Assembly: GCA_016873735.1 (NCBI GenBank)
Contig: VGWD01000002.1
Coordinates: 62,001-126,000 of the forward strand
Source: Ignavibacteria bacterium
Lineage (GTDB): Bacteria; Bacteroidota; Ignavibacteria; Kapaibacteriales; UBA961
Reading direction: 5' to 3'
Length of the DNA stretch: 64,000 nt
Part shown: positions 1 through 64,000 of the stretch, one piece after another
How the letters are laid out: each line of letters opens with the position of its first letter
How positions within the stretch are numbered: position 1 is the stretch's first letter
Notes under the pieces: generated by a model
The model's input: the letters and a program-made list of their open reading frames with translations, nothing else
Database searches by the model: none
Told to the model about the DNA's origin: nothing
Position numbers and translations under genes: made by a program

Positions 1-3000
1 TGAACATAGTCAATGCATAGGATGGTTCTATACATGTAGCATTGATTGCAGCTTGAATGGAAAATATTTGATTTTCCACATCGCCCAAGTATGAAGTGGC
101 ATGTATGCTGAACAATGGTGAACTAGGGAATTCAGGAAGTGAAGTCATTGAACGAGCTTGTATTATGGCTTTCCCATTTACGAAGTCATGAGATACTACT
201 TGTATGTTCCAGTTTCCTAACTGAGAACTTATAGAATCCATTTTCAGTAGAGAATATGGATAGGTAACCGTGAATAAAACGCTATCAATGCGCGGGTATG
301 GTAAGCGACGTTGCGCTGAAAGCGAAATGTCAAAACGAGTATTCTCTCCGGGATAATATGCGATAGATCCAGTGGGATTTCCATTGATTAAGGTGCTCGA
401 AGGCATACGCTCACCCGAACCGACGAGGACTGTTTTATACATTGACCCATTCTCTGCGGTGCATGTCAATAATGCATTTACTTGACCAATGCTGTCAGGA
501 GTAAAGCCAATCGGAACTTTCGCATAACCTTTTGCGGGAATGATGATCGGTGCATTTGCCGTATAAAATACTTTTGAAAATGCATTACCCGGAAGATCTC
601 TGATTGATATATCGATGATGCTTATGTTTTGATCATTTGGATTGTTTATGATGAGATCTTTAATTGCGATGTCGCAAGTCAATACTGATCCCATATCCAA
701 AACTGTATCAATCAATAAACCTTTGCTCATTCCAATACCCTGAATTAATACACTATCCAACTTGATGGGTTTTTGTTCCGGGCCTGGCATTGCATCATGC
801 GTAAAAATGAGATGAGCGGTTCTATTACCGGCTTTCACCGGTTTGAAGCCAATCTTCGTTGTATGCTTAGATCCGTCAATTATACTTGGAAGTGGATCGG
901 TATCTATAATGAAAAAATCACCTTCGGGGGAATTGATTGAGATTGTATTCAATGAAAGAGGCATTGTGGTTGAGAAATTTGAAACAAGAATCTCGCCTTG
1001 CTCAGAAGTTGTCAGACCGACGCTTGCATCCGAAAATGTATATCCTGTGGCAGTGAAGGAAGGAATTCCTCCTTTGCCTTTCAAAGAGGCAATGAGTGGA
1101 TCGGTAAACTGATCAATTGAAATCAACAATGAGTCAGCATAAGGGATTGTGTCATTCGGAACAAAATTACATGGAATATCCAAGCTTGAAGATGCCTTCA
1201 GAGTAAAGGGCATGCTTGGTAAGGAAGGACAAATAAATGCATTGGAAGACCCCAATGCTATGCTGGTCACTCGAATATCATCATCGCCGGTATTTCTCAG
1301 TTGAAGTATTTTTTGCTCATTAGTCATGATTCTTTGCAATCCCCAATCTTGATCTGATACTGAAGCACCGATGGAAATTGCATCCATATTGATGATGCCG
1401 GATACAGAAGTGCAGGCATTTCCGAATGTGATTGTTGCTTGTTGTTGCCCTTTTTCCAGTGGAGTGAATCTATATGTGACAGCAATGCAAGTGTCTCCCG
1501 GTATAATTGTTCCGGCCTTCGGTTCCAATACAGATAGACCTTTTGCATTGAGTATAACGGCTTCATCAAGTATGATTGGGGTATCGGATTTATTACATAG
1601 ATAACTCGTCAAAACAGTGTCAATCGTTGATCCGATGATTGCAGCGGGAATATCAATCTTGAATTGATTCAATGTCAAAAGAGGATTTATCACAGAACTT
1701 TGAGCATCACTTTGATCAGGCGGTGTGAAAATTCTTCCCGACATGCGAATGGCAATGTCTTGTTTGCCTGCGCTTTTGAACGTAGTATCAGGTAGCGTTA
1801 TGGTATTTGCAAATGAGCGAACAGTATATAAAGTGCCTAGAGAATCTTTTGATGAATCGGCCGGGAATCGATTATATCCAGGTGAGATGGAATCACGTAA
1901 TGACAGAAAATCTCCTCGATCATTGAAGAGCAATGTAAAGGGTCTTATACCTATTGCATTGATGGTTGCGGTTCCCCCAACTTTCATTGGGACGGATAAT
2001 TGACCTTCATATAGACCTATGAGATAATAATTGCCTATGCTGTCTTTACCGATTGATTGTGCAGTGAGACTTTTCTGTGTGCCAAGGAGTTCTTTGGACC
2101 AATCGACGCTGCCCGATGAAGTCACTTTTTGAAGAATGATGGAAACTCTACCAGAATTCACTGTTCTTGTTATGTCTGTTGCGGAAAACATGTCATCATT
2201 CTTATCCATCAAAACCGCTTTTCCCGAAGCAAGTGTATAAGGTAGAAATTGAGTAAAAAATTGTACTCCGGTTCGCAGCCAAAGTACATTTGCTTCACGC
2301 ATACGTGCAAGAAACATGTCTTGATTTCTTGTCGATGCTATTTGTTGTCCATTCACATTCAATTGTCGCTCATATTGTCCTATGTATGCAAATGATGAGG
2401 CATGCTCATTTGCTGATATACCATAGCCAATGTCAGTGCCCGTTCCAAATGCATGAATATTCGTCATGCCACCGGTTCTTGTTGTTCGCGCTGCAATGCG
2501 AAACAGATATTGTCCATTCATTTGCGCTTTCCATTGATGACTCAATCCGGTTGCATTATTACTGATGAGCTGCCATGTATTTCCATTATTGGTTGAATAT
2601 TGCAAACGGACTGTATCGCTTGCATCAATTCCACCCCATGTGATAAGAATGCTATCACATGAACTGAGTACTTCACCTCCATTTGGCGAAACAATCACAA
2701 CTTTCTTTGCACCACCGCTGAGCGAAACATATTCCGAGTTGCAAGGGACCGCATTGATACGTAAGCGACCACTTCTGATATCACGAGGAGTTGTTTGCGT
2801 GAATCGTATCGTAATGATTCTAGATTGTCCTGATTTCAATGTGAAAGGCGGAGCTGTACCGCCCCAATCCGAGACTCTGAAATTAGCCGGGAGAGTGGAT
2901 CCATCACCGGTAATGGAGATGTCTGCATTTCTTGCAGTGATAGTTATCTGCTGCGTTGCTTGTTGCCCTGGAAGTATATCCGGAAAAGGAGGAAGCACCA

Positions 3001-3928
3001 ATTGTGAAACTTGTAGGGAAGCAACAGATGAGGGAGGCGCAACATATGTGAATGTCTGCCTCAAATTCGTGGGCTTATATGTGATTTGCACATTCCGATT
3101 TCTGCTTGCTTCAGTGCAACCTACCGGAGCAATGTATGAAAGCCAGCAATATGTTGTTGTTGGTCTTTTGCTACCCAAATCTTTGTAGACATTCACGAGC
3201 AATTCTTCAGTGAATGCAATCGAAGTCGTTCCACCGGTTTTATCTGCTATTTCTCTAAGTTCCGGACTGGCGTCAAAAGATAAAGCAATTGCATACAATG
3301 TTGCCTGCAGTTGATTGAGTTGATTGATGATGCTTGCAATTGGCGGATCTTGATTAGGTGTTCCATCTGTCAGGAATACAACTGCACGTCTTATCCATGA
3401 AGGAGTTTTCTTCAATAAAGCAACAGCGCTTTTCTGAGGATCAATGAGTGGGGCTTCATAATTTGTGGCACCCAATCCAAACTCTATACTGTCGATAGCT
3501 TCATTGAGTGGACGAGCGGTTGTCTTGAAATCACTGAGAATATATGATTGACCATTGAATGTGACAATTGCACATTGTGTGGTTCCATTGAAAATCAATG
3601 AATTGATGAAATTCTTTGCTCCATTTTTCATCCATTCAAGTTTTGTTCTCCCATTACTCATGCGCTCATTCATTGACTCACTGATATCGATCACAAGCAC
3701 AACGCTAATGGATGGATCATTCACTGCAGTTGAACATTCAACGGATAAACCATTTGTCATTGGAATGCCATTTTCCATCACAGTAAAATCAGCTGTTTTA
3801 GCATTCGTGAAGATTGAACCTCCGCCATATGCACGAATCGTAGGAAAATTCTGAGGATCAATGCCTGAAAATTGCGCTGAAAGAATCGTTGCTGACAATA
3901 AACAAATGATTGAGAAAAGAAAACGCAT
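1..3928 (-). CDS. Large secreted vWA-domain protein with repeated Ig-like/choice-of-anchor segments (C-terminus truncated by window edge)
   Basis: Minus frame open from ATG at 3928 through position 2 (no in-window stop, so absent from the ORF track). Starts MRFLFSIICLLSATILSAQFSG (signal peptide). Complete MIDAS: VVLVIDISESMN, later GLGATNYEAP and VVFLTDGTPN. C-terminal part reads PTGSIAYYPGENTRFDISLSAQRRLPYPRIDSVLFTVTYP, cohesin/anchor-like. Confidence 0.85.
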   Translation of the reverse strand, partial: MRFLFSIICLLSATILSAQFSGIDPQNFPTIRAYGGGSIFTNAKTADFTVMENGIPMTNGLSVECSTAVNDPSISVVLVIDISESMNERMSNGRTKLEWMKNGAKNFINSLIFNGTTQCAIVTFNGQSYILSDFKTTARPLNEAIDSIEFGLGATNYEAPLIDPQKSAVALLKKTPSWIRRAVVFLTDGTPNQDPPIASIINQLNQLQATLYAIALSFDASPELREIADKTGGTTSIAFTEELLVNVYKDLGSKRPTTTYCWLSYIAPVGCTEASRNRNVQITYKPTNLRQTFTYVAPPSSVASLQVSQLVLPPFPDILPGQQATQQITITARNADISITGDGSTLPANFRVSDWGGTAPPFTLKSGQSRIITIRFTQTTPRDIRSGRLRINAVPCNSEYVSLSGGAKKVVIVSPNGGEVLSSCDSILITWGGIDASDTVRLQYSTNNGNTWQLISNNATGLSHQWKAQMNGQYLFRIAARTTRTGGMTNIHAFGTGTDIGYGISANEHASSFAYIGQYERQLNVNGQQIASTRNQDMFLARMREANVLWLRTGVQFFTQFLPYTLASGKAVLMDKNDDMFSATDITRTVNSGRVSIILQKVTSSGSVDWSKELLGTQKSLTAQSIGKDSIGNYYLIGLYEGQLSVPMKVGGTATINAIGIRPFTLLFNDRGDFLSLRDSISPGYNRFPADSSKDSLGTLYTVRSFANTITLPDTTFKSAGKQDIAIRMSGRIFTPPDQSDAQSSVINPLLTLNQFKIDIPAAIIGSTIDTVLTSYLCNKSDTPIILDEAVILNAKGLSVLEPKAGTIIPGDTCIAVTYRFTPLEKGQQQATITFGNACTSVSGIINMDAISIGASVSDQDWGLQRIMTNEQKILQLRNTGDDDIRVTSIALGSSNAFICPSLPSMPFTLKASSSLDIPCNFVPNDTIPYADSLLISIDQFTDPLIASLKGKGGIPSFTATGYTFSDASVGLTTSEQGEILVSNFSTTMPLSLNTISINSPEGDFFIIDTDPLPSIIDGSKHTTKIGFKPVKAGNRTAHLIFTHDAMPGPEQKPIKLDSVLIQGIGMSKGLLIDTVLDMGSVLTCDIAIKDLIINNPNDQNISIIDISIRDLPGNAFSKVFYTANAPIIIPAKGYAKVPIGFTPDSIGQVNALLTCTAENGSMYKTVLVGSGERMPSSTLINGNPTGSIAYYPGENTRFDISLSAQRRLPYPRIDSVLFTVTYPYSLLKMDSISSQLGNWNIQVVSHDFVNGKAIIQARSMTSLPEFPSSPLFSIHATSYLGDVENQIFSIQAAINATCIEPSYALTMF

Positions 3929-3997
3929 GAAACAACTAAGCTTGATAATAAATGTACACATATGCAAAATTGCTCATTTTTTACGCCTTGACAATAG

Positions 3998-4708
3998 TCA
4001 TTCAAAGTGAATAGAGCTGATAGCTGCCAATGCCAGAGCAGCCGTTTCGGCTCTTAATCGTGAGTGACCCAAACGGATGGGGAATATATTGGAAAATGAG
4101 CGTAGTAATGTCAATTCTTGCTCGGAAAACCCACCTTCCGGCCCAATGCAAAGAAGTATCCCATTATTTTTTGAAAGCTGTTCTTCTTTTGGAAATGCTG
4201 TGTTTCCATGGATATCTCCCATAATGACGGTGGAATATGTTGTTGCAATACCCTGCAATGAATCAAATTGCCCCAATGCATGAAGAGTTGGCAATATGGA
4301 ACGTTTTGATTGTTTCATTGCCGCTATGGCTTTTGCATTGAATCTTTCCATATCAAAAGAATGAACTTGAACTCGATCGCTGATGATTGGATAAATATCC
4401 GTAATGCCAAGCTCGGTCAATTTCTCAATGATATATTCCATGCGATCTCTTGATGATAAAAGTGGCAATGCTATGCCAAATCGAAAAGACAATTCATGTG
4501 CATTGTGTCTCACTTCTTCAATAGCAAGTGTATAGATTCCCAGATTGATCTCCATGATTTGTGCTTTTGCAAGAATTCCGGAACCAGATGATAGGAGCAC
4601 TTGATCATGCTCGCGAAGCCGCAGAACTTTCGCATGCTTTGATTCATCGGAATCCAATATGATGATTGTACTTTCAGATGTAAGATGTGGGGAATACAAA
4701 CATTCCAT
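3998..4708 (-). CDS. rsmE: 16S rRNA (uracil(1498)-N(3))-methyltransferase
   Basis: C-terminal LCIGPEGGFSEQELTLL...LGHSRLRAETAALAL signature of RsmE. Confidence 0.95.
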   Translation of the reverse strand: MECLYSPHLTSESTIIILDSDESKHAKVLRLREHDQVLLSSGSGILAKAQIMEINLGIYTLAIEEVRHNAHELSFRFGIALPLLSSRDRMEYIIEKLTELGITDIYPIISDRVQVHSFDMERFNAKAIAAMKQSKRSILPTLHALGQFDSLQGIATTYSTVIMGDIHGNTAFPKEEQLSKNNGILLCIGPEGGFSEQELTLLRSFSNIFPIRLGHSRLRAETAALALAAISSIHFE

Positions 4709-4709
4709 G

Positions 4710-5279
4710 TTAAGATCTCTCGAATACCAATAATCGTTCTTTGTGATCTAGCTCTTTCCATGCTCCTGATTCCAATCCATTCAGGAGAAACTTGCCTATG
4801 GCAACACGAATGAGGCGTAATGTTGGATGACCAATGGCGGCAGTCATTTTTCTGACTTGTCTATTTTTGCCCTCACATAAAGTGAGTTCAAGCCAAGTAT
4901 CGGGTATATGTTTCCTCTTTCGAATAGCAGGAATGCGCTCTTGATACATTGGATCGGGAATTAATTGCGCAATGCATGGAAGTACTATATGCTCTTGTAT
5001 GATCAATGTCCCACTTTGGAGAAGCGTCAAATCTTTATCATCAGGTATCCCTTCAACCTGAGCATGATAAGTCCTTGGATGGCGATGCTCAGGTAGAAGT
5101 AAATCTCGATTCAATGCAGGTTCATTCGTCAAGAGCAAGAGTCCTTCCGAGTCTGCATCCAGTCTGCCTAGTGGATATACATCTGTCGGAAGATTGAAAG
5201 ATGCAAGCGTTCCATGCTTCGAACCATCCGATGTGAATTGAGAGATCATGTCATAGGGTTTATGAAAAGCAATCAGCAT
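4710..5279 (-). CDS. Pseudouridine synthase, RsuA/RluE family
   Basis: HKPYDMISQF, YPLGRLDADSEGLLLLTNE (catalytic Asp motif), EGKNRQVRKMTAAIGHPTLRLIRVAIG. Confidence 0.92.
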   Translation of the reverse strand: MLIAFHKPYDMISQFTSDGSKHGTLASFNLPTDVYPLGRLDADSEGLLLLTNEPALNRDLLLPEHRHPRTYHAQVEGIPDDKDLTLLQSGTLIIQEHIVLPCIAQLIPDPMYQERIPAIRKRKHIPDTWLELTLCEGKNRQVRKMTAAIGHPTLRLIRVAIGKFLLNGLESGAWKELDHKERLLVFERS

Positions 5280-5282
5280 GCA

Positions 5283-8200
5283 CTATATTCCTTCTTCATC
5301 AGGTCCAACTTCGCCTCTCATTGGAGGTATGGCATGAATTCTACATAATGTCATGAATGAACAATGTTCACAATCTTGATCCTTTTTTGTTTTTAACTCA
5401 AAATCACCAGCATGAATGGAAGCAACATAATTCTGAGACAGGGGCAACAATTCCTCAGGAGTTAAAGCAACGGATCTTTTTTGTTCGGGATCCATGACTA
5501 CTTTTGAAGTACAATTATGCAGTGAATAATAGACCGCATGATGCGGAGTGCATTGTTCCAGTCCAAATTCAGTTTGCAAAAATTTCTGTGCAGCAAGAGC
5601 ATATAAAGGCATTTGTTGTTCTTTGCCTTTATTGATGTCGGCATTTCCGGGAACATTTTTTCCAGTTTTATAATCAGCTATCACGAAGGAGGAAGAATCT
5701 TCTGAAAGTTCGATACGATCTATTTTCCCTTTGAGAAAAAGTCCTTTACCCAGATCCATGGCCGGAATAGCATCACCCTTATTACCGAAACCAATTTCAA
5801 AGAGTGCTGGCTTATACTGTGATTGTTGCATGTTTTTCCATTCCATGTCAAACCACATATCGAGTCTGCCCTTGATTCCTTTTTCAGGATTACCAAAGAT
5901 TGCCTGCCTTTCAATATCCATGAATGGATGCTGAAAATCAATCAAGCGGAACTCTCTTTCGGCAATTCTGAAGAGTTCACTGCGATAGATATCTCGTTTA
6001 TCCTGATTCATTGACAAAGGTTTCAAAACATATTTGTCATTGATGGGAAAGAGGGGAGATGTATAGAACTGATGCAATACATGATGAAAAAACAAGCCAT
6101 TCTCAAGTGCCGACATCCACATGGTACTTGTCTCTTCTTCAGCAAATCTCAGGACTCTTTTGGCAAAATATTGATAATGACATCGTGCATATTCATTGAG
6201 TTCGGTTATGGAAAAACTTGCTCTTTTTTCAGGAATGATGGTTGTTGGAGCATGTTTCCTTTTGATCTGTTCGAAGGTTGACCATCTAAGTATTTGTTTG
6301 TAGACAAGATGGTCTATATTGTGCTGTTGTTTAATCATCACATCGATAAATTCTTCCTTGGAAGTGAGATATTTCAAGAAAGGAGTTCGTTCATCATCCT
6401 TATGTGATTGCTTGCAAATGTCTTCTTCTACATTCATTCCGATCACGATCATCAATTCATCGAGAAAATGAGAACGCATCAAATCATGTAAATCCGAACT
6501 CAGTGCCGGATATGTCAGTAAAAATGTCCGTGGCTTATTACTTGGTGCATGATGAACAAGCGACAAGTAAAAACTCATGCGCTCCCGACGTATGTGTCGT
6601 TCTTCTGAATCAGGTAATTCACGACCCATGAACGTATCCGCAGTATAGGCCAAAGGTGATGAGCCTTCATGCATTCCACATAAAATGATCGTCGAATATT
6701 CAAGTTCACGAATTTGTTCCATGGAGGTAACTGTTATACCTGTTCCGGGCTTTTCTCGTATCTGAAACTGAGAACCATGTACAATTGAAACAATACACTC
6801 CAAATGCTCTTTGAATGATGCTTGGACATTTGGATTACGATGCATGCGAAGTTGTTTGTATTCATCGAGCAATAAGAAGAAAGCACGCATTGCTCTGACA
6901 TCTCTTTCGATCAATTCCGATGAGGTTTGATGAATATCGACAAGTTCTTGTTGATGTTGATGCTCGGAGAGATCTTCCAGATATGAAATAATCCCGCTTT
7001 TATCTATGATTGATTTCATCAAATCAACTGCTTTTTCAGGATTACACGGAGTATGTACATCAATAAGAAGCTCTTGCAATGCCTTAATAACGTTCGAAAC
7101 TTGATTGACCTCCCCCCTTTTCTTCTCAATGCGATTGATTGCATCTTCATCAGGGCGTATTTGCATAGTTTCATGCATTCTTCTTCTGGAGAGCATGTGT
7201 GAAAAGGATGAGAAAGACAATTCCCATTCTTTTAATCCTTTTCCACCTTTGATCCGCATTGCTCTGATGATTTCATCAAAGGATTGCAATAATTCATGGG
7301 TTGTTTTTACCCCTGGTAATGTGATATACGGATTCATGAGAATTGTACGAATATCCTCGATTCTACATGAGTGACGTATGATATCGAAAAGCAGAAACAT
7401 CGCAATGATTATAGGCGATGTATGCAGTTTTGGTCTGTCGGTAATGTTCACAGGCAAACCATGCAAAGGAAAAATCTCCCTGAACAACCCGGAATATTGC
7501 TCAGGATTTCTCATTGCTATGACAATATTGCTCAATGGTATGTTCTGTGTTGAATGAATCCAACGAACATATCGAGCAATAGCATCTACTTCAGATTGCG
7601 GATTGATGCATTCAAGTATAGTGAAGGGTTGAGCAAATTCAGGTTTGGCCGGTGGTCTTCTACCCGAGAAGAGATAATGTCGAAGGTGATTATGCAAGGG
7701 TTCACTCACACCTTCGGAGGAATCCATTTTATGTGGCTTGAAACCGGTATTTCCCAGTTTGGCAAATGTTTGATCAAAGTTGCCAAAAAGCGGTCCATTC
7801 TCAGGATCATATTCCAAGAAGCAGGCAAATGCTGTTTCCGAACGTTCAAGGGCATCAAGAAAGAGCCATTCCGGTTCGGTAAATTCGGAAAAACCATCCA
7901 TGATGATGGTTCCATACTGTCGTATTGATTTCGGCTGTACAATGATTGCTTGCGTGATGAGTGATAGAAGTGCCGGATAATCGAGAAGATATTCTCTTTC
8001 TAGGATCTGTTCATACTCATACAAAATGGTGGAGAGATCTGAAATTCTTGCAATGTCATGAATTCCATGAATTTCTTTTGGATTGGCAGACCGGACTTCT
8101 GAATTCAATGTTGAGGAGAGTATGCCATCCTTTCGAAGACCGTATAAAACTTCCGCACATTTGTCAATTGTTTGCCGTGATAATGTAGTTCCAAGTCCTC

Positions 8201-8543
8201 TGTAAAAAGGTAAATCAACATTCACCATAGCTTCTTCAAAAAGCATATTCCGATAAGGATCCGAAATGATTCTGTATTTGCCTTTGGGTATGATGAGTGA
8301 ATACACATGTTTTGCAAATTGTTCCAATGTATACATCGGAATATCCGGAACGGGCTTTTTATGCAAAGCAAACATCTCTCGCGTGATCATTCGATCGAGC
8401 ATCCGTTGACGTCTACCTGTGGGAATGATCAGCGTTGTGTTTTCAAAAGAACCTTTTTCAACCAATCTCCCCAAAAAAGCATGAAATCTCCCTTCTGATC
8501 CATGATGATCATGATACCGTTGATTGGCAAATACATATGACAT
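5283..8543 (-). CDS. AddB-like PD-(D/E)XK nuclease family protein with C-terminal Fe-S cysteines
   Basis: FVIADYKTGKNVPG nuclease motif; Cys in YARCHYQYFAKRVL plus CEHCSFMTLC at C-terminus (AddB-type 4-Cys cluster); TSMEQIRELEYSTIILCGMHEGSSP helicase-like motif. Confidence 0.8.
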   Translation of the reverse strand: MSYVFANQRYHDHHGSEGRFHAFLGRLVEKGSFENTTLIIPTGRRQRMLDRMITREMFALHKKPVPDIPMYTLEQFAKHVYSLIIPKGKYRIISDPYRNMLFEEAMVNVDLPFYRGLGTTLSRQTIDKCAEVLYGLRKDGILSSTLNSEVRSANPKEIHGIHDIARISDLSTILYEYEQILEREYLLDYPALLSLITQAIIVQPKSIRQYGTIIMDGFSEFTEPEWLFLDALERSETAFACFLEYDPENGPLFGNFDQTFAKLGNTGFKPHKMDSSEGVSEPLHNHLRHYLFSGRRPPAKPEFAQPFTILECINPQSEVDAIARYVRWIHSTQNIPLSNIVIAMRNPEQYSGLFREIFPLHGLPVNITDRPKLHTSPIIIAMFLLFDIIRHSCRIEDIRTILMNPYITLPGVKTTHELLQSFDEIIRAMRIKGGKGLKEWELSFSSFSHMLSRRRMHETMQIRPDEDAINRIEKKRGEVNQVSNVIKALQELLIDVHTPCNPEKAVDLMKSIIDKSGIISYLEDLSEHQHQQELVDIHQTSSELIERDVRAMRAFFLLLDEYKQLRMHRNPNVQASFKEHLECIVSIVHGSQFQIREKPGTGITVTSMEQIRELEYSTIILCGMHEGSSPLAYTADTFMGRELPDSEERHIRRERMSFYLSLVHHAPSNKPRTFLLTYPALSSDLHDLMRSHFLDELMIVIGMNVEEDICKQSHKDDERTPFLKYLTSKEEFIDVMIKQQHNIDHLVYKQILRWSTFEQIKRKHAPTTIIPEKRASFSITELNEYARCHYQYFAKRVLRFAEEETSTMWMSALENGLFFHHVLHQFYTSPLFPINDKYVLKPLSMNQDKRDIYRSELFRIAEREFRLIDFQHPFMDIERQAIFGNPEKGIKGRLDMWFDMEWKNMQQSQYKPALFEIGFGNKGDAIPAMDLGKGLFLKGKIDRIELSEDSSSFVIADYKTGKNVPGNADINKGKEQQMPLYALAAQKFLQTEFGLEQCTPHHAVYYSLHNCTSKVVMDPEQKRSVALTPEELLPLSQNYVASIHAGDFELKTKKDQDCEHCSFMTLCRIHAIPPMRGEVGPDEEGI

Positions 8544-8567
8544 AGCGTGATGTGTTGATTATACTTA

Positions 8568-9503
8568 TTATTTCTTCTTTATTCCTTCGAACATGTCTCC
8601 GGCACTCATAGCCAAGAGCTCCCGCATGGTTTTATGCATTCCGTCTGTGGAACCATCAAAAAACATGACATTTCCTTTGCCATTTTCAGCAATATGACGG
8701 AGTGTTTCATTCCACATCGAGAATAAGATTACAGATGCATCTGCATGCGCTGAATCCATTTCCTTGATGGCTTCGCTCATTCCTTTTGCCACCTCCTGAC
8801 GGAACAATGCAATACCTTGTCCACGCATTTGAGCAGCTTCTTTTTCGGCAGTTGCACTGATCTTGATTGCATTCCCATCTGCTTCGGCTTGTTTTGTCTT
8901 GGTAATGAGCAATGCCTGTCCTTCATTTTCAGCAGCTGCTTTCAAATTATTTGATGAAACAACCTTAGCCATAGAATCCATGATGATCTGATCGAATGTG
9001 ATATCATTCATCTGAAGATCAATCAAATGATATCCCCAAGATTCGAGTGTATTATCCAGTTGGTCTTTTACATGATCGATAATTTCTCTTCTGAGTGACA
9101 AAATCTCTGATTGCTTTTTAGTCGCAACAAAACTTCTCACGGCCCCTTCAACCGTACGAATGAGAGCTTGCATGAAATTCCGCTCATCGACGAATTTAAA
9201 AGCAACATTCAAAATCGTTTCTTCCTTTTGATCCAAGACCGAATACAGAAGCATTGTTTTGAATTGAACATTTGCCTGATCAATCGTTATTGCTTGAAAT
9301 TCCAATTCCACGGATCGATTCTGCACGCTGATTCTTCTATGTATGGTTTCGATGATGGGAATCTTGACATTCAAACCGGGTGTCATGATTCTTCTATACT
9401 TGCCAAATGAAGTTACTACTGCAACGGTGCCTTGTGCAACTGTTCTCAGCGATAATAAGAGAATGATAAAAAATATGAACCCGAGGAATAAGAAGGCTTC
9501 CAT
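8568..9503 (-). CDS. SPFH/band 7 domain membrane protein (stomatin/QmcA-like)
   Basis: N-terminal TM then VAQGTVAVVTSFGKYRRIMTPGLNVKIPIIETI; likely start is internal Met (MEAFLFLG) of the 326-aa ORF. Confidence 0.88.
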   Translation of the reverse strand: MEAFLFLGFIFFIILLLSLRTVAQGTVAVVTSFGKYRRIMTPGLNVKIPIIETIHRRISVQNRSVELEFQAITIDQANVQFKTMLLYSVLDQKEETILNVAFKFVDERNFMQALIRTVEGAVRSFVATKKQSEILSLRREIIDHVKDQLDNTLESWGYHLIDLQMNDITFDQIIMDSMAKVVSSNNLKAAAENEGQALLITKTKQAEADGNAIKISATAEKEAAQMRGQGIALFRQEVAKGMSEAIKEMDSAHADASVILFSMWNETLRHIAENGKGNVMFFDGSTDGMHKTMRELLAMSAGDMFEGIKKK

Positions 9504-9605
9504 AACCGAACTCCTGAATATAAATAGAAATGTAGATGCAACATACAAAAAATAGCGGGCTTGAGAGATGACTGATTTATCTATTGAATTGCAGATCTTG
9601 GAATA

Positions 9606-11378
9606 TCATTCTTGTATGAGCTCACCAAATTGCAATGCGTGCAGGCGTGCATAATACCCTTTGTGTTTCAGTAATTCCTGATGTGTCCCCATTTCTCGAA
9701 TAACCCCTTGATGCAAGACAATGATCATGTCTGCTTTCTGAATAGTAGACAATCTATGTGCAATCACAATCGAAGTTCTATTGCTCATCAATGTATCCAA
9801 TGAAGCATTGATGAGTTGTTCCGTTTCTGTATCAATGCTTGATGTGGCTTCATCGAGAATCAAGATGTCCGGATCATATGCCAATGCTCTACAAAATGAA
9901 ATCAATTGTTTTTGCCCGACTGATAAATTCCCCGCACGCTCAATCATTTGTGTGTCAAATCCTTCAGGCAATGTTCGAATGAAATCACCTGCACCCAAAG
10001 CGTCAGCAGCCTTTTCGATTGAGTCGCTGCTTATGGAAGGATTCCCAAGAGATATATTGTCTGCAACAGACCGGGAAAACAAAAACACATCCTGAAGAAC
10101 CAATGCGATATGTGACCGTAATGATGCTTTTGTGAATGTTTTGATGTCCTGCCCATCGATCAAAATGCTTCCGGATTGCGGATCATAAAATCTGCATAGA
10201 AGATTCACGATCGAACTTTTTCCTGAACCTGTGGCGCCAACCAAAGCAATCATTTGGCCTTTTTCCACAGTGAAGGAAATATCATGAAGAACAGTTTTAT
10301 CAGCTACATATCCAAAGGAGACATGGTCAAATGTTATCTCATCCTTAAAGCCCTTCATTTCTTTTGCTTCTGCTTGATCCTGCATTGGGATTGGTATATC
10401 GAGGATATCATAAATGCGCTCAGCCGCTGCCACTGCACTTTGAAGAGTATTGTACTTTTCCGTTAAATCTCTGATCGGTCTGAAAAACATTTCGGCATAT
10501 TGTGTGAATGCGATGAGCATCCCAAGAGACATCGTGCCCTCAAAAATATGAGATGATGTATACCAAAGAATCAATGCCAATGCCAATGCGCTTGTAAATT
10601 CCACAACAGGAAAGAATGAAGCATAATAGGTTATGGTTTTCAATTGAACATTTCTATGTTCTGTATTGATGTCATCGAATTCATTGAATCGTGATTGTTC
10701 TTGGCCGTATAATTGTATGGTTGTAATTCCTGTGATATACTCATTTAAAAAAGCATTCAATTTTCCAATCAGACGCCTTGTTTCACTATAAACCACCCGT
10801 ACTTTTTTCCTAAATATCACCGTTGCGATGATCAATAAGGGAAGAACGCCGATTGTGACCAATGTCACTTCCCAGCTCGTGGCAAGCATAAAACTAATGA
10901 TGAATGCAATGAGTAGGATATCGGAAAAGATCGTGACAACACCTGAAGTAAACAATTCATTGAGAGCTTCAATGTCATTGGTGACGCGTGTGACTAGTCT
11001 ACCAACTGGAGTTGTATCATAATTTCTAAGTGAAAGCGATTGTATGTGATTAAACACTTCCATCCTAACATTGAACAGTACTTTCTGACCTATCCTTTGA
11101 AGCATGATGGATGTCATGTACTGTAAACCGGCATGAATAAGCAATACCGTTAAAATCACACCTATGATCATCATGAGACCTTGTTCATCTTTTTGAATGA
11201 TATAGGAATCTATCCCCAATTTTGTGAGATATGGGCGCAAAGGTGCCATACCGGCAGCAATGACAGTCAGGACGAAAACAATGAAGAGGGGAATGCGATA
11301 TGGTTTGACAAATACAAGCAGTCTGCGGATCAGTGTATAATCCACCGAGCTATATAGTTTGTCATCCTGTGAGGTCAT
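9606..11378 (-). CDS. ABC transporter, fused permease/ATPase (MsbA-type exporter)
   Basis: Walker A VGATGSGKSSIVNLL, signature LSVGQKQLISFCRAL, Walker B DILILDEATSSID; start set at MTSQDDKLYSS, supported by a -7 box (TATTTTTG) at 11411-11418. Confidence 0.92.
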   Translation of the reverse strand: MTSQDDKLYSSVDYTLIRRLLVFVKPYRIPLFIVFVLTVIAAGMAPLRPYLTKLGIDSYIIQKDEQGLMMIIGVILTVLLIHAGLQYMTSIMLQRIGQKVLFNVRMEVFNHIQSLSLRNYDTTPVGRLVTRVTNDIEALNELFTSGVVTIFSDILLIAFIISFMLATSWEVTLVTIGVLPLLIIATVIFRKKVRVVYSETRRLIGKLNAFLNEYITGITTIQLYGQEQSRFNEFDDINTEHRNVQLKTITYYASFFPVVEFTSALALALILWYTSSHIFEGTMSLGMLIAFTQYAEMFFRPIRDLTEKYNTLQSAVAAAERIYDILDIPIPMQDQAEAKEMKGFKDEITFDHVSFGYVADKTVLHDISFTVEKGQMIALVGATGSGKSSIVNLLCRFYDPQSGSILIDGQDIKTFTKASLRSHIALVLQDVFLFSRSVADNISLGNPSISSDSIEKAADALGAGDFIRTLPEGFDTQMIERAGNLSVGQKQLISFCRALAYDPDILILDEATSSIDTETEQLINASLDTLMSNRTSIVIAHRLSTIQKADMIIVLHQGVIREMGTHQELLKHKGYYARLHALQFGELIQE

Positions 11379-11446
11379 TGTGGTGATTTGGGTATTCTTG
11401 AGGAATGGAACAAAAATACCCAATTTTCAGCAAAGGTTTGTCATGC

Positions 11447-12640
11447 TCAGCGAGGCGAGCCATAGGTTAATGTCTTTGGGTTGAATGTGCGCCAAGAATG
11501 CCAGAATTCCTGATAACTGGCAATATGAGTGAGGCGTCTTCCGAGGAGGAAGCCATCAATGCATCGGCCTGTTTTGTCCCAAAGTGTCTGCGTTCCTGCA
11601 TCATAGAGCTGATCATTTCCCATCGAGGTTGGATTTATCACTATGCTATCAACTATTCTGCTCCATACATTGAATGTCGCATTGTCGGATTGAACAGAAA
11701 CAAGTATGGGTTCTCCGTCTACTTTATCAAGAATGATATGCTTTGCTTTGGTTGCAATCCAGTCATAGGCTTTGGTGGTTTCTCCTACTTTGACTCCTAT
11801 GACCCATGATTTGTCCTTCCAGGATTGTTGTTGGGTTCCTACGAGTGAACTTTTGACCATTCCTTTGTCATATCCTATCAACCCCGCATACTGTTCTTTG
11901 AAGCCAGGATCGGGAAGCATGACAAGTGATTTTGGGTAACGTCTTTTCCACTCTTTGAGAGTTTTTTGAAAGACAGGGTATTCTTTCAGAACTGTGCCTT
12001 TGCTTTTGCCGGTGATTGCTTCTCCATTTGCTTGTCTCCACCAAGAACCTGTACTTGCATCTTCAAACATTGCATTGAAGTGGTCCATGCCCACAAGGCG
12101 GAATGTTTCATTCTTGCCATTGATGACGGGATCCCAAATTCTTCCAGTTCTGCATACGGTGCAATAGGTGATCATCACAGGAACACCGCCGATGGAATCT
12201 CTGATTTGATGATGATAACCAACCACATTCAATGGATATGCTGTTGATTCACCATTGATTTCTGTTCCAATAACAATCATGGAAGAGTCCAAAGTAGGAT
12301 CATTCACAGACACAAGTTCAATGTATGTGGGTTGCAAAAACATGGCATCTGCACTCATCACGCGATCAGCCATATACATGATTATGCCGATGATCAAAAA
12401 TGGCATGACAAGTACCACTTTTCTCAGCCAACTTGCATGTTCCAAATACAAACGTACATATCCATAAATGGCAAAACCAAGCAAGGGAATGAGCACATAC
12501 CAATATGCACCATGCAATGCATAGGCAATATCTATGGTTTCAGCATGCTGACTACCAGGAAATGGCATGATGAAATAAATGCTGAGAATCGTGATGATGC
12601 TCGATAGCAATGTTCCGAAAATGATGAGTAGCGTTGACAT
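11447..12640 (-). CDS. DUF3179 domain-containing membrane protein
   Basis: PVMITYCTVCRTGRIWDPVINGK...FRLVGMDHFNAMFEDASTGSWWRQANGEAITG typical of DUF3179; N-terminal TM helices. Confidence 0.88.
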   Translation of the reverse strand: MSTLLIIFGTLLSSIITILSIYFIMPFPGSQHAETIDIAYALHGAYWYVLIPLLGFAIYGYVRLYLEHASWLRKVVLVMPFLIIGIIMYMADRVMSADAMFLQPTYIELVSVNDPTLDSSMIVIGTEINGESTAYPLNVVGYHHQIRDSIGGVPVMITYCTVCRTGRIWDPVINGKNETFRLVGMDHFNAMFEDASTGSWWRQANGEAITGKSKGTVLKEYPVFQKTLKEWKRRYPKSLVMLPDPGFKEQYAGLIGYDKGMVKSSLVGTQQQSWKDKSWVIGVKVGETTKAYDWIATKAKHIILDKVDGEPILVSVQSDNATFNVWSRIVDSIVINPTSMGNDQLYDAGTQTLWDKTGRCIDGFLLGRRLTHIASYQEFWHSWRTFNPKTLTYGSPR

Positions 12641-12717
12641 GATAAATCCCTGTAAATCCCATTTAACTTTGCGAATATACGAAGCTTCGGACTTTTGAAT
12701 ATTGTCTCTTCTTCCTT

Positions 12718-12751
12718 AAAAAAATCCCCTCACTTTTAAAGTAAGGGGATT
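12718..12751 (-). terminator. Rho-independent terminator downstream of pnp
   Basis: Minus strand ATCCCCTTACTTTAAAAGTGAGGGGATTTTTTT hairpin plus U-tract, just past the pnp stop. Confidence 0.85.
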
Positions 12752-12756
12752 GTTGT

Positions 12757-15075
12757 TTAGTCTTCGAATTGTCTATCATCACGCGGACGTTCATCTCTTG
12801 GTCTTTCTTCGCGTGGACGATCATCGCGATGTCTATCATCGCGGCGTGGACCTCTATCGCGATCATAACCACCTCTGCCACCGCGATCTCTGTCATATCC
12901 GCCACGACCACCGCGATCATCGCGGCGTGGACGCTCAGGTCTTTGTGGTTCCACATAGCCTTCTGGTGGAGTAAGAAGAACTTTATGACTCAATCTAAAT
13001 TTTCCGTCTGATTGGATTTCGAGAAGTTTGACATCGATTTGTTGTCCGACTTTCAAGACATCACTCACATTCTGGAAATAGTCATAGCTTATTTGTGAAA
13101 TATGCAGAAGACCCTTTGTCTTCGGCATGAATTCTACAATTGCACCGAGTCCTTCGCGCACATCCTTCACGGTTGCAGTGTACACTTTACCCACTTCCGG
13201 AGGACTTGTCAATTCTTTGATCCGTGCAATTGTTTGCTGCGCAGCTTCTTGATTCGTTGCGGCAATGATGCATGATCCATCATCTTCGATGGTGATTTCA
13301 ACGCCGAACTCCCTCTGCATGCCACGAATGGTGTCTCCACCCGGGCCGATCACTGTTCCAATCATGTCTTGAGGAATCATGATTGTGGTAAGCCTTGGAG
13401 CATATTGCGAGAGATCCGAACGATGTTCAGACAATGCTTCATTCATGATGCCCAAAATATGGAGGCGACCATGACGAGCTTGATCGAGTGCTCTACGCAT
13501 GAGCTCTGTAGACAATCCACCAATCTTGATATCCATTTGGCAAGCAGTGATTCCGCCAACAGTACCTGCAACTTTGAAGTCCATGTCACCAAGGAAATCT
13601 TCATCGCCAAGAATATCACTCAGAATTGCGGAATCATCATCTTCCATGATGAGTCCCATGGCAATGCCGGCAACAGCTTTTTTGACAGGCACACCTGCAT
13701 CCATCAGCGCCAAACTTCCGGCACATACAGTTGCCATGGAAGATGAACCATTGGATTCGAGAATGTCAGAAACGATGCGAACAACATAAGGGAAGTCTTC
13801 ATCGCCGGGCATCATCACTTTAAGTGCGCGTTCAGCAAGTTTTCCATGACCAATCTCGCGACGGCTAGTACCGGTCATACGACCCGCTTCACCGGTTGAG
13901 AAAGGAGGGAAGTTATAATGGAGCATGAAACGACGATATTCGGTTTCGAATAAGCCATCAATCATTTGCTCATCGCTTTTAGTGCCAAGCGTGACGGTTG
14001 TCAAACTTTGTGTTTCACCACGTGTGAACAATGCAGATCCATGCGTTCTTGGAAGCAAGCCGGGATGACAATCAATTGAACGAATGTCTGTAGTGGCTCT
14101 TCCATCCAAACGACGCTTGTCTTCAATGATCATGCGACGCATTTCATGTTTTTCGATCTTGGAGATATACCCCTTCACTTTTTTTGTTCTAGCATCGAGC
14201 AATGCTGCATCTTCAATCGGTTCCTCTTCTTGCAATGCTGTGAGCACTGTTTCACGGAGTGATTTTGCAAATTCGATTCTTTGTTCTTTGATTGAATTTT
14301 TTCTGATTTGATCTTTGATGAGTGGAGCAGCAATGGCTTTCACGGCCAACAATAATGCTTCATCATCTTCCACAACTTCAAATTCTTTCTTTGTTTTTCC
14401 AGCGAGTTCGCGCAGTTTCAATTGCAATGCATTCAATTGTTTGATTGTTGCATGAGCAAATTCAAGAGCTGCAATAAAATCTTCTTCAGAAATTTCTTTT
14501 GAACTTCCTTCCACCATCATGATGGCTTCATCTGTTCCGGCAACCGTGATTTCAATGTCTGATTCAAGTAACTGACTCATCGTTGGATTACAAATGAAAG
14601 CACCGTTCACACGGCCAACCATTACTTCTGAATATGGACCATTGAATGGAATATCGGAAATCACGAGTGCTGCAGAAGCACCCACCGCAGCGAGTGTATC
14701 TGAGTCAATTTCGGATTCTGATGAATAAATAGAAGCTACAAGCTGAGTTTCATATTTCCAGCCCTTGGGGAAGAGGGGTCTTGCCGGTCTGTCGATCAAA
14801 CGTGCAGATAACACCTCTTTCTCGCTTGGCTTACCCTCGCGTTTGAAAAATCCACCCGGGATTTTCCCTGCTGCTGCCGCTTTCTCGCGATATTCAACAG
14901 TTAAAGGCAAAAAGTCTATGTCCGGTCTGGCATCCTGCGATGCACAAGCCGTGACAAGCACCATGGTATCGCCATAGCGTACCATGACTGCGCCATTGGT
15001 CAATTTTGCAAAACGACCCGTTTCGATTGTGTATTCCCTGCCATTGAGGTTAAGGGAAACTGAATGTTGTGCCAT
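12757..15075 (-). CDS. pnp: Polyribonucleotide nucleotidyltransferase with RGG/RD-rich C-terminal tail
   Basis: Tandem RNase PH domains, KH (MIGTVIGPGGDTIRGMQREFG), S1 (GKVYTATVKDVREGLGAIVEFMP); start MAQHSVSLNLNGREY at 15075. Confidence 0.97.
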   Translation of the reverse strand: MAQHSVSLNLNGREYTIETGRFAKLTNGAVMVRYGDTMVLVTACASQDARPDIDFLPLTVEYREKAAAAGKIPGGFFKREGKPSEKEVLSARLIDRPARPLFPKGWKYETQLVASIYSSESEIDSDTLAAVGASAALVISDIPFNGPYSEVMVGRVNGAFICNPTMSQLLESDIEITVAGTDEAIMMVEGSSKEISEEDFIAALEFAHATIKQLNALQLKLRELAGKTKKEFEVVEDDEALLLAVKAIAAPLIKDQIRKNSIKEQRIEFAKSLRETVLTALQEEEPIEDAALLDARTKKVKGYISKIEKHEMRRMIIEDKRRLDGRATTDIRSIDCHPGLLPRTHGSALFTRGETQSLTTVTLGTKSDEQMIDGLFETEYRRFMLHYNFPPFSTGEAGRMTGTSRREIGHGKLAERALKVMMPGDEDFPYVVRIVSDILESNGSSSMATVCAGSLALMDAGVPVKKAVAGIAMGLIMEDDDSAILSDILGDEDFLGDMDFKVAGTVGGITACQMDIKIGGLSTELMRRALDQARHGRLHILGIMNEALSEHRSDLSQYAPRLTTIMIPQDMIGTVIGPGGDTIRGMQREFGVEITIEDDGSCIIAATNQEAAQQTIARIKELTSPPEVGKVYTATVKDVREGLGAIVEFMPKTKGLLHISQISYDYFQNVSDVLKVGQQIDVKLLEIQSDGKFRLSHKVLLTPPEGYVEPQRPERPRRDDRGGRGGYDRDRGGRGGYDRDRGPRRDDRHRDDRPREERPRDERPRDDRQFED

Positions 15076-15134
15076 AAATCTCCTTGTGATAGCACTTGAA
15101 ACATTCATGGACGGACTTTATTTCGAGGCAGAAG

Positions 15135-15180
15135 TCTGAGCGGAGGATGAAATCTTCAAAGATTCCTTCCTGCACTCAGA
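15135..15180 (-). promoter_or_regulatory. Long imperfect hairpin in pnp 5' leader
   Basis: Minus RNA UCUGAGUG CAGGAAGGAAUCU UUGA AGAUUUCAUCCUC CGCUCAGA: 19 of 21 positions pair, including two GU wobbles, with a 4-nt loop; 60 nt upstream of pnp ATG. Confidence 0.7.
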
Positions 15181-15244
15181 GCGGCATGCCCACGTGGATG
15201 AAGTCCCCATGTTTGGATTAAATTTCAAAAATGTCAAAATAAAC

Positions 15245-15268
15245 AAAAAAGGGCGCTAAGAGCGCCCT
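15245..15268 (-). terminator. Rho-independent terminator downstream of rpsO
   Basis: Minus strand GGGCGCT CTT AGCGCCC TTTTTT immediately after the rpsO stop. Confidence 0.92.
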
Positions 15269-15273
15269 TGAGG

Positions 15274-15540
15274 TTACTTTCTGATCGACAAGGCGCTGAT
15301 GATTGCGCGATATCGAGTGATGTCACTACGCATCAAATAATTCAGAAGCTTCTTTCTTTTGCTAACCATTTGCATGAGACCACGGCGGCTATGAAAATCC
15401 TTCTTGTGTTGCTCAAGATGCTTTGCCAAAACGGAAATATTCTCCGTCAATAAAGCAATCTGAACTTCAGGAAGACCAGTATTCTTTTCAGTGCCACCAT
15501 ACTGCTTGGTGATCTCTACTTTTTTCGCTTGATTCAGCAT
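15274..15540 (-). CDS. rpsO: 30S ribosomal protein S15
   Basis: [35 protein letters not shown]...[20 protein letters not shown]; start is internal to the 116-aa ORF, which runs through the tRNA. Confidence 0.97.
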
Positions 15541-15578
15541 AAATATTCTGTCGAGATGTAATGTGTAAATCTGTGAAG

Positions 15579-15652
15579 CGCACCCGTAGGGATTCGAACC
15601 CCAAACCTTTTGATCCGTAGTCAAATGCTCTATCCAGTTGAGCTACGGGTGC
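15579..15652 (-). tRNA. tRNA-Arg (ACG anticodon)
   Basis: Cloverleaf on minus: GCACCCG...TTTGA CTACGGA TCAAA...GGTTCGAATCC..CGGGTGC; anticodon ACG; CCA not encoded. Confidence 0.95.
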
Positions 15653-15659
15653 AAATGTC

Positions 15660-15926
15660 TTAGGCCTGGGCCGCCTTCATTTTATTGATATGCAAAGCAA
15701 GTTTAGACTTCTTGTTTGCAACATTATTCTTATGTAATATACCGCGTGAAGCAACTCTGTCCAGAATGCTTGTGGCTGTTACAAACAAAGCTTCCGCCTC
15801 TTGAACGGTTTTTGCCAAACGAACGGCTTTGATCGCCTCGCGATATGCCTTGCGATTGGCTCGATTGTAAATTGCGCGCTTCTTGTTTTGACGGGCGCGT
15901 TTGATCGCTGACTTATGTTGTGCCAT
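15660..15926 (-). CDS. rpsT: 30S ribosomal protein S20
   Basis: MAQHKSAIKRARQNKKRAIYNRANRKAYREAIKAV...ASRGILHKNNVANKKSKLALHINKM. Confidence 0.96.
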   Translation of the reverse strand: MAQHKSAIKRARQNKKRAIYNRANRKAYREAIKAVRLAKTVQEAEALFVTATSILDRVASRGILHKNNVANKKSKLALHINKMKAAQA

Positions 15927-15963
15927 ACGGTATAAAATGTATTCAGTTAGAGAAATAGAGACA

Positions 15964-15995
15964 CAAATATACGGAGAGTCAGGAAACCATCCAAA
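15964..15995 (-). promoter_or_regulatory. Bacteroidetes-type promoter for rpsT
   Basis: Minus strand TTTG (15995-15992), N20, TATATTTG (15971-15964); exact TAnnTTTG -7 box, ~38 nt before the rpsT ATG. Confidence 0.7.
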
Positions 15996-16023
15996 CAATT
16001 TGCATAATGCCTGATGGTATTTT

Positions 16024-17103
16024 TTATGATAGCAAGCCAATCACGAGTGTTTGAAGGACAATTGTCGGGGATTGGGATGTGGATTTCAGGGTTAAGTCGG
16101 CATTTCTTAGCAAATACATGGCTTTTGCCAGTTTCATAGGAGGAAAATGGCGAAGAGCCGATTGATATTCAGGTAGAAAATAGGCATTGACTCCGACTAT
16201 TTTGGCGAGTTCATAGGGATTTCCGCCTTGTGCTTGTGCATCTGTAAGGCGAAAAAGAGCTGAAAAATACCGTAAAAGCATGGAAATGATCATTATAGCA
16301 TTTCCATCTGCATTCAACATGTGATGGACTATTTCCACGGATTTGGCTGCATCGCCACGGCCGATTGCTTTTTGCAATTCGAATACATTATAAATTCTCG
16401 AGGATCCCACCAGGCCAAGAACATCTTCTTCGGTGTATTGTTTTCTCTCCGGTGCAAACAACATGAGCTTTTCAAGTTCATTGGCAATATCCCGAAGCGA
16501 AAGCCCTGCATTGGTGATGAGATATTCGGTTGCCTCTTGTGTGATGCTTTTCCCATGCTCGGCAAGCCGTGCATTGGTCCAAGATGCAAGCTCTCTTTCG
16601 GAAACCTTTGCACATTCAAGTGCTGGTATCAAATCAAGAATTGCATTCAGAGGGAATGGAAGAGATCCAAGAATCTTCTTTGCCTTTTCAGATTGTTTTG
16701 GATTTTTTGAAGCAGACTTCAGTCCTGACATGCTAGAAAATTGTCCTGTCAGCAATAGAAATGTAGTCGGCTGCGGAGATTGGAGATAATTCAACAGAGG
16801 TGATTTTGCATCCTTCTTTTTTGACGTTCTTCCTCCAAACAACTTATCGGCTTGTTTGACTATGATGATTTTTTTTTCGGAAATGAAAGGGAAGGCATCT
16901 GCCATGTCGACTATGTGAGCTTCATTCACTGAATCTGCATCGACAATTTCCATATCATGATGAGATTGGCCTTCAGGCATGAGTGCATGAAGAACGCGAT
17001 GATATGCTTCTTCGCGAAGGAATTCCTCCTCTCCGTAGATAAGCAATGCGGGAGGCAATTTCTCTGTGTCTGATAATGTGTTGTTTAGCGAATCAATAAG
17101 CAT
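16024..17103 (-). CDS. holA: DNA polymerase III subunit delta
   Basis: LLIYGEEEFLREEAYHRVLHAL...KKIIIVKQADKL...NELEKLMLF; start MLIDSLNN at 17103. Confidence 0.88.
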   Translation of the reverse strand: MLIDSLNNTLSDTEKLPPALLIYGEEEFLREEAYHRVLHALMPEGQSHHDMEIVDADSVNEAHIVDMADAFPFISEKKIIIVKQADKLFGGRTSKKKDAKSPLLNYLQSPQPTTFLLLTGQFSSMSGLKSASKNPKQSEKAKKILGSLPFPLNAILDLIPALECAKVSERELASWTNARLAEHGKSITQEATEYLITNAGLSLRDIANELEKLMLFAPERKQYTEEDVLGLVGSSRIYNVFELQKAIGRGDAAKSVEIVHHMLNADGNAIMIISMLLRYFSALFRLTDAQAQGGNPYELAKIVGVNAYFLPEYQSALRHFPPMKLAKAMYLLRNADLTLKSTSQSPTIVLQTLVIGLLS

Positions 17104-17104
17104 G

Positions 17105-18202
17105 TCAACGTTGAATTGCTTTGGGATCAAATGCATCGCGCAAACCATCACCAAGAAGGTTGAATCCATAGACTGCGGCTGCGATAGCTATGCTTGGATA
17201 TACTGTCAAGCCCCAATATTTTCCGGCGAAAATATATCCATAATGGTCTGAAATAAAGATGCCCCATGATGGTTCAGGTCTTTGAATCCCCAAACCAAGA
17301 AAACTTAAACCGGCTTCAGCAATGATGGATGATGCAATCCCTGCCGTAGACAAAACGATGATTGGTCCGATTGCATTGGGAAGAATATGTCTGAAAATGG
17401 TTCGCATAGATCCATAGCCCAAAGCTCTGGTTGCTTCAACATATTCCATTTCGCGGAGTGAGAAGAATTGCCCTCGAACAATGCGAGCAATTTCAACCCA
17501 GCTGGAAATTCCGATGGCAATGAATGTTTGCCAAAATGGATTCAAAGTCAAACCCATGATATTATTGGTGAATTTTAGCAGTGAGCTAAGAAGTATGGCA
17601 AGGAGAATTGTGGGATAAGACCATATCACATTAGTGAACCACATGATCACATTATCGACCCAACCTCTGAAAAAACCGGCAAGTGCACCAAGCACTATTC
17701 CGATCACAAGCGCAATCAATTGAGAAACAACACCTACCAACAATGATATTCGAGCACCAAATACTAGTCGTGAGAGAACATCCCGGCCAAGTCTGTCTGT
17801 GCCCAAATAATATGTCGGATTATCATGCCATTCCTGTTCGCTTGTGCCGGCCATTGTAGATAAAGGCATCGACATTTCTTGACCACTCATGTCACGATAA
17901 ATCACTGAATCTTTCATGATGCGATGTGAAATTATCGGTATCACATTTGGTTCATCAGGATTTGATGGATTCTGTGCATAGAGTACATTACCAACAAATC
18001 CGGATGGCTTTTCAGCATATTCTAATACGGCCAATGTGGGAGAAAATGGACTGATCGCATCAGCAAGTGCGGCAATCATTACCAGCACTCCGATGATGAT
18101 CATGCCGGTTATACCAGCAGGATGTTTTTTTAGTTTTTTCCAAGCCAGGGCACCTAGGCTTTCCGCTCTTTTATTCATTGTATCTGAGGACATGATATTC
18201 AT
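17105..18202 (-). CDS. ABC transporter permease, OppC/DppC type
   Basis: YYLGTDRLGRDVLSRLVFGARISLLVG; EYVEATRALGYGSMRTIFRHILPNAIGPI; GDGLRDAFDPK; start MNIMSSDTMNKRAE. Confidence 0.92.
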   Translation of the reverse strand: MNIMSSDTMNKRAESLGALAWKKLKKHPAGITGMIIIGVLVMIAALADAISPFSPTLAVLEYAEKPSGFVGNVLYAQNPSNPDEPNVIPIISHRIMKDSVIYRDMSGQEMSMPLSTMAGTSEQEWHDNPTYYLGTDRLGRDVLSRLVFGARISLLVGVVSQLIALVIGIVLGALAGFFRGWVDNVIMWFTNVIWSYPTILLAILLSSLLKFTNNIMGLTLNPFWQTFIAIGISSWVEIARIVRGQFFSLREMEYVEATRALGYGSMRTIFRHILPNAIGPIIVLSTAGIASSIIAEAGLSFLGLGIQRPEPSWGIFISDHYGYIFAGKYWGLTVYPSIAIAAAVYGFNLLGDGLRDAFDPKAIQR

Positions 18203-18204
18203 TC

Positions 18205-19131
18205 TTAATGTAGTTTTACTTTTGGATCTAGAAATGCATACAGAATATCTACTATGGCATTGACTACCACAAAGATGATTGCAGTCAACAATACCGTGCC
18301 TTGTATGATTGGATAATCCAATTTTTCGATTGCACCAATTGCGAGGGTTCCAATTCCGGGCCAATTGAAGATATATTCCACGAAAAATGTACCTGCCAAT
18401 AAACCTGAAAACCAAGCACTTACAGTCGTGACAACAGGATTGAGGGCATTTCTGAGCGCGTGTTTGAGAATGACAGCTTTTTCTTGCAATCCTTTTGCTC
18501 TTGCCGTCCGAACATAGTCCTGATTCAATACATCAAGCATTGAACTTCTGGTTACACGAGCAATGATGGATAATGGGCGAAATGCGAGCGTCAGCATTGG
18601 AAGAAACAAATGACTTATTCCTTTGTCGATATAACCTGAAGATGGGAAAATCTTCCATACTTCTGCAAAAAGAAGCAATAAGAGTAATCCGAACACAAAA
18701 CTCGGAAGCGAAATACCCAATAAAGCAAATCCCATTGTTGATGCATCTATCCATGTATTGGAACGAATTGCAGCAATGATTCCAAGTCCGATTCCTATCA
18801 ATGTTGAGAAGAACATTGCTGTGATTGCGAGCAATGCCGTGGCAGGGAATTTGTCCACTATGGTATCCAAAACACCGCGATTTGTGGAATATGAGACACC
18901 AAGATCGCCTTGAACAAGTCTGATGACATATTTTGTATATTGTTCATACATTGGTTTGTCCAAACCAAGTTGCACGCGCAATGCTCGGATGGATTGTTCA
19001 TCGGCTCTTTGGCCAAGCATCAAACGAGCAGGATCGCCGGGTAATACGAAATTGATGAGGAAAGCCGTGGTTACAACGCCAAAAAGTACCGCGAGTGCAT
19101 AGCCGGCTTTGCGAAGGATATATCCAATCAT
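18205..19131 (-). CDS. ABC transporter permease, OppB/DppB type
   Basis: GVVTTAFLINFVLPGDPARLMLG; QDYVRTARAKGLQEKAVILKHALRNALNPVVT. Confidence 0.93.
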   Translation of the reverse strand: MIGYILRKAGYALAVLFGVVTTAFLINFVLPGDPARLMLGQRADEQSIRALRVQLGLDKPMYEQYTKYVIRLVQGDLGVSYSTNRGVLDTIVDKFPATALLAITAMFFSTLIGIGLGIIAAIRSNTWIDASTMGFALLGISLPSFVFGLLLLLLFAEVWKIFPSSGYIDKGISHLFLPMLTLAFRPLSIIARVTRSSMLDVLNQDYVRTARAKGLQEKAVILKHALRNALNPVVTTVSAWFSGLLAGTFFVEYIFNWPGIGTLAIGAIEKLDYPIIQGTVLLTAIIFVVVNAIVDILYAFLDPKVKLH

Positions 19132-19190
19132 GAAGAAATCAGTGCATAGTGAGCAAAGTTGCGCTTTTCAGACCCTACAATTTACAATAA

Positions 19191-20048
19191 TTAGAGTCCC
19201 GATAGACCTTGTTCTTCAAGCGTCTCTTGAGAAATACGAATCGGTTCCGGCAAAGGCAATCCAATACACCTTTGCGCTATTGCAGAGAAAGAATGAACGG
19301 TATCTGTTGTGAATAAGCGAACGGAGGGGTGCATATCGTTCGAGATTTGATTCCCTGTATTCAATATGGTGGACAGTTCCATGGTTGCCGATTCACCGCA
19401 ATCGATGAGTGAAATCCCCGGAAGCGTGGAACAAATAAGGTTTTTCAATAATGGATAATGCGTGCAACCCAATACTAATGTATCAATGTCTTTTTCTATG
19501 AATTCATGAAGATATTCTTGAGCGATCAATGCTGAGGATGGATGCTCCCCGAAATCTTCTTCGGCCAAAGGAACAAAAAGTGGACATGCCTTCGCAAAGA
19601 CTTTGATTGATTTGCCTACACCTTTCGCATATTCATTGATGGCACGTTCATAGGCATGAGATCCAATCGTCGCTCTTGTTCCTATGATTCCGATATTTCC
19701 ATGCTTTGTTTTATCGACAGCGGTTTTTGCGGCAGGGTCTATCATGCCGATGACCGGTACCGGACTTAACTCTCGAGCCAAATCCAAAGCCAATGCAGAT
19801 GCCGTATTACATGCAATCACAATTGCCTTCACATCAAATCCAAGTAGGAAATTGACGCATTGGCGTGTATAATGTCTGATAGTTTCCGGAGATTTATTTC
19901 CATAAGGAACGCGTGCGGTGTCACCCAAATACACAAATTCTTCCTGCGTCGTGGTATGTATCAAATGTCGCAAGACTGTAAGGCCACCAACACCGGAATC
20001 GAAGACTCCTATTGGTTGCCTGCCTGATGTGTTGATGGAATCGGACAT
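19191..20048 (-). CDS. murI: Glutamate racemase
   Basis: IGVFDSGVGGLTVLRHL, VIACNTASALAL, LVLGCTHYPLL. Confidence 0.96.
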   Translation of the reverse strand: MSDSINTSGRQPIGVFDSGVGGLTVLRHLIHTTTQEEFVYLGDTARVPYGNKSPETIRHYTRQCVNFLLGFDVKAIVIACNTASALALDLARELSPVPVIGMIDPAAKTAVDKTKHGNIGIIGTRATIGSHAYERAINEYAKGVGKSIKVFAKACPLFVPLAEEDFGEHPSSALIAQEYLHEFIEKDIDTLVLGCTHYPLLKNLICSTLPGISLIDCGESATMELSTILNTGNQISNDMHPSVRLFTTDTVHSFSAIAQRCIGLPLPEPIRISQETLEEQGLSGL

Positions 20049-20055
20049 GAGAAAG

Positions 20056-20469
20056 CTATTTACGTTCTTGGGAGAGAGAATCGAGTTTTTGTTCGAAACG
20101 CTTCATTGAATCATCAAGGTCGATTTTCAATTTTTGAAATTGCTCTTGCAATGCCTTGTCATTTTCTTTGGCTTGCAATTCCAATTGTGATGATAAATCA
20201 TCGAGATTGTTTTCAATCGAAGTAATATCTTGTTTCAGGGCCTGCAATTGCTTGCGGAAACCGGTGAGAATTTGCTTTGTCTGCTGCTCATATTGACCCT
20301 TGAATGTGAGCGTGTTTTTTTTGAATCTATCTGTAAGTTGCTGCATTTGTTCTTTCATTATGGAGAGAACTTGCTTCGCAGTTTGAAGTTCTTGTTTTTT
20401 ATCTTGATCTGCATTTGTTGAATAAGGAATCAATAATGCAATGCACAAAAAGATAGCGAATGTTTTCAT
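20056..20469 (-). CDS. Secreted coiled-coil protein of unknown function
   Basis: Signal peptide MKTFAIFLCIALLIPYSTNA then heptad-rich Q/K/L sequence; 4-nt overlap with ptsN. Confidence 0.7.
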   Translation of the reverse strand: MKTFAIFLCIALLIPYSTNADQDKKQELQTAKQVLSIMKEQMQQLTDRFKKNTLTFKGQYEQQTKQILTGFRKQLQALKQDITSIENNLDDLSSQLELQAKENDKALQEQFQKLKIDLDDSMKRFEQKLDSLSQERK

Positions 20470-20930
20470 CCCATCTCCTCTTCTTCGGCAGCAAAGAGAG
20501 CAATGACTTGTTCAGGTGTTTGTGCAGCTGATACGCTATCTCGGAAACTATCTTTATTCATTAATCGAGATATTCTCGAAAGCAAACGCAAGTGAGTTCC
20601 TACAGTGTTTTCTCTTCCGATCAACATGAAAATGATTGTCACCGGTTGCTGATCCAATGCCTGAAAATCAAGTGGTTCACTGAGTGTCATGAAAGCGCCG
20701 ACTGTCTCGGTGATATGATTGGTTTTTCCATGTGGTAAAGCAAAACCTTTGCCGATTCCGGTAGACATGATTTTTTCACGATCGAATACGGCTTTTCTGG
20801 CTTCATCTGCTTTTGTGATATGCCCACCGGATACCAATGCATCAATCATGGCATCAAGGGCATCTTCTTTTTTTGTGAATGTGGTATTCAACAAAATAGC
20901 AGAGGGCTGAAGAATGACGGTTATCTTCAT
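20466..20930 (-). CDS. ptsN: PTS IIA / EIIA-Ntr-like protein
   Basis: DREKIMSTGIGKGFALPHGKTNHI active-site His motif; IIFMLIGRENTVGTHLRLLSRISRLM. Confidence 0.88.
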   Translation of the reverse strand: MKITVILQPSAILLNTTFTKKEDALDAMIDALVSGGHITKADEARKAVFDREKIMSTGIGKGFALPHGKTNHITETVGAFMTLSEPLDFQALDQQPVTIIFMLIGRENTVGTHLRLLSRISRLMNKDSFRDSVSAAQTPEQVIALFAAEEEEMG

Positions 20931-21015
20931 ACTGAAACATTGAAAATAGATGAACCAAAAACCTGCACTGTGTCACAAGTAACTAGAATTGAAGTACAAA
21001 TCTATGGAATTACGC

Positions 21016-23277
21016 TCAATGAACGATAAGAATAGGATGGAAAACAGTCGAAAATCCTGAGCTGATCTTCAGTCCATAAAGGCCAGATGCCATGTTTTGA
21101 GTTAATGGGAGCGTGAATGCCTGCATTCCTTTTTTTATGTCAATGCTGATGGAAGTTCCAATCAAGCTCCCATTCGCATCAATGATTTCAATGAGTCCCT
21201 GACCCTGATGTGATGAGTAAAAGGAACAATAAGCAATGTCTATTGCCGGTTGAGGGATAATTCTACATGAAGAAATCGGCTCTTCTTCGTGCAGCGGTCC
21301 AAGTGGTGATTCAGGAATCAATGCAATTAAACGAACGCCGTGAGAAGGTATGGTATATTGTAGCTGCTGATCAAGGTATCCGATATCTTTTTGTGTCCAA
21401 AGGTCTCGAATTGTATAACGAATATCGGGATTCACCCCCAATTCATTTCTTGTGATGGCGAGTGTTTGTTCTCCAACATCATCGCGATTGAATAGTCCAA
21501 TTGCCAAACCTCCATTCATCAATGGCTTAGACCAAATTTCTTGCCAAATGTTTTTATACACTCTTCTGCCCTGAATGCCAAGTGGGTCTTGATGCATTTT
21601 CAACACTTCGTGATTTTTTAGCAATTGCAATGTGAAACCATCAAGTGAATCCATGTGCATGCTAAGAATAAGCGGGGAATTGAGTAAAGCCCAAAGTGAT
21701 ACTTGAGTATATTGTTCATGTGGAGTCAATCGTGTTTTTTGCATGTATCGTCCCGGCTGAGAATATCCCAATCGAAGATGATCCATATCATTCCAGCCAT
21801 TGTGTCCGGCATATTGTTCCAAACCTGCCTGTCGAAATCCAACGATATTGGACATGCTCCACCAATTGTCTTGAATGTCTGTTGTTGTTCTCCATGAATG
21901 TCCGCCAATGGATCTGCCCCATTTCCAGACATCATTATTACCATATTGACATACCATGTAAAAGATGTCTCTATTACATCGTTGCAGTGCATTGCCCATC
22001 ATTGCATACGGGGCCATTGCCAATGCTGTGGGGTTTGCTCCGGGTGACTTCATGAGAGAGTCATAGACTGTTTGATATCCACACCAATCATGCTTCACGA
22101 GATCGGCCTTTATTGAACAGAAATAGGCTGCATCTTGCTCTTCATGATTGAGTGAACCCGGTAACTTCACACATGTATGTGAACCTGGAGATGAATATAT
22201 CCCAACCTTAAACCCCATGGAATGCAGAGAGTCTATCATTCCTTCGAGATCGGGAAATGTATGAGCAGGTTTCAAACCCTCCTTGGAAAGTGCATGGCTG
22301 GTATCCTGCCAACCATCATCAATCAAGACATATTCAAATCCATATTGTTGAAGTCCCGAATTTCGAAGAGCATGCGCTGCCTTGTACATGTCTTCTTGTG
22401 TTACATATTCCCAATGAGCATACCAGCTCGACCAACCAATGGGAGGGGAAAAAGAGATGGTGTCTCCAATGCGAAACAAGAAAGTGGATTGCGCTTTGCC
22501 AAGAGCATTCTCTGCACGTATTGTCATCGAAAATGTACCGCTCTTTTCTATACTGCCTTTTATAATACGACGATATGAATCAAATGTCAAACCGGGAGGG
22601 AGATTATCAATAATAATTGAAAGTGGTTCCAATCCGGAGACGGGAACATAATGCATGATATCGCTACCGGGTTTTGCACCGTATTGGGTCTTTCCATGAA
22701 TCATGGGAAGAAGAGATTCACTCGGGGTAAGAACATACTCCTCTTCAATCGGGCGAATGAATGGAATTGGTTTGAATCCCTTATTGACTATGAAATATGC
22801 ATTCACCCAATTTGCATGATCAGAGAAAATATTGTCATTTCCGTCAAAGACGAGCAATTCGCATGTTGTTCTATTTGTAAGATCCACGGAGAATGAACGA
22901 GCTTGCATCGTTCTGTTCATGATGCCTGATCTCCAAAGTACTTGTCCATCTGAAATGATCAAAAATTCGGCTGAACCCATTTCCGGAAAAATACCTTCGT
23001 CGATTCCAACCAAGCCGGTGAATGAAAATGCTTGTTTCTGTAGTGATAATGTGAAGGTGCTTCCTGCGTGTGTGCCGACTCCATGTTCAAAGTTGGTTCC
23101 TGCAATGCGTAAAGGATTGCCCATCACAGATCGATCAATCTTTGCGGAACCGAAATCCTGCTTTATTGCAGAAATTTCCAGTGATGAAAGCCGAATGGTG
23201 TCAACCATGGCAAAGGACGAAGCCGATGACAGTATCATCATCAACGATAGAAGAGCTTTCATGATGCTTCGGACCAA
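21016..23277 (-). CDS. Secreted GH27 alpha-galactosidase with N-terminal NPCBM domain, putative Ig domain and T9SS-like C-terminus
   Basis: VGTHAGSTFTLSL (NPCBM); IGWSSWYAHWEYVTQEDMYKAAHAL..YVLIDDGWQ; KADLVKHDWCGY (nucleophile); WRTTTDIQDNW; C-term MASGLYGLKISSGFSTVFHPILIVH. Confidence 0.9.
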   Translation of the reverse strand: MVRSIMKALLSLMMILSSASSFAMVDTIRLSSLEISAIKQDFGSAKIDRSVMGNPLRIAGTNFEHGVGTHAGSTFTLSLQKQAFSFTGLVGIDEGIFPEMGSAEFLIISDGQVLWRSGIMNRTMQARSFSVDLTNRTTCELLVFDGNDNIFSDHANWVNAYFIVNKGFKPIPFIRPIEEEYVLTPSESLLPMIHGKTQYGAKPGSDIMHYVPVSGLEPLSIIIDNLPPGLTFDSYRRIIKGSIEKSGTFSMTIRAENALGKAQSTFLFRIGDTISFSPPIGWSSWYAHWEYVTQEDMYKAAHALRNSGLQQYGFEYVLIDDGWQDTSHALSKEGLKPAHTFPDLEGMIDSLHSMGFKVGIYSSPGSHTCVKLPGSLNHEEQDAAYFCSIKADLVKHDWCGYQTVYDSLMKSPGANPTALAMAPYAMMGNALQRCNRDIFYMVCQYGNNDVWKWGRSIGGHSWRTTTDIQDNWWSMSNIVGFRQAGLEQYAGHNGWNDMDHLRLGYSQPGRYMQKTRLTPHEQYTQVSLWALLNSPLILSMHMDSLDGFTLQLLKNHEVLKMHQDPLGIQGRRVYKNIWQEIWSKPLMNGGLAIGLFNRDDVGEQTLAITRNELGVNPDIRYTIRDLWTQKDIGYLDQQLQYTIPSHGVRLIALIPESPLGPLHEEEPISSCRIIPQPAIDIAYCSFYSSHQGQGLIEIIDANGSLIGTSISIDIKKGMQAFTLPLTQNMASGLYGLKISSGFSTVFHPILIVH

Positions 23278-25760
23278 TACATGATATGTTGCTTATAGAG
23301 TTCAGCCATATTTTTCGCTTTTTCTTCTGTATCTGCTTCAACGGCCACTACAAAAGCAGGGCGCTCTTTGTCCGGCAATAATACAATGGTTGCATTATCC
23401 TCATTGACTGTTATGCCATCAATCAATATCCTTGAAAGGTGTTCTGTGAATTCCATTGCTTTTCTCATGACAATGCCCTTCTTTTCCCATGCGCATGGAA
23501 TTGAATGATGCACTCTTGATCGATATGGTAATTGCGCATGCAAATCATCGAATGTATGAGATGTGATGGCCAGCATTTCCAAACATTTCGCGAGTGAGAA
23601 CATTCCATCCGAAGCAAAGAGATAATCCGTAAAGATAAATCGACCTCTTGTATCACCCGAAAACAGGATTCGTGAATCTTTCGTTGCTTCCATCATTGCC
23701 GAGTGACTGTTTTTTATGCGAATCACTTCAACATCATAGTCTGCAGCGATTCTTTCAATATCAGTACTTGCCAGAACGGGAACGGCTATTGCATAAGGTT
23801 CTCTATGTTTATGTGCCTCGAGAAATAGTTTCGTGAGAATCGTGAGAAGTCGATTTGGTTGATACCATTGTCCCTGACCATCAACTACGGCAATTTTCTC
23901 TGCAGATGCATCTATTTTGAATCCGAAATCATAACCCAATGATTGAATGATTTCGCTTGTTTCCTCTGCTTCAGTGTCTGTTCTTTCATCAGAAAAACCT
24001 TCCAATGTATCAACATAACTATTGACTGAAACCACATGAACACCCAATGAGCCAAGCAATACCGGAAATGTCGTGGATGCAAGACCATTGGAATAATCAA
24101 TCAATAGTCGATAATTGGATTGAAGAATCTCATTGACATTCAATGCTGAAGAAAAACGAGTGGCATATGTTTCATTGCTTCTCTCGGGGAAAATGATGCT
24201 ACCAACTTGATTGTATGGAACGCGCTTGATATCCTCCCCAAAGAAATATCGTTCGATTGTTTTGGAAACACCATGTGGTATGTCTCTTCCATCATGATTG
24301 AATAAAATGATGTCAATCGTATCCGGTTTTCGAATGGACCTGCGTACATGAAAACCTGCATGTGAAGAACCTGCCCGTAAATCTTGTCTTGCTTGCGGAA
24401 TGGGAGTGATTTGCAAATCGCGTACGGTGATCCCTGTACTCATCAATCCGGAAATGAGCGCTCTATGAATCATCCGAGAAGCTGCATCGGCATCTCTGCT
24501 GGCAGCTACATTGGCATGCATTCCGAGTGCATTTCCAATGCAGGCACCTAATTTCGCGGCAAATTCAGGATTGATGTCCACATTTGCCAGACCTGAAATG
24601 CGCGAATCAGTAATCAATTCACGAAGCCATATCTCTTCTTGAACGAGCGATCTGGTGACGATTGCTCCTGATTCTATAACTTTCTTGGGCCACAATTTGA
24701 TATTGGACAATAGATGAGAGCCGGACCCTACATGACACAATTCTGCGATAAACACTTGCTCATTGATTGTAACACCCGGATCGATGATTACATCATTGCA
24801 GAGTACATCATCACTTGCCATAACCCTATCACCGATGTGAACGCCATCCCAAATAATGCAATTATTGAGTTGAACACCGGATCCAATATGTACACCATCG
24901 CCAATGATACATTGGTGAAGAGTTGAATTATTTCCAATGGTAACATCATTTCCGATGACTGATCTACCGGTGAATATAATTGTATCAGGAATCACAGCTT
25001 GTTCACCGACAATAACGTGCGGGCGTTCAATGCCTTTTAGTGTAATGTCAACTTGCTCTTGCAAAACATCATGACAAGCTGATTGATATTCAAGAAGATT
25101 TCCAATATCCTTCCAGTATCCTTGGGCTATGCATCCAAACAATTCCATGGATGATCGAAGCATGTGAGGGAATACATCTTTTCCAAAATCATACTCTCGT
25201 TCAGGAGGGATCATGGAGATGATTTCCGGTTCTAGAATGTACATGCCTGTATTGATTGTGTCGGTAAACACCTCGCCCCATGATGGCTTCTCCAAAAACT
25301 GTGTGATGCGTCCATCCGGATTTGTCATCACAATACCATAATGAAGCGGATCTTGTACTCTTGAAAGCACAATTGTTGCTTTTGATGCATGTTCTTCATG
25401 AAATGCAATTGCACTTGAGAGATCAATGTCTGTCAATACATCACCACTCATTACCAAAAACGGCTCATTGCAATTCTTCATCGCATTTCGAACGCTTCCG
25501 GCGGTACCATAATCAGCGTCAGCTTGTACATAGTTCATGGTAATGCCAAATTTCGATCCATCTCCAAAATGTTGTTTTATTCTATCGGGTTGATAGTATA
25601 ACAATGCGGTGATATCCGTTATGCTATGTTTTTTCAGGAGATTGACTATATGTTCCATGATGGGAATATTGGCAATTGGTACCATCGGCTTGGGTATGCT
25701 CATTGTCAAAGGACGCAGTCTGGTACCAAATCCACCCGCCATTATCACTGCTTTATTCAT
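23259..25760 (-). CDS. Mannose-1-phosphate guanylyltransferase fused to left-handed beta-helix and degenerate phosphomannomutase-like domain
   Basis: MNKAVIMAGGFGTRLRPLTMSIPKPMVPIANIPIMEHIV; hexapeptide repeats; C-terminal alpha-D-phosphohexomutase-like region FGFKIDASAEKIAVVDGQG. Confidence 0.88.
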   Translation of the reverse strand: MNKAVIMAGGFGTRLRPLTMSIPKPMVPIANIPIMEHIVNLLKKHSITDITALLYYQPDRIKQHFGDGSKFGITMNYVQADADYGTAGSVRNAMKNCNEPFLVMSGDVLTDIDLSSAIAFHEEHASKATIVLSRVQDPLHYGIVMTNPDGRITQFLEKPSWGEVFTDTINTGMYILEPEIISMIPPEREYDFGKDVFPHMLRSSMELFGCIAQGYWKDIGNLLEYQSACHDVLQEQVDITLKGIERPHVIVGEQAVIPDTIIFTGRSVIGNDVTIGNNSTLHQCIIGDGVHIGSGVQLNNCIIWDGVHIGDRVMASDDVLCNDVIIDPGVTINEQVFIAELCHVGSGSHLLSNIKLWPKKVIESGAIVTRSLVQEEIWLRELITDSRISGLANVDINPEFAAKLGACIGNALGMHANVAASRDADAASRMIHRALISGLMSTGITVRDLQITPIPQARQDLRAGSSHAGFHVRRSIRKPDTIDIILFNHDGRDIPHGVSKTIERYFFGEDIKRVPYNQVGSIIFPERSNETYATRFSSALNVNEILQSNYRLLIDYSNGLASTTFPVLLGSLGVHVVSVNSYVDTLEGFSDERTDTEAEETSEIIQSLGYDFGFKIDASAEKIAVVDGQGQWYQPNRLLTILTKLFLEAHKHREPYAIAVPVLASTDIERIAADYDVEVIRIKNSHSAMMEATKDSRILFSGDTRGRFIFTDYLFASDGMFSLAKCLEMLAITSHTFDDLHAQLPYRSRVHHSIPCAWEKKGIVMRKAMEFTEHLSRILIDGITVNEDNATIVLLPDKERPAFVVAVEADTEEKAKNMAELYKQHIMYWSEAS

Positions 25761-25916
25761 CAGCTCTTGCGTCGTTGTTTGAATATGATTGATTTCTGTA
25801 GGCAAATTAGAGATTATTTCTTGTGTCTACAATGATTTGCTTATCATCCGATGTTATTCCCAAGCTAGTTTCGTAATTTGCGGCTGAACATATTGTACAT
25901 CCTTCCGTAAATATCC

Positions 25917-27350
25917 ATGTTTTCAAAAATTCTCATAGCAAATCGTGGCGAAATAGCATTGCGTGTCATAGATACATGTCAAAGATTGGGTATAGCAACA
26001 GTGGCAGTTCATTCATTGCCCGATTCCAATGCCTTGCATGTGCAAAAAGCAGATGAAGCTGTCAATATCGGGGGGGCAACTCCACGTGAGAGTTATTTGA
26101 TAATTGAAAAAATCATTGATGCCGCCAAAAAGACAGGCGCTGAGGCAATACATCCCGGTTATGGATTTTTGTCGGAGAATGCACAATTCGCACAAGCAGT
26201 CCTGGATGCGGGACTTGTATTCATAGGTCCGTCACCAAAAGCCATTCATGCATTGGGAGACAAAACAGAAGCAAGAGCTTTGGCAATTGCGGCCCAAGTT
26301 CCTATTTCCCCCGGTTCAGATGGCGCAGTCTCAGATCCTGAAGAAATCGCTCATATTGCACAACAAATCGGCTATCCTGTTTTACTCAAAGCCGCTGCCG
26401 GTGGTGGTGGAAAAGGTATGAGATTGATTGAGCATGCTGAAGATTTGCTTGATGGATTACGTGCTGCTCAGGGCGAAGCCCTTGCATCATTTGGTGATGA
26501 CAGAGTGTTTATTGAAAAGTTTATTATATCGCCAAGGCATATAGAGATACAAATATTGGCCGATCAATTCGGAACCATTTTATATTTCCCGGAAAGAGAA
26601 TGTTCAGTCCAGAGAAGACATCAAAAAGTTGTTGAAGAATCACCATCAACAGCGGTTACAGCGGAAATCAGAACAGCAATGGGTGAGGCAGCTGCAAGAC
26701 TTGTCGCTACATCCGGTTATACAAATGCCGGTACTTTGGAATTTTTGCTTGATGCTTCAGGTGCATTTTATTTCATGGAAGTAAATACTCGTTTGCAGGT
26801 GGAACATCCCATAACTGAAATGGTTACAGGCATTGATTTGGTAGAACAACAGATTCGCATTGCATTCGGTGAACATTTGGCCATAAAGCAACAAGATCTT
26901 GTTCCGAAAGGTCATGCAATCGAGTGTAGAATATGTGCCGAAGATGTCTACAATGAATTTCTTCCGGAAACCGGAATAGCACGCTATGTTGCATTACCAA
27001 AAGGCGAAGGCGTCAGAAATGACACGGCCCTCTTTCCGGGTTTTGAAGTATCAGTGAATTATGATTCTATGATTGCCAAATTAATTTGTCATGGAAAAGA
27101 TAGAAATGAATCAATTGATCGTACGCTTGAAGCCTTGAATTCATATCATATTGCTGGCCTTAGAACCACAATCCCGTTTTGTCAATTTACGGTTGATTCC
27201 GAGGCATTCCGCTCCGGGGATTATTCAACCGCTTTTGTTTCCACATATTGGAAAGGTGAAATTCCCGAGGAGTTGCACCCATTATTACTTGCTTCCGGTG
27301 TTTTTGCCAAGCATCATCAAGAAGAGAGAAGAACGCCTATTTATCCCTGA
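25917..27350 (+). CDS. accC: Acetyl/propionyl-CoA carboxylase, biotin carboxylase subunit
   Basis: MFSKILIANRGEIALRVIDTCQRLGIATVAVHS; LLKAAAGGGGKGMRLI; FYFMEVNTRLQVEHPITEMVTGIDLVEQQI. Confidence 0.93.
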   Translation: MFSKILIANRGEIALRVIDTCQRLGIATVAVHSLPDSNALHVQKADEAVNIGGATPRESYLIIEKIIDAAKKTGAEAIHPGYGFLSENAQFAQAVLDAGLVFIGPSPKAIHALGDKTEARALAIAAQVPISPGSDGAVSDPEEIAHIAQQIGYPVLLKAAAGGGGKGMRLIEHAEDLLDGLRAAQGEALASFGDDRVFIEKFIISPRHIEIQILADQFGTILYFPERECSVQRRHQKVVEESPSTAVTAEIRTAMGEAAARLVATSGYTNAGTLEFLLDASGAFYFMEVNTRLQVEHPITEMVTGIDLVEQQIRIAFGEHLAIKQQDLVPKGHAIECRICAEDVYNEFLPETGIARYVALPKGEGVRNDTALFPGFEVSVNYDSMIAKLICHGKDRNESIDRTLEALNSYHIAGLRTTIPFCQFTVDSEAFRSGDYSTAFVSTYWKGEIPEELHPLLLASGVFAKHHQEERRTPIYP

Positions 27351-28483
27351 AGGCGTTGATATTGTTCATCAATGGGAAAGAATCGTGTACTTGAGAAAAG
27401 GGTAAGGAAAGATTTCATCACCATTTCTTGTGAAACATCATTGATTGTGGGTCCACCGGAAATGATACATTCATGTGGAGAATCATAGGGTGTCCAATAA
27501 GCCGTTCCCGTAGTATCTTCAACAAAAAATGCCAAACAGGGTGTTTGAAATGCTGATAGTAAATGCACGACGGAAGTATCCGGTGAAAGTACCATTGAAG
27601 CCGCTGCCAATATTCCTGCAAAATCCGCAAATGAGTGCACAAAAGGGGCAATCATAATTGATGTGGCTTCCTGAATTGATCGCATTTCGTCTTCATGTTT
27701 TTTTTCAGCACAAATCATCAGTTGAATATCTTTGGATTCCACTACTTGTTGAATCGACCGAATCCAAGGGATCAAAGATTCAACCGTAAATGAGCGATAT
27801 TGAAAACCACCGGCATAATTGATCATGATGAGTGGTTTCGAGAGATTCACACCTGCACTCAATAAAGCGTGTTTTGAAGGTTCAATGAGTGCATCATCAA
27901 GGTGATAGGGAATGGACAGCGAGATTTCCTCTGGGTTTATGCCAAATGCCAAAAGCACTTGAGCTGTCCTTTCAACGATATGTGTTTGTTTTCTGTCTTT
28001 CGGCACAACACAATGCGTATACACATGAGCATTTGATTTTTGAATTCCAACCATGTGTTTTGCTTTGCTCATGCGAATGAGAAAACCACTCGTTGTTGAT
28101 GGATTATCCATTGGATCAATAGCAATGTCATATTGTCTTTTGGGGAGAGTTCGATATAATCCGAAAATGCTTCGCAATGTTTTGTCATACAGAAGACAAT
28201 CATCCACATAATGAAGCAATTGTGAGCGGAGAGGTAGATTCACTTTACCGGCAAGAATGTCAATGTGAGCTTTTGGATAAGCATCACGAATTGCTTTGAT
28301 GGTAGGCAGTGTGATGAGCATATCTCCAAGTTTGTCGGGACGAATGATCAAAATGCGTGGGGTATGAGGAAGCTGTATCGCATCGGATATAGATGAAATA
28401 ATTTGCCCTTTGAATGGTGAACCTGAACCAATCAACAATATGCGTATGAAGCGCTCAAGCGGTTTAAGAAAGGATATTGCCAT
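27341..28483 (-). CDS. Glycosyltransferase family 9 (heptosyltransferase-like)
   Basis: RILIIRPDKLGDMLITLPTIKAIRDAYPKAHIDILAG; SMVLSPDTSVVHLLSAFQTPCLAFF. Confidence 0.88.
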   Translation of the reverse strand: MAISFLKPLERFIRILLIGSGSPFKGQIISSISDAIQLPHTPRILIIRPDKLGDMLITLPTIKAIRDAYPKAHIDILAGKVNLPLRSQLLHYVDDCLLYDKTLRSIFGLYRTLPKRQYDIAIDPMDNPSTTSGFLIRMSKAKHMVGIQKSNAHVYTHCVVPKDRKQTHIVERTAQVLLAFGINPEEISLSIPYHLDDALIEPSKHALLSAGVNLSKPLIMINYAGGFQYRSFTVESLIPWIRSIQQVVESKDIQLMICAEKKHEDEMRSIQEATSIMIAPFVHSFADFAGILAAASMVLSPDTSVVHLLSAFQTPCLAFFVEDTTGTAYWTPYDSPHECIISGGPTINDVSQEMVMKSFLTLFSSTRFFPIDEQYQRLQG

Positions 28484-28494
28484 AGTGCACTCTG

Positions 28495-31400
28495 TTATCG
28501 ACCGCCTGAGACTGAGATACGAATATCCAAGCCAAACTGATAGCGACTGAAACCGGGTGCAGCAGCGCCTTCATTGATGGTGGTTTCATATCTCATGAAC
28601 AATCGAGCCGTCACTCTTTGTGAAATTCCATATCTGGCAGATGGCTCCAAGATGATTTGTGTATTTCCATCCAAACGTTGAGCATTCTGATCTGCCAACT
28701 TAAGCAAGTCATATGTATTGCGTAGTGAGCGTTTGAATGTTGCGAGCATTGCGAATTCAAGTTCATTGTCGAATGTCAAACCAAAGAATGAGGTTTTGAA
28801 ACCTCTGCGATTATAATTCGCCTGTAAAGTCAAATCAGTTACGGACTCACTTTGAATGATTGATGAAGTTGGCTGCATGATATAATTTTCTCGGGTTGTA
28901 AATCTCAATGAACCTGTGAGCAATCCTTTCAGTTTTGACTCATCAAATGTCAGTTGCATTCCGAGCAGTGGTTCAAATCCGGATTGAATTTGTTGAGAAC
29001 CCGGGACTATGCCATTATCGGTTCTTGTTGTACTTTCTTGATAGGTGGATTTATATGCATGTTCCAAAGTGACGCGCTTTGCCAGATTTGCAAAAATCGG
29101 AAGCTTCTCAACACCATCCCATCTGAAAGTCCAATTGATTGCGGGCAAAACTTTTTGAACCGCATCAGGGAGGAATGAGAAAATTCTGGTTTCCAAACCT
29201 TTTTCGAATGATTCGGAGACAGCATCTCTCAATGCCTGATTTTGACGCAGGGTATCAGAAGGGATTTGTGCAATGATCACTTGTTTCCGTTCATTGAATA
29301 GATCGATCACACGTTCGATTGAATTATTGAGGGGAGCGAAGATCAAGAACTTGGGTAATGATAAATATGAACGATTATAATTGGAAGTCACGACTACATT
29401 CGTAAATCGTGAATTTCCTTCATTATCTGTGGAATCCAATTGATTTTTATTGAAGCCAAAGCCGGATTTCCAATTCAGATCCAATGTAGCGCCCGGCCAC
29501 AATGGACGATTTGTTCTAAACTCAACTTCAGATTTTTGGAAAAAGTTATCTGGTAATATTGCATTGCGGGGTCTTTTTCCATTGAAAGTTTCCACACGGA
29601 AAAATGGAAATCCTGCAGTAGGAATAAGCCTGAATCCCCCATGTGGTTGTGGGACCAATCCCATTTGATATGCAGCACTCGGCCCGAATGATTCTGCCTC
29701 ATCCAAACCCACGGCGCTTCTCCAAAAATTAGTCATTCCCGTTTCGCCCAAGATTCCTTGATTGATTGCAGAGTTTTCCTGTCTGAAATTCATCGTCAAT
29801 GTTTCATAATCAAAGAAGATTGTCTTGAATACTCTTCCGATGGTACCCAAAAAGCCGGAACTGGAGTCTGAACCTTTTGCAGCTGTTATACCCCACCATT
29901 TATCGGTCATGCTTTTGAGCCTTAGATTCGAAGTGAATCGTAAGGTATTTTGAAATGAAGCTTGCTTTACTGCATCTTTCACCAATGTATCCTGTTGCAA
30001 GGGATTGCGCCAAGTATAGGTGGTAGAGAAAGAACCTGTATTATCAAAATAATTATGCAGTCCACCAATATCAGGGAAGCGAGGTCTGAAATTCAATGTC
30101 ACCACTTGATTGTGATTCGTGTTTACACCGAAATTGATAAAAGTAGGACCATTTCTTATCACTCTTCTCAATAATTCACTGCCTTCTCTTTGTCTGCCAT
30201 TTTCATCCAATTCCAAATCCATCAATGTGGAACCGGTTGTAAATGAATAATCCAGTATTGGACTGAGAAGACCATTCTCAGAAAATCGCCATGAGAATTG
30301 TGCTTGACGTGTGGCGGCGAAATCTCTGATGACCGGACTTGGGAATGTCAGGAATCGTGATTTCTCCGTGGCTCTTGATCGTTGGAATTGAACGGAGGTT
30401 GAGAAGGAAGATGGAACAAAGAAGATCTTCCAATCTTTATATGCACCAAGAATGGGAATATCTCCAATCCAAGAAATCGGTTTCACGGAAATTGTTGATG
30501 GGAATTGCACATTATAATCTGACTTGAGTCTCCAATTCCATCTGAAGCGTTCCTCTGCAACAGGGGAGCGTTCAAATGTCTGGGAATAATCATAACTCAC
30601 ATTGATTTTATTTATCGTTTCTTTTATCAGCCAATGATTGATGGGTATTCCCAATCTGAATCCGGTGATCGCCCAGCTATCTTGAACTCTTAATGTTTGT
30701 GATCGTCTGCGAACAGAATCACTTACTCTGGCTGCTTCATTGACATTTCCCTTGGAGCGAGTCAACTCTGCATTATAAGCCGCTTGTGCAGCTTGTTCTA
30801 TTCCAACATCTGTTTGTGCAGCAAATATGGGTGTTTCCGCTACTTCACCATGGGAATATGATATTGGAATGCGCATTTCATTCAATTCTTTTGGTAGGAG
30901 TCTTTCGAGCGTCCCTTGCATTTGAACATTCCAATTCAATGTTTGATTACGATTCCCAAAACGTTCTTCGAGTCTGTGGAAATTTGGATTTGTCTGATTA
31001 TATGTGGCATTGACTGTACCCAAGTCCGCAAGTTTTAATTCCGCTGATCCTATACCTGCCCAATCGACAGAACTTTCAGGTTCAATTAATCGTAATTCAT
31101 TCACCCACATCGTGGTAGACAAATCTTCCGGGAATGAACCTGATGTTGGATTGGCAATGCCAAAGCCGATGAAATTAATTCTAGTGAGAATTGGATTTCC
31201 TTTGATCGCATATTGCGTTTCAATGGGAATGGAAAATCCGGGATCGAATTGTTCGGTAGTATCAGTAAATCGCGTTACGATGTCTTCCGGTATACGAAGC
31301 GTAGCTGCCTGTTGAGAGCGTTTCTCCTTAAGCGCTGTCAACTTGGCCACTTCAATGTCGATGTCTCTCCATCCTTGTATGATGGGGCGACGTACTTCAT

Positions 31401-34400
31401 AATAATTGGCAGAATCCAAACCAAATCGAATGAATGCCTGTGCTTTCGATGCTGCGCCATAAGGGATGAGCGCCGGCATGGAGCCATCTCCGTGAAGGAA
31501 GAACTTCAACCGCTTATAATAAAACACGTCTAAATTCCGCATCAAACGAACAGCCATTCTCTCCTGACCCGAAGGTAGATTTTTTACGCTCACGGACAAT
31601 GATTGTTCATTCAATCTCACATCCTGAAGAGGATCAGGATTATTGATTTGTCGTGGTCTTTGAACGCCGGGAGGCAATGTGTATAAATCGGGTAGTCGAC
31701 TGTTTTCCTCAACATTCACGAATTGAACACTGAGTATGCTGTCTTCAGGAGTGACATTCGGTTGCAATCCACTATTGCGAATCCATTGTCCGCCTGTGAA
31801 CTTCCATTCGGCAATCTTCACCGTTATTGGTTGACCTTTGAACCATACTCTGATATATTGAAGATTGGCAAAGGTAGGATTTCCTACTATTCTCGTCGGT
31901 CTGCGCAATGGAATGCGATAAAAGTACCATTGATTCAATGGATCGACATCTGCTGCACCTGTACCAATGATCTGTGGATTTCTTCTCGGATCAGGATCAA
32001 TATTGATTTTATAACTGAAATAACTGTTGTCCAGCATGATTGTCTGGCCATTATTGTTATTCAATATTTCGCGATCGGGAAATTGCCCCGATTCTGACAA
32101 TTGAGCATTATTTTCAAAGTTATTGTAAAATTTAAATTGATCGCTTGTCTGAACATTCCTGTTCGCATTGAAATCAAAGAAATAATTATCGCGAGCCGGG
32201 TCTTTTTCTTGATTAAGAGGGAAGGGATATCCTTCTCCAGGAGCGACAGAACTTTTTTCTTGTTCATCATTGAGCCCATCGATGCCGACGTCTTCGCCAA
32301 TATCGATGATATTATTTGGTATCGGACTTGTTTGTGTGATACCATCCTCGGTGTTCAATCGATTATTCGGGATGATGTCTTCACTGATCTGACCAATATC
32401 AACCCACATTTCTGTTTGATCGGGTTTTGTGTCCGAACCAAATTTTACGACCAATTCCAAAAAGTCGATGTTTTCTGTATCGAAATTTGTATTGAATGTA
32501 GAGAAAAGTCGTTGAATACCACCCCAAATGCGAAACTGATTATTTTGTAGAAACGCTGCATGTGAAGTTGGATCATATGAAGGATTGAGTGAATCTACAA
32601 AATCTTTGTTTCGATTGTATATCCCTCGCTCTGTACTTTCAAAACGGATTTCCAAATCATTGATGGTGTTCAATCTCCCGCGTGTATCACGATTGGGATA
32701 GACATCAAGTAATCTTGTGTCACCAATGAATTTTTGGAACCACCATGTTTTTCCGCGGAAGTAATTTCCTTCTTTTGAAAGTGGATCATCCCATAGTCTT
32801 GGATCATCGGGCAATGCGCAATGAGCCCATTGCTGCGGAGTAAGGCCAAGAGAAATGCTTCTTTGGGCACCTTCAAAATCATCTACATATGCAACGGCGG
32901 CACCATTATCGGAAGGGATGTCTGAAATACGTTTATTCGGTGTGGGAAGCATTGCAGCAATTTCGCCGCGAAGCGTGAGCGCTGATGGTGCTTTTGTATC
33001 ATAAAACGGCATTGCATCGAGTGCTTTTGTCAGGAAGGGTAAATTCAGATTAAGATTGCCATCAAAACCAATCATGCTATTTGAAACAGGTTCTTCATTA
33101 ACGCGAACGCGATCGAACAGCATTGCCTGATCAAACATCATGAATGTCATGCCAACATTCGCTGATCCATTTCTACGCTTGAATGCCTGCATATCTGCCC
33201 TCAATCCAACCAATGTTCTGGTAGCGAGATTGAACAAATCGTTTTGCTCATATTCAATGCTGAGATTTGCATTTGGCAATGAAGCTCGCGGATTGGTGAG
33301 GGTGACTTGGCCAGTGAAATACTCCACATAATAATCGACATTCTCTTTCAGTGGTGCTCCATCAAGATTCACGCGAACACTGCCGGGTGAGAGATTGAAA
33401 GCGCCGAGTGAGATTTTACCGCCACCGGTATTCATCAATCCGGTTGCTTCGCCGGTAATGATGAAGCGATCTCGGTCTGTAGCGCGACGTGCTATTTCAA
33501 CGATTTCGGTATAGACCTGTGTATAGCGATATCTATTGGCTGCTTGAGGGCTTCCAACTTTTGAGAAATATTTGACAAGTCCGGAGTCGAAAGGTTCTCT
33601 TTCCGGAAAAATGATTTCACCACGAACCGGATTGAAAAATGGTGACCCTTGCTGCTGATATTGTGCCGGTAATTGTGATTGAGGGGTGGTTCCTCCGCCC
33701 AGTGTAGTACTTCCACCTTGTTGCACTTGATTTTGTTGATTCTGCTGCTGTGGGCTACCCAAGTCGAATAGTCCATCGGGGCGTGCGGTTCCATCGGAAT
33801 TATTGACTCTGTCGACCCCGAGAATAGTCACAACCTTATCACTAGATCCTTCCAATACATCGGAGGAATCATTGTTTGCACGCAGATACCAAACATTCAG
33901 TTTCAAATCGGCAAGACTGACATTACTTTGTCCGATATTGAAGATATTCCGCATTTGCCTTTTCCAAAGCATGGGAAATCCGGGTTGCATGTTTGGCCTG
34001 TACACAAGTTTCAATATCAATGTATCTTTTGTCTGCACTGTATTGGAAATGGTACCAAAATCCAAATCATCACCGGGCTCACTTGTTTCTCCTTCTATGC
34101 GATATGCTACGGCATATGTTCTGTCTGATTTAAGAGAAGTGATTGTCAAACGACCGAGATTTTCATCGAATTGATATGCTCTTTGATCGAGTTTTAAAAA
34201 CTTTCCTCTTTCAGTATATCCTGCAACCGGTGCTATGTTTGTATAGAAGGCTTTATCGTAAAACTGTGGTGAAGCTCCAACTCTGTTTATTGCGGACAAT
34301 GTATCGATTGCAATGCCTTCAGCTGCCTGAGCGGCCAGCTGTACATCGACTGTTGATTCATAGACTTCCAATAACTTGATTCTGTTTTTTCTCGATTGGG

Positions 34401-35535
34401 GTGTATTTGGCAAAAGTGGAATTTGCGCTTTGTAATATGTGTCCCAAATTGAAAAGTATGCAGTATCCAAAAAGAAATTTTTCTTGTCATAATCATAGGC
34501 ATTCATTCTAAATGGTTGCCTCATTGTTCCACCACCTGAAACATTCACCCTCCGCGACTCACCCCTTCTTTGTGAAGCAATTGTCTTTAGGTAAAGCGGT
34601 CCGAATTGAAAGTCGGTCCTGATCCCGAATAATGCCTGGCTTCCGCTTATGAGCGTTGATGGAGTGGGGAATTGAACATTCCCAACTTCGACTCTTTTGA
34701 AAATATCATCTTCCTCACCTGAAAAGCCAATATTGAAGCGATTGTTCAAATCGAATTGCTGCCTTGTATTCCAATCAACACCCAATCGTAATTTATCACC
34801 AATCCTTCCCGTCACATTCAGATTGATGTCCTGCGTGAAAAAAGGCCCGGATTGTGTTTGCCCGAAAGGAGATGCTGTTCCCATTTTTTGCGAATCCCAT
34901 TGCCAACCGGCTCTCACATTCACATCGCCTGCAACATTGATGCTGATTTCTGGTTTACCAAAAATGTTCAAAAGGGGATTTGGTGGAATTGGGATGGATA
35001 ATCCGGTGGCCTGACTCAATACACTTGCCAAATCGGATGAAGACATCGCTTTTTTCAAATCATAATGCCGTACGAGCGAATCCCACAATCTTCCTCTTTC
35101 GCGTTCACGGCGCAAGAGTAAATAATCATCCATCGAAATGATATTTCCACTGGCCGTGGAGATATCTCCAAACATTTCAGTTTTTCTAACTTCTGTAATG
35201 GTTGAATCAAATTTCAAATCAATGGTATAACCGGGGGGCAAAGGATTGCTACGATATGGATCTTTTCCATAAGAACTGCGATACTGTCTTTTGGGTGAGA
35301 ATATACCGGAAAGTGGCAATGCCTGAGAATTGGAAAGTGTATCTGTGTCTGAGCTAAATGAAGTGGAATCGTCGGACTTTGCAAGTGGTTCTCCAATCAT
35401 CATTGAAGCACGCATATAAGCCAAAAGCAAATCACTATGCTCAAATTCGGCAGCGCATACTGCTATTCCCGTGCTTGCAATGAACAAGCACAAGAGAAGA
35501 GGGAAGAACCGAAATGAAACAATGTGGAGATGCAT
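28495..35535 (-). CDS. sprA: Type IX secretion outer-membrane translocon SprA
   Basis: 2346-aa secreted beta-rich protein; NVAGDVNVRAGWQWDSQ, DINLNVTGRIGDKLRLGVDWNTRQQFDLNNRFNIGFSGEEDDIFKRVEVGNVQFPTPSTLISGSQALFGI typical of SprA. Confidence 0.95.
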   Translation of the reverse strand: MHLHIVSFRFFPLLLCLFIASTGIAVCAAEFEHSDLLLAYMRASMMIGEPLAKSDDSTSFSSDTDTLSNSQALPLSGIFSPKRQYRSSYGKDPYRSNPLPPGYTIDLKFDSTITEVRKTEMFGDISTASGNIISMDDYLLLRRERERGRLWDSLVRHYDLKKAMSSSDLASVLSQATGLSIPIPPNPLLNIFGKPEISINVAGDVNVRAGWQWDSQKMGTASPFGQTQSGPFFTQDINLNVTGRIGDKLRLGVDWNTRQQFDLNNRFNIGFSGEEDDIFKRVEVGNVQFPTPSTLISGSQALFGIRTDFQFGPLYLKTIASQRRGESRRVNVSGGGTMRQPFRMNAYDYDKKNFFLDTAYFSIWDTYYKAQIPLLPNTPQSRKNRIKLLEVYESTVDVQLAAQAAEGIAIDTLSAINRVGASPQFYDKAFYTNIAPVAGYTERGKFLKLDQRAYQFDENLGRLTITSLKSDRTYAVAYRIEGETSEPGDDLDFGTISNTVQTKDTLILKLVYRPNMQPGFPMLWKRQMRNIFNIGQSNVSLADLKLNVWYLRANNDSSDVLEGSSDKVVTILGVDRVNNSDGTARPDGLFDLGSPQQQNQQNQVQQGGSTTLGGGTTPQSQLPAQYQQQGSPFFNPVRGEIIFPEREPFDSGLVKYFSKVGSPQAANRYRYTQVYTEIVEIARRATDRDRFIITGEATGLMNTGGGKISLGAFNLSPGSVRVNLDGAPLKENVDYYVEYFTGQVTLTNPRASLPNANLSIEYEQNDLFNLATRTLVGLRADMQAFKRRNGSANVGMTFMMFDQAMLFDRVRVNEEPVSNSMIGFDGNLNLNLPFLTKALDAMPFYDTKAPSALTLRGEIAAMLPTPNKRISDIPSDNGAAVAYVDDFEGAQRSISLGLTPQQWAHCALPDDPRLWDDPLSKEGNYFRGKTWWFQKFIGDTRLLDVYPNRDTRGRLNTINDLEIRFESTERGIYNRNKDFVDSLNPSYDPTSHAAFLQNNQFRIWGGIQRLFSTFNTNFDTENIDFLELVVKFGSDTKPDQTEMWVDIGQISEDIIPNNRLNTEDGITQTSPIPNNIIDIGEDVGIDGLNDEQEKSSVAPGEGYPFPLNQEKDPARDNYFFDFNANRNVQTSDQFKFYNNFENNAQLSESGQFPDREILNNNNGQTIMLDNSYFSYKINIDPDPRRNPQIIGTGAADVDPLNQWYFYRIPLRRPTRIVGNPTFANLQYIRVWFKGQPITVKIAEWKFTGGQWIRNSGLQPNVTPEDSILSVQFVNVEENSRLPDLYTLPPGVQRPRQINNPDPLQDVRLNEQSLSVSVKNLPSGQERMAVRLMRNLDVFYYKRLKFFLHGDGSMPALIPYGAASKAQAFIRFGLDSANYYEVRRPIIQGWRDIDIEVAKLTALKEKRSQQAATLRIPEDIVTRFTDTTEQFDPGFSIPIETQYAIKGNPILTRINFIGFGIANPTSGSFPEDLSTTMWVNELRLIEPESSVDWAGIGSAELKLADLGTVNATYNQTNPNFHRLEERFGNRNQTLNWNVQMQGTLERLLPKELNEMRIPISYSHGEVAETPIFAAQTDVGIEQAAQAAYNAELTRSKGNVNEAARVSDSVRRRSQTLRVQDSWAITGFRLGIPINHWLIKETINKINVSYDYSQTFERSPVAEERFRWNWRLKSDYNVQFPSTISVKPISWIGDIPILGAYKDWKIFFVPSSFSTSVQFQRSRATEKSRFLTFPSPVIRDFAATRQAQFSWRFSENGLLSPILDYSFTTGSTLMDLELDENGRQREGSELLRRVIRNGPTFINFGVNTNHNQVVTLNFRPRFPDIGGLHNYFDNTGSFSTTYTWRNPLQQDTLVKDAVKQASFQNTLRFTSNLRLKSMTDKWWGITAAKGSDSSSGFLGTIGRVFKTIFFDYETLTMNFRQENSAINQGILGETGMTNFWRSAVGLDEAESFGPSAAYQMGLVPQPHGGFRLIPTAGFPFFRVETFNGKRPRNAILPDNFFQKSEVEFRTNRPLWPGATLDLNWKSGFGFNKNQLDSTDNEGNSRFTNVVVTSNYNRSYLSLPKFLIFAPLNNSIERVIDLFNERKQVIIAQIPSDTLRQNQALRDAVSESFEKGLETRIFSFLPDAVQKVLPAINWTFRWDGVEKLPIFANLAKRVTLEHAYKSTYQESTTRTDNGIVPGSQQIQSGFEPLLGMQLTFDESKLKGLLTGSLRFTTRENYIMQPTSSIIQSESVTDLTLQANYNRRGFKTSFFGLTFDNELEFAMLATFKRSLRNTYDLLKLADQNAQRLDGNTQIILEPSARYGISQRVTARLFMRYETTINEGAAAPGFSRYQFGLDIRISVSGGR

Positions 35536-35706
35536 GTTATCTCAAACAAGTACGAAACATATTGTACAAGCCGAAAGAATTTCCGGATCCATGCTGCTGT
35601 CAGCCGGAGAATCCGTTCGATTGTTAATCAGTACAAATGTGTCAGAGGCGCACTCGTTCGGTGAAACAATGGTCAATAATGGCTCAAAATTACATTCTTA
35701 CGGGCT

Positions 35707-35760
35707 TTTTGGCAAGTTTTCATGTAATCTTCAAGAGATAATTCAATAACCTTGCCAAAA
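35707..35760. repeat. 10-bp perfect inverted repeat (TTTTGGCAAG...CTTGCCAAAA) in sprA upstream region
   Basis: Arms 35707-35716 and 35751-35760, 34-nt spacer, between the upstream T9SS-cargo gene and sprA. Confidence 0.75.
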
Positions 35761-35776
35761 TTTACAATCCCTGATA

Positions 35777-37483
35777 TTATCTATTCAGGATGATGGGGAT
35801 GGTCTTGCGAAAATGACCGGCAACCATTTCGCAGAAATACACCCCGGGCGGCAAATGACTCATGGGATGGCGAAATTTATGCAATTCTGCGGGTGCAATT
35901 CCGGAAAACACAGTTTCCAATTTCATTCCATTAATGGAGTATATTGATATCTGTGCATATGTAGCTTCTTTGAGAAAGTGTTGAATTTCCATCACAGGTT
36001 CACCTGACACTCGCATTGAAGCAATGAAGTCATTGGTGTTTTTTCTAATATTATCGATGAAATCTTCAAAGAAAGTGTTGAAAGGATCTAAGCAAAATGT
36101 ATCTTTCCTTTTTTGTATTGAAAATGGAAAATTGGTAATTGAAAATGAACTATAGCAAGCATCGTTTATTGCAGAACTGGGATATGTAATAATAAATGCT
36201 TTAATCAAAAAATTGATGGTATCATGTTCGCTTAAGAAAGACTGAAAAGTAAGTAAACCTAATGTATCGCCAAAAAATCTAAATTTATCTCGATCTTGAT
36301 TCTGAATTTCGTAAAATCTTCCACTATCATGATTGGGACTGGCGGTCAGCTTGTCAATGACTTTTGTTGTATCTATAGAAGAAATCCGTTCATCAATTGT
36401 GAAACTTGCATTGTAAATGGCATGCCTGCTTTCCAAAGGTAAATTGAGTCTGAAGTCTGATAGAACACTAAATGGATCTCCAGGCGGAAAATTTATTCTT
36501 GAAATAAGGATGGGAATCGATACAGTAGTATCTGCTTCCAAGATGAAACTACTTGGAGATTTGATTATAATGCTTGGAAGAACGGATTGATAAGAAACAT
36601 CTATCGGCTTAAGCAAATCCCTGTTATTAGAATATATCTCGAGTTTGCCAACATAACTCCGGGCATTCTTTGATTGCGGTTTGGGAATGACCTGTAATTC
36701 AAATGTTTGATTCGGACTTAAAATTCTCCTTGCCTTTAGGTCATTGGGAACAAAAAGAAAATCTGCTGAATCTCCAATGAAAACAATTGAATCAACTGTA
36801 ATATTTGCCAGCCCATTATTTGAGAATGTAATTACATTCTTGCATTCGCATTTGTTATTTATTGTATTTAAGTAATAAATGTTACATTCACCTTTGCTAA
36901 TAACAAGATCCCCATTGATTACTTTGCCTTTGAGCAAAAATGTTGGATTCGCATTTGAATCATTGCTTCCAGGAAGCAATTGATTAAAATTTGTATGGAT
37001 AGTGAATACACATTCAACATCACCGGCAGTATTATGCAGAAATGTAATCTTGATATTTGTGGACTGACCAGGTTCGATAGTTTTTTTGTAATTGGTATCC
37101 AGAATGAAATCTGTCAATGATCCGGAAAGTGTAATTGAATCAATTGTCAGTTTTACAGCACTGTTATTTTTAATTGGGATATCATAATTTGACTCTATGT
37201 TGAAGACAGCATCCCGCAAAGCGAGAGAACTGTCCGTTAATGATAATATCCTGCTAGGATTTAATTTTACACATTCCGAAGAATCAATAATCAATATCCT
37301 TTTGCTTGTTATTCCATTGATGGCTTCATCATCTTTATCTTGCTGGTTTGAGTATATTGATGAAGCTTCCTTAAGTTTTGAGGTGGAGCTATTTGCCAAT
37401 GGTGAGGCAAAGCAATCATGTTGAACAATCACCCCACATAAAAAGAACACGACTGTAGTGAATGCATGCATAATCCGTAGCAT
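35777..37483 (-). CDS. Secreted protein with Ig-like/choice-of-anchor repeats and T9SS type A-like sorting tail
   Basis: Signal peptide; GSLTDFILDTNYKKTIEPGQSTNIKITFLHNTAGDVECVFTI; C-term LPPGVYFCEMVAGHFRKTIPIILNR. Confidence 0.8.
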   Translation of the reverse strand: MLRIMHAFTTVVFFLCGVIVQHDCFASPLANSSTSKLKEASSIYSNQQDKDDEAINGITSKRILIIDSSECVKLNPSRILSLTDSSLALRDAVFNIESNYDIPIKNNSAVKLTIDSITLSGSLTDFILDTNYKKTIEPGQSTNIKITFLHNTAGDVECVFTIHTNFNQLLPGSNDSNANPTFLLKGKVINGDLVISKGECNIYYLNTINNKCECKNVITFSNNGLANITVDSIVFIGDSADFLFVPNDLKARRILSPNQTFELQVIPKPQSKNARSYVGKLEIYSNNRDLLKPIDVSYQSVLPSIIIKSPSSFILEADTTVSIPILISRINFPPGDPFSVLSDFRLNLPLESRHAIYNASFTIDERISSIDTTKVIDKLTASPNHDSGRFYEIQNQDRDKFRFFGDTLGLLTFQSFLSEHDTINFLIKAFIITYPSSAINDACYSSFSITNFPFSIQKRKDTFCLDPFNTFFEDFIDNIRKNTNDFIASMRVSGEPVMEIQHFLKEATYAQISIYSINGMKLETVFSGIAPAELHKFRHPMSHLPPGVYFCEMVAGHFRKTIPIILNR

Positions 37484-37487
37484 GATA

Positions 37488-37937
37488 TTACCCTTGTTTT
37501 GTTTGAGAACTTCCCATTATTGCCAACACTTTCAATTCCACTGCAATTGGAGTTGGCAAGGCATTAATTTCAATTGTGGTTCTGCAGGCATTGATGCCTG
37601 CGAAATATTCTTTGTAGAGAGCGTTGAAACGCGGAAAATCTTCACGCATATTTGTTAAGAACACGGTCACATCGATGATATCCTCCCAACAAGAACCTGC
37701 ATCTTCAAGAATATATCTGATATTTCTGAATACAGAGAGCGTTTGTTCTTCGATATCATAATCAAGTATTTGCCCATTTGAATCCAAAGTAACACCCGGA
37801 ATGACTGATGTCCCGCGTTCCCTTGGCCCCACGCCCGACAAAAATAGCATGTCTCCAATGCGTCTTGCATGAGGATATGCACCCACAGGTTCGGGAGCTC
37901 TTTCGGAATTAAGGATCAGATTTGGGGATAATGCCAT
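37488..37937 (-). CDS. RidA family protein (2-aminomuconate deaminase-like subgroup)
   Basis: GDMLFLSGVGPRERGTSVIPGVTLD..SVFRNIRYILEDAGSCWEDIIDVTVFLTNM..FPRFNALYKEYF..CRTTIEINALPTPIAVELKVLA. Confidence 0.88.
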   Translation of the reverse strand: MALSPNLILNSERAPEPVGAYPHARRIGDMLFLSGVGPRERGTSVIPGVTLDSNGQILDYDIEEQTLSVFRNIRYILEDAGSCWEDIIDVTVFLTNMREDFPRFNALYKEYFAGINACRTTIEINALPTPIAVELKVLAIMGSSQTKQG

Positions 37938-38049
37938 AGAGTAGAACTTTGCCTTGATTAGTTGGCTACAAATTACGAATTTCGAGGAATTAGAACATAT
38001 TCAATATCGGGTCATTTCAGACCCTTTCATTTTTCGGAGCACACTCCAC

Positions 38050-39009
38050 ATGAAACGTATCGGACTACTTACAAGCGGCACAGATGCCCCGGGCATGAAT
38101 GCACTCATCAGATCAGTGGTGAGAACGGCTGAATCAAAAAAATTGGAAGTCATCGGCATTTCTCATGGATTCAAAGGAATTGTTGAAGAGCAATTCAAAA
38201 CATTGGGAAGAGCTGACACCGCAAATATCGTCGGCCTAGGCGGAACCATCTTGAAAACAAGCAAATATATGCCCATAGAAGAAGAGCATGTTCGTAAGCA
38301 AGCGGTTGAACAACTTCGCAAAGCCGGCATTGAGGGATTGATAGCCACGGGTGGTCCTTGGTCATTGAAATATCTGCATCTCATGGGTAAAGAACATAAT
38401 TATCCTGTGGTGGGTGTCGGTGCAATCATCGACAATGATGTCTATGGAACTGATTATACAATCGGATATGATTCCGCCTTGAATACTGCTGCTGAAGCTA
38501 TTGATAAAATTCGTGACACAGCTGATTCGATGGGAAATGTATTTATCATCGAAGTGATGGGAAGTCAAGCAGGGTATATCGCCATCAATGTGGGAATTGG
38601 ATGCGGAGCTGAATATATCGCCATTCCGGAAACCATCACGAATATACCTGATCTTCATCGCAGAATTTCATCGCGTAATGCTGATAAACGGTATATCATC
38701 GTAATCGGCGAAGGAGATGAAGTTGGTGGTGGATTTGATTTGGCGAAAATCCTAAAAGACTCCTATAATATCGACAGTACTGTTTCTGTTCTTGGAGCCA
38801 TGCAAAAAGGTGGTAAACCATCTGTTGCAGACCGAATCCTTGCAAGCCGTCTTGGCCATGCTGCGGTTGAAGCTATGATTGATGGAAATACAAATTCCAT
38901 GGTGGGCATCATCAATGGATCTGTGCATCATACTCCATTGCCTTTGACTTTTGAACGTAAAAAGATATTACCTGATTACTTGGTTTCATTGTCCGATATT
39001 CTTGCTTGA
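38050..39009 (+). CDS. Phosphofructokinase-family protein with degenerate active site (putative pseudo-PFK)
   Basis: Full PfkA fold homology (MKRIGLLTSGTDAPGMNALIRSVVR...IGYDSALNTAAEAIDKIRDTADS...DRILASRLGHAAVEAM), but the GGDGS motif is GGPWS and PGTIDND is GAIIDND. Confidence 0.9.
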   Translation: MKRIGLLTSGTDAPGMNALIRSVVRTAESKKLEVIGISHGFKGIVEEQFKTLGRADTANIVGLGGTILKTSKYMPIEEEHVRKQAVEQLRKAGIEGLIATGGPWSLKYLHLMGKEHNYPVVGVGAIIDNDVYGTDYTIGYDSALNTAAEAIDKIRDTADSMGNVFIIEVMGSQAGYIAINVGIGCGAEYIAIPETITNIPDLHRRISSRNADKRYIIVIGEGDEVGGGFDLAKILKDSYNIDSTVSVLGAMQKGGKPSVADRILASRLGHAAVEAMIDGNTNSMVGIINGSVHHTPLPLTFERKKILPDYLVSLSDILA

Positions 39010-39020
39010 TTGGAGCCATC

Positions 39021-39305
39021 ATGAACATTGATTTTACCGGCATAGTCCAAATGTTTCAAATAGAAGGCTTCACAGCACTCGGAAAAATCGCTCATCCGAT
39101 GACGGGCAAGACCGAGAAAAATCTTGAACAAGCCTCATTTGTGATTGATCTTCTTGCAATCCTGCAAGAAAAAACTGCTGGCAATCTGACCGATACAGAG
39201 TCACGATTACTTGATAATGTTCTGAGGGATCTGCGCTTGAATTATGTGGCAGATAATACTTCGCCAGCATCATCAAAGCCGGATTCCCCCGGTGATTTGT
39301 CATGA
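39021..39305 (+). CDS. DUF1844 domain-containing protein
   Basis: FTALGKIAHPMTGKTEKNLEQASFVIDLLAILQEKTAGNLTDTESRLLDNVLRDLRLNYV. Confidence 0.85.
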   Translation: MNIDFTGIVQMFQIEGFTALGKIAHPMTGKTEKNLEQASFVIDLLAILQEKTAGNLTDTESRLLDNVLRDLRLNYVADNTSPASSKPDSPGDLS

Positions 39306-40192
39306 AATCTATCGGACTGTATGTAAATTCGGATCGTGAAGGTGCGGTTCAAGCAGCCAAACATGCTGCTGCAATTCTCTTTGAACTTGGTGCTGAATGT
39401 TGCGCTGAAGCTAGCATTGCCGAATCATTCCCGGAAGACATACGCTCTCGCATACATATTTTGCATGCCACGGAATTCGAACGTTTTGCCGATCTCGTGA
39501 TTGTGTTTGGGGGTGATGGCACAATGCTAACCGCCGCTCGATTATTCTCCGGATCAGACCTACCGCTTATGGGTGTTAATGTTGGACGGCTTGGCTTTTT
39601 GGCGGAATTCAATTTGGAAGAATTACCCAAAGCGCTCAAAGATGTTCTGTCAGGTGATTATCGCATTGTAGATCGCACATTGCTCGAAGCACAAGTTGGA
39701 GGCAAAACCATACATGCTTTTAATGAGATTGTGTTCGAGAAAAAAGAATCATCCAGACTTATCACTACCCATATCGCTCATCAACATTATCTGATTGCAT
39801 CATATCGCGCTGATGGTGTGATCATAGCGACACCAACCGGTTCCACAGCTTATTCTTTGTCATGCGGTGGTCCAATAATAACTCCTTCATCATCTGTGCT
39901 TTGTATTACTCCGATTTCTCCTCATTCATTAACAATGAGGCCACTCATTATTCCTGATACGCTCGAACTATCAGTAAAAGTTGATGCTCCTGATGGTGAA
40001 GCCAGAATGGTTGCAGATGGTCAAATTGAATTATCAATTACAAAACAAGATCAAGTGCTCATTCGCAGATCGTCAACACAAGTGAAAATCGTGAAACATG
40101 CAGACAGTACATTCTTTGACCTCCTCCGCAATAAATTGTTGTGGTCTGTTGATCCATCAGCATTTGATCAATCATCAGAAGAGAAGCATTGA
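39302..40192 (+). CDS. nadK: NAD kinase
   Basis: VIVFGGDGTMLTAARLF; GVNVGRLGFLAEF; ADGVIIATPTGSTAYSLSCGGPIITP. Confidence 0.96.
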   Translation: MKSIGLYVNSDREGAVQAAKHAAAILFELGAECCAEASIAESFPEDIRSRIHILHATEFERFADLVIVFGGDGTMLTAARLFSGSDLPLMGVNVGRLGFLAEFNLEELPKALKDVLSGDYRIVDRTLLEAQVGGKTIHAFNEIVFEKKESSRLITTHIAHQHYLIASYRADGVIIATPTGSTAYSLSCGGPIITPSSSVLCITPISPHSLTMRPLIIPDTLELSVKVDAPDGEARMVADGQIELSITKQDQVLIRRSSTQVKIVKHADSTFFDLLRNKLLWSVDPSAFDQSSEEKH

Positions 40193-40843
40193 ATGAATGC
40201 ACTCTTGTTTGACCTTGATGGAACATTGACGGATTCTGCACCTGGAATTATCAAGTCCGTCAAGTATGCTCTGGAATCAATGCAAGCTCCAATTCCTTCA
40301 GATGAGATATTGCAGAGATTTTTGGGTCCTCCTTTATGGGAATCATTTCCTGCATATTGTCAATTTGATGATTTCACGACAAAAGAAGCAGTTAGATTGT
40401 ATAGAGAATATTATGCCGTTAATGGCATCTATGATCAAGTACTCTATGCAGGCATCCCGGAGCTTATATTCGAATTGCATCAAGCAGGATTGCCTTTATT
40501 TATCGCGACTGCAAAACCCGACATGTATGCCGGAAAGATTTTAGAACACATGAAGCTTGATCACCTATTCGTGGATATTTGCGGAGCAAGTGCTGATAAT
40601 TCACGAGCTGATAAAACTTCCATCATAGGACATGTAATCACAAAACATGGACTGAATCCGAAAGCTTCGTGGATGATAGGGGACAAAGAACATGATATTC
40701 ATGGAGCTCATGCACATTCCATGAAATCAATTGCCTGTTTATATGGATATGGCATGCAGAATGATCTTGAACAATCCGGACCTACTCATATGTGCTCATC
40801 TGTTCAGGACCTAAGAGATATATTGCTGAATTTGCAGTTATAA
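40193..40843 (+). CDS. HAD superfamily phosphatase (phosphoglycolate phosphatase-like)
   Basis: LLFDLDGTLTDSAPGI; ATAKPDMYA; WMIGDKEHDIHGA. Confidence 0.9.
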   Translation: MNALLFDLDGTLTDSAPGIIKSVKYALESMQAPIPSDEILQRFLGPPLWESFPAYCQFDDFTTKEAVRLYREYYAVNGIYDQVLYAGIPELIFELHQAGLPLFIATAKPDMYAGKILEHMKLDHLFVDICGASADNSRADKTSIIGHVITKHGLNPKASWMIGDKEHDIHGAHAHSMKSIACLYGYGMQNDLEQSGPTHMCSSVQDLRDILLNLQL

Positions 40844-40927
40844 TGAAGAGGGACATCAACGCTCCTTTTCATAATGAATAAAAAAATTATCTAAATTGAT
40901 GTTGCATAGTACATCCAAATAATATCA

Positions 40928-41938
40928 ATGGAACATAAAACTCCACATATAGCAAGTCTTGATGAAAAGTTCACTCTTTATAGAAAACGTATAGATGAAT
41001 ATCTTTCACAATCTCATGAAGGGTCAGTTCCGGCTGTACTGTATGACCCAATGGAGTATATTTTATCTGCCGGTGGAAAAAGATTAAGGCCGATCATCAC
41101 AATGCTTGCTTGTGAAAGTATCGGCGGCATTGGGTTTTCCGCGGCAGGATGTGGTGCTGCTTTAGAGATATTGCACAATTTTACATTGGTGCACGATGAT
41201 ATCATGGACAAATCACCTATGCGTAGGGGAAGAGAGACTGTTCATGTGAAATGGGATGAAGCATCTGCTATTCTCAGTGGGGATGTGATGATGGGAATAG
41301 CTTATCGACTGCTTATCAATGAAGTGAAAAATTCTCCACGAGCTTTGGAAATTTTATCCAAATTCACTCAAGGTCTGATTGATGTATGTGAAGGCCAAGC
41401 ACAAGACCTCGAGTTTCAGCAAACACCGATTGTATCGATGGAAGAATATCTTTCGATGATCGAAATGAAAACGGCTCGCCTTATTGAGTTATCGGCAATC
41501 ATTGGTGCTCTATTTGCAAATGCCAATGAGCAGCAAATCACTGCGCTTCATACATATGCAAATCATTTGGGGATTGCATTTCAAGTACAAGATGATGTGC
41601 TAGATCTCCTGGCCGACAATAAAGAATTCGGGAAAGTGATTGGTCAAGATTTGCTTGAAGGTAAAAAAAGTTATTTCATCGTGCGGGCATTTGAATGCAT
41701 CAAAGAGGGCCCGGATGCTCTCTTCATTCAAACGTATATTCAAGATAAGGGAATTTCAAAAGAACAAATCCCATTGGCCATTGATATATTCAAGAGACAT
41801 GGTATCATTGATGATGCAGTGCAAACTGTGCAATCACATGTATATGCTGCACAGTCCGCATTATCCATGCTACCAAAAAATGATGGAACATTGGGTCTTG
41901 AATTGATTGCCGATAAAATGGCTGTACGCACAATGTGA
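40928..41938 (+). CDS. Polyprenyl diphosphate synthase
   Basis: LVHDDIMDKSPMRRGRETVHVKW and FQVQDDVLDLLAD Asp-rich motifs; GGKRLRP. Confidence 0.93.
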   Translation: MEHKTPHIASLDEKFTLYRKRIDEYLSQSHEGSVPAVLYDPMEYILSAGGKRLRPIITMLACESIGGIGFSAAGCGAALEILHNFTLVHDDIMDKSPMRRGRETVHVKWDEASAILSGDVMMGIAYRLLINEVKNSPRALEILSKFTQGLIDVCEGQAQDLEFQQTPIVSMEEYLSMIEMKTARLIELSAIIGALFANANEQQITALHTYANHLGIAFQVQDDVLDLLADNKEFGKVIGQDLLEGKKSYFIVRAFECIKEGPDALFIQTYIQDKGISKEQIPLAIDIFKRHGIIDDAVQTVQSHVYAAQSALSMLPKNDGTLGLELIADKMAVRTM

Positions 41939-43852
41939 TCAGTCAATCATCAAAGATGCAAATACTTGCTGAATCTCTTCGAGTGATTTAGACCCGATAT
42001 TTCCCACGCCATGTTCTCTGACTGAAACCTGCCTCATTTCTTGTTCTCTTTTCCCGATAACAATTGCATATGGTATTTTCTTTTGCTCGCTTTCGGCGAC
42101 CTTGCGCGAAATCTTTTCATTTCTCAAGTCGGTTTTTACACGATAACCCATTGATTCAAACATTACAGTCAATTCCCGGGCATATTCATGTTGTTCTTCA
42201 CTGATAGGAAGTATCGACAATTGAATAGGAGCAATCCAGAAAGGGAAATTTCCTGCATAATGTTCAATCAATATCGATAAAAAGCGTTCCATTGAACCAA
42301 ATGGGGCTCTATGGATAATGACAGGTCTATGCTTTGCATTGTCAGCGCCGGTATATTCCAATTGGAATCGCTCGGGCATGACATAATCTACTTGTACGGT
42401 ACCAAGCTGCCATTTTCTGCCAATTGCATCACGAACGATGAAATCTATTTTGGGTCCGTAAAATGCTGCTTCACCCAAACCAATATAGTACTCAAGCCCC
42501 ATCTCATCTGCAACATCTTGTATCTCTTTTTGAGCTCTTTCCCACAATGATAAATCACCGCCATATTTATCCGCATTGTCATCACGGAATGATAATCGTG
42601 TACTTACATCCATTCCAAATGTGCTAAAGACTTTCTGTGTGATTTCTATCACTTGCTTGATTTCATTGCGCAATTGATCATCGGTGCAATAAATATGCGC
42701 ATCATCTTGGGTAAATCCACGAACTCTGGAGAGTCCATTCAATTCACCGGATTGTTCATAACGATAGACTGTTCCAAACTCTGCTAATCGCACCGGCAAA
42801 TCACGATATGATCGTGGCTTTGAGGCATAAATTTGATGATGATGAGGGCAATTCATGGGTTTAAGCAAATACTCTTCATCATCAACGGTGATTGGTGCAA
42901 ATTGGGAATCTGCATAATACGGATAATGACCGCTTGTGCGATACAATTGAAGATTGCCGATATGCGGCGTTATCACTTCTTGATATCCACGTTTCACTTG
43001 CTCATTGCGAAGAAAATTCTCAAGCGTTCTACGGACTATTGTCCCATTCGGAAGCCAAATGGGAAGTCCGCCACCAATCATTGGTGATATCATGAAAAGT
43101 TCGAGCTCTTTGCCAATTCTGCGATGATCTCTTTTTTCAGCTTCTTCGCGTAATGTGATGAATTCTTCCAATTGATCTTTTTTGGGGAAAGCAATTCCAT
43201 AAATTCTGGTCAATTGTTTTCTTGAAGAATCGCCTCTCCAATAAGCACCTGCCACTGAAAGCAGTTTGGGATACTTCAATGCTCCCGTTGATGGAACATG
43301 GGTACCACGACACAAGTCGGTAAAATTTCCTTGCGTATAAAATGTGATTTCAGATTCCTTTAATCCCTCAAGTAATTCAAGTTTATATTCATCACCTTTT
43401 TCCTTGAAAAATGCCATGGCATCCTCCCAGGTTATCTCACGTCGCATGAACATTGAATCAGCTTTGACCAATTCTTTCATTTTTTGTTCAATTGCAGGTA
43501 AATCTTCTACTGAAATCTTTATACCCTCGGGTAGGTCCACATCATAATAAAACCCCGCCTCAATTGATGGACCGATCCCGAACTTCACTCCCGGATATAA
43601 TGCTTCCAATGCTTCAGCCATCAAATGGGCTGTGGAATGCCAAAAGATCTGTTTTCCTTCATCATCATTCCATGTGAGTATACGGATTGCGGCATCGCGG
43701 TCAATTGTGCGCGAAAGGTCATATGGAACATCATTTACAATGATGCCAAGTGCATTACGGGCAAGCCCTTCAGAAATTGATAATGCAATATCTTTTCCTG
43801 TTGAATGTAATGGAAATTCTTTGACCGTACCGTCAGGGAATATGATGTTCAT
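41939..43852 (-). CDS. thrS: Threonyl-tRNA synthetase
   Basis: TGS domain MNIIFPDGTVKEFP; HSTAHLMAEAL; MNCPHHHQIY; FTQDDAHIYC. Confidence 0.97.
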   Translation of the reverse strand: MNIIFPDGTVKEFPLHSTGKDIALSISEGLARNALGIIVNDVPYDLSRTIDRDAAIRILTWNDDEGKQIFWHSTAHLMAEALEALYPGVKFGIGPSIEAGFYYDVDLPEGIKISVEDLPAIEQKMKELVKADSMFMRREITWEDAMAFFKEKGDEYKLELLEGLKESEITFYTQGNFTDLCRGTHVPSTGALKYPKLLSVAGAYWRGDSSRKQLTRIYGIAFPKKDQLEEFITLREEAEKRDHRRIGKELELFMISPMIGGGLPIWLPNGTIVRRTLENFLRNEQVKRGYQEVITPHIGNLQLYRTSGHYPYYADSQFAPITVDDEEYLLKPMNCPHHHQIYASKPRSYRDLPVRLAEFGTVYRYEQSGELNGLSRVRGFTQDDAHIYCTDDQLRNEIKQVIEITQKVFSTFGMDVSTRLSFRDDNADKYGGDLSLWERAQKEIQDVADEMGLEYYIGLGEAAFYGPKIDFIVRDAIGRKWQLGTVQVDYVMPERFQLEYTGADNAKHRPVIIHRAPFGSMERFLSILIEHYAGNFPFWIAPIQLSILPISEEQHEYARELTVMFESMGYRVKTDLRNEKISRKVAESEQKKIPYAIVIGKREQEMRQVSVREHGVGNIGSKSLEEIQQVFASLMID

Positions 43853-43881
43853 AGGTTATATAAGAGTTGTAATCAGTTATG

Positions 43882-43913
43882 CAAAGATACCGTATTGAGC
43901 TTGAAAATGGAAA
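43882..43913 (-). promoter_or_regulatory. Bacteroidetes-type promoter for thrS
   Basis: Minus strand TTTC, N20, TATCTTTG (43889-43882); exact -7 box. Confidence 0.55.
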
Positions 43914-43928
43914 AAGCCAACAGATAGA

Positions 43929-44933
43929 CTAATTTGAAAAGAGTTTACCGATGAGTTTTCTGGCTGCCATGCTTGGTACGATGTGCTTTTGATGAATATC
44001 ATGGAGGAATGCTTGTTTTTCTACATTCCATGAGGTTTGATGTTCAGCCCAATGAAGTAGTTCTCTGTGAAGAGCTACTTCAAACCATTCTTCAGCTTGT
44101 TTGGATCTTCTATCAAGTAATGCTTGATGATGGGAGGCCGAATCATCAAAAAAAGCATTACATATCCCTAATAGTTCTTGGATACCTTGTTGTTCAAGGC
44201 CCGATCCCATGATAACAGGAACATCCCAGCCATCCGTTGGAGAATGCATCAATGTGAGCGCGCTTTGAACTTGACCTTTTGCTATTTCAGCAAGAGGAAG
44301 CAATTGTCCATCCGCTTTATTGATGAACATCATGTCCGCTAATTCCATGATGCCTCTTTTGATGCCTTGAACTTCGTCTCCGGCATTCGGAAGCATCAAG
44401 AGAAGGAATGCGTCCGTGATGGATCTCACTTCAACTTCGGATTGACCAACACCAACAGTCTCAATGATGATTGTTGTGAATCCTGCCGCCTCACAAAGAA
44501 GCAATGCCTCACGCGTGGCATTTGAGACGCCCCCGAGTGTTAGGCGAGAAGGAGAGGGTCGGATATATGCATGCTCTGATCGAGCAAGCAAAGGCATACG
44601 AACTTTATCACCGAGTATACTGCCTCCATGAGATTGACTGCTTGGATCAATTGCCAACACAGCAACCTTTTCTCCTTGCTCGATGCATGCCAAACCAAAT
44701 GATTCGATAAAGGTCGATTTGCCAACACCCGGGCTACCCGTGATGCCAATCCTTTTTGCACTTCCTGTATATGGGAGAAGAGCTTCCAAGACATCCTCGG
44801 TTGCTTTTCTATCGATATCCAATGAGCTTTCAGCCATGGATATGGCTTTTGACAATGCACGGCGATTTCCTGCCTTGATATCGGAAATCAGGTCATTCAG
44901 GGGATACTGTCTATCAAATGCAATTGAGTCCAT
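43929..44933 (-). CDS. meaB: Methylmalonyl-CoA mutase-associated GTPase MeaB
   Basis: IGITGSPGVGKSTFIE; AVLAIDPSSQSHGGSILGDKVRM; IIETVGVGQSEVEV; INKADG. Confidence 0.94.
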   Translation of the reverse strand: MDSIAFDRQYPLNDLISDIKAGNRRALSKAISMAESSLDIDRKATEDVLEALLPYTGSAKRIGITGSPGVGKSTFIESFGLACIEQGEKVAVLAIDPSSQSHGGSILGDKVRMPLLARSEHAYIRPSPSRLTLGGVSNATREALLLCEAAGFTTIIIETVGVGQSEVEVRSITDAFLLLMLPNAGDEVQGIKRGIMELADMMFINKADGQLLPLAEIAKGQVQSALTLMHSPTDGWDVPVIMGSGLEQQGIQELLGICNAFFDDSASHHQALLDRRSKQAEEWFEVALHRELLHWAEHQTSWNVEKQAFLHDIHQKHIVPSMAARKLIGKLFSN

Positions 44934-45060
44934 ATTACAGACTAAGAGACAAATTGGTGTGATTTGAGCATGAACTTATCTATGTGGTCAATTTTGCTCA
45001 TGGAATAATCCGTAAATTTACGATAATCAGGTCGTAAATCATTGTTTCAAGAGTTTCGCC

Positions 45061-45930
45061 ATGCATTCTTTTTCTCAATTTCTGCCCTTTTTTAGCTGTA
45101 TCGGCTTTGTATGCATTTCCTTTTTTCAGACTTCATGCGTCTCCACATCAACTTTTGATGCAGAGGTGAAAAAGGTTGATTCTTTGCAAAAGGCCTTAAT
45201 CGCAATGCATAATCAAAAACAAGAATTGGCAGCTAAGAATGTCGGAAATGCTGCTATGATCGATGATCTTCAACAAGAGATTCGTGTATTGAAGGAAAAG
45301 ACAAGAGTATTGGAAGAACAATTGGATCAGGCAAAAAAAGCAAGCACTGATGAAATCAGAAATCTTCTTTCTCAATTGGAAAAAGCAGAAGAAGATCTTT
45401 TTACACGGGAAACCATGCTTCGTGATGTTCAAGCATTGATGAAACAAAGAGATTCATCAATGAATGCATTAAGAGAGAGCGTTGAAAAATCACTGCTTGG
45501 ATTTAAAGATAGTGGACTCGAGATTGAAGTGAAAAACGGAAAAGTCTATGTGAAGATGTCCAATCAATTACTCTTTAAATCAGGATCCACGACAATTGAT
45601 AAAAGAGGTAGAGATGCTTTGCAGCAATTGGCAATGGTTTTATCCCAGCAACCCGATATTTCAATCATGATTGAAGGTCATACCGATAATGTTCCCATTG
45701 GTTCTTCACGTTTTGCCGATAATTGGGATCTCAGCGTTTTGCGTTCGACGGAAGTTGCACGTATACTTACAGTAGAAAATGGCATAGATCCAAAGCGCAT
45801 CATCGCTTCCGGAAGAAGTGAATTCATGCCAATAGAGGAATCGAATGACCCGGAATCCCGAGCCAAAAACAGAAGAACAGAAATTATTTTAAGTCCTAAG
45901 TTGGATGAACTTTTGAATCTTGTGAAATAA
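45061..45930 (+). CDS. OmpA-family lipoprotein with coiled-coil and peptidoglycan-binding domain
   Basis: Lipobox SFFQTSC; long coiled coil; IEGHTDNVPIGSSRFADNWDLSVLRSTEVARIL...RSEFMPIEESNDPESRAKNRRTEI. Confidence 0.9.
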   Translation: MHSFSQFLPFFSCIGFVCISFFQTSCVSTSTFDAEVKKVDSLQKALIAMHNQKQELAAKNVGNAAMIDDLQQEIRVLKEKTRVLEEQLDQAKKASTDEIRNLLSQLEKAEEDLFTRETMLRDVQALMKQRDSSMNALRESVEKSLLGFKDSGLEIEVKNGKVYVKMSNQLLFKSGSTTIDKRGRDALQQLAMVLSQQPDISIMIEGHTDNVPIGSSRFADNWDLSVLRSTEVARILTVENGIDPKRIIASGRSEFMPIEESNDPESRAKNRRTEIILSPKLDELLNLVK

Positions 45931-45934
45931 TGTC

Positions 45935-46732
45935 ATGAATGCAAAACTACGACTCCTAAAAAGACAACAAGCAATCTCATCAAGATTATGTGTTGGCTTG
46001 GATACGGAAATATCCAAGATTCCACATTGTATGCAAGGGTCACCAAGTCCGATTACCACATTCAATGCATCTATCATCGAATCAACATCGATGCATGCAT
46101 CAGCTTATAAAATCAATACCGCATTTTATGAACAATATGGTGAACATGGCTGGCATGCATTGAAAGACACAATCTCAATGATTCCGAATGAAGTTTTTAC
46201 GATTGCTGATGCAAAGCGGGCGGATATTGGAAATACCTCTTCGGCATATGCCAGAGCCGTCTTTGATGATTTGAATTGCGATGCAATTACGGTCAATCCA
46301 TATATGGGATATGATTCATTGGCTCCTTTTTTGGAAAGAGAAGATCGCATGGTGATAATATTGGCTTTGACTTCCAATCCCGGATCCAAAGATTTTCAAC
46401 GTCTCATTTCACAGGGAAAGCCACTTTATCAGCATGTCATTGAACGAGTATTATCATGGAAAGCATCTGCTTCGATTGGTTTTGTGATTGGTGCAACCCA
46501 TCCTGATGAATTGGCAATGATACGATCATATGCTCCCGATGAAGTATTGCTGATTCCGGGAATAGGAGCGCAAGGTGGAGATATTGATGCAATAATGGAG
46601 GCCAATATGAATGGACCTGTCATGATCAATGTTTCAAGAGCAATTCAATATGCAGGGGATTCAGAAGATTTTGGGGAAAAGGCCTATGAAGCGGCGCAAT
46701 TCTATAAAGAGCGCATTGGATTCAATACATGA
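45935..46732 (+). CDS. pyrF: Orotidine 5'-phosphate decarboxylase (type 2)
   Basis: LCVGLDTEISKIP; FTIADAKRADIGNTSSAYARAVFDDLNCDAITVNPYMGYDSLAPF. Confidence 0.93.
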   Translation: MNAKLRLLKRQQAISSRLCVGLDTEISKIPHCMQGSPSPITTFNASIIESTSMHASAYKINTAFYEQYGEHGWHALKDTISMIPNEVFTIADAKRADIGNTSSAYARAVFDDLNCDAITVNPYMGYDSLAPFLEREDRMVIILALTSNPGSKDFQRLISQGKPLYQHVIERVLSWKASASIGFVIGATHPDELAMIRSYAPDEVLLIPGIGAQGGDIDAIMEANMNGPVMINVSRAIQYAGDSEDFGEKAYEAAQFYKERIGFNT

Positions 46733-47654
46733 ACGAGATATTCAAAAGAGGTTGCATGCATATTTGATGGTGGGTCAATATCGATGCATGAGTATTCTTG
46801 GTCATAGTATTTGCATTCTCAATCCTGGTAAAATCAACCCATATGAAGGGCCTGATTTTCTCAATATGGCAGTATTGATCAATGGGGAATTATCTGTTGG
46901 GAATGGTGAATTCCACAGGCGAACGTCTGATTGGTTTGCGCATGGACATCACCTCGATATTCACTATCAAGCTCTTCTCTTGCATATTGTATTCGACAAT
47001 GATATTTCTTGCGAAATTTCCAAGGAAACAATCATAATCACAGAAGAATGCATCCCAATGAATGCAGTGGCCGAAAAGGGGAATTCACTTCATTCGCTTG
47101 ATGATTTACAGGATTATGCATTGAGTAGGCTTCTTCGTAAAAGGGATGAAGTAAACATGATTGCAGATTCTGTTGATGATCCTTTGCAATTGCTCAAACT
47201 ATATGGGTTGATATTTTTAGAAAGAAGGGAATCATTAAGAAAAAGAACTTATCACAACAGACCAACGCAAGAGATTATCAGTGCTTTCATTACCTCGCAA
47301 GGTATTCAGGAATATTTGAAGGGAAAGGATATCCCCAATGACATTTCAATGTTGGATTTCCGAATGCGAGGGGGTCTTTCAAGGCATATATTTATGGAAT
47401 TATTCGTGAATTGCTTTGCGCCATTGGCATTATTACTCGAGATAGGTGATCAGCAAGCTTTTAAACATTGGTATTGGACTCAGCCAAGACTTTCAGTTTA
47501 TCATTCATTGTATCATTCATTTCCTGAGATTCCTCAATTGTTCATGTGGCAACAACAAGGGGTATTGGAATGGCAAAGACATCTCTTTCAGGGAAGAAAT
47601 GCAATCAAGGAATTGCTCTATCCATATCATGCAGAATTGATGTGGGATGAATAA
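46716..47654 (+). CDS. DUF2851 family protein (start codon uncertain, possible TTG at 46716)
   Basis: ILNPGKINPYEGPDFLNMAVLINGELSVGNGEFHRRTSDWFAHGHHLDIHYQALLLHIVFDND; the ORF-track ATG lies deep inside pyrF. Confidence 0.75.
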   Translation: MDSIHERDIQKRLHAYLMVGQYRCMSILGHSICILNPGKINPYEGPDFLNMAVLINGELSVGNGEFHRRTSDWFAHGHHLDIHYQALLLHIVFDNDISCEISKETIIITEECIPMNAVAEKGNSLHSLDDLQDYALSRLLRKRDEVNMIADSVDDPLQLLKLYGLIFLERRESLRKRTYHNRPTQEIISAFITSQGIQEYLKGKDIPNDISMLDFRMRGGLSRHIFMELFVNCFAPLALLLEIGDQQAFKHWYWTQPRLSVYHSLYHSFPEIPQLFMWQQQGVLEWQRHLFQGRNAIKELLYPYHAELMWDE

Positions 47655-47685
47655 AAAAAGACCATAAGCTGTGCTTATGGTCTTG
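47653..47685 (-). terminator. Rho-independent terminator for the SBBP/S8 gene cluster (overlaps the stop of the convergent DUF2851 gene)
   Basis: Minus strand AAGACCATAAG CACAG CTTATGGTCTT TTTTT. Confidence 0.85.
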
Positions 47686-47705
47686 TATAATCGATGTTGG
47701 TGTAA

Positions 47706-50700
47706 TCATTGAACAATGATGCATTGCCTGCTGGTATGTAAACCACCAATGGTAACATGAATCCAATATGATCCACTTGCCAAACCGGAAGGAATGCTGA
47801 ATTCATGTACGGTAAATGATGAAAGCATACCGGTATACATAGTTTGAATCAATGATCCGGTTGAAGACATCAATGAGATTGTTGCATTACCACCTTTGAT
47901 TGATTGAACAGAAAGCTTCATGTCATCTGCTTTTTGTCCATATACATTAACCTTGATTTCTTTGGAAGCATCAGCTGTTGATTCCAATACGGAACTTGGG
48001 GGAGTGATTACCACTTTTGCGACTTCACTTGTTTCAATACCGCATTCGCCATAGACAATCACTCTGTAGTCACCGGAATTACCTGTATTCGTTACATTCA
48101 AACGATAAATGGAATCTGTCGCATTTTCGATTTTTACTCCATCATTAAACCATTGATATGTAACCTTTGAACCAACAGCAGAAACCTTAAGCTCCAATGC
48201 CTGACCGGATGTAAGATTCACTGATTTCGGCTGTGTCATGACTTTTGTGATTGGTTTCACAAATAGTCTCGCCGGCAAAGATTGTGTGGCTTTGCATCCT
48301 GTATTCACAGTTGCAACATAATCGCCTGCATCGGTGGCTTTTACAGCCGGTATGGTAAGAATGGAATCTCTAGCACCTTGGATCACATTTCCATTGAAAC
48401 GCCATTCATAGGTTCCTTTTCCATTCCCTTTGACCAAGATTCTGAACTGTGAACCCGGGCAAAGCGAATCACCAATTGGTTGCTCGGTGATAACTGTTGA
48501 TTCTCCAATCTTGAACGTTGTATCACTGATGTCGCGTAAACCGGATGCAACATTGATAACTCTTGCCTTATATATCGTTCCACCAATATAATCATCTGGA
48601 ATTTTCCAATTGTATGAAGAACCCTGAAGATCACGTGCAATCGTAGTCCATGTTGTTCCACCATCTGATGTAAGCTGGATACTCGTCAATTCAGTGGGAG
48701 TGAGCCCCTCTTTATTCCAAGCAAATGTCATATTGCTACCAGGGCAATATGTTGCAAATGCACTTGGGGAACTCATTGTTAGGGAACCAAATGAATATTT
48801 TGCCACAAACCCATTCATACCTGAACCTGGGTTGGGGTTATTACTCTCTTGAAACATAGCTAAATCGGTTGAAAGTGTTGATCCACCAACATAGATATCG
48901 CCACGAGATGTTTCTACAACGGCTTTGCAAATATCTTCAGCTGCACCGCCATAATATGCAGAAAAAGCAACATCTGTCAAATCATTGGAGAGCTTCAACA
49001 ATACTCCGTCTTTGGGTCCGCCACCGTATGCATTTTCGGTCTCTTTGCTACCAATATTTGTATTACTGAAATCACGTGAGCTTGTCCACCCGGAAACCAA
49101 GATTTGTGAAGTAGAAGGAATAAAATCAATAGCCGTAGCAGATTCTGTACCTGATGTACCAAATACGCCGGAATTGAGCAAAGTTCTACCATTGGATGCA
49201 ATTCTTGAAACAAAGATATCAAGTCCGCCTTTGGCTGTGGTTGTTGTGCCTGTGGTTGGGAATGATGTAGTTGCGCCGGTTCCAAATTCGGTTTCACCGC
49301 ATACTGCAACAGTGCCATCATCGAGCGCTACGAGGCCGGTGATTCGATCATTGCCATTGCCACCCAAATATCCGAGAAATTGCGTGTTTTGATCTGAATG
49401 AGTTCCTGCAATACCAAACTTTGCCACAAAACCATCATCTTTTTGATTATATGTTTGATCCCAGGGTCTTCTTGTGGGACTAAAACTACTTGGTACTGGA
49501 TAAGTACCATTCGAGATTCCAAGACCAGTCGTACCTGCAATGAAAATTGCATTAAAGCTTGGATCATATCCTACGCCAGTAACACGATCATCACCATCAC
49601 CGCCAATGAAACTTGAAAAATTTATGAGTGAGCCGGAAGCTCTTAATTCCATCATAAAGCCATCATAATTGGCTTTTTTCGTGCGTTGATATGCACCATT
49701 GTCAGTAGTAAAATCTGATGAATTCGTAACACCACCAACCAATAACTCGCCGGTTGGTCTGGCTGCAATTGCCAATACACGATCTTCCAATGCGCCCGGC
49801 AAATAGGTTGAATAAACCAATTGTGTACCATTTGAAGATAGTTTGGCAACAAATCCATCTGTTCCAGCCTTATATGCATCTTTCCAAGATGTGGAAAGTG
49901 GGAAGTTTGATGAACTTGTTTCTCCGCCAATAAAGATGCCACCATTGAAATCGATTGTGATTGCATTGATGATATCGTCTCCTCCTCCACCGATATAAGA
50001 CAGACTCAACATCGTTTGTAATTGAGGAGAGTAGCGAATGACTATTCCATCTACACTACCATTGAATTTTGTGTCATAAGAACCGGAAACTTCCGGTAAA
50101 TCTTCAGTTTCTGTTGATCCAGCCGCCCAAATATTACCTGCATTGTCCTGTACAATTCCATTGATGGCATCAACACCTGTATTTCCAACATATGTGCTGT
50201 AAACCAATGGATCGATGATCAATGTTTTTGATTTGTCATATCCATCAACAGAAAAAACGAAACCATTGCCGGCCTTTACAAAGCCACAAGGAATGGTGAC
50301 TTTTTTACCTGTTTCATCAAATTGATATGCAATGATATTCCCATGATTCATCATGCCAAAGCGTGTTTGTACTAGCAGAGAACCATCACTTGATGTAGAA
50401 GCCACTGCTCCGGAAAACGCAAGTTTGATTTTCGATGGGTTGGTTCCGGGCTGCACATGAAAATCATATCTTGGATTCTGTCCTTCGAATGAATAAACCA
50501 TGTCCACTCCATCATATACTTCAGGAATTCTGATGGTTGTGAATGTCGGTACATTTGTTTTCCAGGTTTGTGGATTATTTCCCAAGAAATAATTAATCGT
50601 GGTCGGACTTTCCACCAAACCGGTACCCTTGGGTAATAAAGCACCCTCGAGACTCATGGTATAGGCATGACCTTTCTTTACATGAACATCATGCATGATC

Positions 50701-50903
50701 GAATATACATCATGTATGATTCCTTTGTCCGTAATCCATATATTCATGGAAGGGGTTTTAGCCATGAATTGAATTGTTTCGGGCCATTGTCCATTATTTT
50801 GAATGAACATCCCATGCTTTTGCACATTCGCACCGGCGGCCAAACAAATAATAGGGAAGCAGCAACATGCGATGAATGAGCTAAGGAGTTGTCTGACTGA
50901 CAT
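47706..50903 (-). CDS. Secreted SBBP-repeat beta-propeller protein with Ig-like domains and T9SS-like tail
   Basis: Repeats such as IWAAGSTETEDLPEVSGSYDTKFNGSVDGIVIRYS; N-terminal FIQNNGQWPETIQFMAKTPSMNIWITDKGIIHD; C-term LASGSYWIHVTIGGLHTSRQCIIVQ; start MSVRQLLSSF. Confidence 0.88.
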   Translation of the reverse strand: MSVRQLLSSFIACCCFPIICLAAGANVQKHGMFIQNNGQWPETIQFMAKTPSMNIWITDKGIIHDVYSIMHDVHVKKGHAYTMSLEGALLPKGTGLVESPTTINYFLGNNPQTWKTNVPTFTTIRIPEVYDGVDMVYSFEGQNPRYDFHVQPGTNPSKIKLAFSGAVASTSSDGSLLVQTRFGMMNHGNIIAYQFDETGKKVTIPCGFVKAGNGFVFSVDGYDKSKTLIIDPLVYSTYVGNTGVDAINGIVQDNAGNIWAAGSTETEDLPEVSGSYDTKFNGSVDGIVIRYSPQLQTMLSLSYIGGGGDDIINAITIDFNGGIFIGGETSSSNFPLSTSWKDAYKAGTDGFVAKLSSNGTQLVYSTYLPGALEDRVLAIAARPTGELLVGGVTNSSDFTTDNGAYQRTKKANYDGFMMELRASGSLINFSSFIGGDGDDRVTGVGYDPSFNAIFIAGTTGLGISNGTYPVPSSFSPTRRPWDQTYNQKDDGFVAKFGIAGTHSDQNTQFLGYLGGNGNDRITGLVALDDGTVAVCGETEFGTGATTSFPTTGTTTTAKGGLDIFVSRIASNGRTLLNSGVFGTSGTESATAIDFIPSTSQILVSGWTSSRDFSNTNIGSKETENAYGGGPKDGVLLKLSNDLTDVAFSAYYGGAAEDICKAVVETSRGDIYVGGSTLSTDLAMFQESNNPNPGSGMNGFVAKYSFGSLTMSSPSAFATYCPGSNMTFAWNKEGLTPTELTSIQLTSDGGTTWTTIARDLQGSSYNWKIPDDYIGGTIYKARVINVASGLRDISDTTFKIGESTVITEQPIGDSLCPGSQFRILVKGNGKGTYEWRFNGNVIQGARDSILTIPAVKATDAGDYVATVNTGCKATQSLPARLFVKPITKVMTQPKSVNLTSGQALELKVSAVGSKVTYQWFNDGVKIENATDSIYRLNVTNTGNSGDYRVIVYGECGIETSEVAKVVITPPSSVLESTADASKEIKVNVYGQKADDMKLSVQSIKGGNATISLMSSTGSLIQTMYTGMLSSFTVHEFSIPSGLASGSYWIHVTIGGLHTSRQCIIVQ

Positions 50904-50938
50904 AAAGGTTAACTCCAACATTGTATAGAAGTACATAA

Positions 50939-53770
50939 TTACCGTTGATTAATGAATGGTAAAATGATAGGATTCACTGTTTGAATCTTAATCACATATA
51001 GTCCTGAAGGAATCATATCTTTTGAAAGAGATACACTATTCCTATACATATGACCATTTAACACATCATTACCTTGCAAATTACTTACAGAATAAGGAAT
51101 TTCACCCATGCTTTTTTCACTTGAATTGAGGAAAATTTCAATATTTGTGCCATTGTCCACAATGTGTGCTTGTGAGAATAAGGAATTATCCACATTTTCC
51201 ACGGAAACAGGTCCTTCGATTACCTCTATGGCTTTCTTAAGATGAGTTGCCAAAGCGGTTCTTACAGTATCAGCGCCAATCACTATATAGGCTATTACAG
51301 AATCATTTGGCAAAACAGCTTTTTCAAACCTACCTCCGACAAACATTGCGATATCTCCTGCGGAACCGAATTGTATCGAATTGCCTCCATTCAGCATGGC
51401 ATTGAATTCTTCATTCGTATTTGAAAAACCAGAAGCATTGAGCCCTGCGGCTTGAGGCCTGAATGATGGTTCGTTTATAGGAGCAAAACAGAGAATTCCG
51501 ATATGAGGATGTAGTTTATTCGCAAAACGTCCTTCTTTCCATGCAATTTCAGCTTCGCATCGAGGTTTGATATAATCCGGAATCGCATCTGAAAAATGCT
51601 CGACCTTATTGTCTCTTCCATAATTGCCAATATCCCAATCGCCGAATATTCCAAATCCCGGATTGAATATTGGTGCATCATTCATATTGGTGAGGGTATA
51701 TTTGAATGTCACTGAATTGGGAGCCAATTTGAATAGTTCCTTCTTTATTGAAACACCGATTTTCTCACTTCCCGGATTCAAACTGTCTGTTACAATCATA
51801 AATGCTCCTTCTTTATCTGAAGCAAAACGAGTACGTGGTTCAAATTCGGATGAAGTTGAAAAGCCGGTGATCACTTTTCCGGAGGAGCCAACAACAAGTC
51901 CACCATCATAGAGCATGGAACCGCAATCTTTCAATATGAAACCCATGCCATCAAACTGTTCATTTCCGGCGCTTCCGACTGTGCGGTCATTGACAAAACC
52001 CAATGAGGCATAGTCGCCTATGGAGAACAAGAGATTCTCTGTCTCAAAAGTACTGATTGAAGGGGTTGGCCTCAGAGCAAACAATACAGTGGGTAATAGT
52101 CCGGATTCTTCTTCCATGCTCAATGAGTGATAAAATTCTGCATCGCTGTTTTCTTGAATAATCATGCGCAGAACAATGCTTGAATCAATCGACTTCGGTG
52201 CAATGAATGGGAGAATTCTCAATGTATCCAAGAGTAGAAAGGGCTTGAAGAAATTATCGAGTGAACGTACGATAATCGATAGATTTTTAGCAGGTATATC
52301 AGTCACATTATGGAGGTGAAGTCTAATCCGTAATGTATCTCCTTTGCTTTGTCTTTGCCTTTCCTTACTCCAGGTGGTTTGTATATATGCTCTGCTTGTA
52401 GGGGAATCTTGCAAAGCACGCAGAAGATTTAATCGTCCCGGAAGAAATCCCGCAAGAAATGAATTTGCCACATCAATGGGATCGGCAGTTGCTTTCAGAT
52501 GCTCTTGGATCACGGCCATGTTCACATTCGGATATTTTCCTTTTACAAGAGCCGCTGCTCCTGAAACTATGGGAGCGGCAAAGGAAGTGCCACTCATTGT
52601 GGTATAGGAAAAATTCTCATTGTCTGTGGTGCGGACATTAAATCCCGGTGCCATGATATCTGTTGACCAACCATAGGAAGAACCATTCGATTTGACATCT
52701 ACAATATCTGTTTCACCAACAGACATCACACCTCTATAGGAAGCTGGATAAATCGGGGCCCGATTATTGTCATTGCCCGCCCCTGCCACGATTAGGACAT
52801 TTTGTTCTACGGCAAAATCAATGATGCTTTGATTGATTTCTGAATATGTATTCGCAGAACCCCAACTGCAATTCAAAACAGGGAATTTTCTCATGATGCC
52901 ATAGAGTATTCCTTCATAGCCAAACTCAACTCTCTCTGTACCTTGCCTGCCAGCTTTGATTGGGAAGAATCGAGATTTTCCACCAATCCCGGCAATTCCT
53001 TTTTGATTATTCCATGTTCCCGCAGCAACACCCGCAACCGATGTGCCATGACCATCTGTGGAATTATATGTATTTCCTGCAGGAGTTCCATCATTTGGCC
53101 ATGCAAGATTAACCCCACGATAATCATCCGGAAATCCATTATTGTCATCATCCACTCCATTATTTTCAATTTCTGATCGATTGAGCGCAATATTATCCTG
53201 AAGGTCTTCATGGGTCTGCAAAAAACCATTGTCTATTATTCCGATGATGATGCTTGTGTCACCTTGGTAAATATCCCATGCTTCCAATGCTTTTATAACG
53301 GTAAGGAATATCTGACTATTGACATATGTATCATTAGGTTTAAACAAAGCATGTTCGAAATATCTTGGCTCAGCCAATTCGATAGATGAGCATTCCGCTT
53401 TCAAGACTTTCAATGCTGAAACAACAGAAATGGAATCAGGGAAAGACACAATGCATGTTCGAAGCAATTGATCATATGCTCTTGACATTCCGTATCGATA
53501 GGTTTCCGTAGAATTAGTCTGCGATGCAAACCCATTTGGCAAGATTGAGCGAATATTCGAAAATCTCAGTTCGGATAGTGAAGATTGAGCCAATTGCATC
53601 TTGACATCTTCGATGGTAAAACCGGAATGCATACGAATATTGACCATTCCCGATTGCACATGCTCATCTTTCGCAAGCCGTGAATGGAGTTCAACTTGAA
53701 AACAAATGAGCATCAATCCGATGCAAAGAGCGAAATGGCTTATATGCTTTATGAATGGAAGAGGCTTCAT
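50939..53770 (-). CDS. Secreted S8 (subtilisin) family serine peptidase with T9SS-like tail
   Basis: Triad motifs IIIGIIDNGFLQTHEDL, DGHGTSVAGVAAG, MSGTSFAAPIVSGAAAL; C-term IPSGLYVIKIQTVNPIILPFINQR. Confidence 0.93.
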   Translation of the reverse strand: MKPLPFIKHISHFALCIGLMLICFQVELHSRLAKDEHVQSGMVNIRMHSGFTIEDVKMQLAQSSLSELRFSNIRSILPNGFASQTNSTETYRYGMSRAYDQLLRTCIVSFPDSISVVSALKVLKAECSSIELAEPRYFEHALFKPNDTYVNSQIFLTVIKALEAWDIYQGDTSIIIGIIDNGFLQTHEDLQDNIALNRSEIENNGVDDDNNGFPDDYRGVNLAWPNDGTPAGNTYNSTDGHGTSVAGVAAGTWNNQKGIAGIGGKSRFFPIKAGRQGTERVEFGYEGILYGIMRKFPVLNCSWGSANTYSEINQSIIDFAVEQNVLIVAGAGNDNNRAPIYPASYRGVMSVGETDIVDVKSNGSSYGWSTDIMAPGFNVRTTDNENFSYTTMSGTSFAAPIVSGAAALVKGKYPNVNMAVIQEHLKATADPIDVANSFLAGFLPGRLNLLRALQDSPTSRAYIQTTWSKERQRQSKGDTLRIRLHLHNVTDIPAKNLSIIVRSLDNFFKPFLLLDTLRILPFIAPKSIDSSIVLRMIIQENSDAEFYHSLSMEEESGLLPTVLFALRPTPSISTFETENLLFSIGDYASLGFVNDRTVGSAGNEQFDGMGFILKDCGSMLYDGGLVVGSSGKVITGFSTSSEFEPRTRFASDKEGAFMIVTDSLNPGSEKIGVSIKKELFKLAPNSVTFKYTLTNMNDAPIFNPGFGIFGDWDIGNYGRDNKVEHFSDAIPDYIKPRCEAEIAWKEGRFANKLHPHIGILCFAPINEPSFRPQAAGLNASGFSNTNEEFNAMLNGGNSIQFGSAGDIAMFVGGRFEKAVLPNDSVIAYIVIGADTVRTALATHLKKAIEVIEGPVSVENVDNSLFSQAHIVDNGTNIEIFLNSSEKSMGEIPYSVSNLQGNDVLNGHMYRNSVSLSKDMIPSGLYVIKIQTVNPIILPFINQR

Positions 53771-53802
53771 GATTAGTGAAAGACAAGGTTTGGGCATTTC
53801 TG

Positions 53803-54639
53803 TTACTTTGGTAATGTGCAAGTTGCTACTGCTCCCGGAAGTCGGACATTCCAGAAAAGTGTCTTTTTTGTGATGGGATCTATTGCCAAAAACGATTCTT
53901 CAGCCGTTGCTTCAAAACGTACTATACTGAATGCAGTACAAAACAGCGTTGCCCCTGTTTGAATTCCTAATGATGAAAATTGTGCCAATGGAATTGAAAG
54001 TGTAGCAGAATTCGATCCTGATGGGATAATCAAATTCAAACTGGTGTACAAATAAGAATTTCTGGTTTGTTGATCTGTCAAGACAGTGTCAAAATAGAGG
54101 ATGACCCTACGATCCTGATTGGCAATTGTAGCTGTTCTGCAATTGATGGTCAGACTATCATCCTTGATTATTGCTTCCACTTCATCAACGGTATAACTTG
54201 GCAATTGTGCCAATGTCATTGGTTGTACAATGACTGGAAGTTTGCCATCACAACGGACGGAAAAACGCTTTGCAGTGGAATATCCCGGTTTTGAATATAC
54301 AATTGTATATGCACCTTGAGGAATGAGATTTAAGGTCCATTTCCCTGCAGTATCGGTGAGTGTTTCAAATCCTGTACCCTCCAATCGAACCAATACAAGA
54401 TTCTTGTTGATTTCAAATGAGTTATCCTCGGCATAGAGCTTTACTGATCCACGGAATTGGCTTCCCGGAAGATCTTCGGTTGATGTCACTCTGCTATCCA
54501 TGCAGCCAATCATTGAGCCAATGAGCATGGCTATTGTCGAAATCAGAAGAATATGTCCTAAATGCTGCTTAATCATGGCCAAATGTAACCATTTTTCAAG
54601 TTGAGAAGAAGTGAATACTGTGATTGTCGATTCATGCAC
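53803..54639 (-). CDS. Lipoprotein with carboxypeptidase regulatory-like (Ig) domain
   Basis: Internal start MIKQHLGHILLISTIAMLIGSMIGC lipobox; GSVKLYAEDNSFEINKNLVLVRLEGTGFETLTDTAGKWTLNLIPQGAYTIVYSKPGYST. Confidence 0.8.
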   Translation of the reverse strand: MHESTITVFTSSQLEKWLHLAMIKQHLGHILLISTIAMLIGSMIGCMDSRVTSTEDLPGSQFRGSVKLYAEDNSFEINKNLVLVRLEGTGFETLTDTAGKWTLNLIPQGAYTIVYSKPGYSTAKRFSVRCDGKLPVIVQPMTLAQLPSYTVDEVEAIIKDDSLTINCRTATIANQDRRVILYFDTVLTDQQTRNSYLYTSLNLIIPSGSNSATLSIPLAQFSSLGIQTGATLFCTAFSIVRFEATAEESFLAIDPITKKTLFWNVRLPGAVATCTLPK

Positions 54640-54654
54640 TTAACCGTATCTTTG
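54624..54654 (+). promoter_or_regulatory. Bacteroidetes-type promoter for the TolB-like gene
   Basis: TTG (54624-54626), N20, TATCTTTG (54647-54654), 34 nt before the ATG at 54688. Confidence 0.6.
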
Positions 54655-54687
54655 TGCTCAATTTGTTTCATATAAGCTTTCATCGAA

Positions 54688-55728
54688 ATGTTCAAATATC
54701 TGGTCATTGTTTTTGCCTTATTGAATGGATTATCCGCTCAGCAAAGAGTATTGTCTGAATCTGAGTATATCCCTGAAGAACGACACCTAAAAAATATTCG
54801 CATGTTGACATTCGAAGGGGAGAATGCTGAAGCATATATTTCATTCGACAATTCTTCTTTGGTGTTTCAAAGAAGGGGTCCGGAAGAACAATGTGATCAG
54901 ATTTATGTCATGAGCATTGATGGCACTGGTATGAAGCGTATTTCAAATGGACAAGGCCGTACAACTTGTTCATATTTTTTAAAAGATGGCTCAATCATTT
55001 ATGCGACCACAGCATATAATGATCCACAATGCCCACCTTCACCTGATTTTTCCAAGGGATATGTTTGGCCTCTATATCCCACTTATGACATTGTAAGGGC
55101 AGACACCGCATCAGGGAAGATTGTGTCAACCATCATAAAAGGTACAAATTATGATGCCGAGGCAACTGTTTCTCCTGATGGAAAATCCATTGTGTATACT
55201 TCAATTGTCGATAATGACATTGAACTGTTCACATGTTCCATCGATGGTTCAAATATTCGTAGAATAACCCATATGCCTGGTTATGATGGAGGTGCTTTTT
55301 TTAGTCCTGATGGAAAAAAAATCGTGTTTCGAGCATCGCGTCCCATCGGACCGGATTTGGAGAAATATACTTCGCTTGTCAATGAGAACCTTGTACGTCC
55401 ATCTAAGTTGGATATTTATGTGATGGACATAGATGGTTCGAATATCATCAGAGTGACAAATAATGGTGCGGCAAATTTTGCTCCTTTCATGCATCCTGAT
55501 GGGTCCCGAATCATTTTTTGCTCCAATATGGATGATTCCAAAGGACGCAACTTTGATTTGTATTTGATTAATCTAGATGGGACAGGACTTGAACGCATTA
55601 CATATTCTGGTGAATTTGATGGATTCCCGATGTTTACATCCGATGGGAAGAGTTTGGTTTTTTGCTCCAATCGACTAAACAAAAAAAATGGGGACACCAA
55701 TGTGTTTATTGCTGATTGGATAGATTGA
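54688..55728 (+). CDS. TolB-like PD40/WD40-like beta-propeller protein, secreted
   Basis: Repeats: ATVSPDGKSIVYTSIVDNDIELFTCSIDGSNIRRIT, AFFSPDGKKIVFRASRP, PMFTSDGKSLVFCSNR. Confidence 0.88.
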   Translation: MFKYLVIVFALLNGLSAQQRVLSESEYIPEERHLKNIRMLTFEGENAEAYISFDNSSLVFQRRGPEEQCDQIYVMSIDGTGMKRISNGQGRTTCSYFLKDGSIIYATTAYNDPQCPPSPDFSKGYVWPLYPTYDIVRADTASGKIVSTIIKGTNYDAEATVSPDGKSIVYTSIVDNDIELFTCSIDGSNIRRITHMPGYDGGAFFSPDGKKIVFRASRPIGPDLEKYTSLVNENLVRPSKLDIYVMDIDGSNIIRVTNNGAANFAPFMHPDGSRIIFCSNMDDSKGRNFDLYLINLDGTGLERITYSGEFDGFPMFTSDGKSLVFCSNRLNKKNGDTNVFIADWID

Positions 55729-55749
55729 ATTCACTAATGGAATTTCTCA

Positions 55750-57057
55750 ATGCATGTACAACATGAAACAAAACCCTGGTGGCATATATCGCTAACCAAG
55801 CAAATATTGTTTGGATTGGTCTTCGGCATTTTTCTGGGTTGGATAGCACCTGAATTTTCTTCATCTCTCTCGTTCATGAGAGATATCTTTTTGAATCTCA
55901 TCAAGTCCATCATTGCTCCTTTGGTATTCTCAACGATCGTCATTGGTATCGCAGGTGGGGGTGATTTGAAAAAAGTAGGAAGAATGGGAGCCAAATCCAT
56001 TCTTTACTTTGAGATAGTCACGACGATTGCTTTGTTTTTAGGACTTGCAGTCGTAAATATTGTTCAACCCGGTTTTGGGATTGTATTGAACGGAGACCCG
56101 GGAACGCTCGGGGCCATTGCGCAGAATCATCCCAAAACATTAATAGAAACTATTGTACATGTATTCCCATCCAGTGTTATTGATGCCATGGCAAAGGGTG
56201 ATGTATTGCAAATCGTTGCATTTTCAATTGTATTTGCAATGGCATTGACTGCAATCGGTGAAAAGGGGAAATTAATCGTTGATATGTGTGAATCTCTTGC
56301 GCAAATCATGTTTAAATTCACCGGTTTCATCATGATGTTTGCTCCGTTCGGCGTTGGTGCCGCAATGGCAGTAACCATTAGTCATCAAGGACTGGGTGTC
56401 CTGGCAAATTTGGGTATGCTGATCATTTCGCTATATGTGGCTTTGGTATTATTTGTTGTTTTCATTCTCGGTGCGGTGGTTCTCTTGTTCAGTGTTCCGC
56501 TCAAGCCTTTTTTGAAGGCTATTCGAGAGCCCTTTATACTTGCTTTTGTTACAACCAGTAGTGAGTCTGCTTTACCAAAGGCAATGCAAAACATGGAGCG
56601 TTTGGGAGTTCCAAAGCGGATTGTTGGTTTTGTGATGCCAACGGGATACAGTTTCAATTTAGATGGAACGACTCTCTATCTTGCAATGGCATCTGTTTTT
56701 GTTGCTCAAGCAGCAGCAACAACGATTCCTGGTTTCACTTTTACATTCGAACAACAAATCATGATGATGCTCTCACTCATGATTACATCCAAAGGTGTTG
56801 CTGCTGTTCCACGGGCCTCGCTCGTGATTTTGCTTGCTACTTTGTCTTCCTTTCTACCACCGGGAATCGGTGCATTGGGTGTGGCAATGATTTTTGGTAT
56901 CGATGAATTGATGGACATGGCAAGAACTTCTGTCAACTTATTAGGAAATTGTCTTGCAACCGTTGTCATAGCTCGCTGGGAAGGTGAATTCAATGATCAA
57001 AAGGCGGCGGTATTCGGAACGGATGATGAAGTAATGGAATCCGCTCTTATACAATGA
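55750..57057 (+). CDS. Dicarboxylate/amino acid:cation (Na+/H+) symporter family protein
   Basis: VTTSSESALPKAMQNMERLGVPKRIVGFVMPTGYSFNLDGTTLYLAMASVFVAQA; ATVVIARWEGEFN. Confidence 0.95.
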   Translation: MHVQHETKPWWHISLTKQILFGLVFGIFLGWIAPEFSSSLSFMRDIFLNLIKSIIAPLVFSTIVIGIAGGGDLKKVGRMGAKSILYFEIVTTIALFLGLAVVNIVQPGFGIVLNGDPGTLGAIAQNHPKTLIETIVHVFPSSVIDAMAKGDVLQIVAFSIVFAMALTAIGEKGKLIVDMCESLAQIMFKFTGFIMMFAPFGVGAAMAVTISHQGLGVLANLGMLIISLYVALVLFVVFILGAVVLLFSVPLKPFLKAIREPFILAFVTTSSESALPKAMQNMERLGVPKRIVGFVMPTGYSFNLDGTTLYLAMASVFVAQAAATTIPGFTFTFEQQIMMMLSLMITSKGVAAVPRASLVILLATLSSFLPPGIGALGVAMIFGIDELMDMARTSVNLLGNCLATVVIARWEGEFNDQKAAVFGTDDEVMESALIQ

Positions 57058-58153
57058 TCCGAGGCACTCTTGCAGAGATTGCTGTCGTGATTTCATAAGG
57101 AATCGTATGTAGTATAGCCGCCAAGTCTTCTGCGCTCTGGTGGGCTTGTCCATTCTCCCCTATGAATGTGACTTTTGTTCCTATCGCGATAGCAATATCA
57201 CCAATGTCCACCATGCATTCATCCATGCATATATTGCCCACGACGGGAAATAATGTGCCTTGTATTATGCAGTGAAGTTTTCCTGAAAGTCCCCGAAACA
57301 AACCATCCCCATATCCGATCGGTATAGTTGCTATTGTTGTATCTTTTTCAGCAATGAATGATCTCCCATATGATACGGATTCACCTTTTTTTAATCTTCT
57401 TATCGACATCACTGCTGAATGTAATTGCAATACCGGTTTGATTTCATTGAATGTGTTTGGAATAGGAGAATATCCATACATGGATAAACCGGGTCTTGCA
57501 AGTGTTCCAATGTTCTCCGGCATCCGAATCATAGCAGCGGAATTGCCAACATGAATCAATGCGGGCTTGATATCATGATCTGACAATGTATCCAGACATT
57601 GTTCAAAAATGTGTAATTGTTCTTCCATGAACGATGTATCCACTGAATCAGCGGTCGCAAAATGCGTACACAATCCCTTGAGATGTAATCCCGGAGAAGA
57701 TACAATCAACTGTGCCATTGCTAAGGCTTCCTCGGGATAGACTCCATCACGATGCATGCCGGTGTCTATAAACAGGTGAATATTCACTGTTTTATGATGT
57801 TTCTCAGCCTTTTCGGACAATCTCTTAATCGTATCCACATTGCAAATGATTGTCTCGATGTCATATTGAATGATTGAATCCAATTCTTCGGGTTCTGGAG
57901 GAGTCATCAATAATAGGGATGCATGTATACCTGCTTCACGCAATTGAACACCTTCAGAAGCAAAAGCTATTCCCAAATACTTGATGCCTTCTTCAATGGC
58001 GATGCGTGAACATTCAATGATGCCATGACCATAAGCATTGGCTTTGACCATTGCCATGATTTCAGTGTGCGCCGATAGGTGATCTTTCAAGAGTTTGATA
58101 TTAGACCGAAGAGCGCGGGAATCTATAATGACATGTGTGGATCGTGTATGCAT
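57047..58153 (-). CDS. alr: Alanine racemase
   Basis: MAMVKANAYGHGIIECSRIAIEEGIKYLGIAFASEGVQLREAGI (PLP Lys motif); VGNICMDECMVDIG. Confidence 0.95.
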   Translation of the reverse strand: MHTRSTHVIIDSRALRSNIKLLKDHLSAHTEIMAMVKANAYGHGIIECSRIAIEEGIKYLGIAFASEGVQLREAGIHASLLLMTPPEPEELDSIIQYDIETIICNVDTIKRLSEKAEKHHKTVNIHLFIDTGMHRDGVYPEEALAMAQLIVSSPGLHLKGLCTHFATADSVDTSFMEEQLHIFEQCLDTLSDHDIKPALIHVGNSAAMIRMPENIGTLARPGLSMYGYSPIPNTFNEIKPVLQLHSAVMSIRRLKKGESVSYGRSFIAEKDTTIATIPIGYGDGLFRGLSGKLHCIIQGTLFPVVGNICMDECMVDIGDIAIAIGTKVTFIGENGQAHQSAEDLAAILHTIPYEITTAISARVPRIIV

Positions 58154-58159
58154 GAAGTG

Positions 58160-59251
58160 CTATAGCAAATGTTCTTTATCTTGTTCCCGTAATGCGGTAA
58201 CAATAGACTTGACTTCCTGAGCTTTGTCTGTAGGGCAAACCATGATTGCATCCGGAGTTGATATGATTGTCATCCCGGAAATGGAATGTGCGGTTAATGT
58301 CACATTGGGATTGTCATTCCAGACAATACTATTCGCTGAATCTATTATGAGGCAATTACCTGATATGATATTTCCTGATTGATCGCTATAACCGAGTCTG
58401 GCAAGTGCATCCCATGATCCTACATCATCCCATGTAAATGAAGCGGGAAGAACAGCCACATTGGAGATGCGCTCCATGATGCCATAATCTATTGATGTCG
58501 CTTCTAAGTTTGCAAATGCTATTGCGCAATCAGAGGAATCAATGGATAACCCATTTTTTAAATAGGCATATAACTCTTCCATAGCCGAAAATGAAGCAGG
58601 CATTGCAAATCTCATTGCTTCGGCAAATGTATCAAGCCTATAGAAGAACATGCCGCTATTCCAATAGAATGTTCCTTTCTCAATATAAAGTAATGCATCT
58701 TGAATCTTAGGCTTTTCCCTGAAACTCTCTACGCGTAGAATACCACAATCGGAAATTGAATGGCCTGATTCAATATATCCATAGCCGGTTTCGGGTCTTG
58801 ATGGTGGTATGCCGAATGTAACGATATCTGCATTATTGGAAGCATGATGCATCGCTAAGCGAACATCTTCGGCAAAAGTCTCTGCCGGACGAATAAAATG
58901 ATCGGCAGTGAATACGCCGACTGTAACGTCTGCATCTGATATATTGTATTCTGCTTTTATGAGTGCATAAGCCAGCGCAAGACAGGGCGCGGTATTTCGT
59001 TTTGAAGGTTCGGCAATAATGTGATTGAATGGAATTTCCGGCAATGCTTCGATTATGGCATCCCGAAGAATTGCACCGGTGATGATGAAAATATCTTCGC
59101 GTGGTATGCTGAGTGCAATGCGGTCAACTGCTTCGGCTAGCATTGTTTTATCTGAAAACAATGTAAGCAATTGTTTTGGATGATGTTTTCTACTTAGAGG
59201 CCAGAATCGTTCGCCTGAACCTCCGGCCATGATGAGTGCTATGTGCTTCAT
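58160..59251 (-). CDS. manC: Mannose-1-phosphate guanylyltransferase
   Basis: LIMAGGSGERFWPLSRKHHPKQLLTLFSDKTML; TFYWNSGMFFYR; FTWDDVGSWDAL. Confidence 0.94.
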   Translation of the reverse strand: MKHIALIMAGGSGERFWPLSRKHHPKQLLTLFSDKTMLAEAVDRIALSIPREDIFIITGAILRDAIIEALPEIPFNHIIAEPSKRNTAPCLALAYALIKAEYNISDADVTVGVFTADHFIRPAETFAEDVRLAMHHASNNADIVTFGIPPSRPETGYGYIESGHSISDCGILRVESFREKPKIQDALLYIEKGTFYWNSGMFFYRLDTFAEAMRFAMPASFSAMEELYAYLKNGLSIDSSDCAIAFANLEATSIDYGIMERISNVAVLPASFTWDDVGSWDALARLGYSDQSGNIISGNCLIIDSANSIVWNDNPNVTLTAHSISGMTIISTPDAIMVCPTDKAQEVKSIVTALREQDKEHLL

Positions 59252-60246
59252 GAGTTCTTTTGCATGAGTAATTCTGCGATCTGTACGGCATTTGTTGCCG
59301 CACCTTTGCGAAGATTATCGGCCACAACCCAAATCATCAATCCATGAGGATGATCTTCATCCTTACGAATTCGACCAATGAAAACATCATTATTGCCGGC
59401 CGCGGATATGGGAGTTGGGAATGCATCATTATGTGAGTCATCGATAATCGTCAGTCCGGGGATACCTTTCAGACATTCATGTATTTCGTCAATTGTCCAA
59501 TCGGCATCGAGTTCTGCATAGATAGATTCTGCATGACCCCCTGTGGTAGGGATTCTTACGCATGTAACGGCAATCGGTAAATCCGGCATTGAAAATATTC
59601 GTCTGATCTCTCTGCGCATTTTGATTTCTTCTTCCGTGGATGCACCTCTTTCTTCACTCAGTCTATTATGAAACACGGTATTGAATGCCAATGGATGAAA
59701 TGAAATTCTTTCTCGTGGTTCAATGCCTTGCAGTTCATCATTCAATTGATCAATTCCTTTCTGACCTGCACCGGAAACGGATTGATAGGTGGAAACAATC
59801 AATCGCTTGAGACCAAAACGTTTGCGGATTGGTTCAAGAGCAAAAACTAACTGAATGGTGGAGCAATTTGGATTGGCAATGATGCCATGATGATTCATGG
59901 CATCGTCCGGATTTACTTCGGGAACCACAAGTGGGACATCGGGCTCCATTCGGAAGGCGGAGGAATTATCAATTACGGTACATCCCGCTTTTACCGCAAT
60001 CGGTGCGTAAGCACGACTAAGTACTCCGCCTGCCGAAAAGAGTGCAATATCAATGGCATCAAATGAATGTTCATCGAGCTTCTGAACAGTTAGAGTTGTA
60101 CCACGAAACTCCAACATTGTTCCTGCTGATCGTTCGGAGGCATATAAAGCCAATGAATCAATCGGAACATTCATCTCGTCTAAAACGTCGAGCATCGTTC
60201 TTCCAACCAAACCGGTTGCGCCCACGATTGCCATCTTGAATCCCAT
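59248..60246 (-). CDS. asd: Aspartate-semialdehyde dehydrogenase
   Basis: FKMAIVGATGLVGRTMLDVLDE; DNSSAFRMEPDVPLVVPEVNPD; IANPNCSTIQLV; start MGFKMAIVG at 60246. Confidence 0.95.
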   Translation of the reverse strand: MGFKMAIVGATGLVGRTMLDVLDEMNVPIDSLALYASERSAGTMLEFRGTTLTVQKLDEHSFDAIDIALFSAGGVLSRAYAPIAVKAGCTVIDNSSAFRMEPDVPLVVPEVNPDDAMNHHGIIANPNCSTIQLVFALEPIRKRFGLKRLIVSTYQSVSGAGQKGIDQLNDELQGIEPRERISFHPLAFNTVFHNRLSEERGASTEEEIKMRREIRRIFSMPDLPIAVTCVRIPTTGGHAESIYAELDADWTIDEIHECLKGIPGLTIIDDSHNDAFPTPISAAGNNDVFIGRIRKDEDHPHGLMIWVVADNLRKGAATNAVQIAELLMQKNS

Positions 60247-60346
60247 GTGATCTTTATGCTGCTGTAAATAGAGGGAATAAAATGTTTGCAAATATATGTA
60301 ATTACTTTGAGTTCTGTTCATTTTCATAAAAAGAATGAGCAGAGAT

Positions 60347-61798
60347 TTACACGAAGCTCATCTTCTTCCAAAATGGAAGGGTGTGAATAAAATGATGATA
60401 TGCATTATGCGCTCTGTCAATCACATTTGCATAGTCACCATACCCTTGAATCTCCATCCATTCAGCAATCCATTCAATTGGATTATCTGCATGCTTCATG
60501 GTGGCGATGAGCATGAGTGCTGTATCTTGGTTTATATGTATTCCCGAACCTGAATATAATGATGGAATGACATGCTCATCGGAAATAAGCGCTTCTTCCA
60601 GAAATCTTAATGCCATCTGCTTGAATGCCATGATGGACTCTTCGGAAGGAATGCTCTGAGGGATTGGCTTGATTTGTTCGGTAAATAATAGATTAAGGAG
60701 AGCACTTCGAGCATGATCAATGCTTGTTCCTTTCTCGGCTGCATGAGCAAGAATGGACTTTACATGCATATGTTGTTCTTTCAATGCCTGTAAGATTGGT
60801 TCATGATATGCTATGTCGAGATCAATGGGAGAACAACCCGGTAATACGATTCTATCCTCAAGATGTATTTCCATTTGCACAATACCCAGATGCAAATCTT
60901 GAAAGCCCTGCAAATCTTGATGCATGTTCTTTGCATAGACATCCCACCGAAACATGGTATTTCTGATCAAATCCTTGAATGTCTCGAATCGATTTACATC
61001 TTCTTCTAGCGATAGGATATCATCAAATCCTTCAGGTAAACAAATGGCTCCATTATTCAGATATAGTGGAATTTGCCCTACAAATGTAAGCCCGATCTCA
61101 GACATGGTTTGTTCCATTTCCGAAAAGGAAAATGGAGTCCAATGATCGGCATAGTACTCATGAATGATGTATTTGATGTCATGCCGGGACAATTCTTCTA
61201 TAAATGAAGCTGCTGATGGTACTGCCTTCATATATGCGGGATTCCGTTCAAGCATCCACTGTAGGAATCCAATGCCTTGCTCTGCATTGTAAAATGAATC
61301 ATCGGTAAGCCCCATTGAATATTCGCGCATCATCATTCTCAGTGGCTCATAGACATGCCAACCCGGATAGGCATTATAACTGATCAAAGCAAGTCCATTA
61401 TTGCTTAAAGATTTTTTGATGATGCCATGTATAGCATTTCTCACTGATTTATGAACCCATGCATAAAGCCCGTGCATGACAATATAATCGCAAAGTGGCA
61501 ATTGCTCCACTTTTGTAATGTCTGCTTGTATGAATTGACAATTCAGAATACCCAATGATGCAGCTCTTTTTTGTGCATGTTCAATATGTCTATGGTTGAA
61601 ATCTATGCCGATAAACGATGCAAGAGGATTCGCTGCCGCATAAACAATGAGAGAATGCCCCGAACCACAACCCAGTTCACAATACGTGAAGGAAGTAGAA
61701 TCAGGAATATCAAATCCACGCATTGCGGCAATGCATCTAAGAATATGCGGATTCAATTCTGTGAAAAAAGTGTCGGTATATGGAATGGTATCAAGCAT
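60347..61798 (-). CDS. SAM-dependent methyltransferase with methyltransferase regulatory domain
   Basis: FTYCELGCGSGHSLIVYAAANPLASFIGIDFN; LISYNAYPGWHVYEPLRMMMREYS (MethyTransf_Reg-type). Confidence 0.85.
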   Translation of the reverse strand: MLDTIPYTDTFFTELNPHILRCIAAMRGFDIPDSTSFTYCELGCGSGHSLIVYAAANPLASFIGIDFNHRHIEHAQKRAASLGILNCQFIQADITKVEQLPLCDYIVMHGLYAWVHKSVRNAIHGIIKKSLSNNGLALISYNAYPGWHVYEPLRMMMREYSMGLTDDSFYNAEQGIGFLQWMLERNPAYMKAVPSAASFIEELSRHDIKYIIHEYYADHWTPFSFSEMEQTMSEIGLTFVGQIPLYLNNGAICLPEGFDDILSLEEDVNRFETFKDLIRNTMFRWDVYAKNMHQDLQGFQDLHLGIVQMEIHLEDRIVLPGCSPIDLDIAYHEPILQALKEQHMHVKSILAHAAEKGTSIDHARSALLNLLFTEQIKPIPQSIPSEESIMAFKQMALRFLEEALISDEHVIPSLYSGSGIHINQDTALMLIATMKHADNPIEWIAEWMEIQGYGDYANVIDRAHNAYHHFIHTLPFWKKMSFV

Positions 61799-61806
61799 GC
61801 ACAATA

Positions 61807-63351
61807 TCACTTACGGGAAAAGCTAGCCAATCGCATGCAAATCATGTCTTGAAGATTTCTGATGATTCCATCCTGAACGGTGAAACCATTCATCATCATT
61901 GAGAATGCCAATTGCTCTCCATCACGAGTGGTTGCATATCCGGAAAGACAGCTGACATTATTCATTGATCCCGTCTTTGCGATTACTTGCTGCTGAGCCA
62001 ATGATTTCAACATGCGATTTTTTAATGTTCCTGTTTGACCGGGCCGAGCCAAAGAGGCAAGAAAGTGTTCTTTATTCGGAGATCTATGCATTGCCGATAA
62101 GAGCAATGTTTGTTGATAGGCACTAAGAAGATTCAATCTTGATAATCCGGATCCATCAACAATGGCGCATTGTTCAGGTATGATGCCGATCTTCGTGATG
62201 AATTTTTTCATGCTTTCAGCACCTTTGGCAAATGAGCCCTCACCAAATTGTTCTTTTGCAATCGTTTTGAAGATCATTTCGGCTGCAAGATTGTGGCTTA
62301 CTGTATTGATGATCGTGATGATTGATGACATTGGAGGGGATGTTATTTCGTGTATCGCTTTCAATCCGACATAGTCTATTGGTTCATTGAGCATTTCATT
62401 CTTGAGCAAAGACCCACGAATCCTGATACCCATTTTCTCTAATCGTTGTTTGAATACATGTAAAAAGAACTGTACAGGATCATCAATACTTAAGCCAATG
62501 GCAGACATAGCCTCTTCGGTTTTTATCATCATTCCCGGGTCGATCATTGAAATTGATCCCTGCATGTCAATCACTCCTGATCGAGGATCTGTATCGGAAT
62601 CAATCAATGTTGGACTTCCCGTCGGGACTGTCATGACATTATTCACTATCCGAAGATAGGAATTATCGGGTATCATTGTCATGCGTGAATAATCACCTGA
62701 TTTCAAACCCGGTCTGAATTGCATCTCCACTTTATTATCATGCAATGCAATTGCTGAAATAGGTGCAGAATATGGATAGGGAATATCATCAATAGCCCAG
62801 CCCGGACCAAATATTTCATCATCAAAATAGGAATGATCAAGAATAATATTTCCTTTGATTGAAGTAATGCCCAATGAATCCAATTTCAGAGCGATATTAT
62901 CAAGAATAATCAGTGGATCTTTCATGAAGTATAAACTCATGGTGGGATCACCGGAAGCACGGATGATGATATCACCATTGAGTTCGCCCGAAGTTTGTAT
63001 CTCTCCATCTATGTAAATGCGGGTGGCATACTTAAAGTCCGGTCCAAGTAATTCCAAAGCTACGGCAGTCGTGAACATCTTCATTGTTGAAGCAGGAATC
63101 AGCGAAGTATTTGCATGTTTTTTGTAGAATGTTTCGCCACTTTCGGGATGGATCACACATACTCCAACCGATGCATTGCCAAGTTCCGGCGCAGAAAGTA
63201 TCGCATCAATGTCTTCCTGCAATTGCTTCAAAGCATATGTCTGCCCATTGCTTGCTTTTTTGTCTATCTTATTAGTATCGAGTTTGATTGAAATGTTCAA
63301 AGCTTGGGCTTCAACGGATATGCCAAACAAGAGAAAGAAAATGAGAATCAT
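61807..63351 (-). CDS. dacB: D-alanyl-D-alanine carboxypeptidase/endopeptidase (PBP4, S13)
   Basis: LIPASTMKMFTTAVALELLG (SxxK); VSHNLAAEM (SxN); VIAKTGSMNNVSCLSGYA (KTG). Confidence 0.93.
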   Translation of the reverse strand: MILIFFLLFGISVEAQALNISIKLDTNKIDKKASNGQTYALKQLQEDIDAILSAPELGNASVGVCVIHPESGETFYKKHANTSLIPASTMKMFTTAVALELLGPDFKYATRIYIDGEIQTSGELNGDIIIRASGDPTMSLYFMKDPLIILDNIALKLDSLGITSIKGNIILDHSYFDDEIFGPGWAIDDIPYPYSAPISAIALHDNKVEMQFRPGLKSGDYSRMTMIPDNSYLRIVNNVMTVPTGSPTLIDSDTDPRSGVIDMQGSISMIDPGMMIKTEEAMSAIGLSIDDPVQFFLHVFKQRLEKMGIRIRGSLLKNEMLNEPIDYVGLKAIHEITSPPMSSIITIINTVSHNLAAEMIFKTIAKEQFGEGSFAKGAESMKKFITKIGIIPEQCAIVDGSGLSRLNLLSAYQQTLLLSAMHRSPNKEHFLASLARPGQTGTLKNRMLKSLAQQQVIAKTGSMNNVSCLSGYATTRDGEQLAFSMMMNGFTVQDGIIRNLQDMICMRLASFSRK

Positions 63352-63941
63352 GATCTAAATTCCTTGAGCATAGTATGTGCAAATGCATATGCTTCATTTG
63401 TTTGTTTTGTATGAAGACATTCAATTGCTGCTTCTATGTCTTCCATCTCAACACCTACATGCAATGCTCCACGGATATGGGAAATCACTTGCTGCTTCCA
63501 TTGTCCCAAAGACAACATGCAAATGTTGATAAGCTCTCGTGTTTGAATATCCAAACCTGCTCTCGATAATGTTTTGCCATAGCCATCAATGATCATCCAC
63601 TCTGACAATTCAGGAGAAAATGAATGCATGCGTTTGTTCATCTTTTCGAAAACTGTTGTATAAATATCTCTGCATAATTTCTCACCCCTCTGTTTGAAGA
63701 TTTGTACATCATATTCCTGAATTGATGCCGGTGCTTCATTGTATACTTCATGTAACAATGATAAACCTTCAATCGAAGCCGGATAACCAGAAAATAAATG
63801 GATTTGAAGCAATGCCTCATATAAAGCAGCAAAAGGGATATGTGATTCCAAAGCATCTTGCATGAGTTTTCGAGCATTGCCTTTTTCATTGCAGGACATG
63901 GAGATTGTAATGTTCAGAATCAGATGTTGTTGTTGTGTCAT
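63348..63941 (-). CDS. Carboxymuconolactone decarboxylase family protein
   Basis: DIQTRELINICMLSLGQWKQQVISHIRGALHVGVEMEDIEAAIECL; N-terminal half ALYEALLQIHLFSGYPASIEGLSLL resembles a second CMD half-domain. Confidence 0.82.
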   Translation of the reverse strand: MTQQQHLILNITISMSCNEKGNARKLMQDALESHIPFAALYEALLQIHLFSGYPASIEGLSLLHEVYNEAPASIQEYDVQIFKQRGEKLCRDIYTTVFEKMNKRMHSFSPELSEWMIIDGYGKTLSRAGLDIQTRELINICMLSLGQWKQQVISHIRGALHVGVEMEDIEAAIECLHTKQTNEAYAFAHTMLKEFRS

Positions 63942-64000
63942 GACTTTCCTTTCACATATGCTGCGAGTGTCTTTCCAAGTGCATGACATGCCCTTGCCCT
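63938..64000 (-). CDS. C-terminal fragment of an upstream CDS (truncated by window edge)
   Basis: Minus frame reads ...ARACHALGKTLAAYVKGKS* with TGA overlapping the CMD ATG (ATGA coupling). Confidence 0.5.
   Translation of the reverse strand, partial: RARACHALGKTLAAYVKGKS

Follow-up and report, generated by a model that had tools for sequence, protein, structure and literature searches.

A stand-alone PfkA-fold protein with a substituted active site: a candidate bacterial pseudo-phosphofructokinase in the Ignavibacteria

Phosphofructokinase (PFK) is a textbook example of allostery. Eukaryotes turned a PFK domain without catalytic activity into a regulator, fused to an active domain, and the intermediates of this process are lost. 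Here we analyse a stretch of 64,000 nucleotides (the window) from an Ignavibacteria bacterium (genome G000), which encodes a PfkA-fold protein with most of its ATP, Mg2+ and fructose 6-phosphate (F6P) ligands replaced. The locus raises the question of what such a protein is for and how it arose.

The gene and its active-site substitutions

The gene, termed pPFK (pseudo-PFK), is an intact open reading frame with an ATG start. A longer frame with a TTG start at 37954 is unlikely, since the orthologs align from the same methionine. The locus is organised as follows:

37488..37937, minus strand: RidA-family protein, divergent upstream neighbour of pPFK (Pfam Ribonuc_L-PSP; synteny across the family)
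38050..39009, plus strand: pPFK, PfkA-fold protein of 319 amino acids (Pfam PFK, NCBIfam PFKA_ATP, fold match)
39021..39302, plus strand: small DUF1844 protein between pPFK and nadK (Pfam DUF1844, 87.5 bits)
39302..40192, plus strand: NAD kinase (nadK), whose place downstream of pfkA is conserved in the order (Pfam; synteny)

Adjoining this locus, a 2346-residue protein (window 28495-35535, minus strand), which is conserved upstream in L031, L072 and L073, looks like an SprA-type secretion protein of Bacteroidota.

The PFK domain (PF00365, 297 bits) spans the full length of pPFK, the closest solved structures are Bacillus enzymes, and the predicted fold resembles that of bacterial PFKs (about 42% identity). 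This bears out a preliminary description of the locus, made from the sequence, which had called the frame full length and the core fold conserved. The AlphaFold model was built from six sequences and has a mean pLDDT of 68, with values below 50 at 127-136, 222-226 and 250-256; owing to this low pLDDT, it supports the fold only and is uninformative on the pocket. Five genomes, each assembled separately (G000, G008, G009, G011 and G013), have the same GGPWS/GAIIDND protein at the same locus, which excludes chance and assembly or sequencing error as the origin of its motifs.

We numbered the substitutions by alignment to Bacillus (Geobacillus) stearothermophilus PFK. R72 and R171 are taken here to be ATP-phosphate contacts and D103 to bind Mg2+. 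The GGDG motif contains glycine 104, which is invariant in ATP-PFKs, and G108 leaves room for the adenine (PMC12203962); the 6-phosphate of F6P is bound by R162, R243, H249 and R252 (PMC7319554). The preliminary description had listed R72K, D103P, G104W, T125I, R162N, R171S, R243T, H249A and R252K, with D127 and D129 kept, and the alignment agrees on every one. It adds G11T, Y41F, C73Y, G108Y, P123G, G124A and H160M. The main sites are:

38080..38082, plus strand: T11 replacing G11 of TSGGD (ATP site); T or A in 10/10 family copies, G in 64/64 other orthologs
38263..38265, plus strand: K72 replacing R72 (ATP phosphates); alignment
38350..38364, plus strand: GGPWS replacing GGDG(S/T), D103P and G104W; invariant in five genomes
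38371..38373, plus strand: Y108 replacing G108 (room for adenine); alignment, role of the position from PMC12203962
38419..38439, plus strand: GAIIDND replacing PGTIDND, P123G, G124A and T125I with D127 and D129 kept; alignment
38536..38538, plus strand: N replacing R162 (F6P 6-phosphate, neighbouring subunit); alignment
38551..38574, plus strand: EVMGSQAG replacing EVMGRHAG, R171S; S in 10/10 family copies, R in 64/64 others
38779..38781, plus strand: T replacing R243; alignment, K or H usual in the order
38791..38814, plus strand: LGAMQKGG replacing LGHxQRGG, H249A and R252K; alignment

We counted 14 positions for ATP, Mg2+ and F6P (11, 72, 103, 104, 108, 124, 125, 127, 129, 162, 171, 243, 249 and 252), among which D127 and D129 are the sole survivors in pPFK. 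E222, M169 and G170 are likewise kept, and all five residues are kept in all ten copies of the family. The GGDG motif with its invariant glycine is absent from pPFK (GGPWS instead), and none of the four F6P 6-phosphate ligands is kept (N, T, A and K, respectively). R243T is a weak item, since canonical PfkA of the order mostly has K or H at this position. The GGDD and PKTIDxD motifs of PPi-PFKs are also absent (GGPWS and GAIIDND in pPFK), which rules out pPFK as a PPi-PFK.

Loss of the G104/G108 space together with D103, R72 and R171 would prevent productive binding of ATP-Mg, and loss of R162, R243, H249 and R252 would prevent binding of the F6P 6-phosphate. From PFK biochemistry, we infer that the protein of the window's genus (g1) cannot phosphorylate F6P. 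The preliminary description had reached the same view of ATP-dependent F6P phosphorylation; with the ATP, Mg2+ and F6P ligand substitutions confirmed, this activity appears very unlikely.

Descent of the gene and order of the losses

The named relatives compared with pPFK come from genomes assembled from metagenomes, under the labels Bacteroidota, Ignavibacteria and Candidatus Kapaibacterium. Three PFK genes are present in the genome of the window (2.26 Mb, 99.9% complete): pPFK and, as the check for further PFKs revealed, a 'mixed' PFK (L001; GGDGS/PKTIDND) and a GGNGS-type PFK (L003). The three fall in separate clades of a maximum-likelihood tree of 79 PFKs, and the ten proteins of the window family form one clade, with a support of 100/97, that is embedded in ordinary PfkA of their own order. 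Many of those ordinary PfkA genes share the arrangement of pfkA followed by nadK; the DUF1844 gene intervenes here. Because its clade lies within ordinary PfkA and the pfkA-nadK synteny is shared, pPFK is the positional, vertically inherited ortholog of the order's ordinary PfkA. The term 'paralog' in the preliminary description is thus wrong: pPFK is the order's pfkA at its ancestral place, and the other two PFKs belong to distant clades.

Like bacterial PfkA (TIGR02482, PF00365), pPFK has the PFK fold, length, gene neighbourhood and vertical descent, together with R21, R25, R154, E187, D127 and D129; unlike it, pPFK has its ATP, Mg2+ and F6P ligands replaced and scores below the equivalog cut-off. 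The score against NCBIfam PFKA_ATP (TIGR02482; cut-off 371.35) falls in step with the substitutions, from 374.6 for canonical PfkA to 363.7 in the sister genus (g2) and 313.8 and 313.7 bits in g1, the last being pPFK itself.

The comparison set comprised 64 orthologs of PfkA, all from families of the order and class other than the window's (L040-L065, L081-L100 and L131-L148). G11, R72, G104, T125, D127, D129, R171, H249 and R252 show no exception in the 64 and R162 a single one (Q in L049), while D, N or E stands at position 103 and R, K or H at position 243. All ten copies of the window family lack G11 (T/A), R72 (K/V/Q/H), H160 and R171 (S). D103, G104, T125, R162, R243, H249 and R252 are still present in g2 (G001 and G002). 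D103, R162, H249 and R252 are lost in g1, where G012 and G010 carry T/I103, A124, N162, A249 and K252; the five GGPWS genomes add P103, W104, Y108, G123, I125 and T/I243. In G007, the GGDG loop has degenerated separately (DATT at 102-105) and R162 is replaced by K162, but R243, H249 and R252 are intact. The preliminary description named random substitutions or frameshifts among the orthologs as evidence against its reading. We looked for both and found neither; on the tree, the substitutions form a nested, stepwise series.

Loss of D103 alone was rejected as proof of inactivity, as N103 occurs naturally in PfkA proteins of three families of the class that are canonical in other respects, and the case for inactivity therefore rests on the combination of losses. 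These PfkA proteins, with GGNGT in place of the Mg-binding D103, are found in families f11, f14 and f17 (L059, L062, L065, L081, L083, L087, L089-L092, L095, L098 and L100). Partial departures are also seen in L049 (genome G160, family f6; E103, V124, Q162; long branch) and in PfkA of family f7 (L058/L138/L139; E103, A108, A124 and L41; L058 long-branched). These could possibly be independent starts of the same process.

A PFK-superfamily paralog encoded in the genome alongside pPFK, the GGNGS-type (NGS-type) PFK likewise has an unusual active site; unlike pPFK, it keeps G11, R72, R162, R171, R243 and R252. Its gene (L003/L101; G000:C10:32686-33690, minus strand) is situated outside the window, and the protein has GGNGS, PGSIDND, SMGRDSAY and SYFQRGG motifs with W41, N103, S125 and Y249. 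NGS-type PFKs score below the NCBIfam cut-offs, occur in 56/119 genomes of the order, and several complete genomes (f3 g6, f29 and f4 g17) yielded no other PFK. Since it is the sole PFK of some genomes, the NGS-type enzyme is probably catalytic, and its clade probably represents an uncharacterised active PFK subfamily. The idea that pfkA degenerates wherever an NGS-type PFK is present was dropped: PfkA is intact in NGS-carrying G241, G245, G251, G257, G281, G206 and G209, and the presence of another PFK is therefore not sufficient for degeneration.

Maintenance of the gene and of its effector site

Selection was estimated with a purpose-written codon model and a likelihood-ratio test (LRT) against omega=1. 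We obtained an omega of 0.0106 on the five GGPWS sequences (LRT 982) and of 0.021 for G010/G012 (LRT 224); for G001/G002, the model ran to its bounds (saturation) and the result was left out. Counting methods agree (G000/G009: dN 0.003-0.007, dS 0.9-1.1). Between G000 and G008, pPFK is 93.1% identical at the protein level, compared with 82.0% for the mixed PFK, 90.1% for the GGNGS PFK and 83%, 89% and 81% for the neighbours NadK, ThrRS and RidA, all of which are lower. Among the five GGPWS genomes, P103, W104, I125, N162, S171 and K252 do not vary; positions 243 (T/I) and 249 (A/P) do. No stop or frameshift is present in any of the ten family copies. The strong purifying selection and high identity show that pPFK is maintained and not decaying, with dN/dS below 1, a check that the preliminary description had named.

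One relative (G005, 100% complete) has no pfkA:

L180 (G005:C26:7800-9500), positions 497-752: pfkA slot, 256-base gap between ridA and nadK, clean gene loss

The gene is therefore dispensable in at least one relative, and pPFK is not an absolute requirement for any partner in the family. G004 has nadK, and a pfkA ortholog was not found there; G003 and G006 are uninformative on presence, the locus being missing from their assemblies.

The ADP/PEP site of E. coli PFK comprises R21, R25 and R154 (phosphate contacts), S58, D59 and E187 (Mg2+) (PMC12889660). Its core is present in pPFK:

38110..38124, plus strand: retained effector-site R21 and R25; alignment, role from PMC12889660
38512..38514, plus strand: retained effector-site R154; alignment, role from PMC12889660
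38611..38613, plus strand: retained effector-site E187; alignment, role from PMC12889660

The three arginines are kept in 10/10 family copies and E187 in 9/10 (D in G007 only). pPFK thus keeps 2/14 active-site residues versus 4/4 core effector-site residues, a split with a chance of 91/18564 = 0.005 (hypergeometric, by hand), or 6188/293930 = 0.02 if E222, M169 and G170 are counted as active-site residues. It has A58 and N59 versus the canonical S58/G58 and D59; N59 is found order-wide. Two alignments place the region of the basic patch at 211-215 differently, and a lysine at 213 was dropped as effector-site evidence because of this disagreement. As judged from the alignments, 'effector site kept' covers the core of the site only.

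A putative regulator and the alternative readings

We put the probability at roughly one half that pPFK is a bacterial stand-alone pseudo-PFK, probably with a regulatory role through effector binding, whose active site was lost stepwise with its fold and effector core kept. Two hallmarks of a pseudoenzyme are found, the loss of the ligand residues of the active family and purifying selection; D127 and D129 remain. The ATP-phosphate site would have been lost first, followed by Mg2+ and F6P binding, and the remaining PFK scaffold could still change state with an effector. More weakly, the sequence suggests that the effector site of pPFK still binds a phosphometabolite (of the ADP/GDP or PEP class), with the signal relayed by protein contact. 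The target could be another PFK of G000, contacted via the effector-site interface, or pPFK could be a homo-oligomeric sensor; the partner step is a guess. Since pPFK cannot lend R162 or R243 to a partner, mixing across the active-site interface is unlikely and the effector-site interface likelier. A genome co-occurrence analysis found no exclusive partner gene for pPFK, and both other PFKs also occur without it. Further observations argue against a regulator: 10/10 copies retain the catalytic base D127 as well as D129, which a purely non-catalytic protein need not do, A58 and N59 are non-canonical in the effector site, and G005 has lost the gene.

Besides its two other PFKs, G000 keeps PGI, PK and FBPase. 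Despite these, a class II fructose-bisphosphate aldolase (PF01116) was not found in the whole genome; this step may be taken over by a DeoC/LacD-type aldolase candidate (L169, 204 bits).

Animal and yeast PFK offer a precedent: their C-terminal half gave up catalysis for regulation, its former active site being free to serve as an effector site (PMC12203962). In our alignment, the mammalian C-terminal half (GAPAAGMNAA, GTKR, GGFEAY, ETMGGYCG and LGHMQQGG) departs from canonical PFK at 11, 72, 103, 104, 171 and 252, all of which are also changed in pPFK. It has lost D127/D129 (PATVSNN) and kept H249, whereas pPFK has kept D127/D129 and lost H249 and R162; moreover, in animal and yeast PFK-1 the regulatory half is fused to the catalytic one, whereas pPFK is separate. 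Plant PFP-alpha is a separate regulatory subunit of the PPi-dependent PFK (PMC3653104) and, like the putative role of pPFK, represents a separate, homologous, regulatory PFK-family protein. However, it is eukaryotic, of the PPi-PFK type and forms a hetero-oligomer with PFP-beta, whereas pPFK derives from a short bacterial PfkA. No bacterial pseudo-PFK was found in the open-access literature searched. We propose, more tentatively than the regulatory role itself, that a bacterium evolved from its own inherited PfkA a stand-alone regulatory PFK-like protein whose active site is dead but whose effector site is live, and thereby repeated independently the route that eukaryotes took by tandem fusion.

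An enzyme with a different substrate, in which D127 and D129 act on another substrate or donor in a rebuilt pocket (W104, I125, N162, S171 and A249), is unlikely. The retention of D127 and D129 is the main argument for it, joined by that of E222, M169 and G170 in all ten copies and by the invariance of P103, W104, I125, N162, S171 and K252 in the GGPWS clade despite near-saturated synonymous sites; His249 and Arg162 also vary in Pfps that take other sugar phosphates as well (e.g., H249Y and H249L; PMC10339645). However, with G11, R72, D103, G104 and R171 lost, the triphosphate/Mg2+ site is gone and its space would be occupied by W104 and Y108. A new cluster of conserved charged residues was not identified, and positions 243 and 249 vary inside the GGPWS clade. 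Between these two, the regulator is favoured.

Less likely still is a moonlighting or structural protein, with the PFK fold in an unrelated binding role (e.g., as a scaffold with NadK) and no small-molecule sensing. The strong conservation of the whole protein without its catalytic residues and the conserved linkage to nadK are consistent with such a role. However, this linkage occurs with canonical PfkA and is older than the active-site loss, and is therefore no pointer to a new role, and the effector-site residues would need no retention.

That pPFK is still an active, if unusual, PFK is very improbable, even though D127 and D129 are kept, natural N103 PfkA is common in the class and the g2 copies, with D103 and an F6P site, could be weakly active: the ATP, Mg2+ and F6P sites of g1 are all changed, mostly at positions that are exception-free in the 64 orthologs.

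A decaying pseudogene, with PfkA replaced by the two other PFKs of the genome, would agree with the clean deletion in G005 and the long branch of the G007 copy, for which it is possible, but is barely credible for g1, where it is contradicted by the codon model, and is opposed by the ten uninterrupted copies and by a pPFK more conserved than its housekeeping neighbours.

If pPFK is the regulator that we favour, its novelty would not be the principle, as pseudoenzyme regulators are already known in the PFK superfamily; new would be a maintained bacterial stand-alone case with living intermediates. The automatic annotation of the gene as a 6-phosphofructokinase is probably wrong. Living relatives show successive stages in a separate gene, with the ATP-phosphate site changed first and the sugar site later, and these surviving stages make it directly testable in what order the changes came and where the function switched.
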